Shown here piece after piece: positions 1 through 64,000 of a DNA stretch of 64,000 nucleotides. The translations under genes were made by a program, and so were the position numbers. Where the stretch lies: contig NZ_MWQH01000001.1 of assembly GCF_002210295.1 (NCBI RefSeq), positions 124,001 to 188,000 on the forward strand. Direction: 5' to 3'. The notes below the pieces were generated by a model. It was not told the DNA's origin and ran no database searches. It saw nothing but the letters and a program-made list of their open reading frames with translations. Source of the stretch: Fibrobacter sp. UWB5 (lineage in GTDB: Bacteria > Fibrobacterota > Fibrobacteria > Fibrobacterales > Fibrobacteraceae). Position 1 is the first letter of the stretch. Each line of letters begins with the position of its first letter.

Positions 1-1197
1 GCTCTGTGCTATGCGGGCTCGGCCATTGAAGGCTTCGGGGTACGCAGCCTGACAACTGCGCTATCGTTCTTCTTGCCCGATGTGCCTGAATTTGCAGACA
101 ATGAATTAGGCCAAGTCATTCGACTGCGCCATTTTAAAGGCGTGGGCGAAATTTCGCTGTTCCGTAGCCATACCAACATGGAACGCAAGGAATGGCCCGC
201 GGGTTTTGAATTTTCTCGCTTGAAGGCGAACTTGTTGCAGCCTGTCGACGAAATCCGTTCGGGCGATATTTACGCCATGCGCAGCCCCTTCGAAACGGAA
301 CTCGGACAGACGATTTCTCTGGATGGATCGATTCCTTCTTGCGAAGAAGAGGAAACGAAACCTTCGATTCGCGACAAGTACCAGCCGCTTTTGCAGACTC
401 GCGTGGAATGCTTGGGCGCCGAAGATTACCACCATGTGGAAAAGAGCTTGAATGTCCTTGCCCGTATGGATCCCTCTTTCCGCGTACAAAAAGACGATGG
501 CGGATTCTGGTACCTGCATACCGTGGGCGAAGTGCAGCTCGATGTGTTGCTTGCCCGACTCAAGCGCGAATTCGGCTGCGAAGTCAAAGCCGGTAGCCCG
601 GAAGTACGTTGGCAGGAACGCCTCTGCCGCAATGTGGGTCCTGTCGAAAATACATTCCAGCTGGGTCCCCACAAGATTTCCATTAAGCTTTCGGCAAACC
701 CGCTCGATGGCGATGCCCATGACATCCGCCTGTCGGCGGAATTCTTGGAAACGGCCCCGCGTGAAATTCTGGCCGGCGTGCGTTCTGCACTTTTGGAATC
801 GACTGAAATCGGCGTGCTCGGCAAGGGCCCCCTTGTGGGTGTTTGCTTCGAAGTCCATGAATTCACCTGGACCGAAGGGGCACTCCCGCCCATGATCAAG
901 AAGGCCTGCGCCGATGCGGTCACGAAACTCATTAAACCTGCCGATGTCCAGCTTTTTGAGCCCGTGATGGAACTTTCTCTGGAATGCCCGGTGAATTTTG
1001 CGGGCCTTGTGACGGGCGACATTCAGTCCCGCGACGGCAAGGTGAAAGAAATCGGCGGCGACGGTAAGACCCACTTTTTAAAGGCCGATGTCCCGCTGCG
1101 CAAGATTTTCGGTTACGCCACAGGCGTTCGCAGCATCAGCAAGGGTACGGCATTATATAGTATGAAGCTGCTCGGATATAAACCGGCGACCCTCTAA
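1..1197 (+). CDS. Elongation factor G family GTPase, C-terminal part (5'-truncated by window edge)
   Basis: The reading frame is open from base 1, so the gene begins upstream of the window. What remains matches the end of the G domain (GSAIEGFGVRSL, followed by a 'LPDVPEF' segment like the LP(S/D)P junction of EF-G) and then domains II-V. Domain III carries GEVQLDVLLARLKREFGCEV, close to the conserved GELHLE region of EF-G. Domain V ends in GVRSISKGTALYSMKLLGYKP, which resembles the EF-G C-terminus. EF-G-family GTPases drive translocation or ribosome recycling in the cytoplasm. The P-loop is outside the window, so a housekeeping EF-G cannot be told from an EF-G paralogue or a ribosomal-protection protein. 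The divergent domain IV favours a paralogue (inference). Confidence 0.85.
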   Translation, partial: ALCYAGSAIEGFGVRSLTTALSFFLPDVPEFADNELGQVIRLRHFKGVGEISLFRSHTNMERKEWPAGFEFSRLKANLLQPVDEIRSGDIYAMRSPFETELGQTISLDGSIPSCEEEETKPSIRDKYQPLLQTRVECLGAEDYHHVEKSLNVLARMDPSFRVQKDDGGFWYLHTVGEVQLDVLLARLKREFGCEVKAGSPEVRWQERLCRNVGPVENTFQLGPHKISIKLSANPLDGDAHDIRLSAEFLETAPREILAGVRSALLESTEIGVLGKGPLVGVCFEVHEFTWTEGALPPMIKKACADAVTKLIKPADVQLFEPVMELSLECPVNFAGLVTGDIQSRDGKVKEIGGDGKTHFLKADVPLRKIFGYATGVRSISKGTALYSMKLLGYKPATL

Positions 1198-1215
1198 ATT
1201 TTTTTTGAAAATCGT

Positions 1216-1244
1216 TTGACAAATCAAAAACTAAAAGCGATAAT
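1216..1244 (+). promoter_or_regulatory. Near-consensus sigma70-type promoter for the sigma-like/AAA gene pair
   Basis: A perfect -35 TTGACA (1216-1221) is followed after 17 bases by GATAAT (1239-1244). The nearest annotated gene starts at 1503, so the transcript would have a leader of about 250 bases. Just before that gene a small perfect hairpin (TGTCGC-CTC-GCGACA, about 1476-1490) sits directly upstream of its ribosome binding site (AAGGAG). Confidence 0.6.
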
Positions 1245-1338
1245 GTGGTGTATGCGCTTTTGGTACCCTAGACAATGTGAGTTATTTTTACTATATTGCA
1301 GTTCCTCTGCTCAAGAGGTTTAGGTGTTTGGAGGGGTT

Positions 1339-1395
1339 ATGTCAATAAATGACATTAAATTTAAGCTATATTTAAGGGAGAGCTTCCCGACGTAA
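1339..1395 (+). CDS. Possible 18-residue leader or small peptide
   Basis: An ATG at 1339 lies behind a strong Shine-Dalgarno (GGAGGGG, 1330-1336) inside the long 5' leader of the next gene. It encodes 18 residues (MSINDIKFKLYLRESFPT) and stops at 1395. No run of a single amino acid is present, so there is no obvious attenuation signal. The only support is the good ribosome binding site and the position, about 95 bases downstream of a strong promoter. It could be chance. Confidence 0.25.
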   Translation: MSINDIKFKLYLRESFPT

Positions 1396-1502
1396 TAGAA
1401 ATCTTAAATCCGACTATCTAGTTGGTTTAATGTTACACATTTGTCCTTTGATCGGCCTCAAAGGGGTTTTCAACTGTCGCCTCGCGACAAAAAGGAGCGC
1501 CA

Positions 1503-2207
1503 ATGCGCAAAAATATCGTCCTTGCAATGATCAAGATTGCACAAACCACCCCCTCCGTTTGCGAACAGATCGCAGATCGCCTCTGGAAAGTCCTTGGCGA
1601 GAAGTTGACGGACCGTGCCGTCGCCCTCTTTTACCGCATCAAGCCGGATTTCTCCAAGATGAAGATGAAAATGGATGCTCTTCGTCTGGAATTGGGCGGC
1701 GATATCTATCCGCTGTTTATCGATGCCATTATGCAGTACGACGAAAGCGAAAAAGCGTCTTTTGAAACCTTCGTGACGACCAAGATTTACTGGAAGTTCG
1801 TGGAAGACAAGTGCGAAAACTCGGAACGCACCGCCCACGAAGTGCCGGCGAGCCAGCTTTCGCCCGAAGACCTGATGACCCAGGACGAAACCCTTTCTTT
1901 TGCCGATTACTATAGTGACGATTCCGATTTGACAAATGACGGACCTTGTGACGATAATGAAGATGAAGACACCAGTTGGAAGGAGTTGTTGGCTTTGGCC
2001 TTGAAAATGGTTGAAGAATACCCGGTTCTGAAGGAATTCATGAAGACGCACCGCGAAACTCTGGAATATTGCGACCGCTACGAGGAAGTCGAAACCGCCG
2101 AACGCATGGGTTGCTCGCGCCCCACGGTGTACAACCGCTTCAATCAGATTCGAAAGATTCTGGTCGAAAACGGTCTCGACAAGGAATTCTATCGCCTTGC
2201 CGCCTAG
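1503..2207 (+). CDS. Sigma-70-like regulatory protein with C-terminal helix-turn-helix
   Basis: This 234-residue soluble protein has two segments resembling sigma-70 regions. One is YDESEKASFETFVTTKIYWK (about 79-98), like the region-2 motif of small sigma factors. The other is a C-terminal helix-turn-helix (about 194-220, with RMGCSRPTVYNRFNQIR) like region 4. A long acidic segment (about 138-157, rich in D and E) separates them, which is unusual for a functional sigma factor. The start follows AAGGAG and a small hairpin. The AAA protein begins 22 bases after the stop, so the two are probably co-transcribed. Function is not known: it could be a divergent sigma factor, or a regulator or adaptor for the ATPase. 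Confidence 0.6.
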   Translation: MRKNIVLAMIKIAQTTPSVCEQIADRLWKVLGEKLTDRAVALFYRIKPDFSKMKMKMDALRLELGGDIYPLFIDAIMQYDESEKASFETFVTTKIYWKFVEDKCENSERTAHEVPASQLSPEDLMTQDETLSFADYYSDDSDLTNDGPCDDNEDEDTSWKELLALALKMVEEYPVLKEFMKTHRETLEYCDRYEEVETAERMGCSRPTVYNRFNQIRKILVENGLDKEFYRLAA

Positions 2208-2229
2208 TTGAATTTTAAGAGAGTGAATT

Positions 2230-4653
2230 ATGCAGTCTAACACCTACTTTAAAAAGGTATACAACGACCTCAAAAAGGCCGAATTGAAGAAATTTGCGAA
2301 GACAAACGCCCCGATGAGCTTCGCGGATCTCAAGATTCTGGAATACTGGGTCCGCATTATCGACGAAAATCCGGATGGCCTGAACAAGGCCAGCGCCTTT
2401 CAGTTGATGGGGCGTGCTTGCCGCGAAAAAATCGTAAAAGGCTTTATTGACATCTTCAATCCGTTCATCACGCCGAAGAAAAAGCCGGTAAAGCCCGCCC
2501 GCAAGCAGGCTTCGATCGACCGCGAATTCGCTGATGACGATATCCCGTTCCTCGATGACATTGTGGACGATGTTGACGAGGATGAGTGCGAACTGGATAC
2601 GCAGTATTGCAATGGCAGACTGCTCCGCCAGATTTGCCGTTACCGCAAAGAAATGAAGTTCGGTTGCGCCGACAGGGTGACCGACAACCTGGTAAAGGCG
2701 ATTGTCGATGTCGATGCGGAATCGATGGCACCGTTCCTTTACAAGGAAGTCCAGGATATCGTGTGCGAAAACTTCAAGAACTTTGCGCTTGAAAAAATCC
2801 AGAAGGGCGTGCGTCGCGACGATCCGGTTTATGAACGTGCGCTGAAGGTAAAAGAGGTTTACCGCCTGGACGATGACGAGTTGGAAATCCTTCTCTACAT
2901 GTGGTTGCGCAATCGCGATGTCATGCAGTGCGATCCGGATGGAGAATTTTTCGGTCGTCGTCGCCATCGCTTTGGACCGCCGTCGGATTCCCCGAGGGTG
3001 TTTTCGGAAGTTGCCATGACGACTGGCTTGAGTGTTGACCGAGTCATGAAGCTGATGGGTAAAGACAGTACGCTTCGCAAGCTGGGCTTGTGCAGCGAAG
3101 ATATGGACATTCCCATGGAAGTCGGGTGTTTCTTGGATGGTTCCTGTGACAGCACGGGCCTCAAGGCCTTCCATCTGGCAGAACCGGGAACGGTTCCTTT
3201 CGCCCAGTTGCAGGGAAACAATCCCGATGCCATCTTGGCTCTTGACCTGATCAAGCACCACAATTGGGATCGCCCGCTGAACATTCTCCTTTACGGTGTA
3301 GAAGGTACTGGCAAGACAGAACTTGCGAAGGCTCTCGCCGCCGAAGCGGGGCTCCCTTTGCTTGAAGTGAGCATCGATGCCGACAATTCCATGGAAATGG
3401 GACGCCGTTTTGAAACGCGTTCCCAGAGCCTGATGCTTTACCGCATCCGTGCGGCGATGCTCGCCGATTGGCAGTGCGAAAAAGAGCACGGCATTATCTT
3501 GATGGACGAAGCCGACTTGGTGCTGAACGGTTTTGAAAAGGGTAGCCTGAACCATTTCTTTGAATCGGTGAATACCCCCATTATCTGGATTACCAACTCG
3601 ATCAGCTTTACCGAAAGGAGCTCTCGCCGCCGTTTCGATTTTTCGATGGCCTTCAAGGGCCTTGCCAAGGACGAACGCCTGAACATGTTCGAATCGGTGC
3701 TGAAGGCGCAGGGGGCGGAAACCATGCTGACGCCCGAAGAAAAGATGAAGCTCGTGGTGGAATTCCCGGCAATGGCTGGCGGCTTCACGATTGCGACGCG
3801 CGCTACCCAGAACCTGCTTGCGAGCGGGGCCGATGTCAAGGCTTATCCCACCATGGCCCGCCTGCTCAAGGCTCACACCAACTTGCTGGAAATCAGTACG
3901 GGTTCCCTGCGCGATGTGGAATGCCATGCTCCCGCTTATACCTTGAGCGGCCTGAATATGGAAGGTTCCGTCGAAGAAATCATGGAAGTCGTCCAGAACT
4001 ATGATTCGGTCTGGAAGACTCTCGAAGAAGATTCCGCTCCGAACTCCCTGAACATCTTGCTGTACGGGCCTCCGGGAACCGGCAAGACGGAATTCGTGCG
4101 CCATATTGCGCGCACCTTGGGCCGTAACTTGATCGTGCGCCGTGCAAGCGACCTGTTGGGAATGTTTGTCGGCCAGACCGAGGCGAACATTGCCGCCGCC
4201 TTCGAAGAAGCGGAACGCACCAAGTCGATTCTGTTCTTCGACGAAGCGGACAGCTTCTTGCGCGACCGTACGGGCGCCATGCAAGGCCACGAAGTTTCGA
4301 AGGTGAACGAAATCTTGACCCGAATGGAAAACTTCAAGGGAATCTTCATTGCAGCGACAAACTTTGAAAGCACGCTGGACACGGCAAGTCGCCGCCGCTT
4401 TGCCCTGAAGCTTGGCTTTGGTTACTTGAAGCCCGAAGGCATTCGCCATATCTGGAACGTATTCTTCCCGAATGTGGAATGCCCGAAGGCGGTGACCGAG
4501 CTGCCGCTCTTGACTCCGGGTGACTTCAACGCCGTCAATGGCCGCTTGCGTTTCTTGCCCGAAAGCGCCAAGTGCGCCGAACGAATCGAAGCCGAACTCC
4601 GCAAGGAATTAAGCGCAAAGGACAGCCACGCGGGCCGATCCATGGGCTTCTAA
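2230..4653 (+). CDS. Tandem AAA ATPase (two AAA modules)
   Basis: This 807-residue cytoplasmic protein has a helical N-terminal region (about 1-340) and two AAA modules. Module 1 has Walker A GVEGTGKT (356-363) and Walker B ILMDEAD (423-429). Module 2 has Walker A GPPGTGKT (613-620), Walker B ILFFDEAD (667-674) and an arginine-rich SRRRF sensor region (about 720-724). Module 1 also has SRRRF (465-469). Two-module AAA proteins remodel or unfold protein substrates in an ATP-dependent way. The N-terminal domain would set specificity and was not recognised. The gene follows the sigma-like gene by 22 bases, behind an AGAGAG ribosome binding site. Substrate unknown; a role acting on its co-transcribed neighbour is inference. 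Confidence 0.8.
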   Translation: MQSNTYFKKVYNDLKKAELKKFAKTNAPMSFADLKILEYWVRIIDENPDGLNKASAFQLMGRACREKIVKGFIDIFNPFITPKKKPVKPARKQASIDREFADDDIPFLDDIVDDVDEDECELDTQYCNGRLLRQICRYRKEMKFGCADRVTDNLVKAIVDVDAESMAPFLYKEVQDIVCENFKNFALEKIQKGVRRDDPVYERALKVKEVYRLDDDELEILLYMWLRNRDVMQCDPDGEFFGRRRHRFGPPSDSPRVFSEVAMTTGLSVDRVMKLMGKDSTLRKLGLCSEDMDIPMEVGCFLDGSCDSTGLKAFHLAEPGTVPFAQLQGNNPDAILALDLIKHHNWDRPLNILLYGVEGTGKTELAKALAAEAGLPLLEVSIDADNSMEMGRRFETRSQSLMLYRIRAAMLADWQCEKEHGIILMDEADLVLNGFEKGSLNHFFESVNTPIIWITNSISFTERSSRRRFDFSMAFKGLAKDERLNMFESVLKAQGAETMLTPEEKMKLVVEFPAMAGGFTIATRATQNLLASGADVKAYPTMARLLKAHTNLLEISTGSLRDVECHAPAYTLSGLNMEGSVEEIMEVVQNYDSVWKTLEEDSAPNSLNILLYGPPGTGKTEFVRHIARTLGRNLIVRRASDLLGMFVGQTEANIAAAFEEAERTKSILFFDEADSFLRDRTGAMQGHEVSKVNEILTRMENFKGIFIAATNFESTLDTASRRRFALKLGFGYLKPEGIRHIWNVFFPNVECPKAVTELPLLTPGDFNAVNGRLRFLPESAKCAERIEAELRKELSAKDSHAGRSMGF

Positions 4654-4691
4654 AGATACCGTGCATCCTGCCGGTGTGTTGTGGTAAGGGG

Positions 4692-4725
4692 CCGTGCGGG
4701 CGAAAGCCTGCACGGTTTCTTTTTA
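4692..4725. terminator. Bidirectional terminator between AAA ATPase and DUF58 gene
   Basis: A 10-pair stem (CCGTGCGGGC 4692-4701, GAAA loop, GCCTGCACGG 4706-4715) is followed by a T-rich run. It lies between two convergent genes; the tract ends at the stop codon of the minus-strand gene. Confidence 0.8.
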
Positions 4726-5613
4726 CATTCTTGCCGCACGGGCTCTGCGGCGGAAGTGCTCGATAAGCGGGGCAACGGTTTCCTTGAAGTCGTCGTGCGT
4801 TTCGATGCGCACGAAGTCGATAGACATGCGCTGGAATAGTTCCTTGGTCGCCTTGCCCTGGCGCTTGGCTTCGCGGGCGAATGCTTCGCGGAAGGTAGCG
4901 TCGCCAGTATCGATCAGGAGGGTTTCGCCGGTTTCGGGGTCTTCAAGTTCCACAAGGCCTGCGGGCGGGAGTTCCATTTCACGAGGGTCTACGACAGAGA
5001 CCGCAAGCACGTCGTGGCGCTTACGGAGAATCTTGAATGCGTTTTCGAAGCCTTCATCGAGGAAGTCACTCATCACCACGACGACGGCACGACGATTCAG
5101 AATCTTGCCGGCGTATTCCAGCGCTACCTGCGTGTTCGTGCCGTGGTGCTGCGGCTTGAAGTAAAGGATTTCGCGGATAAGACGCAGCACGTGCTTGCGG
5201 CCTTTCTCCGGCGGAATAAACAGTTCAACCTGGTCGGTGTAAATCAGCAAGCCGACCTTGTCATTATTCTTGATGGCGGCGAACGCGAGGAGTGCAGTCA
5301 AAGTCGCCATGACTTCGCCCTTCATCTGCTTGCCGGAACCGAATTCCGAACTGCTGGATGCGTCGACCATCAAAAGCATGGTCATTTCGCGTTCTTCGAT
5401 AAACTTCTTCACATAAGGCGTGCCCGTTCGTGCGGTCACGTTCCAGTCGATAGTACGCACATCGTCGCCCGGCATGTATTCGCGCACCTCGCTGAATTCC
5501 ATACCGTTGCCTTTGAAGGAACTGTGGTAAGCGCCGGTCATCACGGTGTCGAGCGTGCCGCGAACGCTAAGTTCAATGCGACTGACGGTCTTTAAAACTT
5601 CTTTATCTAACAT
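4723..5613 (-). CDS. DUF58 family protein (von Willebrand A-like fold)
   Basis: This 296-residue cytoplasmic protein has the DUF58 hallmark GxxxEFSEVREYMPGDDVRTIDWNVTAR near residues 36-63, followed by a VWA-like MLLMVDASSSSEFG stretch (about 79-93, DxSxS metal-binding pattern). DUF58 proteins are usually encoded next to a MoxR-type AAA ATPase and are thought to act with it in assembling or maturing other proteins. No MoxR gene adjoins here. The only AAA gene nearby is the tandem-AAA gene on the opposite strand, which converges on it. A TATATT-like -10 lies about 27 bases upstream of the start. Confidence 0.85.
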   Translation of the reverse strand: MLDKEVLKTVSRIELSVRGTLDTVMTGAYHSSFKGNGMEFSEVREYMPGDDVRTIDWNVTARTGTPYVKKFIEEREMTMLLMVDASSSSEFGSGKQMKGEVMATLTALLAFAAIKNNDKVGLLIYTDQVELFIPPEKGRKHVLRLIREILYFKPQHHGTNTQVALEYAGKILNRRAVVVVMSDFLDEGFENAFKILRKRHDVLAVSVVDPREMELPPAGLVELEDPETGETLLIDTGDATFREAFAREAKRQGKATKELFQRMSIDFVRIETHDDFKETVAPLIEHFRRRARAARM

Positions 5614-5676
5614 CTCAAAGTCTCTTTTTTACGCTAAGAATATACAAAAAATCCCCCAAAAAGGCTATGTACGCTG

Positions 5677-5816
5677 TTCGGGGGCGTTACGGGGGCCTCC
5701 CCACCCTGGTGGCCATGCGCACTAAGCGACAAGTCGCCAAGTGCTGTCCGCCCGTAGTGGGGGTAGGGAGCAACAGCGCCTGCGCGGTGCGAACGAGGGG
5801 GAGGCGTCCCCCTTTC
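5677..5816. repeat. GC-rich structured intergenic element
   Basis: The 310-base gap between the divergent DUF58 and nhaA genes holds a roughly 140-base G/C-rich block unlike its AT-rich surroundings. It contains several short inverted repeats: GGGG-GCCT-CCCC near 5693, a longer hairpin with arms GCACT/AGTGC and GCGAC/GTCGC (about 5717-5744), and GGGGGA-GGCG-TCCCCC followed by TTT near 5800-5816. No coding pattern is convincing. It could be a dispersed repeat or a structured RNA; which of these cannot be settled from one copy. Confidence 0.45.
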
Positions 5817-5923
5817 ATATACAAAAAATGGAAAAATAAGCAACTTGGAGCGGTCACGCGCAAAAAAAATGATTATTTTGTTAGGCGCAAGGCTGAATCA
5901 CACAACCCTATTTACAGGTAGCT

Positions 5924-7270
5924 ATGTCGGCAAAAGTAACGAGCAGTGACAAGATTGAAGATTTGTTCCCGGAAACCCCCATCCGCAAAATCATCACGCC
6001 GATGGAACGACTGATGAAGGTGGAGACGACCGGTGGCATCGTCTTGATTATCATGACGATTGCAGCCTTGATCTGGGCAAACATTAGCCCTGAATCTTAC
6101 CATCATGTTTGGCACATGCCTTTTGCGCTCACGATTGGCAGTTGGGTCGGTTCGGCCGATTTGCACTGGCTCATTAACGACGCCATGATGACGATTTTCT
6201 TCTTCAATATCGGGCTTGAAGTCAAGGGTGAAATGACCTATGGCGAACTCAGGAACCCGAAGGCGGCGAGCTTGCCGATTATTGCGGCGGCTGGCGGTAT
6301 GTTGTTCCCGGCTTTGATTTATTTGCTGCTTTGCCCCCATGGTGCAAATAGCGCGGCGCATGGTTGGGGTGTTCCGACTGCGACGGATATTGCTTTTGTC
6401 GTGGGCTGCATGGCCATTCTCGGAAAGAAGGTGCCGCATGCCCTGCGTGTGATGATTTTGACTCTGGCTATCGCCGACGATATCGGTGCAATTCTCGTGA
6501 TTGCAATCGGTTACCCCAGTGGCGACGGCGTGAACTTTATTGCGCTCGGTACGGGTTTTGCCTTGCTCGCCTTGATCAACGTGATGTTTAGAATTGGCGT
6601 GCGTAACCTGCTGTTGCATGGCGTGATTGGTATTGCGGTTTGGGCATTCTTTGTGAAGAGCGGCGTGCACCCGACTATTGCGGGCGTGCTGCTCGGACTC
6701 TCGGTGCCGGCAAAGCCTGTGCTTGCGAAGGGCAAGCTTGCTCATTTCGCTGGCAGCGTGGGTGGCGCTCTTTCGGGCGAAGCGAAGGACCGCAACGAAC
6801 AGTACGAAGTGTTTACGCTTTTGAAGCGTGGTGCCCGCGAAAGTATCTCGATGCAGGAACGTTTCTTCAAACCGCTCGTGCCGTGGGTGAACTTCTTTAT
6901 TATGCCGCTGTTTGCACTCAGCAACGCAGGTGTCGAAATCAAGCTTGGTGGCGTGGAAGTGCCTGTGATGGGTGCGGTGGCGTTGGCCTTGATTTTGGGT
7001 AAGCCGATTGGTATTTTCCTGTTCAGCCTGCTCGCCGTAAAGGTGGGCGTGTCGGTGAAACCGAGCTACAGCTGGAAGGTTTTGTGGGGCGGTGGTATGC
7101 TTGCCGGTATCGGCTTTACCATGGCTTTGTTTGTGGCGAACCTCGCCTTCGAGGTGGGCGACCGTCAGGATTCTGCCAAGCTCGGTATTCTGCTGGGTAG
7201 CTTCTGTGCCGCAATCCTTGGCACCATCTACATGAACCTGGTGTCGAAGGCGCATCACGAAGAATCGTAA
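5924..7270 (+). CDS. nhaA: Na+/H+ antiporter NhaA
   Basis: This 448-residue inner-membrane protein (about 12 hydrophobic segments) has the NhaA signatures: FFFNIGLEVKGE (about 87-98), the discontinuous-helix segment PTATDIAFVVGCMAILG, and LTLAIADDIGAILVIA with the paired aspartates that bind and exchange Na+ and H+. The C-terminal GIGFTMALFVANLAF is also typical. NhaA exports Na+ in exchange for H+ for pH and salt homeostasis. The length is slightly above the usual 390-430 residues because of longer loops (for example RDSAKLG and SGEAKDRNEQ segments). Its stop overlaps the start of the next gene (TAATG), implying translational coupling. Confidence 0.95.
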   Translation: MSAKVTSSDKIEDLFPETPIRKIITPMERLMKVETTGGIVLIIMTIAALIWANISPESYHHVWHMPFALTIGSWVGSADLHWLINDAMMTIFFFNIGLEVKGEMTYGELRNPKAASLPIIAAAGGMLFPALIYLLLCPHGANSAAHGWGVPTATDIAFVVGCMAILGKKVPHALRVMILTLAIADDIGAILVIAIGYPSGDGVNFIALGTGFALLALINVMFRIGVRNLLLHGVIGIAVWAFFVKSGVHPTIAGVLLGLSVPAKPVLAKGKLAHFAGSVGGALSGEAKDRNEQYEVFTLLKRGARESISMQERFFKPLVPWVNFFIMPLFALSNAGVEIKLGGVEVPVMGAVALALILGKPIGIFLFSLLAVKVGVSVKPSYSWKVLWGGGMLAGIGFTMALFVANLAFEVGDRQDSAKLGILLGSFCAAILGTIYMNLVSKAHHEES

Positions 7271-7620
7271 TGCCGCACTTTGTGTACATGCTCCGTTGTG
7301 CGGGAAACCGCATTTATACGGGGTATGCCGTCGATGTCGAAGCTCGTTTTGAACAACATAAATCCGGCAAGGGAGCCAAGTTTACCAAGGCATTCCCGCC
7401 GCAGTGTATTCTGCGCCAATTTGAACTGAATAGCCACGAAGAGGCGCTGCGCCTGGAAGCACGCATCAAGAAACTGCCCCGCCCGCAAAAAGAAATGCTC
7501 GCTGCCGGCGACGAAGCCTTGGCTGCGGAACTGCTCGCGGGCCTCGGCGAAACGCTTGAAGAAAGTCGCGCCCGCAAGCGCCGCGAAAAACGGAAAAACA
7601 TTACCTCTCACGACGATTGA
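7270..7620 (+). CDS. GIY-YIG nuclease superfamily protein (YhbQ-like)
   Basis: This 116-residue protein starts within the stop of nhaA (TAATG). It opens with the GIY-YIG pattern: YMLRCAGNRIYTGYAVDVEARFEQH (the GIY position reads RIYTGYA), then GKGAKFTKAF and an E-rich helix with HEEALRLEARIKKLPR. This is the layout of small stand-alone YhbQ/UPF0213 domains. The family fold is a nuclease, but the role of these single-domain proteins is poorly defined. A basic tail (RARKRREKRKN) may contact nucleic acid. Confidence 0.88.
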   Translation: MPHFVYMLRCAGNRIYTGYAVDVEARFEQHKSGKGAKFTKAFPPQCILRQFELNSHEEALRLEARIKKLPRPQKEMLAAGDEALAAELLAGLGETLEESRARKRREKRKNITSHDD

Positions 7621-7666
7621 TATTGTATATTTCTGCAAGAACGAATCTGTCAAAATAGGGGATGAT

Positions 7667-8617
7667 ATGTTTTTTACTGACAGAACAAATACGCTTGAAG
7701 CTCTGTTTCGTGTTCGGGCGGCCATCTTTGGAAAAAAGCTCCAGGTTTTTGAGGGGCGCGATGGCGTGATGAGCCTGCTGCAAGAATCGCTCGATGTGCA
7801 AACCAACGAAAGGGATTATCAAGGTGCTTTGGACCTTGTCAAGCCTTTGATGAAGGTGGCCGAAGATCATCCGTTTGTTTCTGACGATTCCGTTGAATAT
7901 ATTTCGATTTCTAGCCGAATGGAACGCGCCCTTTACCGGCATTATTTTGAACCCCTGTCAAATCGGTTAGTGAAGAACGTTCATTCCTGTTGCCCGATGG
8001 AATTTATTTGGCGGCAGGCGGGTCTTTTGGACTTGTATTTGGAAAATTATCCTGACGCAGAAAAGGCGATGTCCAATGCGGCAAAGTGGAATCCGGTTTC
8101 GGCAAAATACAGACTGATGCTTGCGAGAATCCATAGTGACCAGGGGCGTTGGGATAATGTGGTGGAAGATTCGGTGGCGGCAATGAAGGTCGCTTACAGG
8201 GCGAGCGACTTGATTCTCTGTTTTAGATTCTTGCGCAATTATTTCCTTTATAAAAAGATGTACCTAGAAGCGGTATACTGCAGTTTTGCGCGATTGAATT
8301 ATACGGATTCCGGCAGCGTTCTAGACGAAATCGTCGATGATATTTTGGGGTATGCCAAGATGGTCGATATTGAACATGATCAATCAAATGATGAGAGCGT
8401 CACGGAGTCTTTAAAATGCTTTGGCGTTACGCTCGGGTTCAATCCGGATGTCGTGGCGGTGGCGAAAAAGAATTGCGAAGAAGCCTTTTTAGCAGGCGAT
8501 GCGGATTTGGCTAATTATTTCGCCGAGATCATGTCGGGCTTAAAAACCGTACAAGAAAAAAAGGAAGCGTTCAACTTAAAGCAATTGGTTGAACATTACA
8601 AGAATATCAAGAGCTGA
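7667..8617 (+). CDS. Helical repeat (TPR-like) protein of unknown function
   Basis: The start at 7667 is chosen because AGGGGA lies 5 bases upstream and a TATATT -10 lies at 7626-7631; an earlier in-frame start would overlap the previous gene. The 316-residue product has no signal peptide. It shows helix-pair repeats of TPR type, for example LLDLYLENYPDAEKAMSNAAKWNPVSAKYRLMLARIHSDQGRWDNVV in the middle third. TPR-like proteins act as scaffolds for protein contacts. No catalytic motif was seen and no specific function can be assigned. Confidence 0.65.
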   Translation: MFFTDRTNTLEALFRVRAAIFGKKLQVFEGRDGVMSLLQESLDVQTNERDYQGALDLVKPLMKVAEDHPFVSDDSVEYISISSRMERALYRHYFEPLSNRLVKNVHSCCPMEFIWRQAGLLDLYLENYPDAEKAMSNAAKWNPVSAKYRLMLARIHSDQGRWDNVVEDSVAAMKVAYRASDLILCFRFLRNYFLYKKMYLEAVYCSFARLNYTDSGSVLDEIVDDILGYAKMVDIEHDQSNDESVTESLKCFGVTLGFNPDVVAVAKKNCEEAFLAGDADLANYFAEIMSGLKTVQEKKEAFNLKQLVEHYKNIKS

Positions 8618-9391
8618 TTATTTGGCAATCAAGTCGACTACAAGCGCGATGGCCATGCCGATGCTGCAAACGCTAATGAATCGCTGGATGAACTTGTTGC
8701 CCTTTTTGCGCTGCAAGAAGCTACCGAAATAGCCTCCAACCCAGGCGCCACCTGCCATAATCACGGCGATGGGCCAGTTGATTTTACCGGTCACGCCGAG
8801 CGCAATGGTACTTACCACCAAGAACACGTTGGTGAGGGAATTTTTGAGAGCGTTAATCTGGATGGGAGCAAGTCCCGTATAACGGGTGAGCCCGAAAATT
8901 TGTACGAAACCCACGCCGACTTGTACGATGCAACCGTAAACGGCAATGGCAAAAAATCCGAGAGCGCCCTTGAGGGTCAACTTTTCAGGCGGATTTGCAG
9001 GCGGTTTTCCCAAGACATTCTTGTTCAGGTTGCTCATCACGACCACAAGGCAAATGACGACAGCGAGGATTGCCTGAAACAGCTTGTCGCCGATGTGTAC
9101 CAGGAAGCATGCGCCAAGAAGGGCTCCGAGAATCGTAGGCGTGAGCAGCTGCAAGAAAATGCGCTTGTTCAAGTAGCCGTGGCGGGCTAGGTTGAATGCG
9201 CTGCTGAAATTTCCGATAATAAGCCCGATACGGTTCGTGCCGTTTGCGACAGTTGCGGGCATCCCGAGGAAAATCATGATAGGAAGGCTCAGCGTGGAGC
9301 CGCCGCCTGCGATGCTATTGATAAGACTTACCACTGCGCCTAAGACGAAGTAGGCGGCGTAGAGGGCAAGTGCTGTAGGCTCGAAATTCAT
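8618..9391 (-). CDS. TSUP (TauE/SafE) family anion exporter-like membrane protein
   Basis: This roughly 257-residue membrane protein has about eight hydrophobic segments and the TSUP pattern: an N-terminal LGAVVSLINSIAGGGSTLSLP and a second-half echo VQVGVGFVQIFG. TSUP proteins move small organic or sulfur-containing anions such as sulfite, sulfoacetate or thiosulfate; the substrate here is not evident. The start is set at 9391 rather than 9400 because a TATATT -10 (9400-9405 on the reverse strand) ends 8 bases before this ATG, which would leave the longer start untranscribed. No Shine-Dalgarno is present, so translation is probably leaderless. Confidence 0.85.
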   Translation of the reverse strand: MNFEPTALALYAAYFVLGAVVSLINSIAGGGSTLSLPIMIFLGMPATVANGTNRIGLIIGNFSSAFNLARHGYLNKRIFLQLLTPTILGALLGACFLVHIGDKLFQAILAVVICLVVVMSNLNKNVLGKPPANPPEKLTLKGALGFFAIAVYGCIVQVGVGFVQIFGLTRYTGLAPIQINALKNSLTNVFLVVSTIALGVTGKINWPIAVIMAGGAWVGGYFGSFLQRKKGNKFIQRFISVCSIGMAIALVVDLIAK

Positions 9392-9408
9392 CGCGCCCAA
9401 ATATAGAA

Positions 9409-10497
9409 TTATCCGAAGAAGGCGTCGCTAAGGGATGCGCGGAAGGCGTGGATGCGGTCAGCGTTCGTTTCGCGGTGCGGGTAGGTAAAGTTGCTGAGCA
9501 GCACGACGGCGGCACCCTTGTCGGGGTCGGCCACAATGCTTGTGCCGGTGAATCCCGTTTTGCCGAAGGTGCGGGGCGAAATTTTTACGCCCATGAACTT
9601 GGTGCTGTTCAGTTCCCAGCCGAGGGCGGTGCAGGCATCCTTGGCGGTAGAATACTTGCTGGCGGAGCCCGCTGCAAAAGCGTTTTCGCTGACCATTTTC
9701 AAGATGCCCGCCGGAGCGACCCGTGCGCATTCTCCGCCACATCCGTTCGCGGCTACGCCATCGTTTAGAATCATTTGTACGAAATTCAGTAAATCCGGAA
9801 CGCAGCTGAACATGCCGGCGCTGCCAACGGGGAACAGCTTTCGCAGCACCCAGGCGCTTTCGTCGTGAATTTCGCCTTGGATCTCGCGGCCCCTAAAACT
9901 GCAAATTTCGGTCGGCGAAATTTCATTTTTAGGAATCGGATTCCAGTCGCGAGTGAGCGGATCCCAGCCGGAACGAGTCATGCCGAGCGGAATGAAGAAA
10001 CGTTCGCGGCCTTGTAGCTGCAAGTCTTTTCCGGTAAGGCGCTGCAAGATAATCCCGAGCAATACGCTGGCAGGATTGCCATAATTAAAGTCGGCACCGG
10101 GAGCCTTTTCGAACTGGTAGGTGTAAAGGGCATCCAAGATACCTTCGGCGGGCAGCGTGCGCAGGGTCTTCATGGGCACACGGTAATCGAGACTGTGCGT
10201 CAGCAAGTGGAAAACACGAATGTCTTCGCGGTAATTGGTCTGGAGTTCGGGAATGAAGTCGATGACCTTTGTATCGACCGAGAGCTTGCCTTCGAGAATG
10301 TAACTCAGGGCGAGTGTGGAGGTGGGGCACACCTTGGTGAGGCTTGCGATGTCGAAAACCGTATTTTCGGGCGTGTTGAGCGTCAAAATCTCACGACTGC
10401 CATCGGGCAAAATGAACCCGGCGACCGCTTTGTTGAAAATTCCCTCGGATTCAGCCCTCTTGAGCAGGCCTTCTAATGTTTCTTTTTCGAACTTCAT
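9409..10497 (-). CDS. Serine hydrolase of the class C beta-lactamase/penicillin-binding-protein fold
   Basis: This 362-residue protein has the three motifs of the family: S52-L-T-K55 (nucleophile and general base, in DIASLTKVCP), a Y-G-N motif near residue 137 (FNYGNPAS) and K-T-G near 314 (FGKTGFTGTS). The family includes class C beta-lactamases, D-alanyl-D-alanine peptidases and esterases. No signal peptide is apparent, so it looks cytoplasmic and more like an esterase or peptidase than a beta-lactamase. A TATATT -10 lies 7 bases upstream of the start with no ribosome binding site, suggesting a leaderless transcript. It diverges from the sensor operon. Confidence 0.85.
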   Translation of the reverse strand: MKFEKETLEGLLKRAESEGIFNKAVAGFILPDGSREILTLNTPENTVFDIASLTKVCPTSTLALSYILEGKLSVDTKVIDFIPELQTNYREDIRVFHLLTHSLDYRVPMKTLRTLPAEGILDALYTYQFEKAPGADFNYGNPASVLLGIILQRLTGKDLQLQGRERFFIPLGMTRSGWDPLTRDWNPIPKNEISPTEICSFRGREIQGEIHDESAWVLRKLFPVGSAGMFSCVPDLLNFVQMILNDGVAANGCGGECARVAPAGILKMVSENAFAAGSASKYSTAKDACTALGWELNSTKFMGVKISPRTFGKTGFTGTSIVADPDKGAAVVLLSNFTYPHRETNADRIHAFRASLSDAFFG

Positions 10498-10515
10498 GTA
10501 CAGAAATATAGCATA

Positions 10516-13191
10516 GTGAATTTTTATTCCGAAATATCTTATATTTTGATTGTGTTCTCTAGGACTATAGAAAACGAGAATCGCGTAAGAGTTCTTTACG
10601 GGATAATCCTTGTTGTGGTGGGGCTAGCCTTTGCCACAGTCGGCGTGTACATATTCAAAGATTATTTGGAATCCGTGAAGCAAGAAACCTTGCTCGCGGG
10701 CAAGATGTCCAATGCCAAAGATGCTGAAGCGATTAATGGAATCTTGGCCCGCGGCGAATCGGTGCTGCGCGTAACCACTCGCATCGCAGAAAAGAGTTTG
10801 GATCATGGGGCCACGCTGGCGCAGATGGAATCGCTGCTGGTTTCCGAAGCGGAATATTACAGACATTCGAACGATATTGTCTTGTGCAATATGTTTGGTT
10901 TGCTCCGCGATGAATTCCTGAGCGGGGGCCGTTGGACTCCTGCCGCAGGTTATGTACCCTCGATTAGGCCGTGGTACCAGAATGCCCCTATGGAAAAGGA
11001 CAAGGTTGCCTTGATTCCGACTCACCTGGAACCGCGTAGTGGCGAACAGGTGGTGACCATCAGTTTGCGCCTTTCAGATAAGAAAAGCGTTCTTGCGGTT
11101 GATCTGTTCTTGAGGGACTTGCTCGCCGATGTCAAGAAGAGCGACTTGTCGAATATGCTAGTCATTATCGACAAGAAGGGCGTGGTTGTTTCGCATACCG
11201 ATATTACCCAGAACGGAAAGAACTACTTGTCGGCTGATTTCTGGGGTACGGATGAAGAAAAACTGACCCGCGCCATTTCGTTTGCCAGCGGAGAACCGTT
11301 CGTCTTTAACTTGAGGGGCCGGGACTATCGCGTGTTCTCGTCGCTGATTCAGGGCGAATGGTATGTGGTCCGCCTTGTTGAAGAAGGTAATCTCTGGAAA
11401 TCCTTGAATATTTCGATTTTGCGCAATGCAATCCTCGTCTTCTTGATTTACGTATTGTTTGTATTGCTGTTCACGGCAGTATTTGCCAAGTACCTAAGGC
11501 TTCTTCGCCTGAACCGCTCCAAGACGGCATTCCTTACGAGTATGAGCCGCGAAATTCGTTCTTCGGTGAACGGAATTCTCGGTATGAATTCCATTGTGCA
11601 GAAAGAACTGCACGATGACAACATGAAGGAATATTCCAACAATATCCAGAGTGCGGGGCAAAGCATTATTTCATTGGTGAACGATGTCCTGGATGTTTCG
11701 AAAATTGAGTCGGGCCGCCTGAGCATCGAATCGATGGAATACGATGTGTTTACGGTTTTGCAGGAATGCTATAACGAGAACGAACCGAAGGCGAAAGGAA
11801 AGGGCCTGACCTTCCACATTGACTGCGATCCCGATATTCCGTCTTGTCTGTGGGGCGACCAGAACCGCATTATCCAGATTATCAACAACCTGCTTTCGAA
11901 TGCGGTCAAGTTTACCGAAGTGGGTGGGGTCTCCTTGTCGGTGGGCTTTGACAACTTGCCGCCGATTGGTTCGCTGCGTACCGATGACTATATCATGCTG
12001 AAGATTGCCGTTAAGGATACCGGTGTCGGCATCCGCAAGGAAGACCGCGATTCCATATTCAAAAGGTACCTCCCCAAGGGTCCGCAGGACGAAAGCGATA
12101 TCGAAGGCATGGGCCTTGGGCTTAGCCTGACGCAAGAGCTTTTGGCGAAGTGTGGCGGACAAATGACGATCAACAGCCGCTACGGCGAAGGCTCTTCGTT
12201 CTTGGTCGAAATCCCGCAGCTGGTGCTGAATACGGAACCCATGGGCGACTTCGCGATGCGCTACAGGAATGCCTCTCGCAAGAACAAGGAAGTGGCGGAA
12301 GTGTTCCTGGCGCCTGAAGCAAGGATTTTGATTGTCGATGACGTCGAACTGAATATCAAGATGTTCCGCGGCTTCTTGAACAATTCGCAGGTGAAGATTG
12401 ACGAAGCCCTGAGCGGTCACCAGTGCCTGCAATTGGTTGAATCCAGACATTACGACCTGATTTTCTTGGACCACATGATGCCGGTGATGGACGGCGTGGA
12501 TGTCTTTAGAAAGATGAGGATGATGGACAAGTATCCGAACAAGAATACGCCTGTGGTGGCCCTTGTGTCTGAAGGCGAATCGTTGACCAAGGATTTGTTC
12601 CTGGCCGAAGGTTTTGCCGATTACTTGCTTAAGCCGATCAAGGAACGCGATTTGCGTCGCGCCATGAAGTGGTACCTGCCCAAGCAACTGGTGCTGACTC
12701 CCGAAGACTTGACGGAACCTGTGATTCCGACGGTGAACTTGATGAACGGTGTGGCAAGTGCATCTAGCAACAAGATTGAAACGGCGTATGGGGACGACGA
12801 ACTTGAACTGCGCCCGGTTACGGCGCCGACGCTGCTTGACCGATTCAAGGCGTTCAGCGAGTTCTTGGATGTCAAGGCCGGCTTGAACTACTGCGCCGAT
12901 GACGAAGAAATTTATGTAGAAATGCTGCAGGAATACGTCGGTTCCCCGTTGTGTAGAAACGTGGATACCTGTTATAAGAATTCCGATTGGGACAACTACC
13001 GCTTCTACATGCATGTGCTTTATGATTCGTCCGTTGCAATCGGTGCAATTTCGATGGCGGAAATATTCCATAATCTGGAAACGGCGAGCCGTGAATCTCG
13101 AATGAAGGTCGTTCAGGATACGCATGAGCTCGCAATGGCCCTGCATGCCGAACTGATTGAAAATATCCAGAGGGGGCTTGACGAACGATGA
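10516..13191 (+). CDS. Hybrid histidine-kinase-like sensor with Arg in place of the phospho-accepting His
   Basis: Numbering is from a GTG at 10516; a TATATT -10 at 10540-10545 makes the GTG at 10552 (12 residues shorter) quite possible. Order of parts in 891 residues: membrane segment (about 27-47), Cache-like extracytoplasmic domain (50-300), second membrane segment (302-326), dimerisation helices, HATPase domain, receiver, Hpt-like tail. In the H-box the sequence is SMSREIRSSVNGILGM, so R345 stands where His should be. The ATPase boxes look intact: N462, DTGVGI (501-506), GMGLGL (531-536). The receiver has D608/D609, D652 and K706. The Hpt-like domain keeps H833 (YMHVLYDSS). It cannot autophosphorylate by the standard route. 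The gene overlaps the next by ATGA. Confidence 0.85.
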   Translation: MNFYSEISYILIVFSRTIENENRVRVLYGIILVVVGLAFATVGVYIFKDYLESVKQETLLAGKMSNAKDAEAINGILARGESVLRVTTRIAEKSLDHGATLAQMESLLVSEAEYYRHSNDIVLCNMFGLLRDEFLSGGRWTPAAGYVPSIRPWYQNAPMEKDKVALIPTHLEPRSGEQVVTISLRLSDKKSVLAVDLFLRDLLADVKKSDLSNMLVIIDKKGVVVSHTDITQNGKNYLSADFWGTDEEKLTRAISFASGEPFVFNLRGRDYRVFSSLIQGEWYVVRLVEEGNLWKSLNISILRNAILVFLIYVLFVLLFTAVFAKYLRLLRLNRSKTAFLTSMSREIRSSVNGILGMNSIVQKELHDDNMKEYSNNIQSAGQSIISLVNDVLDVSKIESGRLSIESMEYDVFTVLQECYNENEPKAKGKGLTFHIDCDPDIPSCLWGDQNRIIQIINNLLSNAVKFTEVGGVSLSVGFDNLPPIGSLRTDDYIMLKIAVKDTGVGIRKEDRDSIFKRYLPKGPQDESDIEGMGLGLSLTQELLAKCGGQMTINSRYGEGSSFLVEIPQLVLNTEPMGDFAMRYRNASRKNKEVAEVFLAPEARILIVDDVELNIKMFRGFLNNSQVKIDEALSGHQCLQLVESRHYDLIFLDHMMPVMDGVDVFRKMRMMDKYPNKNTPVVALVSEGESLTKDLFLAEGFADYLLKPIKERDLRRAMKWYLPKQLVLTPEDLTEPVIPTVNLMNGVASASSNKIETAYGDDELELRPVTAPTLLDRFKAFSEFLDVKAGLNYCADDEEIYVEMLQEYVGSPLCRNVDTCYKNSDWDNYRFYMHVLYDSSVAIGAISMAEIFHNLETASRESRMKVVQDTHELAMALHAELIENIQRGLDER

Positions 13192-14285
13192 GATGGATAG
13201 TCCTTACATCTGCACTGGCGATTGCCATGATTGTGGGCGTGTTGTTCATGTTCGGGCCCGAAACGGGATTCGAGAATAAGCCGGAAAAAGTCCGTGTCGC
13301 CATGATCATGGCGGGGCTCCGTAATGACCATAGCTGGAACGAAACTCATTACGAAGCAATCCAGAAAGCGGAAAGTCTTCTGGATTTGGAAATCGCCTAT
13401 TACGAGAATGTCCCTTTCGATTCTACGGCGCGGGACGCGATGGAAGAGGCCATCAGCAACGGCGCTAAAATTGTCATTGCCAATTCGTTTGGTTACGGTG
13501 ATGCCGAAATGGCCGTGGCGAGAAACCATCCGGAAGTCAAGTTCTTTTATGCGACCGGGCTGAAGTCGATGACGAACTTGTCCAGTTTCTTTGGCCGTAT
13601 GTATCAGCTCCGTTATCTTTCGGGAATTGTGGCCGGATTGAAGACGAAGACGAACGAAATCGGTTATGTGGCCGGACTCAATATTTCTGAAGTGAATCGC
13701 GGCATCAATGCGTTTGCGCTTGGTGTTCAGAAGGTGAATCCCGATGCGAAAGTATTTGTCAGCTGGACCGGTTCGTGGACCGACGAATCCAGGGCGGCAG
13801 ATTCGACCCGTTCGTTGCTTGAAAAGCACAATATCGATGTCCTGACGACCCATTTGGATGCGCTGTCGCCGTATGACATTGCAGACGAAAGGGACGTCTG
13901 GATTATTGGTTACAATAGGGACAACTCCAAAAGGTTCCCGGAACGTTTCCTGACGGCGCCGGTTTGGCATTGGGAAAACTTCTATATTCCGAAAATTCGC
14001 GAGGTGCTCCAGGATAAGTTTGAAGGCCGCTCTTATTGGCTTGGGCTAGAAAGCGGTATTATGGACTTGGCCGAGATGACTCGCAATGTCGACGCGTCGA
14101 TACGCCAGGCTGTTGAAGATGAACGAATTCGCCTGACACAAGGAAAGTTTGACGTGTTCTATGGCCCGATCGAAGATAACCAAGGTAAAATCCGTGTGGG
14201 CGAAGGCGAAAGCATGACCGACGATGCGATGTTGAATCGCTTTGATTGGTATGTCAAGGGGGTAGTCGATGGAATTAACCCCTAA
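13188..14285 (+). CDS. BMP/PnrA-type periplasmic binding protein, membrane-anchored
   Basis: This 365-residue protein belongs to the basic membrane protein (BMP) family of ligand-binding proteins. It reads VRVAMIMAGLRNDHSWNETHYEAI at the start of the domain, then FGRMYQLRYLSGIVAGLKT, NEIGYVAGLN and EVNRGINAFALGV, which are strong family blocks. Family members bind nucleosides or similar ligands, usually for an ABC transporter. Here no transporter genes follow. The N-terminal hydrophobic segment (about 4-22) has no lipobox cysteine, so it is probably an uncleaved anchor with the domain outside the inner membrane. It sits between and overlaps two sensor genes (4 and 17 bases), so a role as their ligand-presenting partner is likely (inference). 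Confidence 0.88.
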   Translation: MRWIVLTSALAIAMIVGVLFMFGPETGFENKPEKVRVAMIMAGLRNDHSWNETHYEAIQKAESLLDLEIAYYENVPFDSTARDAMEEAISNGAKIVIANSFGYGDAEMAVARNHPEVKFFYATGLKSMTNLSSFFGRMYQLRYLSGIVAGLKTKTNEIGYVAGLNISEVNRGINAFALGVQKVNPDAKVFVSWTGSWTDESRAADSTRSLLEKHNIDVLTTHLDALSPYDIADERDVWIIGYNRDNSKRFPERFLTAPVWHWENFYIPKIREVLQDKFEGRSYWLGLESGIMDLAEMTRNVDASIRQAVEDERIRLTQGKFDVFYGPIEDNQGKIRVGEGESMTDDAMLNRFDWYVKGVVDGINP

Positions 14286-16773
14286 AACAGCAAGAATCAA
14301 CATCAAGATGGTGGTGTGGCTTGCCGCCGTTGTGTTTGTGCTGTGCCTTGTTTGCGTATTGCTTCGTGTAAAGCTCGATGCCATTTTGAATGTCTATATG
14401 ACAAAGCAGGTGTCGCAGCAGGCCGTTTTGATTGCCGACTTGGCGAACGAAAAAATCCATATCCGCCTGAACGCCCTTTCGATGATTGCGCGCAAGATAG
14501 AGGCGGATGGCTCGCGCGTGGAAGACTTCTTGGCGCTTTCGGACGTGAAGAATGAAAATTCAAGCTACGGATTGATTGCGCTTGATGGAATGGTGTACAC
14601 GGGCTCTTCGCAGTTCCTGTTGCCTGACGAAACGTATCGATGTGTCATGGAATCGTTCCGCGGCAGGCAATCGATTTGCTATAGCGAAAAGATGGGAATC
14701 TTGCTTGGCGTTCCGGTGTTCCATGGCCATAACGTCCGATTTGTGCTGTACTTGCAGTACGACGAAATCCCGATAAACGATTTCTTCGATGTCGATTGCT
14801 TTGACAAGAAATGCTTCGCTCAGGTGATCGATAACGACGGACGCGTCCTGATTCAGAACAATACCGGAAAGTGGCGCCAGGATTCCGTGTGGAGCGATGT
14901 CGATGTCGCCAAGATTTATGGAAAGCTCCGTCAGGATATGGATCGTGGCGGGCATGCCACGGCGAAAAATGTCCAAATTGGCGATGATACATATTACTTC
15001 TACATGGCGAAACTTTGGCAAGACGATTTCGTGCTTGCGGGAATGGTCGCCGGCGCAGATGTGTCGGATGGCTTGGATCAATTGTCTTTCTTGGTGTTCT
15101 GGGTTGTCGGATTCTTGATGCTGTTGTTCTTGACGGGACTTGGAATCCGGTTCTTCTGGGTTCGCAAGAATCGAGAAACTCACTTAAAGAACCATTTGGT
15201 GAGTGACGAACTGGATCGCTTGCGTATGATGGAGTCTGTGGGCCAGGATATTCGCAACCCGGCGATGAACGTCTTGAATATGGGTGCGATTGTCTTGAGA
15301 GAATCGAGTGACCCCTCGCTAAAGGAATATGTTGCCGAGATGCGAGCATCTGGTCAGGAACTGCTTTTGCTTTCGAACGATATTTTGGACATGAACAAGA
15401 TCCGCACGAATAGCCTTGAAATTTCTATCAAGGAATACGACTTGTTCGCGGTCCTTTGCGATTGCTACAGTGCCGCCCATAACCGCAAAAAGTCGGCGGA
15501 GTTCGAACTGTTGGTGGATTCTTCGATTCCGACTCTGCTCGAAGGCGATGAGTCTCGCTTGTGGCAGATTGTAAGCAATATCTTGTTCAACGCAGAACGC
15601 CTGATTGTCAACAGCGCAAACATTGTCCAGATTGGTTACCGCTGGGTCGAAGACGAAAACGGTGAAGAAAGCACCCAGAAGATTGATTTGGTGATCGATG
15701 TGCCGGATGCCGGCGTGAGCTGGACGGGTGCTTCGCTGACGCTTGTCAAGATGCTGGTGGGCGCTCTCGGCGGCACAATCCGGAGCAGCCATATTGCAGA
15801 TGGGCTCCCGGTCATCGAAATCGCGATCCCGCAGAAGGTCGTTAAAAATGAACTGATGGGCGATTTCAAGACGCGGTACAATGAATTCGTGCATGCGTCA
15901 GAGAACCAGTCCATTCATTTCTTTGCTCCGAATGCGTCGATTTTGGCCATTGACGATGTGCCCATGAATTTGCGCGTGATGAGCGGTCTCATGAAAGAAA
16001 CCTTGGCCCGCTTTGATTCGGTGTCGAACGGCATGGAGGCGATTGAAAAGTTCAGGCGCAACCATTATGACATTATATTCCTTGACCACACGATGCCGAT
16101 TATCGATGGCTTGGATATTCTGACCATTATGAAGACGCTGGACGATCATCCGAATCAGCATACTCCGATTGTGATGCTTACGGCAGATGATGGCGCTACG
16201 GCAAAGACGATTTGTGAGACGGCTGGCTTTGCCGATTTCTTGACGAAGCCGGTTCACGAAGATGCCCTGTTCACGATTCTTCTGAAGTTCTTGCCGAAGG
16301 AATTGATTAACCATTACGATGAACTTCCCAAGAAAGAAGAAGTGGTGGAGCCGACACCTGTAGAAGAAAAGCCCGTGAAGAAAACGGTGCTGATTCAAGA
16401 GACGAAAAAGACGAACGAGAACTTGCCTAGCGACGTGCTGGATGTCTCGGTGGGCCTGTTCTGTTGCGAAAGGAACGAAGCCCTTTATCGCAAGAAGATG
16501 ATGGTCTATGTCGATAAACAGTACGATGTGGTTTTAAACAAGTTGTTCAAGGACGAAGACTTTGAAAGCTACCGCTTGATGGTGCAGATGCTGAAGAGCG
16601 CTTCGCTTTACATCGGTGCGGTAAAGATTGCAAGTATTGCAAAGTCGATGGAATTCGCCTGCAACGAAGGCGACTATGATTATGTGCGCGTACGTCACGA
16701 AGACTTGATGCGCGAATACAAGCGCATTGTCCGGGCGATTAAAGAACGAGTGATGGATGGAAGAGCAAATTGA
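14269..16773 (+). CDS. Degenerate hybrid sensor protein (pseudo-histidine-kinase) with intact receiver
   Basis: This 834-residue protein has membrane segments at about 13-33 and 273-295 flanking an extracytoplasmic sensor domain, then a kinase-like core, a receiver and an Hpt-like tail. The H-box reads SVGQDIRNPAMNVLNM, with Q326 at the phospho-acceptor position. The N-box keeps N441. The G1 box is reduced to DAGVSWTG (480-487), with the ATP lid and glycine-rich G2 box essentially missing, so ATP binding is doubtful. The receiver looks intact (D562/D563, D606, T638, K660). In the Hpt-like tail the His position is Q773 (VQMLKSAS). It is thus both a pseudo-kinase and a pseudo-Hpt. It overlaps both neighbours by 17 bases. 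Confidence 0.85.
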   Translation: MELTPKTARINIKMVVWLAAVVFVLCLVCVLLRVKLDAILNVYMTKQVSQQAVLIADLANEKIHIRLNALSMIARKIEADGSRVEDFLALSDVKNENSSYGLIALDGMVYTGSSQFLLPDETYRCVMESFRGRQSICYSEKMGILLGVPVFHGHNVRFVLYLQYDEIPINDFFDVDCFDKKCFAQVIDNDGRVLIQNNTGKWRQDSVWSDVDVAKIYGKLRQDMDRGGHATAKNVQIGDDTYYFYMAKLWQDDFVLAGMVAGADVSDGLDQLSFLVFWVVGFLMLLFLTGLGIRFFWVRKNRETHLKNHLVSDELDRLRMMESVGQDIRNPAMNVLNMGAIVLRESSDPSLKEYVAEMRASGQELLLLSNDILDMNKIRTNSLEISIKEYDLFAVLCDCYSAAHNRKKSAEFELLVDSSIPTLLEGDESRLWQIVSNILFNAERLIVNSANIVQIGYRWVEDENGEESTQKIDLVIDVPDAGVSWTGASLTLVKMLVGALGGTIRSSHIADGLPVIEIAIPQKVVKNELMGDFKTRYNEFVHASENQSIHFFAPNASILAIDDVPMNLRVMSGLMKETLARFDSVSNGMEAIEKFRRNHYDIIFLDHTMPIIDGLDILTIMKTLDDHPNQHTPIVMLTADDGATAKTICETAGFADFLTKPVHEDALFTILLKFLPKELINHYDELPKKEEVVEPTPVEEKPVKKTVLIQETKKTNENLPSDVLDVSVGLFCCERNEALYRKKMMVYVDKQYDVVLNKLFKDEDFESYRLMVQMLKSASLYIGAVKIASIAKSMEFACNEGDYDYVRVRHEDLMREYKRIVRAIKERVMDGRAN

Positions 16774-17290
16774 TATCTTGAAAGCGGATGGAACCCCTGC
16801 CGGATATTCGCGCGGGCGTACCGAAGTTCATGCCAAGGGACTGTGGCACCGCACGGTGCATATTTGGGCTTTCGATAGCAAGGGCCGCATTCTGTTCCAG
16901 TTGCGCAGTCGCGTCAAGGAAAATAATCCTGGGCTTTTCGACACCAGTTGCGCGGGTCATATTTCGGCCGGAGATTCCAGCGTGAATGCCGCCGTGCGCG
17001 AACTGCGCGAAGAACTGGGCGTGCACAAGAGTTCGCGCGACCTCGAATATCTATTCGAGGCTAAGCACGAAAGCGTGCTTAACGGCGGCTCTTACCTCGA
17101 CAACGAATACTACGATGTCTACAAGATTTCTCTCAGCGACAAGGAAGCGGATTCTCTTGTGCCGCAGCCGGGCGAAGTCGATAGCTTTACCTGGATGACC
17201 CGCGAAGAATTCTTTGCAAAGCACAAGTTGCATCCTGAAAAATTCGTTGAACATCCGAAAGATTATTTGTGGCTCATGGAGAATGCCTAA
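16757..17290 (+). CDS. NUDIX hydrolase (isopentenyl-diphosphate-isomerase-like subgroup)
   Basis: This 177-residue protein has a Nudix box GHISAGDSSVNAAVRELREE followed by LGV (about 74-96). The usual first Glu after Gx5 is Asp here, while the REUxEExGU core (RELREELGV) is intact. The opening, with DILKADGTPAGYSRGRTEVHAKGLWHRTVHIW, is that of the YfcD/IPP-isomerase-like NUDIX group. NUDIX enzymes cleave nucleoside diphosphates linked to another moiety, using Mg2+ held by the Glu residues; the substrate here is unknown. It overlaps the sensor gene by 17 bases and the patatin gene by one base, so it is part of the same operon. Confidence 0.9.
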   Translation: MEEQIDILKADGTPAGYSRGRTEVHAKGLWHRTVHIWAFDSKGRILFQLRSRVKENNPGLFDTSCAGHISAGDSSVNAAVRELREELGVHKSSRDLEYLFEAKHESVLNGGSYLDNEYYDVYKISLSDKEADSLVPQPGEVDSFTWMTREEFFAKHKLHPEKFVEHPKDYLWLMENA

Positions 17291-18159
17291 TGGCGATGTA
17301 TAAGGATATTGCGCTTGCTGTCGAAGGCGGCGGCATGCGCGGCGCCTATTCGGCCGGCGTACTGGACGTATTTTTAGATAACGGTATCAAGTTTGGCGCA
17401 TGTGCCGGAACCTCGGCGGGCGCCACTCACCTTTGTAGCTATCTGTCGGAACAGCGTGAACGCAACAAGCGTCTCGACACCATTCATTCGGCAAGCAAAC
17501 GCTACATGAGCTGGGGCAACCTGATTCGCACTGGCGATTTTTTCGAACTGGATTATTGCTACAATCAAATCCCGCGCGTGGTCGATCCGTTCGATTTCGA
17601 AAAGTTCCGCGAGAATACAGCCGAAACGAAATTCTATGCGGTCGCTACGAACCTGGAAACAGGCGGCCCCGAATATTTGCTCACTCGCGATCTGGACAAG
17701 CCCGAAGACATGGACAAGATTCGCGCCTCGGCCTCGCTCCCGCTCATGAGCCATATTGTAGAAGTTGAAGGCATGAAACTTCTGGACGGCGGTGTCGGCG
17801 ACAGCATTCCGTTCGAAGTATTCACAGGCATGGGCTATCAAAAGCAGGTCGTAATCGTCACGCAGCCTGAAGGCTTTGTCAAGAAGCCGAATTCCATGAT
17901 TCCCCTGTTCAAGATTATCTACCGCAAGTACCCCAAGTTTATCGAAGCGGCAAGGAACCGCCACATTCGCTACAACCAGTGCCTGCGCACGCTGGAAGAA
18001 CGTGTCGCTCAAGGTTCTGCGTTCATGATCCGCCCGAGCGCAGAATTCAAGATTTCGCGCCTCGAAAAAGACAAGTCTAAACTGGTGGAACTTTACGACA
18101 TGGGCGTGAAAGACACGACCGCGCTCATGCCCAAGTTGCTTGAATTTCTAGAAAAATAA
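17290..18159 (+). CDS. Patatin-like phospholipase family protein (YjjU/RssA type)
   Basis: The start at 17290 overlaps the NUDIX stop (TAATG), which supports it over an upstream in-frame ATG. The 289-residue product has the patatin motifs: oxyanion-hole GGGMRGAYSAGVL (about 12-24), nucleophile elbow GTSAGA (about 41-46) and the DGG with catalytic Asp (LLDGGVGDSIP, about 165-175). Patatin proteins are serine lipid acyl hydrolases with a Ser-Asp dyad. There is no signal peptide, so it acts in the cytoplasm or at the inner face of the membrane. Last gene of the overlapping sensor operon. Confidence 0.9.
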   Translation: MAMYKDIALAVEGGGMRGAYSAGVLDVFLDNGIKFGACAGTSAGATHLCSYLSEQRERNKRLDTIHSASKRYMSWGNLIRTGDFFELDYCYNQIPRVVDPFDFEKFRENTAETKFYAVATNLETGGPEYLLTRDLDKPEDMDKIRASASLPLMSHIVEVEGMKLLDGGVGDSIPFEVFTGMGYQKQVVIVTQPEGFVKKPNSMIPLFKIIYRKYPKFIEAARNRHIRYNQCLRTLEERVAQGSAFMIRPSAEFKISRLEKDKSKLVELYDMGVKDTTALMPKLLEFLEK

Positions 18160-18162
18160 ACG

Positions 18163-18187
18163 TCATTGCGAGTGGAACGAAACTATC
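18163..18187. repeat. Short REP-like intergenic fragment
   Basis: The gap holds CGTCATTGCGAGTGGAACGA (from about 18163), which resembles the GTCATTGCGAGCG-type repeats scattered between genes in many bacterial genomes. It directly precedes the DUF1653 start. Confidence 0.35.
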
Positions 18188-18188
18188 T

Positions 18189-18428
18189 ATGTCGAAAGCA
18201 ATTGCCGGTCACAAGTATCGTCACTACAAAAAAGAAACGATGATTTACACCGTCGTCACCGCCGACGCTCTCGACTGTGAATCGGTCAAGCCGCTCGTGG
18301 TTTATCGCAGCGAATACGAAACGCCCGACCACCCGAAGGGAACCTTATGGGTGCGCGACCGCGAAGATTTTGAAAGCAAGGTGACGCATGCCGACGGTAC
18401 TATCGTAGACCGTTTTACTGAAATCTGA
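18189..18428 (+). CDS. DUF1653 domain protein
   Basis: This 79-residue protein fits DUF1653: HKYRHYKKETMIYTVVTADALD, then LVVYRSEYE and GTLWVRDREDFESKV. The family is a small beta-rich fold of unknown function. It follows the patatin gene by 29 bases across a REP-like fragment and converges with the EamA gene, with only 8 bases between the stops. Confidence 0.85.
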   Translation: MSKAIAGHKYRHYKKETMIYTVVTADALDCESVKPLVVYRSEYETPDHPKGTLWVRDREDFESKVTHADGTIVDRFTEI

Positions 18429-18436
18429 GTACAGAA

Positions 18437-19348
18437 TTATTTTCGCTTGAATTCGGCTAGAATCATGCCTGCGACAATAGCCACTGCGCCCACGATGGCA
18501 ATGGGCGTAATGCGTTCGCCAAGAGCAATTGCTGCCGTAATCATGGTAATCAAGGGTGCTACATAGCCGTAGTTGCTCGCAAGAACTGTGCCGAGCTGTT
18601 TCAGCACATTGTTCCAGATAAGGTATCCGAACAGGGAGCAGCATACTGTAAGGCACAAAAAGTTAAAAGCGACGACGGGTTCCATAAAGTTCTGCCACGG
18701 AATATCAAGCACTTTCGACACATCGCCTCGCGCTTCGATAAACAGGGCGGGAATAGACATTAGGGTGCCGTAGAAAAACATCTTGCGCGTAATGAACAGT
18801 GAATTGTATTTGCCGTTCAACTGCTTCACGACTAGCGAATAGATTGCCCACATGACTCCGGCGCTGCAGGCGAGCAGATCACCCACGGGCGAAAGCTTCA
18901 AGACGAACTTGCCGTTCAGAACCACTAGCACCATGCCGACGAATGTGACAAGACAGCCTAGAACTTGTCGCTTGCCGAGACGTTCGCTTTTATAGAAAAT
19001 GCTTCCGAGAATCAGAATGAGTAACGGGTTCGCGCAAATAATGAGCGCCACGTTGCTCGACGGCGAAAACGAAAGCGCCGTATTTTCGGTCCAAAAGTAA
19101 AGTGTACATCCGGTAATGCCACTGATGAACAGAATCAGTTCATGCTTCCAGTTTTGGCTGCGGAATTGCTTGTGGCTTGCCGCCAAAAGAATCAAGTAGG
19201 TAATCGCAAAACGCAACGAGAAGATTTGCACTGCCGAAAAACCATGATTCAAGAGCACCTTCGTGCTTACGAAGCTCGTGCCCCAAAAGGTGATGGTAAT
19301 AATGGCGAGCAAATGCCAAAAGGCGAGACTGTTGCGAGAGGGTATCAT
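18437..19348 (-). CDS. EamA/DMT family transporter
   Basis: This inner-membrane protein of about 303 residues has ten hydrophobic segments in two similar halves, the EamA arrangement. Blocks include FWGTSFVSTKVLL near the N-terminus and GTVLASNYGYVAPLITMITAAIALGERITPIAIVGAVAIVAGM near the C-terminus. The family exports metabolites, including amino acids such as cysteine or O-acetylserine. ATG at 19348 is preferred over a TTG three codons upstream. Its promoter region is shared with metY, where the 19394-19414 inverted repeat lies. A link to sulfur metabolism is therefore possible but unproven. Confidence 0.85.
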   Translation of the reverse strand: MIPSRNSLAFWHLLAIITITFWGTSFVSTKVLLNHGFSAVQIFSLRFAITYLILLAASHKQFRSQNWKHELILFISGITGCTLYFWTENTALSFSPSSNVALIICANPLLILILGSIFYKSERLGKRQVLGCLVTFVGMVLVVLNGKFVLKLSPVGDLLACSAGVMWAIYSLVVKQLNGKYNSLFITRKMFFYGTLMSIPALFIEARGDVSKVLDIPWQNFMEPVVAFNFLCLTVCCSLFGYLIWNNVLKQLGTVLASNYGYVAPLITMITAAIALGERITPIAIVGAVAIVAGMILAEFKRK

Positions 19349-19393
19349 TGAACACAAAAGTAGCTTTTTATGGTGTTTTTTAGTGAAATTCTA

Positions 19394-19414
19394 GTTATAG
19401 TAAAAAACTATAGG
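19394..19414. promoter_or_regulatory. Inverted repeat, candidate operator upstream of metY
   Basis: GTTATA, 9 bases, TATAGG: a near copy of the inverted repeat found at six promoters between 49.7 and 61.4 kb. The distance from the right-arm ATA (19410) to the TTGACA -35 (19456) is 46 bases, the same as at the mccB operon. The GTAT half-element seen elsewhere 21 bases downstream is only ATAT here. Confidence 0.5.
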
Positions 19415-19455
19415 TAGATATCGGAATTATATATGCGGGTATTTGCATAAACGCA

Positions 19456-19483
19456 TTGACAAGCAATAGCGATTTTCTATATT
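19456..19483 (+). promoter_or_regulatory. Promoter of metY (19.5 kb)
   Basis: TTGACA (19456-19461), 16 bases, TATATT (19478-19483), 79 bases before the ATG. The 70-base leader shows no recognised riboswitch. Confidence 0.65.
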
Positions 19484-19562
19484 TACCTATATAAAAAATA
19501 TGTAAGTCGGCGCAAAATGGGCTGCTGGCTATAATTAAACGAGTTTTTAACAAGAGGCTAAA

Positions 19563-20840
19563 ATGTCTAAAATCGAAACTTTGTGCATTCAGGGCGGCTG
19601 GCAGCCGAAAAACGGCGAACCGCGCGTGCTCCCCATCTACCAGAGCACCACTTTCAAGTACGAAACTACCAACGATATGGCCGACTTGTTCGACCTGAAG
19701 GCTTCGGGCTATTTCTACACCCGTCTGCAGAACCCGACTAACGACGCTGTCGCGAACAAGATTGCCGCTCTCGAAGGCGGTGTCGCTGCCATGCTTACGA
19801 GCTCCGGTCAGGCTGCTAACTTCTATGCCGTTTTCAATATTTGCGAATCTGGCGACCACTTCATCAGCACCAGTGCCATTTACGGCGGTACGAGCAACCT
19901 CTTCTCCGTGACGATGAAGAAGCTCGGCATCGAATGCACGTTCGTTGACCAGGATGCCTCCGACGAAGAAATCGAAAAGGCTTTCCGCCCGAACACCAAG
20001 TGCGTTTTCGGCGAAACCGTTGCTAACCCGGCTGGCAAGGTGCTTGACCTCAAGCGCTTCGCCGACATCGCCCACAAGCACGGCGTTCCGATGATTGTCG
20101 ACAACACCTTCCCGACCCCGATTCTCTGCCGCCCGATTGAATTCGGCGTGGACATCGTGACTCACTCCACGACCAAGTACATGGACGGTCACGCGATGGC
20201 CGTGGGTGGCTGCATTGTGGATAGCGGCAACTTCGACTGGGAAGCAAACCACGACCGTTTCAAGGGCCTCACCGAACCGGATCCGAGCTATCACGGTCTC
20301 GCCTACACGAAGGCTTTCGGCAAGGGTGCCTACATCACGAAGGCTACTGCACAGCTCATGCGCGACTTTGGTTCCATCCAGTCTCCGCAGAATGCGTTCC
20401 TCCTGAACGTGGGTCTTGAAACGCTTCACCTCCGCATGCCGCGTCACTGCGAAAACGCTCTCGCTTGCGCCAGGTTCCTCAAGAATCACCCGAAGGTGGC
20501 TTGGGTCAACTACGCCGGTCTCGAAGGCGACAAGTACTACGAACTCGCCCAGAAGCAGTTCAAGGGTGGTCTCCCGTGCGGTGTTCTCACCTTCGGCATC
20601 AAGGGTGGCCGTGAAAAGTCCATCCAGTTCATGGATAGCCTCAAGATGATTTGCATCGTGACTCACGTGGCTGACGCTCGTAGCTGCGTGCTGCATCCGG
20701 CAAGCCACACTCACCGTCAGCTTAGCGACGAACAGTTGATTGAAGCTGGTGTTGCACCTGATTTGATCCGTTTCAGCGTCGGTATCGAAAATGTCGAAGA
20801 CATTATTGCCGACTTGACTCAGGCACTCGACAAAGTGTAA
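19563..20840 (+). CDS. metY: O-acetylhomoserine sulfhydrylase (MetY family), copy 1
   Basis: This 425-residue PLP enzyme belongs to the Cys/Met-metabolism fold-type I family. It has YTRLQNPTNDAVANKIAALEGG (52-73), SSGQAAN, and the PLP lysine K205 in HSTTKYMDGHAMAVGG. The roughly 425-residue length, with an insertion after the PLP lysine (NFDWEANHDRF...YHGLAYTKAFG), is typical of MetY rather than MetB/MetC (about 380). MetY makes homocysteine from O-acetyl-L-homoserine and sulfide, and some members use methanethiol to make methionine directly. It is closest in the window to the copy at 61443. It has its own promoter, with a candidate shared operator, and a strong terminator. Confidence 0.92.
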   Translation: MSKIETLCIQGGWQPKNGEPRVLPIYQSTTFKYETTNDMADLFDLKASGYFYTRLQNPTNDAVANKIAALEGGVAAMLTSSGQAANFYAVFNICESGDHFISTSAIYGGTSNLFSVTMKKLGIECTFVDQDASDEEIEKAFRPNTKCVFGETVANPAGKVLDLKRFADIAHKHGVPMIVDNTFPTPILCRPIEFGVDIVTHSTTKYMDGHAMAVGGCIVDSGNFDWEANHDRFKGLTEPDPSYHGLAYTKAFGKGAYITKATAQLMRDFGSIQSPQNAFLLNVGLETLHLRMPRHCENALACARFLKNHPKVAWVNYAGLEGDKYYELAQKQFKGGLPCGVLTFGIKGGREKSIQFMDSLKMICIVTHVADARSCVLHPASHTHRQLSDEQLIEAGVAPDLIRFSVGIENVEDIIADLTQALDKV

Positions 20841-20861
20841 TCGATATTCTGAGTAGAAATT

Positions 20862-20887
20862 TCCCTGGCTATGCCAGGGATTTTTTT
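20862..20887 (+). terminator. Terminator of metY copy 1
   Basis: An eight-pair stem (TCCCTGGC-TAT-GCCAGGGA, 20862-20880) followed by seven T. Confidence 0.9.
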
Positions 20888-21096
20888 ATTTGCTCGGGTT
20901 TCTTATAAAATAACGTTTTTGAGCGAGTTCCGAAAGAAATGTGCAAAAATAAACACAAGAAGTGTTTTAATTTGTGTAAAAATTGTGGACAAAAAAAGCT
21001 AAATGGAGTGTAAGTTTTTTGTATAAAATAAATTCAGTTGCACCCCTTGTCAATAAATACCCTTTATTGTAACTTTGTTTACAATAATATTGTTTT

Positions 21097-21162
21097 GAGG
21101 GTTAGGAGTCCATCAAACACCTCGGGAAGTCCTGCTGCGCAAGTGGCGGGGCTTCCTTTTTT
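21097..21162 (+). ncRNA. Candidate small RNA ending in an intrinsic terminator
   Basis: The 536-base gap between metY and leuS holds an isolated strong terminator hairpin: GGAAGTCCTGC (21125-21135), a 10-base loop, GCGGGGCTTCC (21146-21156) and six T. The upstream metY terminator has already ended that transcript, so this hairpin should belong to another RNA. A small GAGG/CCTC stem (21097-21123) precedes it. No clear promoter was found, though AT-rich TTGTAA and AATATT boxes lie at 21067-21090. The rest of the gap is AT-rich, with a short inverted repeat (GCAAAAAC/GTTTTTGC, about 21278-21295) and a TATCTT box 36 bases before leuS. Confidence 0.35.
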
Positions 21163-21376
21163 ACAATTTTGTGTGATTTTGTGTAAGAGTTCGAGAAAAA
21201 AAATGATTTTAAAATATGGACTTTATTAAAGCGAGTTGGCGATATTCATTACATGCTTAAACCCGCTGTCAAAAAATGCAAAAACTTGTTTTTGCGCTTT
21301 GTCGCCTTGCGCACTTTTGCCGCGGCTCTCGCCTTTTTTCTATCTTTACCCCCGAAAAAATTAAAAGGATAGAACT

Positions 21377-24064
<2,688 letters not shown>

Positions 24065-24086
24065 ACCCGGCCCCACCCTTAGTGTC

Positions 24087-24112
24087 ATCCCCGACTTAGT
24101 CGGGGATTTTTT
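24087..24112 (+). terminator. Terminator of leuS
   Basis: Nine-pair stem ATCCCCGAC-TTA-GTCGGGGAT (24087-24107) followed by T. The sequence around it (GTCATCCCCGACTTAGTCGGGGAT) resembles a common dispersed intergenic repeat. Confidence 0.85.
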
Positions 24113-24212
24113 GTTGATATTTCTGGATTCTCCTGAAAAAACGATATGTATATTTATTCTAGAAATCTTCGTTAATGAAGGTTGGCTCCATGCGGAGCAA
24201 AGGGGAGTATGT

Positions 24213-25640
24213 ATGAAAAGATTTATAGTTTCGTTTGGTCTTGCGATTCTTTTTGCGGCCTGTAGTGGAGATAACGTGTGTTCCGTTGACAAGCCTGAAG
24301 CAAGTGATTCTTCGTCAAGCGTTGCGCCGGTGTCCAGCAGCAAGACGGTTAAATCAAGCAGTAGCAACGATGTGGTTAAATCAAGCAGTAGCAACGATGT
24401 GGTTGAATCGAGTAGCAGTGCCGAGGCCTTGCCAGATACGGTATTGATAGACGAACGCGATGGCCAAACTTATAGGATTGTGAAAATCGGCGACCAGATC
24501 TGGATGGCGGAAAACCTGAATTACGAAACGGAAAGTAGTTTCTGCTATAACGATTCGACGGAGTACTGCGAAACGTACGGTCGCCTCTACACTTGGGCGG
24601 CGGCGGTCGGTAAATCAGAAAAGGAATGCGGCAGCAGTTTGTGTGGCCTGCCCAGAAGAAACGTGCAGGGGGTATGCCCTAGCGGTTGGCATCTGCCGTC
24701 GCATGAAGAAATGGACGACTTTGTTTATACAGTGGGTACATATCCACTTGTGACGGCTATAATCAAGTCGCGGACCGGGTGGGATGATGGGTCGAACGGT
24801 ACGGACGATTATGGCTTTTCTGCACTTCCTGCAGGCTATCGCAATATTGTGGGGGGATATGCCGGCAAGAACAGTGCTTACTTCTGGATGGCTGAAGAGG
24901 ACCGTCAAGAAACGGCTTATAAGATGGGCTTGATTGACGGCGATCCAACGGCTAATTGGGGTACTGAAAAAAAGAGACTCGCTTTTTCAGTCCGTTGCCT
25001 TAAGGACAAGGAGCCGAACTTGAAGGATTGGAGCTGGGATGTGCCGAAGGATGTCCGTCTGAATCCGGATGTTGCATATGACAGCGTTAAAGACTCTCGC
25101 GATGGCAGGGTTTACAAGACGGTAAAAATCGGTGGCCAAGTCTGGATGGCCGAAAATCTGAATTACGCCGACAGCGTGGCAACCCCCGGCTTGAAAGGCG
25201 GAAGTTGGTGCATTGACAATGATACTGCCAACTGTAATGTGGCCGGACGGCTCTACTATTGGGAGGCCGCCGTGCAGGGCGTTTGCCTTGACGGTTGGCA
25301 TTTGCCGACAAAAGAGGAGTGGAGCGCATTGATTGATACCCTTGGGGGCGCTGTGTCGGCGGGTAAACGTCTCAAGTCCATCACCGGCTGGGATAAAAAC
25401 GGCAACGGCGTTGACGATTTCGGCTTCTCAGCTTTACCGGCAGGGAAGGCTTCTTCTGCGCCTTTTTATGGATTGTCATTTAGTGATGATGGCGTGGGAA
25501 CTCTTTTTTGGAGTTCTACAGAAGGCGATGACGTCGGCGCATACGGTGTATCGTTGTGGAATTATTCTGATGTGGCTGATTTGGATTACTTCTTCAAAGA
25601 TCTCGGGTCATCAGTCCGTTGCGTGAAAGATTCTGAATAA
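24213..25640 (+). CDS. FISUMP-domain lipoprotein (two domains)
   Basis: The start at 24213 follows AGGGGAGT and gives a lipoprotein signal (MKRFIVSFGLAILFAAC, lipidated C17). A low-complexity linker of repeated S-S-S-S blocks (about 30-70) leads to two copies of the Fibrobacter succinogenes major paralogous domain (TIGR02145). Each has DGxxYxxVKIGxQxWMAENLNY, a VQGVCxxGWHLPxxEEW-type block, DDFGFSALPAG and (F/S)SVRCVKD. The first copy (about 80-330) is longer than the second (about 335-475). The domain is expanded in Fibrobacter and its function is unknown. The protein is likely anchored to a membrane, with the domains outside the cytoplasm. Confidence 0.9.
   Translation: MKRFIVSFGLAILFAACSGDNVCSVDKPEASDSSSSVAPVSSSKTVKSSSSNDVVKSSSSNDVVESSSSAEALPDTVLIDERDGQTYRIVKIGDQIWMAENLNYETESSFCYNDSTEYCETYGRLYTWAAAVGKSEKECGSSLCGLPRRNVQGVCPSGWHLPSHEEMDDFVYTVGTYPLVTAIIKSRTGWDDGSNGTDDYGFSALPAGYRNIVGGYAGKNSAYFWMAEEDRQETAYKMGLIDGDPTANWGTEKKRLAFSVRCLKDKEPNLKDWSWDVPKDVRLNPDVAYDSVKDSRDGRVYKTVKIGGQVWMAENLNYADSVATPGLKGGSWCIDNDTANCNVAGRLYYWEAAVQGVCLDGWHLPTKEEWSALIDTLGGAVSAGKRLKSITGWDKNGNGVDDFGFSALPAGKASSAPFYGLSFSDDGVGTLFWSSTEGDDVGAYGVSLWNYSDVADLDYFFKDLGSSVRCVKDSE
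24346..24399 (+). repeat. 27-base tandem repeat in the Ser-rich linker
   Basis: Two exact 27-base units (24346-24372 and 24373-24399) and a degenerate third encode the repeated VKSSSSNDV linker. Being in frame, unit gain or loss would change linker length without breaking the gene. Confidence 0.9.
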
Positions 25641-25732
25641 ACGCGAAAGGTCCCTGAGCCTGCCGAAGGGCCTTTGCATCAAAGAGTCTTCCTGGAGCGT
25701 CCGTGAGGACGCGATAGGATCCATAGAAATTC

Positions 25733-25762
25733 AGACCGTAGCAAAAACGCTGCGGTCTTTTT
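25733..25762 (+). terminator. Terminator of FISUMP gene, abutting the next promoter
   Basis: AGACCGTAGC (25733-25742), five A, GCTGCGGTCT and a T run. The T run merges with the TATATT -10 (25762-25767) of the BASS gene. The rest of the 133-base gap holds a REP-like TCCCTGAGCCTGCCGAAGGG and a small hairpin (GCGTCC-GTGA-GGACGC). Confidence 0.75.
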
Positions 25763-25773
25763 ATATTTAAAGC

Positions 25774-26769
25774 ATGTTTAAGGTAATCAAGGCGTTTTGC
25801 CGTCTGCTTTCGAATTACGCTTCCCCCTTTGTCATCGCAAGCGCAATAGTCGCATTCTTCGTTCCGGTCGCTTTCGGCTGGGTTCACGGGAATGTATCCT
25901 CCATCATTCTCGGCGTCATCATGTTGAGTATGGGCCTTACCATTTCGACAGATGATATCCGCAATCTGCTAAAACAGCCGCTCCATATTTTGCTCGGTGC
26001 GGTTGCTCAGTACACGATCATGCCGTTTGTCGCTTTCGGGCTTTCGAAGGTGTTCGGGCTGGATCCGTATCTGGCTGTGGGTATCATTCTGGTAGGATGC
26101 TGCCCGGGCGGTGTCTCGAGTAACGTCATGAGTTTCTTGGCCCGCGGTGACGTGACCTATTCGGTGAGCATGACCATGGTGAGCACGCTTCTTGCGCCTA
26201 TCATGACGCCGCTGCTTGTGCTGTGGCTGGCTGACACGAGCATTGACGTGAATGCGAAGGGAATGTTCCTGAATATTCTTTATGTGACGATTGCGCCGAT
26301 TACCATCGGATTCCTTTGCAACTACTTCTTGGGCAAGCGCGCCGTATTTAAAGAAATCCAGTCGAACATGCCTGCCGTGAGCGTGATTGGCCTGATGATG
26401 ATTGTGGGTGGTGTAGTCGTGACGGTGCGCCCGCAATTGTTCGCAAATGGCCTCGGCCTGATTTTCTTGGTGCTTGCGGTGGTGTTCTGCCACAATGCGC
26501 TGGGCTATGTGCTTGGCTACAGCGTGGGTAAACTCTTCAAGTTCAATACCGCCAAGAAGCGTACCATCGCTATCGAAGTCGGCGTGCAGAATGCCGGCAT
26601 GGCGACGGTGCTTGCCATGGCTTTCTTTGCGGATCCCGAAAACGTGGCGAAGAACCCTGCCGCGGTTCTTTGCATGGTGCCCTGCGCCTTGAGTTGTGCC
26701 TACCATTCCATCAGCGGAACGGTGCTGGCCAATATTTTTGCTTGGCGCGACAAGAAAAAGGCTCAGTAA
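25774..26769 (+). CDS. Bile acid:sodium symporter (BASS) family transporter
   Basis: This 331-residue inner-membrane protein has about nine to ten hydrophobic segments and BASS-family blocks: LSMGLTISTDDI (about 51-62), VGCCPGGVSSNVMSFLARGDV (about 108-128, the Na+-binding crossover region) and VGVQNAGMATVLAMAFF (about 268-284). Despite the name, bacterial members often carry pantoate, pyruvate-like or other organic anions with Na+. The substrate is unknown. A TATATT -10 ends 6 bases before the ATG and no ribosome binding site is seen, so the mRNA is probably leaderless. Confidence 0.9.
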   Translation: MFKVIKAFCRLLSNYASPFVIASAIVAFFVPVAFGWVHGNVSSIILGVIMLSMGLTISTDDIRNLLKQPLHILLGAVAQYTIMPFVAFGLSKVFGLDPYLAVGIILVGCCPGGVSSNVMSFLARGDVTYSVSMTMVSTLLAPIMTPLLVLWLADTSIDVNAKGMFLNILYVTIAPITIGFLCNYFLGKRAVFKEIQSNMPAVSVIGLMMIVGGVVVTVRPQLFANGLGLIFLVLAVVFCHNALGYVLGYSVGKLFKFNTAKKRTIAIEVGVQNAGMATVLAMAFFADPENVAKNPAAVLCMVPCALSCAYHSISGTVLANIFAWRDKKKAQ

Positions 26770-26822
26770 AACAACATTTATCCGAAAAAATCATTTTCTC
26801 GGACAAAGTGAATATGAAAAAA

Positions 26823-26848
26823 GCCGCGACCTTTAAGTCGCGGCCTTT
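26823..26848. terminator. Bidirectional terminator between BASS gene and pgi
   Basis: GCCGCGAC (26823-26830), CTTTAA, GTCGCGGC (26837-26844), flanked by A and T runs; it serves both convergent genes. Confidence 0.9.
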
Positions 26849-26881
26849 TAATTTTGGGAAGCGGTTGGCCCGCCCTTCAGA

Positions 26882-28546
26882 TTACTTCTGGTGAGCCTTG
26901 AACCAGCGGATAAGACCGTTGGTGGAGCTGTCGTGGTTCAGTTCGGCGTCGGCCTTGGCAAGTTCCGGAAGGATCTTCTTCGCGAGCTGCTTGCCGAGTT
27001 CAACACCCCACTGGTCGTAGCTGTTGATGTTCCAAATCACGCCCTGCGTGAAGATCTTGTGTTCGTACATGGCGATGAGGGCGCCGAGCGTTTCCGGAGA
27101 AACGTAGTCCATCATGATGGAGTTGGTCGGCTTGTTGCCTTCGAACACCTTGTGCGGGGCGAGGAATGCGATTTCTTCTTCGCTCTTGCCGTCCTTGCGG
27201 AGTTCTTCCTGAGCCTGGGCGAGGGTCTTGCCGTTCATCAAGGCTTCGGGCTGTGCAAAGAAGTTAGAGAGGAGCTTCTGGTGATGGTCGCCGACCTTGT
27301 TGTGGCTGTTGGCCGGGGCGATGAAGTCGCAAGGAATCATCTTAGTGCCCTGGTGAATCAGCTGGTAGAAGGCATGCTGGCCGTTCGTACCCGGTTCGCC
27401 CCAAAGGATCGGACCAGTCTGGTAGTTCACGCGCTTGGAATCGCGGTCAACAGTCTTGCCGTTGGATTCCATGTCGGCCTGCTGGAAGTAGGCAGCGAGG
27501 CGGTGCAGGTACTGGTCGTACGGGAGCATGGCGTAGCTGGAAGCGCCAAAGAAGTTGTTATACCACACGCCGATGAGGGCGAGGATCACCGGGAGGTTCT
27601 TATCGACCGGTGCAGTCTTGAAATGCTGATCCATTTCGTAGGCGCCCTGGTGGAGCTTCATGTAGTTGTCGAAACCGATGCGGAGAGCAATGGAAAGACC
27701 GATGGCAGACCACAGGGAGTAACGGCCACCCACCCAGTTCCAGAATTCGAACATGTTGGCGGTGTCGATACCGAAGGCAGACACGGCTTCGGTGTTGGTG
27801 GACAGAGCCACGAAGTGCTTGGCGATGGACTTTTCGTCGCCATTGAAAGCCTTGAGGACTGCAGCCTTGGCAGTTTCGGCGTTGGTCATGGTTTCAAGAG
27901 TGGTGAAGGTCTTGGAAGCAACGATGAAGAGCGTTTCTTCGATGTTCACCTTCTTGAGGGTTTCGGCCATGTGGGTGCCGTCGATGTTGGAAACGAAGTA
28001 GACTTCCGGAGAGTATTCGCCAGCAGCCGGCTTTTCAGCATACGGCTTGAGGGCTTCGGTCACCATCACCGGACCGAGGTCGGAACCGCCGATACCGATG
28101 TTCACCACATACTTGATGGCCTTGCCGGTGTGGCCCTTCCACTTGCCGGTACGCACGAGCTTGGTGAATTCTTCCATGTGCTTGAGCACGGCGCGAACTT
28201 CGGGCATCACGTCCTTGCCATCGACGCAAATCGGATCGTTACCCTTGTAGCGGAGAGCGGTGTGGAGCACGGCGCGCTTTTCGGTGGTGTTAATCTTTTC
28301 GCCGGCAAAGTACTTCTTGCGCATGTCTTCGAAACCGGCGGACTTCAGGAGGTCCTGGAGCTTAGCCATGGTTTCGTCAGTGATGATGTTCTTGGAGTAG
28401 TCCAGGAAGAGGCCGCAGGCTTCGGCGCTGAACTTTTCGGCACGAGCCGGGTCCTTTGCGAAGAGTTCCTTCATGTGCCAGGTCTTTGCGACTTCGGCGT
28501 GGGCCTCAAGGGCCTTCCATTCCTGAGAATCAGTCAGTTTCGACAT
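26882..28546 (-). CDS. pgi: Glucose-6-phosphate isomerase
   Basis: This 554-residue cytoplasmic enzyme interconverts glucose 6-phosphate and fructose 6-phosphate in glycolysis. It has the PGI signatures: [16 protein letters not shown] (substrate phosphate binding), [30 protein letters not shown], and [18 protein letters not shown] with the catalytic Glu and His. The length is that of the long PGI form seen in E. coli and eukaryotes. The start follows AAAGGATTAATCT; there are no close operon partners on this strand. Confidence 0.97.
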
Positions 28547-28621
28547 AGATTAATCCTTTCCGCTGCGCGGTTATTTGTTGCGAGGGTAAAAATAGAAAAA
28601 TTTTTATATACATTTAGTGAC

Positions 28622-29185
28622 ATGGATACATCAATTCTCGACAAAGCGATTGTTTTTGCGGTCAAGGCGCACCAGGGGGCAGAACGCAAGGGGAAGGGTT
28701 TCCCGTATATCGTCCACCCGATGGAAGCCGTCTCGATTGCCGCTACCATGACAAACGACCAGGAGCTTCTGGCCGCCGCTGCATTGCATGATACCGTAGA
28801 AGATACGGCGGTCACGCTCAAGGATGTGGAACGGGAATTCGGCAAGCGCATTGCGGAACTTGTCGAGGCGGAATCCGACATTGAATTTGAAGGTAAGAGC
28901 CGCCAAGAAAGCTGGCGCCTTCGTAAAGAAGAAGCCATTGAACGCCTGTCGACGGCGACGAACGAAGTCAAGATGGTTGCTCTTGCGGATAAATTAAGTA
29001 ACATGCGCGCCATCTACCGCGATTACCAAGCGATTGGCGACAAGGTGTGGGACTTGTTCTGTGTCAAGGACAAGGCTTCGCACGAATGGCATTTCCGCGG
29101 GCTTGCCCGTGCCCTCGCTAGCCTCAAGGGAACTTTCGCTTACGATGAATTCGCCGAAACCATCGACAAGGTATTCGGAAAGTAG
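28622..29185 (+). CDS. Small alarmone hydrolase-like HD protein (MESH1/SpoT-HD type)
   Basis: This 187-residue protein consists of just an HD hydrolase domain of the RelA/SpoT type. It has KAHQGAERKGKGFPYIVHP (H32), ALHDTVEDT (H56, D57, E60, D61) and LADKLSNMRAI (D123), matching the Mn2+ and catalytic positions of MESH1-like hydrolases. These remove the 3'-pyrophosphate from (p)ppGpp. A synthetase gene follows after 8 bases. A TACATT -10 lies 7 bases before the ATG with no Shine-Dalgarno, so translation is probably leaderless. Substrate is inferred from motifs. Confidence 0.85.
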   Translation: MDTSILDKAIVFAVKAHQGAERKGKGFPYIVHPMEAVSIAATMTNDQELLAAAALHDTVEDTAVTLKDVEREFGKRIAELVEAESDIEFEGKSRQESWRLRKEEAIERLSTATNEVKMVALADKLSNMRAIYRDYQAIGDKVWDLFCVKDKASHEWHFRGLARALASLKGTFAYDEFAETIDKVFGK

Positions 29186-29193
29186 GCCAAGCA

Positions 29194-30303
29194 ATGGATC
29201 AGCAAGAAAAAAAGAATTACGGGCTTCCTCCGAAAGAAACCTTGATTCTGGAAGAATACCGCGAACAGCATGTTTTTTTTGAAAAGCTTTTGCGGGTGGT
29301 CAAGCGCATTCTTCGCGAAAGCATCGAAGAAAATAAAATCTACATCAACGCCATCGAAGGCCGCGTCAAGGCCGAAGATAGCCTTGCGGGCAAACTCGAG
29401 CGCAAGTCGGGCAAGTATAATTCTCTTTCAGATTTGACGGACATTCTGGGCGTTCGCATCATTACTTTCTACAGCGACGAGGTCGATAAAGTTGCCGCCC
29501 TTGTGGGCCGCCTTTTCGAAATTGACTGGGAAAACAGCATCGATAAACGTAAGATGCATGAAATCCATAGCTTTGGCTACAACTCGCTGCATTACATTTG
29601 CCGCCTGCCCAAAGAAAAATACTTTGATCCCGAATATCCGCAAATGAACGAAGTGCGTTTCGAAGTGCAAATGCGCACGGCCCTACAGCATGTGTGGTCG
29701 GTGCTTGATCACGATACGGGTTACAAGTCGGGCTTCGAGGTTCCCAAGGAATACCTGCGCAACTTGAATCGCTTGGCAGGCATGTTGGAACTGGTTGATG
29801 AACAATTTTGCGTGATTCGTACGGGAATCAACGACTATCGTCGTCAGGTGCAGTCTTTGGTGAGCTCGGGCAGCTTTGACGAAGTCGAACTCAATGGCGA
29901 CTCGTTTGGGAATTACTTGGAATTGCGTCCGTTCGATATGTTGAACAGGCGTATCGCATCCATTAATCAGGCCGAAATTCACGAGACTTCGCTAACGCGA
30001 TTCCTGAGCGTGTTCGCTTCCTTTGGATTTAAGACATTGGGAGATATCGATCGGCTCATTAAGAGAGATACGGAAGATGCTTACCAGTTGGCAGTATTCC
30101 AGTTGGCAAATACGGACCTCGATATCATCAACTCTTCGCTCGGCGTCATTTCGCTTTGCGCGGTCCATGTGCTTAAACAAGGCGGTGGCGTACTGGAACT
30201 GACCCGCTTCCTGGAAACACTCAACGGGGTGTCTGCCAGCAACAAGCACCGTGCCGAGGGCATTTTCCGTGTGGCGCAGAACCTGTCGTTCATGAAGAAA
30301 TGA
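29194..30303 (+). CDS. RelA/SpoT-type alarmone synthetase without hydrolase domain
   Basis: This 369-residue protein has a RelA_SpoT nucleotidyltransferase domain (about 25-180): RVKAEDSLAGKLERK, D83 in LTDILGVRIITFYSDEVDKV, FGYNSLHYI (127-135) and E157 in EVQMRTALQHVWSVLDHDTGYK. These correspond to the synthetase catalytic Asp and Glu. It transfers pyrophosphate from ATP to GTP/GDP. There is no HD, TGS or ACT domain. The C-terminal 190 residues are helical and were not recognised. With the HD gene 8 bases upstream, the pair splits what is normally one bifunctional Rel protein. A toxin-antitoxin-like toxSAS pair is an alternative. Confidence 0.85.
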   Translation: MDQQEKKNYGLPPKETLILEEYREQHVFFEKLLRVVKRILRESIEENKIYINAIEGRVKAEDSLAGKLERKSGKYNSLSDLTDILGVRIITFYSDEVDKVAALVGRLFEIDWENSIDKRKMHEIHSFGYNSLHYICRLPKEKYFDPEYPQMNEVRFEVQMRTALQHVWSVLDHDTGYKSGFEVPKEYLRNLNRLAGMLELVDEQFCVIRTGINDYRRQVQSLVSSGSFDEVELNGDSFGNYLELRPFDMLNRRIASINQAEIHETSLTRFLSVFASFGFKTLGDIDRLIKRDTEDAYQLAVFQLANTDLDIINSSLGVISLCAVHVLKQGGGVLELTRFLETLNGVSASNKHRAEGIFRVAQNLSFMKK

Positions 30304-30324
30304 TTAGTAAATAGTAAACGAAAA

Positions 30325-30357
30325 ATCCCCAGCATTGTTGCCGGGGATCTTTTGTTT
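30325..30357. terminator. Terminator between alarmone pair and metal-sensor operon
   Basis: ATCCCC-AGC (30325-30333) pairs with GC-CGGGGAT (30340-30348, one mismatch), with T and A runs on both sides; it lies between convergent genes. Confidence 0.75.
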
Positions 30358-30374
30358 TTTGAGGGAGTCAAATT

Positions 30375-31082
30375 TTAGTTAGCCGGAGGCGGAGGAGGCG
30401 GGTTGCCATGCGGGCCGTCATGGTGGTGTTCGCCGTGCGGGCCGGGGCCTTTCGGGCCTTTCTTATGCTCGCGGAACTTCTTCATCTGTTCCTTGTGGAA
30501 GGCGTTGAACTTTTCAAGCTGTTCGGCGGTCAAGATCTTGCCGAGAGCAGCCATTCCGTTAATGCGGTGTTCAAGCAGAGCCTTGTCTGCTTCAAGAACC
30601 TTTGCCTTGGCGGCTTCGATGTTTGCTTCATCTTTGCTTTCCAGGGCGGCGCCCAGGGCCTTTTCGGCTTCGTGCTTTTGCTTGCGGAGTTCCTTGAAAA
30701 TGGAATCGCCCTTCACGCGGCTGGCTTCGATGGCGGCCTTCTGTTCCGGCGTCACCTGCAGCAAGGAATCGATTACTTCAAAGTTCGGGCCTTTGAATTT
30801 CGGACCGGGATCCTTGTCAAAGTCGCCATGCGGACCCTTGTGGCCATGCTTGGCGCAGTTCGGGCAATGGCAAGGTTGACCGTTCTTTTCGCAAGAACAG
30901 GGGAGACCCTTGGTGCAGTCGCAGGGGGCGTTCATCGAGCTGTGTTCGCAAGGGGCGCCTTTTTTGCAGCAGGACATGCCCATGCCGTTACAGCAACAGC
31001 CGCCTTTAAGTGTTCCCAGGAAAAATCCCAGGGCGAGGGCAAGGATTGCGATACTTGCCGCGAAGAGTTTGTTTCCGTTCAT
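30375..31082 (-). CDS. Cys/His-rich periplasmic protein of the Spy/CpxP/CnrX type
   Basis: This 235-residue protein has an N-terminal membrane segment (about 6-24), then a segment with 13 cysteines within about residues 29-80 (GGCCC, SCC, PCDC, PCSC, PCHCPNC). The helical domain that follows carries the LTxxQ-type motifs VTPEQKAAI and LTAEQLEKF. A His/Pro-rich tail (GPHGEHHHDGPHG) closes it. The layout recalls CnrX/CzcE metal sensors and Spy/CpxP chaperones, outside the inner membrane. The gene is third in an operon after an ECF sigma factor and an anti-sigma factor; its ribosome binding site lies inside the end of the anti-sigma gene. Metal or thiol sensing is inferred. Confidence 0.75.
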   Translation of the reverse strand: MNGNKLFAASIAILALALGFFLGTLKGGCCCNGMGMSCCKKGAPCEHSSMNAPCDCTKGLPCSCEKNGQPCHCPNCAKHGHKGPHGDFDKDPGPKFKGPNFEVIDSLLQVTPEQKAAIEASRVKGDSIFKELRKQKHEAEKALGAALESKDEANIEAAKAKVLEADKALLEHRINGMAALGKILTAEQLEKFNAFHKEQMKKFREHKKGPKGPGPHGEHHHDGPHGNPPPPPPAN

Positions 31083-31086
31083 AGAG

Positions 31087-31446
31087 TTACTCCTTGATTA
31101 AATAATTAAAGCCGACAGTTTCTTCCAAAGTTTCGAATTCGTCGCTGGCGGAATTCCCGAGGCTTTCGTACCAGCTCAGGACTTCGGACGGTGCAGAATT
31201 GCTGATCGAAACGTATTCGGTCGAAACAGAATTTTCCTGTTCGATATCGCTGGTAAAAGAAGGCAAAATCGCGGTCAGGCTCACAAGCACAAAGCTTGCG
31301 GCCAGCGGAATCGCGCTGTACCAGCTCTTGATAGGGATAATCTTGCTCTTCGCGTTTTCGGCGTCAAGGCGGGCGCAGACTTTGTCCCACGAGTCAGCCC
31401 GAGGAGTGAGCCGCTCCATTTTCGAGAAGTCAATTTTATTAGACAT
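31087..31446 (-). CDS. Probable membrane anti-sigma factor
   Basis: This 119-residue protein has an N-terminal cytoplasmic part (MERLTPRADSWDKVCARLDAE), one membrane segment (about 42-62, SAIPLAASFVLVSLTAI) and a short exterior tail. This is the layout of small single-pass anti-sigma factors such as CnrY. Its start overlaps the end of the ECF sigma gene by 8 bases, and the Cys-rich sensor gene begins 4 bases after it. No zinc-binding anti-sigma (ZAS) motif was found. The call rests mainly on position and topology. Confidence 0.7.
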   Translation of the reverse strand: MSNKIDFSKMERLTPRADSWDKVCARLDAENAKSKIIPIKSWYSAIPLAASFVLVSLTAILPSFTSDIEQENSVSTEYVSISNSAPSEVLSWYESLGNSASDEFETLEETVGFNYLIKE

Positions 31447-31975
31447 GGTTAAGCTCCTTTTTTAACAATTTCCTTGCGCGACTGAGGCGTGCCTTGATGG
31501 TTCCTTCGGGCATCCTGTAGATTTCCGCCAGGTCTTTCACGTCCAAGTCTTCGGCGTCTTTAAGCCAGAGCATGCTTCGCGTTTCGGCGTTGAGCGTGTT
31601 TAGGGCCTTTTCCAAAAGTTCCGGATTGAAACCGCTCGTGTCGAAGTCCTCGTTTTTGCCGAGAGCCTCTTCCACGATGGTGTCTAAGTGTTCTTCTTCG
31701 AGTTCGCGGTGGCGCTTTTGCGCCCGAAGTTTCATAAGACATTCATTGACGGTGAGCCTGTAAAGCCACGTTGCCAGTGCCGATTGCCCCTGAAAACCCT
31801 GGATTTTCTTCGGAATCTGCACAAAAATGTCCATCAGAACGTCTTCGGCCTCGTCGCGGTCCTTGAGCATACGGAATGCCAAGTTCAGCACGTTCGCGCT
31901 GTGCGCCTGCCAAAGCAGGCTTAACGCTTCGCGGCTACCGCCCTTAAGGTGTTGAAGAATCACTTTTTCGTCCAT
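31439..31975 (-). CDS. ECF sigma factor
   Basis: This roughly 178-residue ECF sigma factor has region 2 (RDEAEDVLMDIFVQIPKKI, ATWLYRLTVNECLMKLR) and region 4 (LNAETRSMLWLKDAEDLDVKDLAEIYRMPEGTIKARLSRARKLLKKEL), separated by a short linker. It directs RNA polymerase to a stress regulon and is probably held by the membrane protein encoded just downstream. The start at 31975 aligns best with the family; an ATG at 32014 would add 13 residues. A TATAAT box lies upstream at 32030-32035 on this strand. Confidence 0.92.
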   Translation of the reverse strand: MDEKVILQHLKGGSREALSLLWQAHSANVLNLAFRMLKDRDEAEDVLMDIFVQIPKKIQGFQGQSALATWLYRLTVNECLMKLRAQKRHRELEEEHLDTIVEEALGKNEDFDTSGFNPELLEKALNTLNAETRSMLWLKDAEDLDVKDLAEIYRMPEGTIKARLSRARKLLKKELNHV

Positions 31976-32075
31976 TGTACCCTTTAGATGCCCTAAAAGT
32001 TGCATCGGTTGCATCTTTTACGAAAAATAATTATAAAAATGTGCGTTTTCTTGCGTTTTTCTATATTTCCCGCAA

Positions 32076-33608
32076 ATGTTTAAGATTTTGCTGGACAAGT
32101 TGAAAGAGGCGTTTGGCTCGGTTTTACCGGTGACGCTGATTGTACTTGCGGTGTCGTTCACACCGTTGGTGACATTGTCCTTTAAGCAACTTGCCGTTTT
32201 TTCGATTTGTGCGGTTTTCTTGATTGGGGGCATCGGGCTTTTTAACCTGGGTGCCGACCTAGCCATGACCCCGATGGGCGAACATGTGGGTTCGGGTCTT
32301 ACCAAATCCAGGCGTTTGCAGTTGCTTGTTTCGGTGTGCTTTGTGATGGGCGTGCTCATTACGGTCGCGGAGCCCGATTTGTCGGTGCTTGCCGAGCAGG
32401 TGCGTGCGGCGGTGGAGCCTACTCTCTTGATCGCGACAATTGGTGTTGGCGTGGGTTGTTTCCTGGCGCTTTCGATTATCAAGATCGTGTTCAAGAAAGA
32501 CCTTTCGACAATCATCATCTTTTTCTACCTCGTGTTGTTCATGCTTGGCATGGTCATGGTTACCTTCGGAAAAGATGTCTTTGTTCCGCTGGCTTTTGAT
32601 TCGGGGGGCGTGACTACGGGCCCGATTACGGTTCCCTTTATCATGGCCCTCGGTGTGGGTGTGGCGGGAGCCATTGGCGGTAAAAATGCGAATGAAAACA
32701 GCTTCGGCCTGATTGCGCTTTGCTCGGTGGGCCCGATTATTGCGCTCATGGGACTCGTGATCTTTTCGAAGGGTGATTTGACGTACCAGCTTTCGGAATC
32801 GGCCTATTCGATTGATGCAAGTCTCGGTATGAACTTTTTGCCGGTCATTTTGGGCGTTGCAAAAGAAGTGCTTGTGGCGCTAGGCTTGATTGTGGTATTC
32901 TTTATGCTGCTCCAGATTACGGTGCTTCGCCTTTCTTGGTCCAAGTTGATTCCGATGGCATTTGGCATTGTGTACACGTTTGTGGGACTGGTGGTGTTTT
33001 TGACGGCAGTTGCGGTCGGGTTCATGCCGATCGGATTTGAACTGGGCAAGCAGCTGGGCGCCATGCCGCGTGCGCTTGTGGTCGCTGGCTTTGTGCTTGG
33101 CCTGGTGGTGGTGCTTGCAGAACCGGCGGTGCACGTGTTGAACAAGCAGGTCGAAGAAGTAACGGGTGGCCTGGTGACCAAGCGCTCGATGCTGATTGCA
33201 CTTTCGGTGGGCGTGGGAATTTCGATTGGTCTTTCGATGATTCGAATTATTGTCGGATTCCCGATTATTTATTACCTGATTCCGGGTTACTTTATTTCGC
33301 TCGGACTTTCGTTCTTTGTGCCTAAGCTTTATACCGCCATTGCCTTTGACTCCGGTGGCGTGGCGAGCGGTCCGTTGACCTCTAGCTTTATTCTGCCGCT
33401 TGCCATTGGTGCTTGCGCAGGCCTGCGTGATGGTGGCGATTCCATTTTGAATTATGCTTTCGGTATTGTCGCGATGGTCGCGATGACGCCCTTGATTACT
33501 ATACAGGTGCTCGGTTTCAGGGCTACCGTTTCGACGGCGCTCCGTAACCGCATGATGATGCGTCGCATCCAGGATGCCGACGACGAACAGATTATCGACT
33601 TTATGTAG
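32076..33608 (+). CDS. DUF1538 membrane protein (probable transporter, duplicated)
   Basis: This 510-residue polytopic membrane protein is made of two similar halves, each with an AEP-containing segment (TVAEPDLSVLAEQV, VLAEPAVHVLNKQVEEV) and an FDSGGV(T/A)(T/S)GP loop followed by helices. This is the DUF1538 arrangement. The substrate is unknown; the repeated, glycine-rich re-entrant-looking loops suggest a transporter or channel. Two PII-like genes follow after 8 bases and are probably its regulators. A TATATT -10 (32062-32067) is followed by 8 bases and the ATG, with no Shine-Dalgarno (likely leaderless). Confidence 0.88.
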   Translation: MFKILLDKLKEAFGSVLPVTLIVLAVSFTPLVTLSFKQLAVFSICAVFLIGGIGLFNLGADLAMTPMGEHVGSGLTKSRRLQLLVSVCFVMGVLITVAEPDLSVLAEQVRAAVEPTLLIATIGVGVGCFLALSIIKIVFKKDLSTIIIFFYLVLFMLGMVMVTFGKDVFVPLAFDSGGVTTGPITVPFIMALGVGVAGAIGGKNANENSFGLIALCSVGPIIALMGLVIFSKGDLTYQLSESAYSIDASLGMNFLPVILGVAKEVLVALGLIVVFFMLLQITVLRLSWSKLIPMAFGIVYTFVGLVVFLTAVAVGFMPIGFELGKQLGAMPRALVVAGFVLGLVVVLAEPAVHVLNKQVEEVTGGLVTKRSMLIALSVGVGISIGLSMIRIIVGFPIIYYLIPGYFISLGLSFFVPKLYTAIAFDSGGVASGPLTSSFILPLAIGACAGLRDGGDSILNYAFGIVAMVAMTPLITIQVLGFRATVSTALRNRMMMRRIQDADDEQIIDFM

Positions 33609-33616
33609 GGGGCGCC

Positions 33617-34033
33617 ATGGATGTAGAAAAGAAAATAAGGAACAGGGTGTTGCGCGGGAGCACGCGTGCCAAGGTTTCCATGAACCGCCTCAAGATCTTG
33701 ATTACGGTGGTGAGCCGTGCCAAGGCGGACTTTTACATGGACCACATTCAGTCTTTTGGCGTGAACATGCAGATGGTTCTGTTCGGGCAGGGAACTGCCC
33801 CGCGTGAAATTGCGACAGCCATGGGCCTAGCCGATTCGGACCGCGCCGTGATTATTAGCATTATTGGCGAAAACAATTTGCGTGCAGCCCTCGATAGCCT
33901 TGCCGAAAAGTTCAATACGATTGTGGGCGGCAAGGGTATTGCCTACACGATTCCGATGGCAAGCATTATCGGCAAGTCCATCTTTAACTTTTTAAGCGAC
34001 AACCGCGATGCGGTACGGAGAAACGAAAAATGA
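33617..34033 (+). CDS. PII-like signalling protein, first of a pair
   Basis: This 138-residue protein fits the PII (GlnB-like) ferredoxin-like fold: RLKILITVVSRAKADFYMDHIQSFGVNMQMVLFGQGTA, then RAVIISIIGENNLRAALDSLAEKF and GGKGIAYTIPMASIIG. There is no uridylylated Tyr motif or canonical T-loop. PII-like proteins trimerise, bind nucleotides or metabolites and gate a partner, here most likely the DUF1538 protein 8 bases upstream. It overlaps the next gene by ATGA. Confidence 0.8.
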   Translation: MDVEKKIRNRVLRGSTRAKVSMNRLKILITVVSRAKADFYMDHIQSFGVNMQMVLFGQGTAPREIATAMGLADSDRAVIISIIGENNLRAALDSLAEKFNTIVGGKGIAYTIPMASIIGKSIFNFLSDNRDAVRRNEK

Positions 34034-34434
34034 GCGGATTCAATCACGAAGTCATCTTTTGTATTGTGAATACCGGATTCTCTGAAACCGTGATGGAAGC
34101 GGCGAAGGATGCCGGTGCCCGCGGCGGTACGATTCTGAATGCCCGCGGTACGGCGAACAAGGAAGCCGAGTCGTTTTTCCATATCGCGATTCAGCCCGAA
34201 AAAGAAATCGTCATGATTCTGGTGGACGCCAAGATCAAGGATGCCGTTTTGCATGCCCTTTACCAGAAGGCGGGACTTGACACCATGGGTCAGGGAATTG
34301 CATTTTCGCTCCCGGTGGACAACGTGGTTGGCCTTACCCCGTGGAAGGCGGAAATCAAGGCTGCCGAGGTTGCTGCCGAAAAAGCGGCTGAAAAAGCTGA
34401 AGTCGCCGTCGAAAACGCTGAAAAACAGCAGTAG
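34030..34434 (+). CDS. PII-like signalling protein, second of a pair
   Basis: This 134-residue PII-like protein reads HEVIFCIVNTGFSETVMEAAKDAGARGGTILNARG (the ARGGTI loop resembles PII GRGGxxG), then EKEIVMILVDAKIKDAVLHALYQKAGL and GQGIAFSLPVDNVVGL. An Ala/Glu/Lys-rich tail (about 105-134) looks like a coiled coil. It overlaps the first PII-like gene by four bases. The pair could form mixed trimers on the DUF1538 transporter (inference). Confidence 0.8.
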   Translation: MSGFNHEVIFCIVNTGFSETVMEAAKDAGARGGTILNARGTANKEAESFFHIAIQPEKEIVMILVDAKIKDAVLHALYQKAGLDTMGQGIAFSLPVDNVVGLTPWKAEIKAAEVAAEKAAEKAEVAVENAEKQQ

Positions 34435-34481
34435 TTCCGAGTCGTTTTTTACAACTTAATAACTTTTTTTATTATTAGGGT

Positions 34482-37469
34482 ATGAATATCCTAGTCTATT
34501 TCCTGTTTGCCCTGTCCGGGTTTGCGGGCCTGATTTACGAAGGCTCGTGGGCTCGTTACCTTAAACTCTTCTTGGGGCATTCTAGCTACGGCCAGGTGCT
34601 CACGCTCTGCATTTACATGGGCGGCCTTGCCATAGGCAGCTTTATTGCGGGCAGGATGGTCGAGAAAACCAAGCGACCGCTCTTGGGATACGGCTTGGTG
34701 GAACTGGCTATCGGTATTGGCGGTGTTGCATACCACCCGCTGTACATTTGGCTTACCGGAATATTCTACGATTCTGCATGGACCGCTTCGCTTACGCCGC
34801 GCGGTGCAGAAATCGCGAAGGTTGCGCTTGCGACGGGCTCTACGCTCCCGATTGCGATTGCGGTGGGCATGACGTTCCCCTTTATTGCTGCGGGACTTAT
34901 GCGCAAGAGTGGCGCCGAAGTTTCGCTCCCGATGCTTTACTTTACCAACAGCTTGGGCTCGGCCATCGGTATTCTGGCGACAAGCTACCTGTTGATTCCT
35001 GAAATCGGTAACCATGCTACCTTGTGCGTGGCGGCCTCTATCAACTTCTTGCTGGCTGCCGTGTTCAGCTTTATCGGTATTGCGACTTCGCCGGTGCCGC
35101 CTAAAGATGACGATGCGCCCGAAGTTCATGACGAAGACTACGTGGCCGAACACAAGCTTGCCATGCCGCCAAAGAACACTTGGTTCTGGATTGCGGCGAT
35201 TACGGGCCTTACTTCGTTTGTCTATGAAATTGTCTGGATCCGTTTGCTGTCGCTGTTGCTGGGCTCTTCGAGCCATAGCTTTGACCAGATGCTTTCGGCC
35301 TTTATCTTGGGCCTTGCGCTGGGCTCTGCAGTGAGCGGCAAGCTGCTTAAGAAAGACAGCTTGATTGTGCTTTCGATGGCGCAGATTTTCATGGCCTTCT
35401 TCGCGCTTTGCACGCTGTACTTCCATCAGCCCTTCTGGGGCATGATGAACGAGGCGAACCAGATTTTCAATCCGACCTCTGACGGTTACGTTTGCTGGAG
35501 CCTGTTCAAGTATGCGCTTTCGATGCTGTGGATGATTCCCACGAGTTTCTTTGCCGGCATGACGCTCCCGCTGATCACCTTGATTCTGACTCGCGCCTTC
35601 AAGAGCGAAGCCCCGATTGGCAAGGTCTACGGCTGGAATACGCTGGGCTCTATCATCGGTTCTGCAGGCGGTGGCCTTGTGCTGTTGCCGCTTTTGCAGC
35701 TCAAGGGCGCTCTTGTGACGGCAGCATTGCTTGACTTTGCAATTGGTTTCTTGCTGCTGGTGATTTACCGCAAGCGCTTCCGCTACAGCGTGATGTTCTA
35801 CATCATGGTGTGCGTGATGATCATGCCGGCAGTCTTTGTAAAATTCGATCCGTCGCTCATTACCTCGGGCGTGTTCCGCAGTTACAAGAACATGCACCCT
35901 AACGAAAAGATTCAGGTGATTGACGGAAAGACCGCAACGATCAGCTTCCACGAATCGCCGGTGCATTACTACGTGAAGACGAACGGTAAGGCCGACGCGA
36001 GTATGAGCAAGGACCGCGAATCTCCGATTTCGAGCGATGAACTGACACAGGCCGCCACCGCCTTCATGCCGATGGCCGTGAAGACGGAACCGTATGATGC
36101 CGCCATGGTTGGCTTCGGTAGCGGCATGGGAGCGCATTACTTGCTTGCAGACCCGTTGCTCAAGGACTTTGACTGCGTAGAAATTGAGCAGGCCATGATG
36201 GATTTGGCGAGGGGATTCTATCCGTGGAATTACCGCGGCTACGATGACCCGCGCATTCACATCTTTATTGATGATGCGACCACGTTCTTCCATACGAACC
36301 GTCGTCAGTACGACATGATTATCAGCGTGCCCTCTAACCCGTGGGTGAGCGGTGTGGCTGGACTCTTTGCACATGAATTCTATGCCAAGATGCGCCGCTA
36401 CATGAAACCGGGTGCTCTCTGGGTGCAGTGGATTCAGACTTATGAATTCAACGACTTGATGTTCCTGAATATCTTGAAGGCGCTCGATACAGTATTCCCG
36501 TACGTAAGCTTGTACAAGTCGACCGATGAACCTGACATCATCATGATTGCGAGCGACCAGCCGGTATTCCAGAAGGGCATTGGGCGTTTCTCCACCGATA
36601 CCGCACTTGTGGCCGAATTCAAACGCATTCACCGCGATCCGGAATTCTTTGGCGAAAGGAATTTCCTGTTCACGAATAAGATGCTTAAATCTCTGCTTGA
36701 AGGCGTGAAGCCGAATAGCCTGTTTATTCCGATGGTCGACAACAAGGCTGAAGAAGCCCGCTTCGTTCACTCCGAAGCGCACATCGTGGATGTTTTTGAC
36801 AGCTGCGAAGTCTGCTGGCAGCAGTACTTGGATCCCGAAGACTACAAGCTCCGTCGCCCCGCTCGCGTGAAGGCGATGCTTGCCGAGCCGAAGGATGAAT
36901 TCAAGAAGACTGCCTTGCTTTCTTACATGCAAGAACTTGAAGCGGCAGCGGCCAAGGATTCGTTCTCTCGCGTGCTTGTCAAGGTCGATACGATTGCCCA
37001 GGGCGACAGCGTTATCTTAGATAGCGTCGTGTCTGAAAATCCGCGCCTAGTCGAACTTGAAGCGTCTATAGGTTATCAGAAGTTCCGCGAAAACTTTGTG
37101 GAATGGATTCGCAAGGTTCCGATTGAATGCCGCGATTCTGACGAGGTTTACATGAAGGCGATGGATCTTGTTTCCATGAATGCTTTCCCGCGGGCCTTCG
37201 CCGACGAATTCGGAATTCTCGAGGCTGCCCGTCAGGGTGTTTACAAGCAGGCTGCCCTTTTGATTGCGAACTTCTTTGACCGCTACGAGATGAACGACAT
37301 GGGCGACATATTCCTGCGTAACTGCATCGTGCTTTCGCTCCTTGCAGGCGAACCGGAACTTGCCGATGCAATCTACAAGAATGTCATCCAGAAGAACGAA
37401 GACTTCTTCGCCGTCGAAAAGCGCCTGATTGAGCGCGAAATCCAGCAACTCAGAAGAAAGCTCCAGTAG
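34482..37469 (+). CDS. Fused membrane protein with spermidine-synthase-like domain
   Basis: This 995-residue protein joins about twelve membrane segments (1-455, two similar halves each opening with a GFAGLIYEGSWARYL/GLTSFVYEIVWIRLL block) to a class I methyltransferase fold like spermidine synthase (about 480-690). The latter has VGFGSGMGAHYLL (543-555), an acidic VEIEQ (566-570), DDATTF (597-602) and NPWVSGVAGLF. A C-terminal region of about 300 residues is not recognised. Such fused 'spermidine synthase-like' proteins are common in anaerobes and Chloroflexi, but their reaction is mostly unproven, so polyamine synthesis should not be assumed. Confidence 0.8.
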   Translation: MNILVYFLFALSGFAGLIYEGSWARYLKLFLGHSSYGQVLTLCIYMGGLAIGSFIAGRMVEKTKRPLLGYGLVELAIGIGGVAYHPLYIWLTGIFYDSAWTASLTPRGAEIAKVALATGSTLPIAIAVGMTFPFIAAGLMRKSGAEVSLPMLYFTNSLGSAIGILATSYLLIPEIGNHATLCVAASINFLLAAVFSFIGIATSPVPPKDDDAPEVHDEDYVAEHKLAMPPKNTWFWIAAITGLTSFVYEIVWIRLLSLLLGSSSHSFDQMLSAFILGLALGSAVSGKLLKKDSLIVLSMAQIFMAFFALCTLYFHQPFWGMMNEANQIFNPTSDGYVCWSLFKYALSMLWMIPTSFFAGMTLPLITLILTRAFKSEAPIGKVYGWNTLGSIIGSAGGGLVLLPLLQLKGALVTAALLDFAIGFLLLVIYRKRFRYSVMFYIMVCVMIMPAVFVKFDPSLITSGVFRSYKNMHPNEKIQVIDGKTATISFHESPVHYYVKTNGKADASMSKDRESPISSDELTQAATAFMPMAVKTEPYDAAMVGFGSGMGAHYLLADPLLKDFDCVEIEQAMMDLARGFYPWNYRGYDDPRIHIFIDDATTFFHTNRRQYDMIISVPSNPWVSGVAGLFAHEFYAKMRRYMKPGALWVQWIQTYEFNDLMFLNILKALDTVFPYVSLYKSTDEPDIIMIASDQPVFQKGIGRFSTDTALVAEFKRIHRDPEFFGERNFLFTNKMLKSLLEGVKPNSLFIPMVDNKAEEARFVHSEAHIVDVFDSCEVCWQQYLDPEDYKLRRPARVKAMLAEPKDEFKKTALLSYMQELEAAAAKDSFSRVLVKVDTIAQGDSVILDSVVSENPRLVELEASIGYQKFRENFVEWIRKVPIECRDSDEVYMKAMDLVSMNAFPRAFADEFGILEAARQGVYKQAALLIANFFDRYEMNDMGDIFLRNCIVLSLLAGEPELADAIYKNVIQKNEDFFAVEKRLIEREIQQLRRKLQ

Positions 37470-37501
37470 CTACTGGATAAGTCTAAATTAATGTAAACAG
37501 A

Positions 37502-37531
37502 ATGAAACCCGGACCTTGCCGGGTTTCATTT
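37502..37531 (+). terminator. Terminator of the spermidine-synthase-like gene
   Basis: Eleven-pair stem ATGAAACCCGG-ACCTTG-CCGGGTTTCAT (37502-37529) and T-rich sequence. Confidence 0.85.
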
Positions 37532-37577
37532 GTTGTTTTATCTTTGTGGTAAGAATACTTTGTTAGAAGGAGGAATC

Positions 37578-40202
37578 GTGAGACGATTGTTTTTGGTGGC
37601 GGCCCTCAGTTTTGCGGCGGTATCGTTTGCAATGAACTATACGGGCAATGTGTATGTAAAAAAATCTGTCCGTGTCTCGGAATTTTTGTATCTGTCCGTT
37701 GGCTGTACGGCAAAAAATGATAGCGGTGTGGTCAAGGCTATCGGTACAAGTGATATCCCTATTTCGAGCAGGGATGAGTATGGGTGGTTTTTTGGATCGG
37801 TCAAATCGCTCCTTCAGGGTGACACAATTGCCCCGTTCTGTTTTTACAGAAGCATTCTCGATAGCACGGCAAAGAGGGTTGTCGACGATGAGGGCTATGC
37901 GAGCTACGTTTACGAAAAATCCTACCAGTCCTCAAGAATCTTCACTGCAAAGGATTTTGATAATCACGAAGACCTCTATATCGACTTTGACAAAGGCGAC
38001 CTGATGTATAAGGATCTCTCTGCTCCGACGGTATTCTTCAAGGCGCCGGATTATTGGGGAACAAGTTACGTCATTGCTAATAACGAGTCGGTCAAACTCC
38101 AGAAAAAGACAAGTGATGGGTGGTTCGTTGCCCATGACGAACTGAAGGTCCCGTATATCAGGGCGAATGTCAAGTTGGATACAGTCGTTAGCTATACTGT
38201 GCCTGATTCAGTACCATATAGGGAAACGGTTTACGATACTCTTTCTGCGGATACGCTTTATAGAGCTCTTAATGGGAAGATTGCGTTTACCAATGGTGCA
38301 GTGCGCTATGTTTATGCAGAAGAATTCAGTGTGAGCGATGGTAGCTATGGCTACTACGTCTCCAAGCTTGGTATAGACCTTTCTTTGTACGATAGCGATT
38401 CTATTTATGTCTTCGAAAATCCCAAGAAGGAACATTCCACACTGGTGCGCACAAAGGCTCCGGAACAAGTGTATAGTGTGCATGTGCTTCCGCCCCAAAC
38501 CGCAGATTGGTTTGGTGAAATTCCGGTAATCGTGAATGGAACTTCTGGCGTAAAGTCTACGGTGAAAGTCTATGACAGAAATTGCGGTTGGTTTACATCG
38601 GTCTTCTTTGAAGAATCCATTCCGACGAATGCTTCTTTTGTCGGAAAAGAAAACTCTGCGCTTTCGTTTGCCAAAGGCTTGAATCTTGATTCGTTGTTTA
38701 AGGCTCAGAAGACGACAGAACTCTTTTATGTTGCAAACGATTTGACCAAGACATTCTGGTATAATAAAAATCCTGAAGTAAATGGAATCTGCTCGGTGGA
38801 ACTGCAGGGAATTGTCTATGATACCGATGCTAGTCTTCATCCGGCGTTCTCCTGCTATTCTCAGGGCGGCGAAGGTTGCCAGGCTCTCTCGGGTACTGCC
38901 GCTCAGGATGTCGATAAGACTGTTGCCATGGAGGCGATCAATGCTTGTATTGGTGTGACGCCTGGGATTGTAGACAGTGTCCTTGGCGCAGACAATAAGC
39001 CGGTCCTTTCTAAAACGGGTGAAAAGTGCTTTATCAAGTCGGAATACTTTAACCAGTTGTTTAATCCGACCGAAGGCGTAAACGAAACGACTTGCTCGGC
39101 AATTCCGTTTATGCTCAATAATGAGGGCAAGTGGGAATTCTTGTCGGATGCATACACATCTCCTGGTGCACCTGTGATTGGCGGCTATTATCCTGTTGAA
39201 CAAACTGAGGATGCCGATGTTGTCGTGGGGAGCCCGGTTGCTGCTGCAAGAACTAAGCGCACCGCAGAAGGTCCCGTGTTTATTGGCTCGAAACTTCGAG
39301 CACTTGACTCGGTCGAAAATGTGTCGAAGATGAACGTGCTTTGCAAAGGCCCTGCGTGGGATAAGGGTATTGATTGCTCTGGACTTTTTGCCGATGGTGA
39401 AGACCTTACGGCGCCTCTTACAAAGTACTTGGGCGCACCGGAAACTGGAAGCGAACTTTGCGTATGGGGTTGGTCTTGCCCCATGGATGCTCCCGATGGT
39501 TGGCCGCTGTTCAAGGACTATGAAACGCTTGTTGGTGGTGCTGGAATAAATGCGTCCGCGATGTCTTTTGAAACGAGATGGTTCTCTCCGAAAGTTGGGC
39601 GTAACCAACATTTCTGTTTCGAAAGCCATGCCAAGTTTACTTATAAGAAAGGTCAAAAGTTCGGTGTCCGTGGAGATGACGATATCTGGATCTTTATCGA
39701 TGGAAAACTTGTAATCGACTTGGGTGGTACGCATTTGGCGGCTCCTGGTTATGCTGACCTTTCCCGCGTGAAGGGTAAGAACGGGGAACCTTTGGTTGTC
39801 GGAAAATCCTACGACATCGATATCTTCTTCTGTGACCGTCGCACCACCATGAGCAACATGAATATCTTCAGCAATTTCTACCTGGACCAGTCCGAGACGA
39901 TTGAAAAGATGAAGCCTTGCAAGGTGGACGTGAAGAATATCTTTGATGACGATTCGCTTTCGGGTCACACGGTTGTACAGCGTAGTGTTGTACTGCCTGC
40001 GAAGATTGACGTTGCCGTTGAAGGCCGACTTGCCACTGTTTCCGGTGTAAAGCCCGGTTCGGAATTGACCTTGATGGATATGCAGGGCCGCGTGATCGGC
40101 CGTTACCTTGCCTCGACTGCGAACGTGAAGATCGAAATCCGCAATGCAGGCCGCTATATCCTGAAGACGAAGTCTGGACTGCTGCCGTTCACCATCAAGT
40201 AA
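37578..40202 (+). CDS. Secreted fibro-slime-domain protein
   Basis: The GTG at 37578 is chosen because GGAGGA precedes it and a signal peptide follows (VRRLFLVAALSFAAVSFAMN). The 874-residue product is secreted. A fibro-slime domain (TIGR02148) spans about 640-780: NQHFCFESHAKFTYKKGQKF, RGDDDIWIFIDGKLVIDLGG, HLAAPGYADLS, YDIDIFFCDRRTTMSNM. The domain occurs in adhesion or surface-slime proteins of Fibrobacter and Dictyostelium. The last 80 residues (SELTLMDMQGRVIGRYL ... GLLPFTIK) look like a T9SS C-terminal domain. Adhesion to plant fibre is a plausible role but is inferred. Confidence 0.85.
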   Translation: MRRLFLVAALSFAAVSFAMNYTGNVYVKKSVRVSEFLYLSVGCTAKNDSGVVKAIGTSDIPISSRDEYGWFFGSVKSLLQGDTIAPFCFYRSILDSTAKRVVDDEGYASYVYEKSYQSSRIFTAKDFDNHEDLYIDFDKGDLMYKDLSAPTVFFKAPDYWGTSYVIANNESVKLQKKTSDGWFVAHDELKVPYIRANVKLDTVVSYTVPDSVPYRETVYDTLSADTLYRALNGKIAFTNGAVRYVYAEEFSVSDGSYGYYVSKLGIDLSLYDSDSIYVFENPKKEHSTLVRTKAPEQVYSVHVLPPQTADWFGEIPVIVNGTSGVKSTVKVYDRNCGWFTSVFFEESIPTNASFVGKENSALSFAKGLNLDSLFKAQKTTELFYVANDLTKTFWYNKNPEVNGICSVELQGIVYDTDASLHPAFSCYSQGGEGCQALSGTAAQDVDKTVAMEAINACIGVTPGIVDSVLGADNKPVLSKTGEKCFIKSEYFNQLFNPTEGVNETTCSAIPFMLNNEGKWEFLSDAYTSPGAPVIGGYYPVEQTEDADVVVGSPVAAARTKRTAEGPVFIGSKLRALDSVENVSKMNVLCKGPAWDKGIDCSGLFADGEDLTAPLTKYLGAPETGSELCVWGWSCPMDAPDGWPLFKDYETLVGGAGINASAMSFETRWFSPKVGRNQHFCFESHAKFTYKKGQKFGVRGDDDIWIFIDGKLVIDLGGTHLAAPGYADLSRVKGKNGEPLVVGKSYDIDIFFCDRRTTMSNMNIFSNFYLDQSETIEKMKPCKVDVKNIFDDDSLSGHTVVQRSVVLPAKIDVAVEGRLATVSGVKPGSELTLMDMQGRVIGRYLASTANVKIEIRNAGRYILKTKSGLLPFTIK

Positions 40203-40225
40203 GATTTGCTGAATGCAAAAAAGAA

Positions 40226-40249
40226 AGGAGCCTTGCGGCTCCTTTTTTA
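40226..40249 (+). terminator. Terminator of the fibro-slime gene
   Basis: AAGGAGCC-TTGC-GGCTCCTT (40226-40245) followed by T. Confidence 0.9.
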
Positions 40250-40293
40250 ATTGCTTTGTCGTAAAACCGTGCGGTCTTTCTGTGAGTAACAAA

Positions 40294-40313
40294 CGCCTCG
40301 TATTAACGAGGCG
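40294..40313 (-). terminator. Terminator for the minus-strand outer-membrane gene
   Basis: CGCCTCG (40294-40300), six bases, CGAGGCG (40307-40313); on the minus strand it is followed by a GTTTGTT tract. Confidence 0.6.
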
Positions 40314-40374
40314 TGGTTACGAGAGCGAGGTGATATCACATTTTCAATTATGTGATAGAACCGAGCAGTCTTTA

Positions 40375-41187
40375 TTAGAACATGAAGTTTATACCGAGAG
40401 TGGTATAGAACGTGTTGAGCGAAGAATCATAGAAGGCTTCTTCGGCAACCAGCGTCTTGTTCAGGAGGCTCGTGAAGCACTGTACCACGCGGATATCCAC
40501 GCTGACCCAGCGGGTGAGCATGTAACCGATGTCGAGGGCACCGCCCACTTCCATACCGGAGGTAGCGACCGTATTGTCACGCTTGCCACCGCTGGTCTTG
40601 AATTCAGACGAACCGTTCAGCTTGAGGCCCATGTTGATACCCAGGCCCACGTAGAAGTCGTAATCTTCGAAGGTGTAGCGGAAGATAATCGGAATTTCGA
40701 ACATGAAGAGATCGATGCTTGCTTCGTTGGTGTAAGCATCCATGTCTTGTTCGTAGGTGTAATGTCTGTAGTTGAAGGTCAGTTCGGGCACGAGGCTCAA
40801 GTTCTTGACCATGAAGTTCATCTTGAGCAGAAGGCCGCCACCGCCCTGGTAGCCGATCTTCCAGCCGTCAGAGTTTTCGCCAAAGAAGGTGTTGATACCG
40901 CCCTGGGCGCGAATACCGAGCAAAACGGCACGCTGGAAACCTTCGTTACGCATGCGGTTGATTTCGGATTTCTTGGTCGTTTCGGCCTTGTAACGAGCGT
41001 ATGCGCTGGCGTATTCTTCGTCGTTCGCAAATTCGCTGTCGGTAGAGCCGTCGTACGACTGGTCGTCGCCGGAACTTTGGGCAGAGGGGGCTGTAGCCCA
41101 ACCTTCATCATCATCATCTTGAGCCATGGCGGGCATCGAAAATGCCAGAGCCATGGCGAAAGCAACACTCAATCTCTTAAAATCCAT
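40375..41187 (-). CDS. Outer-membrane beta-barrel protein, paralogue 1
   Basis: This 270-residue protein has a signal peptide (MDFKRLSVAFAMALAFSMPAMAQ), an acidic segment (DDDDE, DDQSYDGS), then alternating amphipathic beta strands ending in F (GVLLGIRAQGGINTFFG-type, SLVPELTFNYRHYTYE, DFYVGLGINMGLKL, FYTTLGINFMF). This is the pattern of outer-membrane barrels in Fibrobacterota and Bacteroidota, with a C-terminal aromatic residue for BAM. It is paralogous to the next gene upstream (shared VD/L-R-V-Q-F-T-L-L block). Function is unknown. Confidence 0.75.
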   Translation of the reverse strand: MDFKRLSVAFAMALAFSMPAMAQDDDDEGWATAPSAQSSGDDQSYDGSTDSEFANDEEYASAYARYKAETTKKSEINRMRNEGFQRAVLLGIRAQGGINTFFGENSDGWKIGYQGGGGLLLKMNFMVKNLSLVPELTFNYRHYTYEQDMDAYTNEASIDLFMFEIPIIFRYTFEDYDFYVGLGINMGLKLNGSSEFKTSGGKRDNTVATSGMEVGGALDIGYMLTRWVSVDIRVVQCFTSLLNKTLVAEEAFYDSSLNTFYTTLGINFMF

Positions 41188-41302
41188 AGTCTAATTATAA
41201 TAAAAGGGCACGTAAGGTCCGCCTATAAAATAAATTCTAGGACCTAAAATAGTGCCGAAATTTTTGTTTACTTATAAGGGGGCGTAACGAAATGCCCCGA
41301 TT

Positions 41303-42346
41303 TTAGAGCAGGAACGTTGCGCCGAAGCCTACATGCATGGTGTAGAGCTTGGAATGCATCAGGGAGGATTCTGCGATCAGGTCAAGATCCAACAGATTTG
41401 TAAAGTTTTGGATAACTCGGAGGTCCAAGACAAGCCAGCGGTTGATGGCGCAGCCTACGTCAAGAAGGGCGCCGATTTCCACGCCCACGGTCGGTATGGT
41501 GTTGGAACGGGTTTCCTTCATCCTGGTGCCGGCAAAGTTGATCGTCTGCTCGTTTTCGGAATCGCCGCTCATCTTTAGGCCGAGGTTGGCGCCTACGCCG
41601 ATAAAGAATCCGTCTTCGTCGAAAACGAACTGGGCGATGACCGGGATTTCAAAAAGCATTTCATTGATTGTAGCGTCGTTCTTGCTGTAGGTCTTTTCGT
41701 CGCTGTCGGTGTCAATTTGCTTGTATTCGGATTTGCCTTCGTAGCCGTAATGGCGGAAGCTGAAGTTGAGTTCGGTAGATACGGCAAAGGAACGGCCGAG
41801 CGGAAGCTTGGCCATGATGCCTGCGCCGAGTTCGGGACCGATGTTCCAGTCGCTGGCCTTGCTGCCGAGGTTCTTGTTGATGCCGACCTGGGCGCGGACG
41901 CCGAACTGCATGCCCTTGGAGAAGCCTTCTTTACGGGCGCGGTAATCGGCGGCATTTTCTTCGATGTAGTGCGAAGACTCGTCGTCTTCTTCGTCGATAT
42001 TCGTGGTGGCGACTTCCGGAGCTTCGTCCTCTTCTTCTTCGTCATCGCTATCGGTAGTGGTAGTAGCGGCGGCGGTTGTGTCGGCTGGGGCTTCTTCTGT
42101 GGAGGTGGGCCAGGGCTCTTCTTCGGTCGTGGAGCCGTTGTCGCTGTAAGAATAGCTCGTACTGTCTTCGTCTTCGCTCGGGGCGGCTTGATCGGCAGAT
42201 ACGTACCCGCATCCGTCGCCTGTGCAGTTGGGGTCGGGTATCTCGCCGGAGCCTTCGAAATCGCCTTGCGCGAATGCGTTAGCGACTGCCAGAGAACCTG
42301 CGAGAATTGCAATAGCGAAGCGGTTAGACAGCGAAAATGTTTTCAT
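41303..42346 (-). CDS. Outer-membrane beta-barrel protein, paralogue 2
   Basis: This 347-residue protein opens with a signal peptide (KTFSLSNRFAIAILAGSLAVANAFA) and a long acidic, Thr/Ala-rich segment with runs such as DDEEEEDEAPE (about 60-130). A beta-barrel of about 210 residues follows, like paralogue 1: AVSTELNFSFRHYGYEG, DGFFIGVGANLGLKM, VLDLRVIQNFTNLLD and a final YTMHVGFGATFLL. The acidic stretch may bind Ca2+ or keep the domain soluble before assembly. The two copies (115 bases apart, same strand) look like a tandem duplication that then diverged in the N-terminal part. Confidence 0.75.
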   Translation of the reverse strand: MKTFSLSNRFAIAILAGSLAVANAFAQGDFEGSGEIPDPNCTGDGCGYVSADQAAPSEDEDSTSYSYSDNGSTTEEEPWPTSTEEAPADTTAAATTTTDSDDEEEEDEAPEVATTNIDEEDDESSHYIEENAADYRARKEGFSKGMQFGVRAQVGINKNLGSKASDWNIGPELGAGIMAKLPLGRSFAVSTELNFSFRHYGYEGKSEYKQIDTDSDEKTYSKNDATINEMLFEIPVIAQFVFDEDGFFIGVGANLGLKMSGDSENEQTINFAGTRMKETRSNTIPTVGVEIGALLDVGCAINRWLVLDLRVIQNFTNLLDLDLIAESSLMHSKLYTMHVGFGATFLL

Positions 42347-42407
42347 GCTTTTAATTATACAAAAATTTTTTTTGAGAATGCGTAAAACTTTTTATTTTTG
42401 GGAACGT

Positions 42408-44237
42408 ATGCCGATTCTTTCTGCCCAGAACCTTCTTTTACGCATTGGGGCGAATGCACCCCTGCTCGATAACGTGAGCTTTGACATCGAGGCCGGCGAC
42501 CGGATTTGTCTGGTCGGCCGCAATGGTTGCGGCAAGAGCACTTTGTTGAAAGTGCTCTCGGGCGAGGCCGAGGTGCAGTCGGGCGATATCGTCAAGAAGT
42601 CGGGCCTCAAGATTTCGCGCATGATTCAGGAAATTCCGGCTCATATCGAGGGCACGGTCCGCGACGTGGTGATGCAGGGGGTGCTTGCCGATGGCACCCA
42701 TGATACCCACGCCGAGGCGATTCTGGGCAAAACAGGGATAGACGCCGAGGCCTTGTACGACAGCCTGAGCGGTGGTCAAAAACGCCGTGTGCTTTTTGCC
42801 CAGGCGCTGGCCCAAGACCCGGACCTGTTGTTGCTGGATGAACCGACCAACCATTTGGACATTCCGGCTATCCAATGGCTCGAAGGAATCGTGACCCGCC
42901 TGAATTGCGCCCTGCTTTTTGTAAGCCATGACCGCACCTTTGTGCGCCGGGTGGCTACCCGTATTTTTGACTTGGACCGCGGCCGCGTTCGTAGCTGGGA
43001 TTTCCCCTACGACAAGTTCGTGCAGTTCAGGGACCAGGCCCTGGCCGAAGAAGACAAGGCGAATGCACTTTTCGACAAGCGCCTGGCCGAAGAAGAAGTC
43101 TGGATTCGCAAGGGAATCCAAGCGAGGCGGACCCGGAACGAGGGCCGCGTGCGCGCGCTCATTAAAATGCGTGAAGAACGTGCAGCGCGCCGCACCCGAA
43201 CGGGCAACGTGAACATGCAGATTACCGAGGCGGACCGTTCGGGTCGCCTGGTGGCACGCCTCACTGACGTGAGCTATTCCTATGACGGTGCGCCCCTCAT
43301 TAGCAGTTTTTCGACGGAGGTTTCCCGCGGAGACCGCATTGGAATCGTGGGCCCGAATGGCTCGGGCAAGACGACTCTCTTGCGCCTGATTTTGGGCGAA
43401 CTCACTCCCGATACCGGCGATATCCGCCTGGGCACGAACCTGCAGGTCGCCTATTTTGACCAAATGCGTACCCGCCTCCGCGAAGACAAGTCGCTGGTAG
43501 AAAACATTGCCGACGGCCAGCAGTACGTGATGCTGAACGGCGTCAAACGTCATGTGTTAAGTTATCTGCAAGACTTCCTTTTCTCGGCGGATCGCGCCCG
43601 TGGCCCGATCAGTGCCCTGAGTGGCGGAGAACGTAACCGCCTGCTGCTCGCGTGCCTATTCAGTCACCCGAGTAATGTGCTCGTGCTTGACGAACCCACC
43701 AACGACTTGGATATGGAAACCTTGGACCTGCTCGCAGAACTCCTGGCCGACTACAAGGGAACCGTGCTTACCGTAAGCCACGACCGCGCCTTCCTGGATT
43801 CCGTTGCGACAAGCATCTTGGCAATCGAAGACGGCGGAAACGTTTTTGAATCGGTGGGCGGTTACAGCGACTACGAAGCCAAGAAAAAAGTCCGCGATAA
43901 GGAAGCCGCAAACGCAGCCCGCATCGCTGCCGAAAAAGAAGCTGAAAAGCAGGCGAGGGCCGCGCAGAATTCCGGTGCGGCGCTACCTCAGAGTACCGGG
44001 GCTGCGGCCGCGAAAAAGAAAAAGCGCAGTTACAACGAAGAGCGCGAATACGCCGCCTTGCCCGAAAAAATCGAGAAACTGGAAGCCGAAATTTCCGAAC
44101 GCCAGACGGAACTTTCCAAGCCCGAGGTGTTCACCAACGCGGCCCGTATTGTGGAACTCCAAAAGGAAATCGCGGACCGCGAAGCCGAGCTCGAAAAGGC
44201 TTACGAACGCTACGAAGAACTTGATTCGCTAGGTTGA
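42408..44237 (+). CDS. uup: ABC-F family ATPase (Uup-like)
   Basis: This 609-residue protein has two ABC domains and no membrane segments. The first has GRNGCGKST, LSGGQKRR and LLLLDEPTNHLD; the second has GPNGSGKTT, LSGGERNR and VLVLDEPTNDLD. A charged linker rich in R/E (about 225-265) separates them. The C-terminal part (about 500-609) is an Ala/Lys linker plus a coiled coil (EKIEKLEAEISERQTELSKPEVF), as in Uup, which acts on DNA or ribosomes. ABC-F proteins act on ribosomes or DNA intermediates rather than in transport. ATG at 42408 follows GGGAA; in-frame starts further upstream are possible. Confidence 0.88.
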   Translation: MPILSAQNLLLRIGANAPLLDNVSFDIEAGDRICLVGRNGCGKSTLLKVLSGEAEVQSGDIVKKSGLKISRMIQEIPAHIEGTVRDVVMQGVLADGTHDTHAEAILGKTGIDAEALYDSLSGGQKRRVLFAQALAQDPDLLLLDEPTNHLDIPAIQWLEGIVTRLNCALLFVSHDRTFVRRVATRIFDLDRGRVRSWDFPYDKFVQFRDQALAEEDKANALFDKRLAEEEVWIRKGIQARRTRNEGRVRALIKMREERAARRTRTGNVNMQITEADRSGRLVARLTDVSYSYDGAPLISSFSTEVSRGDRIGIVGPNGSGKTTLLRLILGELTPDTGDIRLGTNLQVAYFDQMRTRLREDKSLVENIADGQQYVMLNGVKRHVLSYLQDFLFSADRARGPISALSGGERNRLLLACLFSHPSNVLVLDEPTNDLDMETLDLLAELLADYKGTVLTVSHDRAFLDSVATSILAIEDGGNVFESVGGYSDYEAKKKVRDKEAANAARIAAEKEAEKQARAAQNSGAALPQSTGAAAAKKKKRSYNEEREYAALPEKIEKLEAEISERQTELSKPEVFTNAARIVELQKEIADREAELEKAYERYEELDSLG

Positions 44238-44394
44238 CGGGTGCCAGGGTCGGACTTGCAGTCCTAGTCTGTTTCGAAAAGTTTACGTTTGTGGACAAAA
44301 AAGCACTACAATCGTGCTGTTCCAAGTTGCATTATATGCCCACAGAATATAGATTTGGAATGATGGTAATTTGGGAAATCATAAGAGGTCAAAT

Positions 44395-47076
44395 ATGATG
44401 AAAAAAATGATTTCGTGGATGGGCGTGATGGGCGCCTTGGTAAGTTCTGCCTACGCAGCGTCGGCGACTGTTTGGTCCGCTGAAGATGGCAATGGTACGG
44501 TTCCTCCTGTAGGAGCCTGGTACAAATATCCGACTAAGACTACAAACGGGGCTACAGCCACGTTCGTGACGGATTCCATACACGGTTACAAGACGTTAAA
44601 GGCTTCTGTCAGCGCAACGAACGAAAGCAGTGCTGCCGGCATGGGCTTTGCTTGGGCCAAGAACGAGGGCGAAATTTCGCTCGCTGCTTATAAGGGTGTT
44701 TGCCTGACCTATTCTGCAACGTCTCAGTTCAGGCTCGAATTCAAGCAGTCGACTATTTCTGACTATGACTATTACGGTGTTGTCCTGAACAAGTCTACCG
44801 CCCAGAAGTCCGTCTTTATTGACTTTGCTGACTTGACACAGGAAGGTTGGGGCGATGCGGCTGATTTTGATTTGACTGCACAGCAGGCTCTCCAGTTCGC
44901 GTACAAGCAGTCTCTCGCTGCAGAAACCGGTAACTCGACAACGAATACCATTGCCATTTCGGCAGTGTCCCTCGGTAACTCTTGCGGCGGTCACGCTCCT
45001 GAATTAATCGCCACGGAGACAGAAAAGGACTTGAACGAAGGCGACACCTTGAAACTTGACCTCTCCAAGGTGTTTGCTGACGAAGATGAAGACATTGTTT
45101 CTTACTCCGTGTCGATCGTTTCTGAAAAAGCGGGCGCTGTTAAACTTGCCGATTCGCTTTACGCCAAAACGGGTTCTGTGAAGCTTGTTACGGGAGCAAA
45201 CCCTTCGGGCTCTGCGACGGTGACGGTTATTGCGGTTGATGCGACTAAAAAGTCTGCCGGGTATGTACTGACGGTGACTCCGGTTGACCGTGAAAATGCG
45301 CCGGTTGCCGTGAATGACAGCTACACGACTAAGGAAGAAACCAAGTTGGTGAAGTCGACGCTGTCTCTCGGAGTCATGCTCAATGACTATGATCCGGACG
45401 ATGATGACTTTGTTCCGCAGCTTGTTTCTACGACTGAACATGGTGAACTGGATTTTAACGAAAAGACGGGTGGCTTTACCTATACGCCGGCAAAGGACTT
45501 CTTTGGTGCCGATTCCTTTACTTACCAGTTGGTCGAATCCAAGGCTGATGACCCGCTGACTAGCAATGTTGCTGTAGTAAAGATTGAAGTGACCAATGTG
45601 AATGACCCGCTCACTATAGCAATAGTTGATTCAACGATTTCTTTCGGAGAAGCTGAATATAAGCTTGGTGATACCCTTGTGGTTCAAGAGGACTTTGAAC
45701 CGACGACGGTCATTATCCCGGTTGCAAACGTTGCCTTTGTTGACCCTGATTTTGTTGGCGAAGCTGAGGCTAAAGTCAACGTGAAGTCTAGTGGTGTTAT
45801 TAAGGTTCAGTACAACAAGATGGGTTCGAACCATTTGATTGACCTGTTGCCGATTGACAATGCGGATGGTGTTTCCAAGGTGACGATGTTTGCTGTTGAC
45901 GGCAAGGATACGGCGTCTGTCTCGTTCTTTGTGATGGTGACTCCGGTTGCGGATCCGCCGGTTGCTCTTGATGACGCCTATAGCGTAAGCGCTGGCACTG
46001 TAGCGAAGATTGCTGCTGCCGAAGGTGTGCTCAAGAATGACAAGAACCCCGATAACGCGAAGTCCAAGCTTACGGCTGTTCTGAAGGACAATGCGGCCGC
46101 TGGCAAGGTTACGCTTGCCGCAGACGGTTCGTTCACTTATGAATCTACCGAAGCTGCCGAACAAGATGTGTTCACCTACGTTGTCGTTAACGAAGAGGGC
46201 GATTCCTCTGAATTGGCCGCTGTGGTACTCACGATTGTACAGCCGCCTGTATTTATTGAAGATTCTCTGCCGTCGATTACCAAGCGTTTTGCAAACCTGA
46301 AGGAAGAATTCTCTACGAAACAGATTCGAATTCTCGATTTGCAGGACTGGTTCACGGATGAAAAGGATAAGGGCAAGTTGACCTTTACGGCTCGTTCCGA
46401 AGACAGCCTGCTGAACCCGGTGGTGAACACGACGACGAAGTACTTTGTGCTGGCCTCCGTGAAGAACGCCTGTGGTGAAACGAACTTTATCTTGACGGCC
46501 AAGAACTCTCGCGGCGGCTCCGTTGACGTTGCAATTCCGGTCTCGATCGAATGCGTGAACGACAAGCCTGTGCTTGAAAAGCTGCTGGATACCCTGTACA
46601 TTGGCGCAGGCGTCTGGAAAGATACCATAGACTTGAATGACTTCGTGACCGATCCGGATGGCGACACCTTGGTCTTCACGATTACGGAATCCAAGGCTTT
46701 GGCAGAAAAACTGAGCTGGGAACAGGAAGGCAATCTGTTCATTGCCGAAAGCAAGGATAGCCTTGCCAAGGGTACGGTAATCAAGTTCGACGTGAAGGCT
46801 GCAGATGCTTCCACTTACGTGAAGTACACGCTGGTGCTGATTGCCGACGAAGCTCCGAAGGCCTCTATCAAGCTGACGATTGCCGCTGCTCCGAAGATGA
46901 ACTGGCAGAGCGCAATCCTCGCAAACCGCGGCGCCGTGGCGCTGTTCGATATGCAGGGCCGCGTGATGTGGAAGGCCAAGCTTCCGGTCAGCGAAGCGGA
47001 CGTGCGTAACGCTGCCGCTCAGGTGCAGGGCAGAAAGATCCTGCAAGTGAACAAGCAGAGTTGGACAATCAAATAG
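44395..47076 (+). CDS. Secreted multidomain protein: carbohydrate-binding-like domain, cadherin-like repeats, T9SS-like end
   Basis: The ATG at 44395 follows AGAGG and gives a signal peptide (MMKKMISWMGVMGALVSSAYA). In 893 residues the order is: a beta-sandwich domain (about 22-205, GAWYKYPTKTTNGATATF ... SLGNSCGG) resembling Fibrobacter carbohydrate-binding modules; Ig/cadherin-like repeats with 'VNDSYTTKEETKLV', 'MLNDYDPDDDD' and 'SFTYQLVE' (Tandem-95/VCBS-like blocks, Ca2+-binding Asp clusters); a long repeat region to about 830; and a C-terminal ALFDMQGRVMWKAKL segment matching the end of the fibro-slime protein. It is probably a T9SS-secreted adhesin or cell-surface protein. Confidence 0.75.
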   Translation: MMKKMISWMGVMGALVSSAYAASATVWSAEDGNGTVPPVGAWYKYPTKTTNGATATFVTDSIHGYKTLKASVSATNESSAAGMGFAWAKNEGEISLAAYKGVCLTYSATSQFRLEFKQSTISDYDYYGVVLNKSTAQKSVFIDFADLTQEGWGDAADFDLTAQQALQFAYKQSLAAETGNSTTNTIAISAVSLGNSCGGHAPELIATETEKDLNEGDTLKLDLSKVFADEDEDIVSYSVSIVSEKAGAVKLADSLYAKTGSVKLVTGANPSGSATVTVIAVDATKKSAGYVLTVTPVDRENAPVAVNDSYTTKEETKLVKSTLSLGVMLNDYDPDDDDFVPQLVSTTEHGELDFNEKTGGFTYTPAKDFFGADSFTYQLVESKADDPLTSNVAVVKIEVTNVNDPLTIAIVDSTISFGEAEYKLGDTLVVQEDFEPTTVIIPVANVAFVDPDFVGEAEAKVNVKSSGVIKVQYNKMGSNHLIDLLPIDNADGVSKVTMFAVDGKDTASVSFFVMVTPVADPPVALDDAYSVSAGTVAKIAAAEGVLKNDKNPDNAKSKLTAVLKDNAAAGKVTLAADGSFTYESTEAAEQDVFTYVVVNEEGDSSELAAVVLTIVQPPVFIEDSLPSITKRFANLKEEFSTKQIRILDLQDWFTDEKDKGKLTFTARSEDSLLNPVVNTTTKYFVLASVKNACGETNFILTAKNSRGGSVDVAIPVSIECVNDKPVLEKLLDTLYIGAGVWKDTIDLNDFVTDPDGDTLVFTITESKALAEKLSWEQEGNLFIAESKDSLAKGTVIKFDVKAADASTYVKYTLVLIADEAPKASIKLTIAAAPKMNWQSAILANRGAVALFDMQGRVMWKAKLPVSEADVRNAAAQVQGRKILQVNKQSWTIK

Positions 47077-47209
47077 ACGAGAGAACGGGCCTACGGCCCT
47101 ACAGACGAAAGACGAGAGATATTTCGTAACGATATTTAAAAGAAAGGGCTCCGCGATGCGGAGCCTTCTCTCGTCTGTAGCCGCAGAGCGGCGTTCTTTC
47201 GTCTCTCGT
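47077..47209. repeat. Long imperfect inverted repeat with internal terminator
   Basis: Two arms of about 45 bases face each other: AGACGAGAGAACGGGCCTAC... (from 47076) and its imperfect inverse ending at about 47209 (...TTCGTCTCTCGTCT). Between them lies a perfect 8-pair hairpin, GGCTCCGC-GAT-GCGGAGCC (47147-47165), with T-rich flanks, acting as terminator for the gene upstream or for the convergent ackA. The arms share TACAGACGA and GACGAGAGA blocks. Confidence 0.6.
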
Positions 47210-48382
47210 CTACTTTACGAGTGCTTCTGTATCCAGCGCAATCAGCAGTTCTTCGTTGGTGGCGACGACCATCGCGGTCGGCGTGCCGTCCTTACTGATG
47301 ATGTGGCCGGATTCCTTGCCGTTCTTTTCGTTGCGGGCTTCGTCAATCTGGTAGCCGAGAATCTTGAGGTTGTCCATGGCCATCTTGCGGACAAGCTTGC
47401 TGTTCTCGCCGATACCGCCGGTGAACACCAGTGCGTCGATGCGCGGGAGTGCCATGGCGATGCCGCCGATTTCGCGGGTAAGCCTGTAGGCGAACGTTTC
47501 GAGAGCGATCTGTGCGCCGACGTGGCCTTCGCTTGCGGCCTGCGTCAAAGTACGCATGTCGTTAGAAAGACCGGAGAGACCGAGAAGGCCCGATTCCTTG
47601 TTCACGAGCTTGTCGAGGCGGTCGATATCGTAGCCGTACTTCTTGCTGATGAAGAAGAGAATTGCCGGGTCGAGGCTGCCGGAACGGGTACCCATGATAA
47701 GGCCTTCCAGCGGGGTGAATCCCATGGTGGTGTCTACGCACTGGCCGTTCAAAATGGCGGAGCAACTGGAACCGTTACCGAGGTGAGCGGTAATGAAGCA
47801 GCAGTCTTCCGGCTTCTTGCCCAAGATCTTGGCGGCTTCGCCGGTCACGAAGCGGTGGCTTGTGCCATGGGCGCCGTAGCGGCGGATTTTGTCTTCTTCG
47901 TAGAACTTGTAGGGGATGCCGTAGAGGTAGGCCTTGCGCGGCATGGTCTGGTGGAAGGCGGTGTCGAACACGGCGACCTGCGGGAGGCCCGGGAAGAACT
48001 TGGTGGCGCATTCCATGCCGGTGGCGTGTGCGGGTTCGTGGAGCGGGGCGAACAGCGTGATGCTGCGGATGTAGTCAATGACTTCCTGCGTGACGCGCTC
48101 GCTCTTGACGTACTTGCCGCCGTGCACCACGCGGTGGCCGATGGCTTCGATGGTGTCGGTGAGCTTCTGTTCGGCGAGGAACTTCTGCACTTCGGCAACT
48201 GCTTCGGCATGAGTCGGGCAATCGAAATTGAAGTCGATGTTGCCTTCGGGGCCCTTGGCCTTGACGTGGCCATTCACGCCGATGTTTTCGACGAGGCCGC
48301 TAGAGATGGATTCTTTGGTCTGGGTGTCGATAACGGCGAACTTGACCGAGGAGCTGCCGCAATTAAGAACGAGTACGCGCAT
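47210..48382 (-). CDS. ackA: Acetate kinase
   Basis: This 390-residue cytoplasmic enzyme makes ATP and acetate from acetyl phosphate. It starts with the ASKHA phosphate loop VLNCGSSSVKFAVID, then GHRVVHGG (substrate-binding Arg and His), VAVFDTAFHQTMP, RYGAHGTSHRFV, HLGNGSSCSAI and FTGGIGEN near the C-terminus. All are typical of AckA. No phosphotransacetylase gene adjoins. It fits an acetate-producing fermenter. Confidence 0.97.
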   Translation of the reverse strand: MRVLVLNCGSSSVKFAVIDTQTKESISSGLVENIGVNGHVKAKGPEGNIDFNFDCPTHAEAVAEVQKFLAEQKLTDTIEAIGHRVVHGGKYVKSERVTQEVIDYIRSITLFAPLHEPAHATGMECATKFFPGLPQVAVFDTAFHQTMPRKAYLYGIPYKFYEEDKIRRYGAHGTSHRFVTGEAAKILGKKPEDCCFITAHLGNGSSCSAILNGQCVDTTMGFTPLEGLIMGTRSGSLDPAILFFISKKYGYDIDRLDKLVNKESGLLGLSGLSNDMRTLTQAASEGHVGAQIALETFAYRLTREIGGIAMALPRIDALVFTGGIGENSKLVRKMAMDNLKILGYQIDEARNEKNGKESGHIISKDGTPTAMVVATNEELLIALDTEALVK

Positions 48383-48465
48383 TGTATTATCCTTTTTGTT
48401 TTAACAGCTGATAAAATAGGAATTTTGGCGTGGCGTCGCCAATTGAAAAATCTACATTTACCCCG

Positions 48466-49008
48466 ATGTTCAAGAAAATTGCAGAGTTTGACAATCGCGT
48501 GTCGGTGTATTGGACGAACCGGCATTTTTCCGCGAAGACGACGAAGTTCCTCAAGTTCTATGTGCGCCTGGGTGACGGCTACATTTGGGGCGCGTTTGCG
48601 ATGGTGCTCTTTTTGCATTTGGGCTGGTCGGCATTTTGGCCGATTTTGGCGCAGGCTTTGGTGTCGGTGGTGGTATCGCTTGGCTTGTACGAAGGCGTGA
48701 AGCTTTCTACCAAGCGGCCGAGGCCATTTGCGGCGAACCCGCAAATCAAGGCGGAAGTTCCGCCTCTCGACAAGTACAGTTTTCCGTCTGGCCATACCAT
48801 GAACAACTTGGCGGTGGCCTCGGCGGTGTTTTATGCGGTACCGCAGTATGGCTGGATCATGATGCTCTTGCCGCTCACATGGGGGCTTTTACGCGTGTAT
48901 TTTGGCGTGCATTGGCTCACGGATATTATTTGCGGTTTCTTGCTGGGCGTTTTAAGTTTTGCGATTGCGCATGCCATTTGGATTCCGGTTTCGGGAATGA
49001 TTGCTTAG
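48466..49008 (+). CDS. PAP2 family membrane phosphatase
   Basis: This roughly 180-residue membrane protein (about five hydrophobic segments) has the three PAP2 motifs: KLSTKRPRP (C1), FPSGHT (C2) and RVYFGVHWLTD (C3, with catalytic His and Asp). It removes phosphate from lipids such as undecaprenyl or phosphatidyl-type phosphates on the outer face of the inner membrane. ATG at 48466 fits a TACATT -10 that ends 7 bases before it; a GTG at 48430 is less likely because it would precede the transcription start. A small hairpin (CCCGGC-TCAA-GGCCGGG) follows the gene. Confidence 0.88.
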   Translation: MFKKIAEFDNRVSVYWTNRHFSAKTTKFLKFYVRLGDGYIWGAFAMVLFLHLGWSAFWPILAQALVSVVVSLGLYEGVKLSTKRPRPFAANPQIKAEVPPLDKYSFPSGHTMNNLAVASAVFYAVPQYGWIMMLLPLTWGLLRVYFGVHWLTDIICGFLLGVLSFAIAHAIWIPVSGMIA

Positions 49009-49053
49009 AATAGGAGATCCCGGCTCAAGGCCGGGAAGACAAATAAGGCTTAT

Positions 49054-49722
49054 ATGTTCATTCCCGCGTCAACCTTCTTCAATTCGCTTGCATCTGATGA
49101 GCGCGTATTCCTGTTGATTCGTCATGGGGAACGCAGGCATATAACTCCTGAAGATCCTGATTTCGGTGCGCATGTTGGACTTACGGAGCGTGGGCGCGAG
49201 CAGGCCTTGTCGCTTGGCAAGTGCATTCCTGCCGAAGGCGATATGAGTTTCTTTTCGAGTCCGGTAGGGCGTTGCATGGAGACGGCTTCTTGTATCGCGA
49301 AAGGTCGCGGCATTGAAAATCCGCAGGTGCAACCGCTTGATTGCCTGGCGGAATACTTTGTTCAAGATTACGACGAATATACCAAGGTGTTGCGCGCCGG
49401 ATTTTACGAAGGCATTTGCGAATGGCTGAAGAATGAGGCTGAGGGTAACCCGCGTGGCGATAAAGAAGCTTTTGCTCCGCTGCCTGCACGTTCTGAAGAA
49501 ATGCTTTCGATGATGCTTGAAAAGGGTGGCGCCCGCTTCAACATTTTTGCGACGCACGATGCTTGGGTTGTTCCGTGTCTCACGCACTTTTGCAAGATGG
49601 CCTTTACGCCGCAACGCTGGATGAATTACTTGACGGGAATGGCCGTGGTTACCGATGCGCAGAAGAATGTGAAACGGATTGTGCCCGTGACAGGCCTAGA
49701 TACCGGCTGGTTATTGTTTTAA
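49054..49722 (+). CDS. Histidine phosphatase superfamily protein
   Basis: This 222-residue soluble protein has the RHG signature LIRHGERRH (R23, catalytic H24) and a second FATHDAWVVPCLTHF (His-Asp pair). The THDAW acid/base motif is like branch-2 (acid phosphatase type) members. The substrate is unknown. The stop (49720-49722) falls inside the operator of the downstream mccB operon, so this gene must be read through or be expressed separately. Confidence 0.85.
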   Translation: MFIPASTFFNSLASDERVFLLIRHGERRHITPEDPDFGAHVGLTERGREQALSLGKCIPAEGDMSFFSSPVGRCMETASCIAKGRGIENPQVQPLDCLAEYFVQDYDEYTKVLRAGFYEGICEWLKNEAEGNPRGDKEAFAPLPARSEEMLSMMLEKGGARFNIFATHDAWVVPCLTHFCKMAFTPQRWMNYLTGMAVVTDAQKNVKRIVPVTGLDTGWLLF

Positions 49723-49750
49723 ACTATAACAAACCAAAGAAAAATAGTAT
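49710..49750 (+). promoter_or_regulatory. Sulfur-regulon operator of the mccB operon
   Basis: GTTATT-N9-TATAAC (49710-49730), then GTAT at 49747-49750, exactly 21 bases after the ATAAC start. A second imperfect copy (TATAACCAAATAG ..., from 49748) overlaps the -35. The layout matches five other promoters between 52.1 and 61.4 kb. Confidence 0.65.
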
Positions 49751-49771
49751 AACCAAATAGCCTGTTTTTGG

Positions 49772-49800
49772 TTGACAGCGTTATTGTTTTTGTCTATATT
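49772..49800 (+). promoter_or_regulatory. Promoter of the mccB operon leader
   Basis: TTGACA (49772-49777), 17 bases, TATATT (49795-49800). Transcription would start near 49807, about 195 bases before mccB. Confidence 0.75.
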
Positions 49801-49829
49801 ATCCCTATGAAAACAGTAGGAAAATATAA

Positions 49830-49892
49830 ATGACTCAAAAAATGATGGACATGTGTTGTTGCTGTTGGAGTCGATGTCGAACGGGCGACTAG
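49830..49892 (+). CDS. Cys/Met-rich leader peptide of an attenuator
   Basis: This 20-codon gene encodes MTQKMMDM, then four consecutive Cys, then WSRCRTGD. Five of twenty residues are Cys and four are Met, counting the start codon. AGGA lies about 8 bases before the ATG. It sits about 25 bases after the predicted transcription start and about 25 bases before an intrinsic terminator, upstream of the genes for turning methionine sulfur into cysteine. This is the layout of a ribosome-mediated attenuator: shortage of charged tRNA-Cys (or tRNA-Met) would stall the ribosome in the Cys (or Met) codons. Small hairpins (GTCG/CGAC at 49876-49889, TTTTAG/CTAAAA at 49894-49913) lie between it and the terminator. 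Confidence 0.75.
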   Translation: MTQKMMDMCCCCWSRCRTGD

Positions 49893-49918
49893 TTTTTAGG
49901 CTTTTATCTAAAACAGAT

Positions 49919-49953
49919 TCCCGCTCGGTTTTGTCTCCGGAGCGGGATTTTTT
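49919..49953 (+). terminator. Attenuator terminator before mccB
   Basis: TCCCGCTC (49919-49926) pairs with GAGCGGGA (49940-49947), followed by T48-T53. It stands between the leader peptide and mccB, so transcription must get past it for the operon to be made. Confidence 0.85.
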
Positions 49954-50002
49954 ATTCGAATTTAAACATTAAAAGGCGCAAGGCGCTAAAGGACTTCAAA
50001 AA

Positions 50003-51163
50003 ATGTCAAATTCAAAATACATTGAAACGAAACTCATTCACGGCGGTATCGATGGCGATAGCGTAACAGGTGCAGTCAATGTACCTATCTACCAGACTTC
50101 TACCTATAAGCAGGCTGGTCTCGGCGAAAATACCGGTTGGGAATATTCCCGCACGGGTAACCCCACCCGCGCCGCTCTCGAAGCGTTGATTGCCGACCTC
50201 GAAGGCGGTGTGGCAGGTTTTGCTTTTGGTAGCGGCATGGCGGCTACCTCTACGGTGCTTTCGCTGTTTAAGCAGGGCGATCGCATCATTATCTCTAGCA
50301 ACGTTTATGGCGGAACCTTCCGCGTTTTGGACAAAGTATTCAAGAACCTCGGCATTACCTATTCTATTGAAGATACGACCGATTTGGCAACGCTCGATAC
50401 CAAGGTGACGCCCGATGTGAAGGCCTTCTTTATCGAAAGCCCGGCAAACCCGCTCCTGACCGTGACGGACTTGGCTGGCGTCGCAGCCATCGCCAAGAAG
50501 CACGGAATTTTGACCATTGTCGATAACACCTTCATGACTCCTTATTTGCAGCGTCCGCTGGAACTTGGCGCCGACATCGTGGTGCATTCTGCGACCAAGT
50601 ACTTGGGCGGCCATAGCGATGTGGTGGCTGGCCTTGCAGTGACCAACAATAAAGGAATCGCGGAAAAGCTTGCGTTCAATCAGAATGCCGTGGGTGCGGT
50701 GCTCGGCCCCTTCGATTCGTTCCTCCTGATTCGCGGTATCAAGACTCTTGGCGTGCGCCTCGATCGTCATACCGAAAATGCAGAACGCATCGCCCGCTAC
50801 CTGGAACAGCATGAAGCTGTAAAGCACGTTTATTATCCGGGCCTTCCGACCGCTCAGGGTTACGAAATCAACAAGAAGCAGGCCAAGAACGGCGGCGCCA
50901 TGATTTCGTTCGAACTGTACGAAGGTTACGACATCAAGAAATTCTTCAAGGCCCTGCAGCTGATTTCACTGGCTGAAAGTTTGGGCGGCGTCGAAAGCCT
51001 TGTATGCCATCCGGCTACCATGACCCATGCCTCTATTCCGAAGGAAATTCGCGAAAAGGTGGGCATTACCGACGGACTGATTCGTTTGTCTGTAGGTATC
51101 GAAAAAGTCGATGACATTATCTTGGATTTGAACGCCGGCATCAACGCCGCGAAGGAAGCATAA
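50003..51163 (+). CDS. mccB: Cystathionine gamma-lyase/synthase family enzyme (MccB-like)
   Basis: This 386-residue PLP enzyme of the Cys/Met-metabolism family has YSRTGNPTRAALEALIADLEGG (48-69), FGSGMAAT and K199 in HSATKYLGGHSDVVAG. Size and sequence fit cystathionine gamma-lyase (MccB) or gamma-synthase rather than MetY. The next gene, 1 base on, is a cysteine-synthase-like protein; the mccA-mccB pair in Bacillus subtilis converts homocysteine to cysteine by way of cystathionine. That is, reverse transsulfuration; the lyase direction is inferred from the partner. An attenuator with Cys and Met codons lies upstream. Confidence 0.9.
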   Translation: MSNSKYIETKLIHGGIDGDSVTGAVNVPIYQTSTYKQAGLGENTGWEYSRTGNPTRAALEALIADLEGGVAGFAFGSGMAATSTVLSLFKQGDRIIISSNVYGGTFRVLDKVFKNLGITYSIEDTTDLATLDTKVTPDVKAFFIESPANPLLTVTDLAGVAAIAKKHGILTIVDNTFMTPYLQRPLELGADIVVHSATKYLGGHSDVVAGLAVTNNKGIAEKLAFNQNAVGAVLGPFDSFLLIRGIKTLGVRLDRHTENAERIARYLEQHEAVKHVYYPGLPTAQGYEINKKQAKNGGAMISFELYEGYDIKKFFKALQLISLAESLGGVESLVCHPATMTHASIPKEIREKVGITDGLIRLSVGIEKVDDIILDLNAGINAAKEA

Positions 51164-51164
51164 T

Positions 51165-52076
51165 ATGCATTACTATGAATCGATGCAATCTTTAATCGGG
51201 AAGACTCCGCTTGTAAAGCTTACGCACGTGGGACTCCCCGAAGGTGTAAACCTGTTTGCCAAACTGGAGCTCTGGAATCCCTCGGGTAGCGTGAAGGACC
51301 GCACCGGCCTTTACATGGTGAACGACGCGATTGAAAAGGGCCTCCTGAAACCGGGTGGAACCATTGTCGAAGCCACCGCAGGCAACACCGGCCTCGGCAT
51401 CGCCTTCGCAGCCCTCAACCGCGGCATCCGTGTGATATTCGTGGTGCCCACCAAGTTCTCGCAAGAAAAGCAGACGCTCATGCGCGCTCTCGGAGCAGAA
51501 CTCATCAACACCCCGCGTGAAGACGGAATGCTCGGCGCCGAAAAGAAAGCCGAAGAACTCCTGACGCAAATTCCGGGCTCCGTATCGCTCAGGCAGTTCC
51601 GCAACATGTCCAACCCGCTGGCCCATTACGAAACCACCGGCCCCGAAATCTACGAAGATTTGGATGGACAAGTTGACTACGTGGTGGCAGGCGCAGGAAG
51701 TGGCGGCACCTTCAGCGGCATTCTCAAGGCGCTCAAGGAACGCAATCCGAACATCAAGGGCGTGCTCGCAGACCCCGTAGGTTCTACTATGGGCGGCGGC
51801 GAACATGGCGACTACAACATCGAAGGAATTGGTAACGATTTCATTGCCGACACCATGGACATGTCGCTCGTAGATCAGGTCATCAAGATTAACGATGACG
51901 ACGCCTTTGGCGGCGCTCGCGAACTCGCCAAGAAAGAAGGACTCATTGCAGGCTCCTCTTCGGGCGCAGCATTCACCGCAGCCAAAAAGCTCATCGCCTC
52001 GGGTGCCCGCGGAAACATCGTGTTCGTAGCCCCCGACCGCGGCGATCGTTACTTTAGCAAGGGATTGTACGAGTAA
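51165..52076 (+). CDS. mccA: Cysteine synthase-family enzyme (MccA/CysK-like)
   Basis: This 303-residue PLP fold-type II enzyme has K44 in NPSGSVKDRTG (Schiff base), ATAGNTGLGIAFAA, GAGSGGTFSGI (PLP phosphate) and SGSSGAA-type SSSGAAF near the C-terminus. Stand-alone enzymes of this length make cysteine from O-acetylserine and sulfide (CysK) or cystathionine from O-acetylserine and homocysteine (MccA). Position next to mccB, one base after its stop, favours MccA. No heme or CBS domain is present. A strong terminator follows. Confidence 0.9.
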   Translation: MHYYESMQSLIGKTPLVKLTHVGLPEGVNLFAKLELWNPSGSVKDRTGLYMVNDAIEKGLLKPGGTIVEATAGNTGLGIAFAALNRGIRVIFVVPTKFSQEKQTLMRALGAELINTPREDGMLGAEKKAEELLTQIPGSVSLRQFRNMSNPLAHYETTGPEIYEDLDGQVDYVVAGAGSGGTFSGILKALKERNPNIKGVLADPVGSTMGGGEHGDYNIEGIGNDFIADTMDMSLVDQVIKINDDDAFGGARELAKKEGLIAGSSSGAAFTAAKKLIASGARGNIVFVAPDRGDRYFSKGLYE

Positions 52077-52108
52077 AAGTCACTAGTTGATATTACCTCT
52101 GTCTTCAA

Positions 52109-52136
52109 AACTCCACCAGGTTGGTGGAGTTTTTTT
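52109..52136 (+). terminator. Terminator of the mccB-mccA operon
   Basis: ACTCCACCA (52110-52118), short loop, TGGTGGAGT (52122-52130) and a T run. Confidence 0.9.
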
Positions 52137-52145
52137 GATACGGAT

Positions 52146-52186
52146 GTAATAGTTTTCTTTTATAACAACCGATAGTTAAATAGTAT
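52146..52186 (+). promoter_or_regulatory. Sulfur-regulon operator of the AhpD-like/ABC operon
   Basis: GTAATA-N9-TATAAC (52146-52166) and GTAT at 52183-52186, 21 bases after the ATAAC start. Confidence 0.6.
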
Positions 52187-52197
52187 GTGTTTATGCC

Positions 52198-52226
52198 TTG
52201 ACTAGGGTAAAATCTTATTCTATCTT
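52198..52226 (+). promoter_or_regulatory. Promoter of the AhpD-like/ABC operon
   Basis: TTGACT (52198-52203), 17 bases, TATCTT (52221-52226). The -35 lies 36 bases after the ATAAC of the operator. A small hairpin (GGTGC-GAA-GCACC, about 52276-52288) precedes AAGGAGAG. Confidence 0.65.
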
Positions 52227-52306
52227 AAAGCCTACAAAAATGGTAGGGAATAAAACCTAGCATAACAAAACAATCGGTGCGAAGCACCACAAGGAGAGTA
52301 TAAACA

Positions 52307-52861
52307 ATGGCTAGAGTACATTTAAAACAACCGAATGAATTGACTGGCGAAGCAAAGGCTGCTTACGAAAAGTTGGATGCTGCTGGCAAGGTGACCAACA
52401 TGAAGTTGGTGATGCTCCAGGATTACGGTATCTACAAGGCTTTCATGGGCTGGTACGATGCTTGGGAAAGCCTCGAAAAGACGGTAGGTCTGCGTGCTGC
52501 AACGATTTTTGCACACTCGGTTTCTACGACGAACGGCTGCCTTCTCTGCTCGCTGTTCTTCATTAGCGACCTGAAGGCTCTGGGCCTCGATCCGAACAAC
52601 TTCGAAACTTCGGAAAACGAGAAGCTTTTGCAGCAGCTGGGCCAGCAGATCGTGAAGGATCCGACAAAGGTTCCGGACGAACTTTTCGAAGGTCTTCGCA
52701 AATTCTATACCGACGAACAGATTATCATTATCGTTGGTTTTGGCGCTCAGATGCAGGCGACGAACAACTTCAACTCTGTCTTGGGTGTCGACGTTGACAA
52801 GCGTCTGTTGCCCTTGAAGGAATTGTTCAAGCCGGCAACTTGGAGAGAAAATATCAAGTAA
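52307..52861 (+). CDS. Carboxymuconolactone-decarboxylase/AhpD-like protein
   Basis: This 184-residue all-helical protein has the AhpD-type redox pair in SVSTTNGCLLCSLFFISDLKALGL (Cys-x-x-Cys, residues about 78-81). AhpD-like proteins reduce peroxidase partners or act as thiol oxidoreductases; others in the superfamily lack redox activity. Here it is first in a sulfur operon, separated from the transporter genes by a terminator-like hairpin. The ribosome binding site AAGGAGAGTATAAACAATG resembles those of the other genes of the regulon. Function in sulfur metabolism is inferred. Confidence 0.75.
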   Translation: MARVHLKQPNELTGEAKAAYEKLDAAGKVTNMKLVMLQDYGIYKAFMGWYDAWESLEKTVGLRAATIFAHSVSTTNGCLLCSLFFISDLKALGLDPNNFETSENEKLLQQLGQQIVKDPTKVPDELFEGLRKFYTDEQIIIIVGFGAQMQATNNFNSVLGVDVDKRLLPLKELFKPATWRENIK

Positions 52862-52882
52862 TTTGTACTCTCCGTACAACCC

Positions 52883-52930
52883 GGCGCTCCTGGAAATATT
52901 CGAAGTCCATTTTCAGGGGCGCCTTTTTTT
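52883..52930 (+). terminator. Terminator-like hairpin inside the ABC operon
   Basis: GGCGCTCCTG (52883-52892), 21-base loop, CAGGGGCGCC (52914-52923), seven T. It lies between the AhpD-like gene and the binding-protein gene. The ribosome binding site of the latter (AGAGG) comes after it, so it would limit read-through. Confidence 0.75.
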
Positions 52931-52946
52931 GAAAGAGGTATTTGCG

Positions 52947-53993
52947 ATGAAGAACAACTACAAAGTTTATTTGACCGCCCTGCTCGCATTTGGCTTTGCC
53001 CTGTTGGCCGGAGCATGCGGTAACGAAAAAGCGGAAAAACAGGAAGCCCCGCAGGCAGAAAAATCCCAGTTCAAGTTCGGTACTTTGGAACTCCCGATTC
53101 TGGACGGTTCCTTGTGCGGTGCGCCTTTCTACGTGGCTAAGGAAAAGGGATTCTTTGCCGAAGAAGGAATTGATGCCAAGTTGATCGCCGCTGATGGCGA
53201 AACGCGTAAGCTGGGCCTTAGCAAGGGCACTTATGCGCTCACGAATTCTGACTTCCAGTTTTTCCAGGCGATTGAAAACGGCGTAGACATTAAGATTGTC
53301 GATGGTATTCACATCGGTTGCATCAAGGTGCTTGTAAAGAGGGGCTCGCCCTACAAGACTGCTGCTGATTTGAAGGGCAAGAAGATTGCTGTCGATGAAA
53401 TCGGTGGCACGCCGCATCAGGCTGCAAGCCTTTGGCTTTCGCTGGGCGGTGTCTCGACGAAGCCCGAAGATAATCAGGTGCAGTTCTTGCCTTATGCCGA
53501 CGGTAACTTGGCTCTTGAAGCTTTGGAACAGGGCCAGATTGATGCCGCTGCCATTTGGGATCCGCTCGCTTCTGCTTACGAAAAGTCGGGCAAGGCCGAC
53601 GTGATTATGGATGTGGCGAGGGACCCGGTATTTGACGGTCGCTACTGCTGCTTCATTTATGTGTCTGCCAAGATTCTGAAGGAAGAACCGGCAAAGATTG
53701 CAGCACTCCTGCGTGCGATTCACAAGGCGGAAGCCTGGATTGCCGAACACCCCGAAGAAACGGTTGACATTATTGCCGAAGGCAAGTATTCCGAAATCGA
53801 AGACAAGCCGCTGGCTGTTGAACTGATCAAGAGCTATGTGTACACTTCGCTGGAACAGCGCAAGACTCTTGGCCGCGACGTGAAGGGCGACTTGCGTTAC
53901 TTTAGCGAACAGCTCAAGAAGATTGGCTACCTCACGCAGGATCCCGACCAGTTTGTCGCGAACCTGTACGAAGAAGTCGATTTGAACAAGTAA
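52947..53993 (+). CDS. ABC transporter substrate-binding lipoprotein (NitT/TauT type), copy 1
   Basis: The start at 52947 follows AGAGG and gives a lipoprotein signal (lipobox LAGAC, lipidated C24). The 348-residue protein has the NMT1/NitT-TauT pattern: SLCGAPFYVAKEKGFFAEEGI, DGETRKLGLSKG, HIGCIKVLVKRGSPYKTAADL-KGKKIAV. Conserved cysteines in SLCG, IGC and RYCCF recur in the second copy at 62854, so they may bind ligand or form disulfides. Permease and ATPase follow, so this is a complete importer for a sulfonate-type or related compound. The substrate is unknown. Confidence 0.88.
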   Translation: MKNNYKVYLTALLAFGFALLAGACGNEKAEKQEAPQAEKSQFKFGTLELPILDGSLCGAPFYVAKEKGFFAEEGIDAKLIAADGETRKLGLSKGTYALTNSDFQFFQAIENGVDIKIVDGIHIGCIKVLVKRGSPYKTAADLKGKKIAVDEIGGTPHQAASLWLSLGGVSTKPEDNQVQFLPYADGNLALEALEQGQIDAAAIWDPLASAYEKSGKADVIMDVARDPVFDGRYCCFIYVSAKILKEEPAKIAALLRAIHKAEAWIAEHPEETVDIIAEGKYSEIEDKPLAVELIKSYVYTSLEQRKTLGRDVKGDLRYFSEQLKKIGYLTQDPDQFVANLYEEVDLNK

Positions 53994-54013
53994 TCGAAAT
54001 TCCTTGTTGCTTA

Positions 54014-54035
54014 GCGCCCGCAAGGGCGCATTTTT
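54014..54035 (+). terminator. Hairpin after the binding-protein gene
   Basis: GCGCCC-GCAA-GGGCGC (54014-54029) and ATTTTT. Hairpins after a binding-protein gene often stabilise its mRNA and lower expression of the permease genes. Confidence 0.7.
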
Positions 54036-54056
54036 AAAAATTTTACGGAGAGTTGA

Positions 54057-55034
54057 ATGAACATTGTTTTGACGATTTCAGGTTTCCTGATCGCCTTCTT
54101 GGTAAACTTGCTTTTTCCGCAGGTGGCCGAAAATGTGCGAATCAAGGAATATGTTTTTGGCGGGTTTAGAGTTGACGACAATTTGGCATACCGCTTAGTT
54201 TTGCTTGCCATTATTGCCTATTACGCGGTCTATACGGTGGTGCTGTTTGTCCGCAAGGCGAGTGCAGATAAGGTGGCGAAATTTTTCGCGGGCGCGAAGT
54301 TCCGTTTCGCGGTTGGCTTGGCTCTTGCGGCATGGGATATTCTCGGAACCAAGTTGCTGTTTTTGCCGCAGCCGTTCTTTCCGGGGCCTGCGATTATTAT
54401 GGACGCCTTTATTGGCGATACCAAATTCATTTGGCAGAATACGCTTTATTCGCTGCGCCTTTTCGTGGCCGGATTTTCGGTGGGTGTAGTGACAGGCGTG
54501 TTGACGGGGGTACTGATCGGTTGGTATCCGAGGGCTCGCTACTGGATTTTGCCGGTGCTCAACATTTGCGGTGTGATTCCTGCGGTGGCGTGGATGCCTT
54601 TTGCTTTGACGCTTTTCCCGACTTCGTTTGCGGCGGCGACTTTCTTGATAGCGATTTGCTCCTGGTTCCCGGTGGCGACCATGACGGCCGACGGGGTGCA
54701 GGGTACGCCGAAGTCGCTGTTTGAACTTTCGCGCACTTTTGGCGCGGGGCAGCTGTACCAGATTTTCCATATTGCGATTCCCCATGCGATGCCGCAGATT
54801 TTTACGGGCATTATGACGGCGGCTGCGTTTGGCTTTACTACGCTCGTGATGGCCGAAATGATGGGGCAGCCGGGCGGTCTTGGCTACTACATTAACACTT
54901 CAAAAGTCTGGAGCGCTTATTACAAGGTGTTTGCAGCGATTGTCGTGATGGCTGTGCTGTTCTCGGCGATTTTGAAGGTGGTTGGCGTGGTGCAGCGTTA
55001 TGTGCTTCGCTGGCAGAAAGGCGTTGTGCGATAG
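54057..55034 (+). CDS. ABC transporter permease (SsuC/TauC type)
   Basis: This 325-residue permease has about seven or eight hydrophobic segments. The BPD_transp_1 coupling region reads PKSLFELSRTFGAGQLYQIFHIAIPHAMPQIFTG, where the usual EAA-G motif becomes SRTFGAG. The C-terminal half (from about 120) resembles SsuC/TauC permeases. The N-terminal about 100 residues add two extra membrane segments, which is longer than usual. It probably works with the binding protein before it and the ATPase after it. Confidence 0.88.
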   Translation: MNIVLTISGFLIAFLVNLLFPQVAENVRIKEYVFGGFRVDDNLAYRLVLLAIIAYYAVYTVVLFVRKASADKVAKFFAGAKFRFAVGLALAAWDILGTKLLFLPQPFFPGPAIIMDAFIGDTKFIWQNTLYSLRLFVAGFSVGVVTGVLTGVLIGWYPRARYWILPVLNICGVIPAVAWMPFALTLFPTSFAAATFLIAICSWFPVATMTADGVQGTPKSLFELSRTFGAGQLYQIFHIAIPHAMPQIFTGIMTAAAFGFTTLVMAEMMGQPGGLGYYINTSKVWSAYYKVFAAIVVMAVLFSAILKVVGVVQRYVLRWQKGVVR

Positions 55035-55043
55035 GAGGCGTTG

Positions 55044-55844
55044 ATGATGGATATTTTAGATAAAGAAAAAATCTTGAAGATTCGCGAAGTAAACCGCTCC
55101 TTTATCGATGAACGCACGGGCGAACCGCGACAGATTTTGAAAGATATCAATCTTTCTGTTTTTGAGGGCGAATTCATTTCGATTCTGGGCGCATCGGGTT
55201 GCGGCAAGACGACGCTTTTGCGCTTGATTGCGGGGCTCGACCCGGTTCAAGAGGGCAAGATTATTCTTGATGGCGAACCGGTGCATGGGCCAGATTCCAA
55301 GCGCGGTTATGTGTTCCAGCAGGGTTGCCTTTTCCCGTGGCTCACGGTAGAAGACAACATCGCGATGGGTCTCAAGATTCGTGGCGTTTACAAGCAGAAT
55401 AAGGATAAGGTTCACGATTTTATCGAAAAAATCGGTCTTGGCGGATTCGAAAAGAATTTCCCGCACCAGATTAGTGGCGGTATGGCGCAGCGCGTGGCAA
55501 TTGCGCGTGCGTTGATTAATGATCCTGAAATCTTGTTGCTCGATGAACCCATGGGGGCGCTGGATTCGTTTACCCGTGCAGACATCCAGAACTTGCTTTT
55601 GGAACTTCGCAAGGAACGCAATACCACGATGATTTTGGTGACTCACGATATTGACGAAGCGCTTTACTTGTCTGATCGTATCGTGATTATGACGCCGCGT
55701 CCGGGGCGCATTAGCGAGGTGCTTGAAATTCGCGACAGTTTCCCGCGTGAAAGAGGCTCGGCGCAGTTCCTGGAAAAACGCCGCAATATTTTAGAGCGCT
55801 TTAATCTTGCACGTTCCAATACGGCGCCGGAATATGTCATTTAG
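55044..55844 (+). CDS. ABC transporter ATP-binding protein (SsuB/TauB type)
   Basis: The ATG at 55044 follows GGAGG. The 266-residue ATPase has Walker A GASGCGKTT, Q-loop FQQGCLFPWLTV, signature SGGMAQRVAIARAL and Walker B LLLDEPMGALD, then a switch His in LVTHDIDEAL. The SGG-MAQR variant and FPWLT Q-loop are those of nitrate/sulfonate/taurine importers. The C-terminus is short. It is co-transcribed with the permease (9 bases apart). Confidence 0.93.
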   Translation: MMDILDKEKILKIREVNRSFIDERTGEPRQILKDINLSVFEGEFISILGASGCGKTTLLRLIAGLDPVQEGKIILDGEPVHGPDSKRGYVFQQGCLFPWLTVEDNIAMGLKIRGVYKQNKDKVHDFIEKIGLGGFEKNFPHQISGGMAQRVAIARALINDPEILLLDEPMGALDSFTRADIQNLLLELRKERNTTMILVTHDIDEALYLSDRIVIMTPRPGRISEVLEIRDSFPRERGSAQFLEKRRNILERFNLARSNTAPEYVI

Positions 55845-55857
55845 TCTAGATGGATTT

Positions 55858-55927
55858 GTTATCGGAAAAATTGATAACGAGCGCTAAAAACAATGTATTG
55901 GACAGCGGCTAAAATCGCACCTATATT
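55858..55927 (+). promoter_or_regulatory. Operator and promoter of the aminotransferase gene
   Basis: GTTATC-N9-GATAAC (55858-55878), GTAT at 55895-55898 (21 bases after ATAAC), -35 TTGGAC (55898-55903) overlapping GTAT, 18 bases, -10 TATATT (55922-55927). Confidence 0.7.
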
Positions 55928-55952
55928 TGTTCACAAAATTAAGGAGAGTACT

Positions 55953-57317
55953 ATGTCAAATAACATTAGTTATGTGGCGGGAGAAAATGCCGCCTCTTAT
56001 GAAAAGGCACGAAAGTATAACCTGTTTTCTTTCGCAAATGCCCCCCATAAAGATTACAAGCCGTTCTTTGTAGACCATGCCGACGGTATCTACGTTTACG
56101 ATGGTGCAGGCAAGGAATACATCGATATCGCGTCGGAACTGGTCAACGTGAATATCGGCTTTAACAATCGCCACATTATTGAAGCGGTGCAAAAGCAGGT
56201 GGAACGTTTGGCTTACATCGCTCCGCGTCATGCCTTTGCCGAAGCGGGCGAACTCAGCGAACTCTTGATCGAAAAGATTGCGCCGAAGAACATGAAAAAG
56301 GTGCTGTTTACGCTGGGTGGCTCCGAAGCGAATGAATTTGCCATCCGTTTTGTGAAGGCGTTTACGGGCCGCGACAAGATTTTCTCGAAGTATGAATCTT
56401 ATCACGGAAGCACTTACGGTGCGTCGAGCTTGACGGGCGAAAGCGAACGCGCTTCGCTGTTCCCGACGATTCCCGGATTCATCAAGTATCCGGCTCCGCA
56501 CCTTTACGGTTACGACATTAAATTTGCAAGTGAGGAAGAAGCGACCAAGCATTTCCTTTCTCGCCTGGAATATCAGATTCAGCAGGAATGCCCGGAATCG
56601 GTGGCGGCTGTGTTTATTGAATCGGTCACCGGTTCTAATGGCGTTTATCTTTACCCCAAGGGATACCTGAAGGGTGTCCGCGAAATCTGCGACAAGTACG
56701 GAATTTTGATGGTGTGCGACGAGGTCATGAGCGGCTTCTTGCGCACGGGTGAATGGTTCGCCTGCCAGGCCGATGGCGTGGAACCGGACCTGATTACTTT
56801 TGCAAAGGGTGTGAACAGCGCTTACGCTCCGCTCGGCGGCGTGCTCATTAGCGAAAAGATTGCGAATTATTATGAAGAAAATGCCTTTACTGCAGGGCTT
56901 ACCTATAATGCGCATCCGCTGGGCGTTGCGGCGGCTATTGCCTGTATCGAAGAATATTTCCGCCTGGATGTCAAGGGCAATGTGAAAAAGCAGGAACCCC
57001 TTTTGAAGAAAAAACTTGCGGAGCTTAAGGCGAAACACCCTTCTGTTGGTGACGTGCGTTCTGTGGGCCTTTTCGGAGCCATCGAATTCAGCTACAGCAA
57101 AGATCATAAGGACGTGATTCGCAAGAATGCGGCTGGTGAACCTTTCCTTGGAAACTTCATCACGAAACTCCGCAACGATTACGGCATTCTCACGATGGGC
57201 GGCGGCTCCACGATTATTGTGGCTCCTCCGCTGATTATCAACGAGGCTCAGCTGGATGAAATCTTTGATCGTCTGGACAAAGCGATTAGCGAATACGCCG
57301 ACGGTTTAATAAAATAA
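55953..57317 (+). CDS. Class III aminotransferase, taurine-pyruvate aminotransferase-like
   Basis: The start at 55953 follows AAGGAG at 55941. This 454-residue PLP enzyme has LGGSEANEFAIRFVKAFTGRDK (121-142), YESYHGSTYGASSLTGE (147-163), CDEVMSGFLRTGEW (255-268) and K285 in TFAKGVNSAYAPLGG, the class III pattern. It most resembles taurine-pyruvate aminotransferases, which turn taurine and pyruvate into sulfoacetaldehyde and alanine. It lies directly after a taurine/sulfonate-type importer and has a promoter of the same regulon. No sulfoacetaldehyde acetyltransferase gene is in the window, so the fate of the product is open, and other omega-amino substrates are possible. Confidence 0.8.
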   Translation: MSNNISYVAGENAASYEKARKYNLFSFANAPHKDYKPFFVDHADGIYVYDGAGKEYIDIASELVNVNIGFNNRHIIEAVQKQVERLAYIAPRHAFAEAGELSELLIEKIAPKNMKKVLFTLGGSEANEFAIRFVKAFTGRDKIFSKYESYHGSTYGASSLTGESERASLFPTIPGFIKYPAPHLYGYDIKFASEEEATKHFLSRLEYQIQQECPESVAAVFIESVTGSNGVYLYPKGYLKGVREICDKYGILMVCDEVMSGFLRTGEWFACQADGVEPDLITFAKGVNSAYAPLGGVLISEKIANYYEENAFTAGLTYNAHPLGVAAAIACIEEYFRLDVKGNVKKQEPLLKKKLAELKAKHPSVGDVRSVGLFGAIEFSYSKDHKDVIRKNAAGEPFLGNFITKLRNDYGILTMGGGSTIIVAPPLIINEAQLDEIFDRLDKAISEYADGLIK

Positions 57318-57334
57318 TCATCTCCAATTCCTTG

Positions 57335-57409
57335 ATGGCGGACTCAATTGAGTCCGCCATTTAATTTTTTGCCAAGAATTAAAGGTGACTGCTAAATGCA
57401 GCCACCTTT
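57335..57409. terminator. Terminators between convergent aminotransferase and metY genes
   Basis: A perfect 26-base palindrome (57335-57360, GGCGGACTC around AATT) and T run ends the plus-strand gene. A second hairpin (AAAGGTGACTGC ... GCAGCCACCTTT, 57381-57409) serves the minus strand. Confidence 0.85.
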
Positions 57410-57435
57410 TAGGTTTTACTATGGTTATAATCGTG

Positions 57436-58740
57436 CTATTGGATTGCGGCGAAGGCTTGTTCCAGGTCGGCAATCAAATCGTTCACGTCTTCAAGACCAA
57501 TCGAGAGGCGGATGGTTTCGGAATGGATATCGGCCAATTCCTGAGCGCGTTCCGGGAGCTCGATGTGGGTGGTTGTAGACGGGTTGATAATGAGCGAACG
57601 GGCATCACCGATGTTTGCCTGGAAACTGAATACTTTTACGGCTTCCAAGAACTTGATAATGGTTGCGCGGTCGTTCTTTTTAAGGCCAAAACTCAGGATT
57701 GCGCCGGCACCCTTGGGGAAATACTTGGCGGCGAGCGCCTTGTACTTGCTGTTTTTTGCGTGCGGGTGATTGACCCAAGAAACTTCGGGGCGCGTTTCCA
57801 AAAATTCTACAATCTTTTCAGCAGACTTTACCGATTTCGAAAGACGTTCCGAAAGGGTTTCAATTCCAAGAAGCACCAAGTAAGAATTGAACGGGGCGAT
57901 GGCACCGCCCAGGTAATTCAGGTGAATGGCGCGGATGCGGCCGGTGAAAGGCGTATCCGGGAACACGTCGTAAAAACTGCGGGGTACGCCCTGCTGCGAC
58001 ACCAAGAAATGCGGCTGGCCGTTGAACTGTGGGAACTTTCCGTTTTTCCAGTTGAACTTGCCGTTTTCTACAATGGCACCGGCAATCACGTTGCCGTGGC
58101 CTGTAAGGCCCTTGGTGGCCGAATAAACAACCACGTCGGCGCCGAAATCAAATGGATTCAGCAAGTAGGGGGTTGCCACGGTGTTGTCGACAATCAGCGG
58201 GATTCCGTGCTTGTGGGCGATATTTGCGATCGCTTCGATATCCAGAATGGTGGCGTTCGGGTTGGTAATCGATTCAATGTAGATTACTTTGGTGTCTTCT
58301 TTGACGAGTGCCTCGAAATTTGCCGGATCGTCAGGGTTTTCTACAATGTCATACTTGACGCCCGTCTCTCCGAAAATTTGTTCGAAACTATCGAAAGATC
58401 CGCCGTAAGAACGAGCTGTTGCAAGGATTCTGCCTTTGCCTGCTGTGACGTTCAAAAGCGAATACGTAACCGCGGCCATGCCCGAAGAAAGCGTGACAGC
58501 TCCGGTTGCTCCCGGGTGGAGTGCCGTAAGGCGCGCGTCAAGTACATCCGTTGTCGGATTAGAAAGTCGTGTATAAAGTGCTTCGGCGCTGTCGAAATAA
58601 AACAGATCGTCGCTGCGCTTTACGGTGTCGAGCGTAAATGCGGTTGTCTGGTAAATGGGCACCGAAACGGCGTGGTTGTGTTCAGCAGGATTATAGCCTG
58701 CGTGCAATTTAAGCGTATCAAAAGAAAATTGATTTGACAT
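57436..58740 (-). CDS. metY: O-acetylhomoserine sulfhydrylase (MetY family), copy 2
   Basis: This 434-residue PLP enzyme has YTRLSNPTTDVLDARLTALHPG (56-77), SSGMAAVTYSLLN and K210 in YSATKGLTGHGNVIAG. The size is that of MetY. It is the most divergent of the three copies in the window (HPGATGAVTL and TKGLTGHGN blocks differ), and may use another thiol donor or serve another substrate. AAGGAGAGTTTAATG gives its start. The promoter upstream belongs to the sulfur regulon. Confidence 0.9.
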   Translation of the reverse strand: MSNQFSFDTLKLHAGYNPAEHNHAVSVPIYQTTAFTLDTVKRSDDLFYFDSAEALYTRLSNPTTDVLDARLTALHPGATGAVTLSSGMAAVTYSLLNVTAGKGRILATARSYGGSFDSFEQIFGETGVKYDIVENPDDPANFEALVKEDTKVIYIESITNPNATILDIEAIANIAHKHGIPLIVDNTVATPYLLNPFDFGADVVVYSATKGLTGHGNVIAGAIVENGKFNWKNGKFPQFNGQPHFLVSQQGVPRSFYDVFPDTPFTGRIRAIHLNYLGGAIAPFNSYLVLLGIETLSERLSKSVKSAEKIVEFLETRPEVSWVNHPHAKNSKYKALAAKYFPKGAGAILSFGLKKNDRATIIKFLEAVKVFSFQANIGDARSLIINPSTTTHIELPERAQELADIHSETIRLSIGLEDVNDLIADLEQAFAAIQ

Positions 58741-58768
58741 TAAACTCTCCTTATTTTTTTTGAAAGCA

Positions 58769-58838
58769 AATATAGATGTGGTTTTTGATAGCGTCCAATA
58801 CTTAATTCTTATGCTGAATTATTGATTTTTTCTATATG
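58769..58838 (-). promoter_or_regulatory. Operator and promoter of metY copy 2
   Basis: Read on the minus strand: a weak left arm CATATA (58838-58833), N9, AATAAT (58823-58818), GTAT (58801-58798, 21 bases on), -35 TTGGAC (58798-58793), 18 bases, -10 TATATT (58774-58769). Confidence 0.65.
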
Positions 58839-58862
58839 TGCGACGCTGTTGAATTTGTCTGT

Positions 58863-58932
58863 GTTATAATAAAAACCTATAACAAATCATAGCGATATAG
58901 TATTGGACATTTTCGGTATACCTTTTTAATTT
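58863..58932 (+). promoter_or_regulatory. Operator and promoter of the DUF4418/ABC operon
   Basis: GTTATA-N9-TATAAC (58863-58883), GTAT at 58900-58903, -35 TTGGAC (58903-58908), 18 bases, -10 TAATTT (58927-58932). Confidence 0.7.
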
Positions 58933-58962
58933 ATGCACCGAAAATTTTTTAAGGAGAGTACC

Positions 58963-59373
58963 ATGAAACAGTACAAAGTATTTGTTGTTGCTAATCTTAT
59001 TTTCGGCGTATTGCTGATTGTACTTACCAAGTTGATTTTGCCTGTTTGCCATCCGATGGGTGGTGGAACCATGAGCTGTGAAATTTCGACGACGGTAGAT
59101 GCTTTTTTAGGACTTGCGTTGCTAGCAAATGCCGTCGTTGCTGCGGGGCTCCTTAAAAAGAAAGCACATGTCATTCTTTCTGCAGTAACGCTTGTGCTTG
59201 GTGTTTTTGTTTCGCTTGTGCCAACGGTGATTGTGGGGGTGTGCCCGCATGCTCACATGGCATGCCATGCGATAACGGGGCCGGTGCTTGCTGTGTTTGG
59301 TGTGCTGATTGCGCTTTTTGCGGCGCTGAATTTGATTTACTTGAAACTGAGGAGGCGAAATGAACAAGACTGA
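58963..59373 (+). CDS. DUF4418 membrane protein
   Basis: The start at 58963 follows AAGGAGAGTACC. The 136-residue protein has four membrane segments and conserved cysteines and histidines facing their ends: C29-H30 (LPVCHPM), C39 (MSCEIS), C94-P-H-A-H98 and C101-H102 (GVCPHAHMACH). This is the DUF4418 pattern, usually encoded with a MacB/FtsX-like ABC transporter, as here. The Cys/His ligand set could bind a metal or a thiol. Function unknown. It overlaps the permease gene by 14 bases. Confidence 0.75.
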   Translation: MKQYKVFVVANLIFGVLLIVLTKLILPVCHPMGGGTMSCEISTTVDAFLGLALLANAVVAAGLLKKKAHVILSAVTLVLGVFVSLVPTVIVGVCPHAHMACHAITGPVLAVFGVLIALFAALNLIYLKLRRRNEQD

Positions 59374-60580
59374 TTTGAATTTGATTATTGAAAATTACTT
59401 GCGAAACCCATTCCGCAGTTTTGGGCTTTCACTTTTGATTGCTTTGCTCGCCTCGGTGCTTTTGGTGGGTGGACTTTTGTCGTTTTCGCTTTCGAAGGGC
59501 CTGAATCGTCTTTCGTCTCGCTTGGGGGCCGATGTCATCGTGATTCCGCAGGGGAGCGAAATCAACGACCAGACTGTACTTTTGCAGGGCGATTCCAAGT
59601 ACACCTATTTGCCGCAGGGCTCGCTAGAATTTATTCGTGGCCTTGACGGCGTAGAAATTGCGACGCCGCAGTATTTTTTGACCACCTTGAATTCTAGCTG
59701 CTGCGAACAGAAAGTCATGATTATCGGTTTCGAGCCGGCTTCTGATTTTGTGATTCAGCCTTGGATTCACGAGGTCCTTACGGATAAACTCCCTAAGGGT
59801 GCTATCGTGGTGGGCAGTGAAATTAGCGTGGGCGAGAAAAAGACCGTCAAGTTCTTTGACCATGAATACCCCGTGGCGGCCACCCTTGAACCGGTCGGCA
59901 ACAAGTTGGACCAGGCCGTTTTTGTAGATGTGGCGACACTTGCCGATATCCGCGAGGCAGCTAAGGCCAAGGGCGTGATTTTCTTGCATCAGGATGTCAA
60001 ATCCGAAGGTTCGGATTCGCCGATTTACTCCAGCGTTTTAATTAAACTTCGCGCAGGGGCTGATATCGAGCGCCTCTCTCAAGAAATTCATACCCGCTTT
60101 GACGGCGTGCAAATTCGCACCCGCAAGGATTTGTTCTCGGGTCTTGAAAAGTCGGCGAACTTTTTGCAGATTGTGGTGTGGTCAATCGTGGCCCTTTTCT
60201 TGGTGATTGCGGTTGCCGCGATTGTGATTTCGTTTTCACTTTCGACTCGCGAACGCAGGCGTGAATATGCGCTTTTGCGAATTGTGGGCTATGCCCGCAA
60301 ACGTTTAAGGACTCTTGTGCTGGGCGAATCGCTGCTGGTTTCGGCGGTAGGAACGTACATTGGCTTGCTGCTTTCGAGCGTGGCATTTTTCACTTTTAAA
60401 ATTTGGATTGGCGAACATGTGAACGTGCCCTTCATTGTTCCGGGAAATGCCGAAATCGCGGCTGTTTACGCTGTGGTAGTTTTGCTTTTGCATTCGGTGG
60501 GGCCGTTGGCTGTTTATGGTGTGGCAAATAAGGTGAGCAAGATTGATGCCTACGCCGCTTTGAGGGAGGTAGAACATTGA
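59360..60580 (+). CDS. FtsX/MacB-type ABC permease
   Basis: This 406-residue protein has a single N-terminal membrane segment (about 18-42), a large outside domain (about 45-265, with a Cys pair in SSCCEQ), and three membrane segments at the C-terminus (about 268-400) with an FtsX-like STRERRREYALLRIVGYARKRLRTLVLGESLLVS coupling segment. MacB/LolC-type permeases act as mechanotransmission devices for export or lipoprotein release. It is encoded with DUF4418 upstream and an ATPase downstream (4-base overlap). Confidence 0.85.
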   Translation: MNKTDLNLIIENYLRNPFRSFGLSLLIALLASVLLVGGLLSFSLSKGLNRLSSRLGADVIVIPQGSEINDQTVLLQGDSKYTYLPQGSLEFIRGLDGVEIATPQYFLTTLNSSCCEQKVMIIGFEPASDFVIQPWIHEVLTDKLPKGAIVVGSEISVGEKKTVKFFDHEYPVAATLEPVGNKLDQAVFVDVATLADIREAAKAKGVIFLHQDVKSEGSDSPIYSSVLIKLRAGADIERLSQEIHTRFDGVQIRTRKDLFSGLEKSANFLQIVVWSIVALFLVIAVAAIVISFSLSTRERRREYALLRIVGYARKRLRTLVLGESLLVSAVGTYIGLLLSSVAFFTFKIWIGEHVNVPFIVPGNAEIAAVYAVVVLLLHSVGPLAVYGVANKVSKIDAYAALREVEH

Positions 60581-61290
60581 TTTTAAACGTATCTAATTTA
60601 TATAAAACCTATATCCGTCGCGGCGAAGAATTTAACGCAGTTGATAATGTTGAATTTTTTGCCTGGTCCGGTGATTTCTCGGTAATCTATGGCGAATCGG
60701 GAAGCGGAAAGAGTACGCTTTTATCGCTCCTTTCGGGAATCAATCGCCCCTCGCAGGGATCTATCATTTTTAATGGTGTTGATTTTGCAAGTTTGACAGA
60801 TGCCGAACTTTCCGCGATTCGTAACGATAAAATCGGCTACATTCCACAAGAATCCGTTTTCTTGCCGCAATTTACCGTGCTTGAAAATATCTTCTTGCCG
60901 CGGGCGATTCGCGAGGGCAATAAGATTGAGGTGAGGGATATTTCGGAATTGGTCGATATTGATATTCATTCAAAACTCGAAACTCTCGGCATTGCCCATT
61001 TGGTGAATGAAATGCCGGCGGAGCTTTCGGGTGGCGAACTCAAGCGAGCCTCGATTGTGCGCGCTCTTGTCAACAATCCCGATATCGTGATTGCTGACGA
61101 ACCGACCAGCAACCTTGACGAAACTAATGCCAAGATTGTCTTTGACCTTTTGGCGGAACTTGCGCAGTCGGGAACGTCGGTACTTGTGGCTACCCATGAT
61201 CCTCGCGGCTTCAAGTATGGCGACCGCATTTACACCATGCACAAGGGGAGACTCTTGCCGAACGGTGAATCTGATTACGGCGGATTATAA
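60577..61290 (+). CDS. MacB/LolD-type ABC ATPase
   Basis: This 237-residue ATPase starts at a TTG overlapping the permease stop (TTGA), behind GGGAGG. It has GESGSGKSTLLSLLSGINRPSQG, a Q-loop IPQESVFLPQFTVLENIFLP, LSGGELKRASIVRALVNNP and VIADEPTSNLD. The SGGELKR signature and the short size are those of the MacB/LolD subgroup that works with FtsX-like permeases. A terminator follows. Confidence 0.93.
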   Translation: MILNVSNLYKTYIRRGEEFNAVDNVEFFAWSGDFSVIYGESGSGKSTLLSLLSGINRPSQGSIIFNGVDFASLTDAELSAIRNDKIGYIPQESVFLPQFTVLENIFLPRAIREGNKIEVRDISELVDIDIHSKLETLGIAHLVNEMPAELSGGELKRASIVRALVNNPDIVIADEPTSNLDETNAKIVFDLLAELAQSGTSVLVATHDPRGFKYGDRIYTMHKGRLLPNGESDYGGL

Positions 61291-61312
61291 ATAAATCAAT
61301 ATTAAGTGATGT

Positions 61313-61340
61313 TGCCCTCGACTCGGTCGGGGGCATTTTC
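61313..61340 (+). terminator. Terminator of the DUF4418/ABC operon
   Basis: TGCCCTCGAC (61313-61322), TCG, GTCGGGGGCA (61326-61335), then T. It is directly followed by the operator of the next gene. Confidence 0.85.
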
Positions 61341-61410
61341 GTTATAAAAATTTTTGATAATTCCGCATAAAAACAAAGTATTAGAAAAACTGTAAGTCCC
61401 TTTCTATTTT
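61341..61410 (+). promoter_or_regulatory. Operator and promoter of metY copy 3
   Basis: GTTATA-N9-GATAAT (61341-61361), GTAT at 61378-61381, -35 TTAGAA (61381-61386), 18 bases, -10 TATTTT (61405-61410). Confidence 0.65.
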
Positions 61411-61442
61411 TCGCATTGAAATTTATAAGGAGAGTGATTCAC

Positions 61443-62786
61443 ATGTCAATTAAAACATCGAAAAAGTCAAGTAAAATCTCAGCGGATGTTACGAATCCGG
61501 CAAATTGGAATTTCGGCACCAAGTGCCTGCAGGCGGGCTGGAAGCCGAAAGTGGGCGAGCCCCGCGTTTTGCCGATTTTCCAGTCAACCACTTACAAGTA
61601 CGAAGATGTTGACGAAGTAGAACGTCTTTTCGCCCTCAAGCAGTCGGGCAATAAGTATACGCGTACGGGCAACCCGACGGTAGCGGCTTTTGAAGCAAAA
61701 ATTACCGAGTTGGAAGGCGGCGTGGGCGCGGTCGCGACGGCTTCGGGACAGTCGGCCGTATTGCTCGCAATTTCGAATTTGGTGAAGGCGGGCGATCACA
61801 TTGTGGCTTCTAAGGCGGTGTATGGCGGAACCTACACGCTGCTTGATGTTCGACTTTCTAAGCTCGGTGTCGAAACGACTTTCATTGACCCGGAAGCGCC
61901 TATTGCAGAACTTCGTAAGGCTTTCCGCCCGAATACAAAATTGGTCTTCGGCGAAACCATTGGTAACCCGGCGCTTGGCGTTCTGGATTTCGAAAAGTTC
62001 TCGAAGCTTGCCAAGGAATTCGACGTGCCGTTCCTTGTGGACAACACTCTTGCAACGCCGTTCTTGGTGAAGCCCTTGAAGCATGGGGCGAATGTCGTCA
62101 TTCATTCTGCAACCAAGTACATTGACGGTCATGCCATCGCCTTGGGCGGTGTCGTGATTGACGGCGGCAATTACAACTGGAATAACGGAAAGTTCCCGGA
62201 TCTTGTCAATCCCGATGCGCAGTACGCAAACACTTCTTACACTGAAAAATTCGGCCGCGCTGCCTACATTGTCAAGGCCCGCGCCCAATTTTTGCGCGAT
62301 TTCGGTGCAGCCCAGAGCCCCTTCAACGCATTCCTTTTGAACTTGGGTCTTGAAACGCTCCATTTGCGTATGCCGCAACACAGTTCTAACGCCTTGGCCT
62401 TGGCGGAATACCTCTCCAAGCATCCGGCGGTAAACTGGGTCAACTATCCGGCGCTCAAATCTAGCCCGAACAGCAAGCGCATTCGCAAGTATTTCGATTA
62501 CCAGGGCGGAAGCGGCGTGCTGACCTTTGGCCTCAAGGGAGGCAAGGCTGCCATTCGCTCGTTCGTGAAGGCTTTGAAAGTCGCTGCCTTGGTGGTGCAT
62601 GTGGGTGATGCCCGCACAAGCGTGCTGCACCCGGCAACGAGTACGCATTCTCAGCTTTCGCCGAAGGATAGGCTTGCTGCAGGAATTCCTGACGACATGA
62701 TTCGCGTGTCCGTCGGTATCGAAGATCCGCGCGACATTATCGCCGATTTTGAACAGGCCATTAAGGCGAGTACAACAAAACATTAA
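61443..62786 (+). CDS. metY: O-acetylhomoserine sulfhydrylase (MetY family), copy 3
   Basis: The start at 61443 follows TAAGGAGAG. This 447-residue PLP enzyme has YTRTGNPTVAAFEAKITELEGG (72-93) and K225 in HSATKYIDGHAIALGG, with a 20-residue Lys/Ser-rich N-terminal extension. It is close to copy 1 at 19563 (shared GEPRVLPI(F/Y)QSTT(Y/F)KYE, FRPNTK, GLETLHLRMP). The reaction is O-acetylhomoserine plus sulfide or a thiol. It is followed by a binding protein after a 67-base gap. Confidence 0.92.
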   Translation: MSIKTSKKSSKISADVTNPANWNFGTKCLQAGWKPKVGEPRVLPIFQSTTYKYEDVDEVERLFALKQSGNKYTRTGNPTVAAFEAKITELEGGVGAVATASGQSAVLLAISNLVKAGDHIVASKAVYGGTYTLLDVRLSKLGVETTFIDPEAPIAELRKAFRPNTKLVFGETIGNPALGVLDFEKFSKLAKEFDVPFLVDNTLATPFLVKPLKHGANVVIHSATKYIDGHAIALGGVVIDGGNYNWNNGKFPDLVNPDAQYANTSYTEKFGRAAYIVKARAQFLRDFGAAQSPFNAFLLNLGLETLHLRMPQHSSNALALAEYLSKHPAVNWVNYPALKSSPNSKRIRKYFDYQGGSGVLTFGLKGGKAAIRSFVKALKVAALVVHVGDARTSVLHPATSTHSQLSPKDRLAAGIPDDMIRVSVGIEDPRDIIADFEQAIKASTTKH

Positions 62787-62797
62787 ACATCCTCATC

Positions 62798-62825
62798 GTG
62801 TCATCCTGAACGCAGTGAAGGATCT
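62798..62825. repeat. REP-like fragment
   Basis: GTGTCATCCTGAACGCAGTG followed by AAGGATCT, a form of the GTCATCCTGAGCG-type intergenic repeat common in many genomes. Confidence 0.45.
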
Positions 62826-62853
62826 AAAAAAAATTAATCATAGGAGATTTTAA

Positions 62854-63882
62854 ATGAAATTCATTCAAACATTACTATCGTTCGCAGCCATTTTCACTTT
62901 GGGCTTTGCACTCATCGCCTGCGAAGAAGAAAAATCCGAGAAGGCTGCCGCTACCAATGAACCCGCTTTTAAATACGGTTCTGTCGAAATTCCCGTTTCC
63001 GATGGAACCCTTTGCATTGCGCCGTTCTTTGTCGCCAAAGAAAAAGGCTTCTTCGCCAAGGAAGGTGTCGATGTGAAATTCGTGTCGGCGAATGCGGAAA
63101 CCCGCAAAATCGGCCTCAACAACGGAACCTATCCGATTACGAACTCCGACTTCGCCTTTTTCCAGTCCGTCGAAAATGGCGTGAACATCAAGGTGGTCGA
63201 AGGATTCCACGTCGGATGCATTCATTTGCTCGTCAAGAAGGGTTCGCCGATTCGTAGCGCTCAAGATTTAAAGGGCAAAAAGATTGCCGTGAACGCCATT
63301 GGCGCTACACCCCACCAAGCTGCGACTCTTTGGCTTGAAGCAAACGGCGTTTCTGCTATAAACGATGTTCAATTCTTACCCTATGCCGATGGCAACTTGG
63401 CGCTCGAAGCCTTGGAACGCGGACAGGTCGAAGCGGTTTCACTTTGGGACCCGCTGGGAAGCCTTGCCGCTGTTGACGGCCGCGCCGACGTACTGATGGA
63501 TTTGGCGACTGACCCTGTTTTTGCAGGCCGCTATTGCTGCTTCTATTATGTTTCGGGCATCCTTCTGGAAAAGGAACCAGAAAAGATCAAGGCTCTCCTC
63601 CGCGCTCTCGAACAGGCGCACACCTGGATCAGCGAACACCCGGAAGAAACCGTGGAACTCATGCAGGCAGGCAAGCACTCCGCTATCGAAGACAAGGAAT
63701 TCGCAACCGCACTCATCAAGTCGTATGAATACCAGTCCCCTGAACAAAAGGCAAAGAGTGGCCGCAACCTGAAAGCCGACTTGCACTACTTTGCAGACCT
63801 GCTGCATAAAGTCGGATACCTGCAGCTGAATGCCGACGAATTCACCGAAAAAATCTACCGCGAAGTCGACTGGAATAAGTAA
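62854..63882 (+). CDS. ABC transporter substrate-binding lipoprotein (NitT/TauT type), copy 2
   Basis: This 342-residue protein has a lipobox at LIAC (lipidated C23) and the same NitT/TauT-type pattern as copy 1: TLCIAPFFVAKEKGFFAKEGV, HVGCIHLLVKKGSPIRSAQDL and FAGRYCCFYYVSG. All three Cys sites are kept, supporting a shared ligand type. No permease or ATPase follows before a strong terminator, so it may feed the transporter at 54-56 kb or be a sensor (inference). AGGAG precedes the ATG. Confidence 0.85.
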   Translation: MKFIQTLLSFAAIFTLGFALIACEEEKSEKAAATNEPAFKYGSVEIPVSDGTLCIAPFFVAKEKGFFAKEGVDVKFVSANAETRKIGLNNGTYPITNSDFAFFQSVENGVNIKVVEGFHVGCIHLLVKKGSPIRSAQDLKGKKIAVNAIGATPHQAATLWLEANGVSAINDVQFLPYADGNLALEALERGQVEAVSLWDPLGSLAAVDGRADVLMDLATDPVFAGRYCCFYYVSGILLEKEPEKIKALLRALEQAHTWISEHPEETVELMQAGKHSAIEDKEFATALIKSYEYQSPEQKAKSGRNLKADLHYFADLLHKVGYLQLNADEFTEKIYREVDWNK

Positions 63883-63928
63883 TAATTTGTACTCCTAAAT
63901 TCCTGTGCACTACTCTCCGCGCAGGGAC

Positions 63929-63962
63929 CCCTCGGCAACACATGTTGCCGAGGGTGTTTTTT
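63929..63962 (+). terminator. Terminator of the second binding-protein gene
   Basis: CCCTCGGCAACA (63929-63940), CA, TGTTGCCGAGGG (63943-63954), then T run. Confidence 0.95.
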
Positions 63963-64000
63963 ATGTATGGGGCGTAGGTGTGTGGGCCATAATAAAAAGG

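Follow-up and report, generated by a model that had tools for sequence, protein, structure and literature searches.

What controls the mccB-mccA gene pair of Fibrobacter sp. UWB5, which is preceded by a short reading frame rich in Cys codons, is the question raised by this locus. Analysis of the window (the whole stretch of 64,000 nt) indicates that the region ahead of mccB very probably acts as a ribosome-mediated transcription attenuator, with charged tRNA-Cys as its signal and the mccB-mccA (methionine-to-cysteine) operon as its target. The elements that can be read directly from the sequence are the leader ORF, its Cys run, the terminator, an antiterminator that excludes it, the spacing of these parts and their conservation.

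The operon and its surroundings

The genes downstream of the leader are the following.

50003-51163, forward strand: mccB-like gene, Cys/Met metabolism PLP enzyme of the cystathionine gamma-lyase/synthase family (Pfam PF01053)
51165-52076, forward strand: mccA-like gene, cysteine synthase / cystathionine beta-synthase family (PF00291)
52110-52136, forward strand: hairpin and T run (ACTCCACCAGGTTGGTGGAGTTTTTTT), 3' of the second gene

Among solved structures, the mccB-like product is nearest to cystathionine gamma-synthases and lyases. Both products fell below the NCBIfam equivalog cut-offs, so that mccB and mccA are used here as family-level names, and the exact reactions of the two enzymes are those predicted from their families. 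The hairpin and T run beyond the second gene likely mark the end of a two-gene operon. Upstream of the leader lies a phosphatase-like gene (49054-49722). On the 3' side of the operon, positions 52307-53993 code for a peroxidase-related protein and for the binding protein of an SsuA/sulfonate-type ABC transporter, which suggests that the operon has sulfur-related surroundings.

The leader gene and its expression signals

The following elements precede and make up the leader gene.

49772-49800, forward strand: sigma-70-like promoter, TTGACA (49772-49777), 17 nt, TATATT (49795-49800), with 11 of 12 consensus positions
49804-49820, forward strand: CCTA-N9-TAGG inverted repeat at the expected transcription start
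49830-49892, forward strand: leader peptide gene (MTQKMMDMCCCCWSRCRTGD), 20 codons, ATG start, TAG stop (stop codon at 49890)
49854-49865, forward strand: regulatory Cys codons 9-12 of the leader ORF (TGT TGT TGC TGT)

Since the promoter ends at 49800, transcription is predicted to start near 49807, some 23 nt 5' of the leader ATG, and a Shine-Dalgarno-like AGGA (49818-49821) is placed 8 nt before that ATG. Most relatives have a promoter similar to this one. The 20-codon ORF described in an earlier note on this DNA was recovered with all its claimed features, namely four consecutive Cys codons plus one more (49875-49877) and four Met codons including the start. Cys accounts for 1.6% of codons in the long ORFs of the window, and ATG-initiated small ORFs with CCCC were found in none of 20 first-order Markov shuffles of the window. 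Folded in full, the leader has an unremarkable stability (z = -0.44, -0.49), and the evidence must therefore be comparative.

The 3' half of the CCTA-N9-TAGG repeat overlaps the Shine-Dalgarno-like AGGA, and its N9 spacing is exact in 40 of 51 distinct mccB upstream sequences. Exact N9 spacing is also seen in nearly all class II leaders (see below) that have their own promoter, and a second copy is located at 52231-52247, before the peroxidase-related and SsuA-like genes. The repeat could be an operator or a 5' hairpin. Its identification as a genome-wide promoter element was rejected, as it is not enriched across the genome.

Terminator, antiterminator and helper hairpins

Between the Cys run and mccB, the RNA would contain four structural elements.

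49876-49889, forward strand: small hairpin GUCG/CGAC with CGGG in its loop
49877-49885, forward strand: antiterminator 5' strand, UCGA-A-CGGG, within the 3' end of the leader ORF
49892-49914, forward strand: conserved helper hairpin (GUUUUUAG...CUAAAAC)
49919-49953, forward strand: intrinsic terminator, with hairpin 49919-49947 and U tract 49948-49953 (-16.8 kcal/mol)

The terminator is as the earlier note had placed it, and mccB starts 50 nt beyond it. In the alignment of relatives, its stem is paired in 98.8% of cells, with a C-G to U-A change in L009/L026. A simple terminator scan gave no match at 49919-49953, probably because of its 8-nt loop limit. The 5' arm of the terminator (49920-49928, CCCGCUCGG) is also the 3' strand of the antiterminator. 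That CGGG at 49882-49885 might pair with CCCG of this arm had been put forward from the letters alone; folding identified an antiterminator that is longer, pairing 49877-49885 with 49920-49928 through eight pairs and one A-C mismatch, and all 54 distinct leaders can form it.

The strand at the ORF end pairs with the terminator 5' arm in 46 of 46 leaders folded, and in most of these a hairpin (GUUUUUAG...AAAC) stands between the two antiterminator strands. This helper hairpin, paired in 98.6% of cells, is predicted to draw the antiterminator strands together. The GUCG/CGAC hairpin pairs in 87% of cells, without covariation support, and is a possible sequestering hairpin in ribosome-free RNA.

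Among leaders of the mccB type (class I), antiterminator pairing holds in 93.4% of cells, compared with 35-57% when the strands are slid by 1-3 columns. Covariation in the class I antiterminator does not exceed that of shuffles, because both strands are nearly invariant; the argument therefore relies on conserved complementarity, on the geometry of stalled and stop-codon ribosomes, and on the change seen in class II. Against dinucleotide shuffles of the upstream strand, antiterminator stability has a mean z of -2.8 over 28 distinct sequences, and the window's own antiterminator barely beats its shuffles (z -1.3, 25/300).

Ribosome position and the proposed mechanism

Ribosome cover was assumed to extend about 12 nt past the first base of the codon in the A site. 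On this assumption, 49877-49885 stays uncovered when a ribosome stalls with any Cys codon of 49854-49865 in its A site, and is covered once the ribosome stands on the stop codon (49890). The spacing that allows this recurs in the 54 distinct leaders: the first regulatory Cys codon lies 14-29 nt 5' of the antiterminator strand, and the stop codon, variable in position, is always placed such that the ribosome masks most or all of that strand. With a stall at the first Cys codon, folded as the state before the terminator 3' arm is made, 60-100% of the terminator 5' arm is engaged in the antiterminator, whose median energy is -18 kcal/mol (54/54 leaders). The median falls to -2.6 kcal/mol for a ribosome on the stop codon. 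Even in the stalled state, nearly all sequences at equilibrium prefer the full terminator by 1-12 kcal/mol, and antitermination must therefore be kinetic. Such kinetic switching, which we infer, would be consistent with the race model (PMC1183508).

The region thus combines what is expected of an attenuator: a short ORF that has initiation signals and in which codons for the operon's product are clustered; an intrinsic terminator between this ORF and the first structural gene; an antiterminator that, by folding and geometry and with the kinetics assumed, excludes the terminator and is open only upon a stall; and downstream gene families (cystathionine lyase/synthase, cysteine synthase) that make or use cysteine. 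When cysteine is plentiful, the ribosome would traverse the Cys run to the stop codon and mask 49877-49885, so that the terminator could form and transcription would end. When cysteine is short, the ribosome would stall within 49854-49865 and leave 49877-49885 free to pair with 49920-49928, the helper hairpin standing between them; the terminator would not form in time, and RNA polymerase would enter mccB-mccA. Leader translation, ribosome stalling and readthrough are in this scheme predicted steps.

Conservation of the leader across the genus

Of the 80 genomes searched within the genus, 55 contain relatives of the mccB-like protein (P0001), as do named Fibrobacter records. Fifty-two genus loci have a close mccB homologue and upstream sequence, and the alignment that the earlier note had called for came out in its favour: a Cys-rich leader ORF, with its Cys run and terminator, is found upstream of mccB in 51 of them, and the N-terminal part of the peptide varies both in length and in sequence. 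The exception, in the close relative G065 (L015), has no leader in its 198 nt, where the end of another gene is found. The leader peptides, of which MTQKMMDMCCCCWSRCRTGD, MIRVFLNMCCSCRCRAGD, MNFPFNSLNFACCCRCRTGI, MNSPAFSKKFCNVCCVCRC and MTPFFKTICCSVCCSRRC are variants, comprise 14-23 residues with up to six Cys. What is constant is a set of two to four Cys, often adjacent, and the terminator. The Cys cluster is retained in the 54 distinct leaders with variable spacing (CCCC, CCFC, CCSC, CCVC, CC..CC), and the nucleotides CGATGTCGRRCGGGC..CTAGTTTTTAGGCT are kept in most members. The ORF ends sooner in L002 and L007-like leaders, where the downstream nucleotides are nevertheless unchanged, which indicates that the antiterminator strand is conserved as RNA. 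The mixture of Met and Cys codons had been taken to match the operon's product and its sulfur donor. This holds for Cys and fails for Met, since non-start Met codons are not conserved (e.g., MNFPFNSLNFACCCRCRTGI); Met codons as a second sensor were rejected, because no Met except the start is conserved across leaders.

No such leader precedes the mccB homologues found in a different genus within the family (L173-L175), in rumen Treponema and in Ruminococcus. Weak matches of the class I model (21-22 bits) at G069:C5, G002:C47, G020:C38 and G072:C19 were dismissed, as they lack Cys leaders. At L168 (G061:C257), a class I Cys leader is followed by a broken mccB start, a methyltransferase gene and a cysteine-synthase-like gene; there, another sulfur operon seems to have taken over the attenuator.

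A second class of probable attenuator ahead of a methyltransferase gene

A distinct terminator, GCCCGUGUAAGG..CCUGCRCGGGC, was found in L128 and L130, both mccB loci, and in L038. A class II model built from these three sequences matches in 22 of 111 genomes of the family, all of them from this genus, with one weak match. The class II antiterminator is ACGGGCG / CGCCCGU, in which both strands are altered together relative to class I, and it is kept in 17 of 17 distinct class II sequences. The leader peptides of this class include MLPLIVGFCCKNGRC and MSIQFARFCCSSDRC. The genome under study has one such element.

G000:C1:223421-223517: class II attenuator with leader MLPLIVGFCCKNGRC (loci L204, L209)

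It lies about 50 kb from the mccB leader, some 35 kb past the end of the window, and precedes an LCM/TIGR00027-type SAM-dependent methyltransferase gene, assigned to the LCM family on the basis of two homologues. This diverged second class of the same attenuator, ahead of an LCM-family methyltransferase gene, is a new finding.

In some relatives (L210), the class II and mccBA attenuators are arranged in tandem. G042 has a class II leader ahead of the methyltransferase gene, followed by a class I leader, mccB and mccA. In L038, a methyltransferase-mccB operon is headed by a class II leader (1897-2009), and an operon-internal class I leader (2886-2983) has lost its Cys ORF, with most of its RNA core left (45.7 bits). 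This remnant is best read as natural decay, with another Cys leader heading the operon. The leader type therefore tracks sulfur amino acid genes.

It seems reasonably probable that the two homologous, diverged classes, class I for mccB-mccA and class II for the LCM-family SAM-dependent methyltransferase, form a small Fibrobacter cysteine regulon with the role that the cysteine T-box has for clostridial ubiG-mccBA. If so, shared attenuation would mark the methyltransferase as the UbiG/YrrT counterpart in methionine-to-cysteine conversion, and the system would be the first leader-peptide attenuation system described for the phylum.

Other leaders in the genome

The genome's own trp operon offers another case.

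L182, about 300 nt 5' of trpE (G000:C2:271445): trp leader, followed by a terminator-like hairpin of -18 kcal/mol with a T-rich tail

Its leader ORF (MMIYATSATLNRRWWRGL) ends in TLNRRWWRGL, with tandem Trp codons, and this predicted trpL-type attenuator is likewise a new finding. Given this leader and its hairpin, attenuation is probably in general use in this genome. No leader was seen in the 420 nt before each of cysS, the second cysK, hisG and ilvB of the same genome; hisG is directly preceded by another gene, and its 420 nt are not those of an operon head.

Alternative explanations

The position of the ribosome on the uORF might alter access to the mccB start, or the action of Rho, instead of acting through the intrinsic terminator. 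Such effects have been proposed for mycobacterial polycysteine uORFs, which lack intrinsic terminators and affect operon expression, and mccB begins just 50 nt past the terminator. This explanation is nevertheless improbable, given that every class I and class II member examined has a strong hairpin, a U-rich tail and a pairing antiterminator, and that no conserved pairing with the mccB ribosome binding site was seen. It is very improbable that the ORF encodes a functional Cys-rich small protein, involved in metal or redox binding, with a terminator that only sets basal expression. Up to six Cys in 14-23 residues and the conserved position of the ORF would fit such a protein; its N-terminal sequence, its length and its Cys spacing, however, drift freely, the 3' end of the ORF is kept as nucleotides even when untranslated, and the stop codon shifts in ways that keep the ribosome over most or all of the antiterminator strand.

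The hairpin at 49919-49953 might also mark where the transcript of the upstream gene (49054-49722) ends, or be a generic terminator, next to which the Cys run arose by chance. The site is indeed intergenic and downstream of the phosphatase-like gene, but a promoter separates that gene from the leader, the arrangement accompanies mccB in 51 of 52 loci and recurs at other sulfur genes with different upstream genes, and CCCC-containing small ORFs were absent from all 20 shuffles; we regard this explanation as hardly credible.

Comparison with known systems

The mechanism itself is ordinary, textbook ribosome-mediated attenuation. In enterobacterial trp/his-type attenuators, ribosome and polymerase race and mutually exclusive hairpins form (PMC1183508). 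The Fibrobacter leader has in common with them the regulatory codons, the ribosome-polymerase race and the exclusive hairpins, and differs in having two main structures and a helper hairpin and in using cysteine as the amino acid. Unlike in the trp/his type, the antiterminator strand reaches into the 3' end of the leader ORF, so that it would be masked directly by a ribosome that has arrived at the stop codon.

Cys-rich leaders, which the earlier note mentioned for a few phyla, are a kind already described (PMC8632094; PMC1262725; PMC9031893). The uORFC-8-2 motif upstream of cysS in Rhodobacterales comprises an AUG uORF with tandem Cys codons and an intrinsic terminator, and stalling at low Cys-tRNA is presumed to cause readthrough (PMC8632094). 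The Fibrobacter leader shares these elements: an AUG uORF that is conserved, its tandem Cys codons and the intrinsic terminator behind it. It belongs to another phylum, however, and precedes mccB rather than cysS, which encodes a tRNA ligase; the Cys codons of uORFC-8-2 are inside the first stem, whereas the Fibrobacter Cys run precedes the antiterminator strand at the ORF end. With mccB as its gene, and with its own cysS devoid of a Cys leader in the 420 nt upstream, the Fibrobacter system falls outside that motif. Cys uORFs without conserved terminators are known from cys operons in mycobacteria and Propionibacterium and from cbs in Bifidobacterium (PMC1262725), and a cysteine response of the polycysteine uORF of Mycobacterium smegmatis has been reported (Canestrari et al. 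2020, as cited in PMC9031893 and PMC13236596). The mycobacterial uORFs are likewise short, contain consecutive Cys codons, stand ahead of sulfur/cysteine genes and respond to cysteine, but they are leaderless and lack a conserved intrinsic terminator. The Fibrobacter leader, in contrast, is preceded by a promoter and a Shine-Dalgarno-like site and has a terminator whose 5' arm can pair with an antiterminator strand; its start predicted about 23 nt before the ATG and its conserved terminator set it apart from the mycobacterial leaderless class. No description of leader-peptide attenuation in Fibrobacter, or of a Cys-codon leader for mccBA, was found in the open-access literature, which agrees with the earlier note's statement that none was known for Fibrobacter.

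A functional parallel with the same order of genes is the clostridial ubiG-mccB-mccA operon for methionine-to-cysteine conversion, which has a cysteine T-box (PMC2940859). Both systems have methyltransferase, MccB and MccA enzyme kinds, a tRNA-Cys charging signal and premature termination. The clostridial sensor is a tRNA-binding RNA, whereas the Fibrobacter sensor would be a ribosome on a leader peptide, and no T-box was found there. Rfam searches of the window gave no riboswitch and no T-box or S-box (SAM) match, which sets the leader apart from both riboswitch types; on the leader itself nothing exceeded the threshold, the only hit being to anti-hemB, at chance level (18.6 bits; cut-off 49.5). 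T-boxes above threshold were also absent from 20 homologous loci (rumen Treponema, Ruminococcus, others). Operon and signal are thus alike, and the RNA device is different. Amino acid leader-peptide attenuation with a cysteine signal is thereby extended to the Fibrobacterota, major rumen cellulose degraders, and reaches a reverse transsulfuration operon. The Cys leader also speaks for cysteine, and not methionine, as the product of the MccB-like protein, and it links an uncharacterised methyltransferase family with this pathway.
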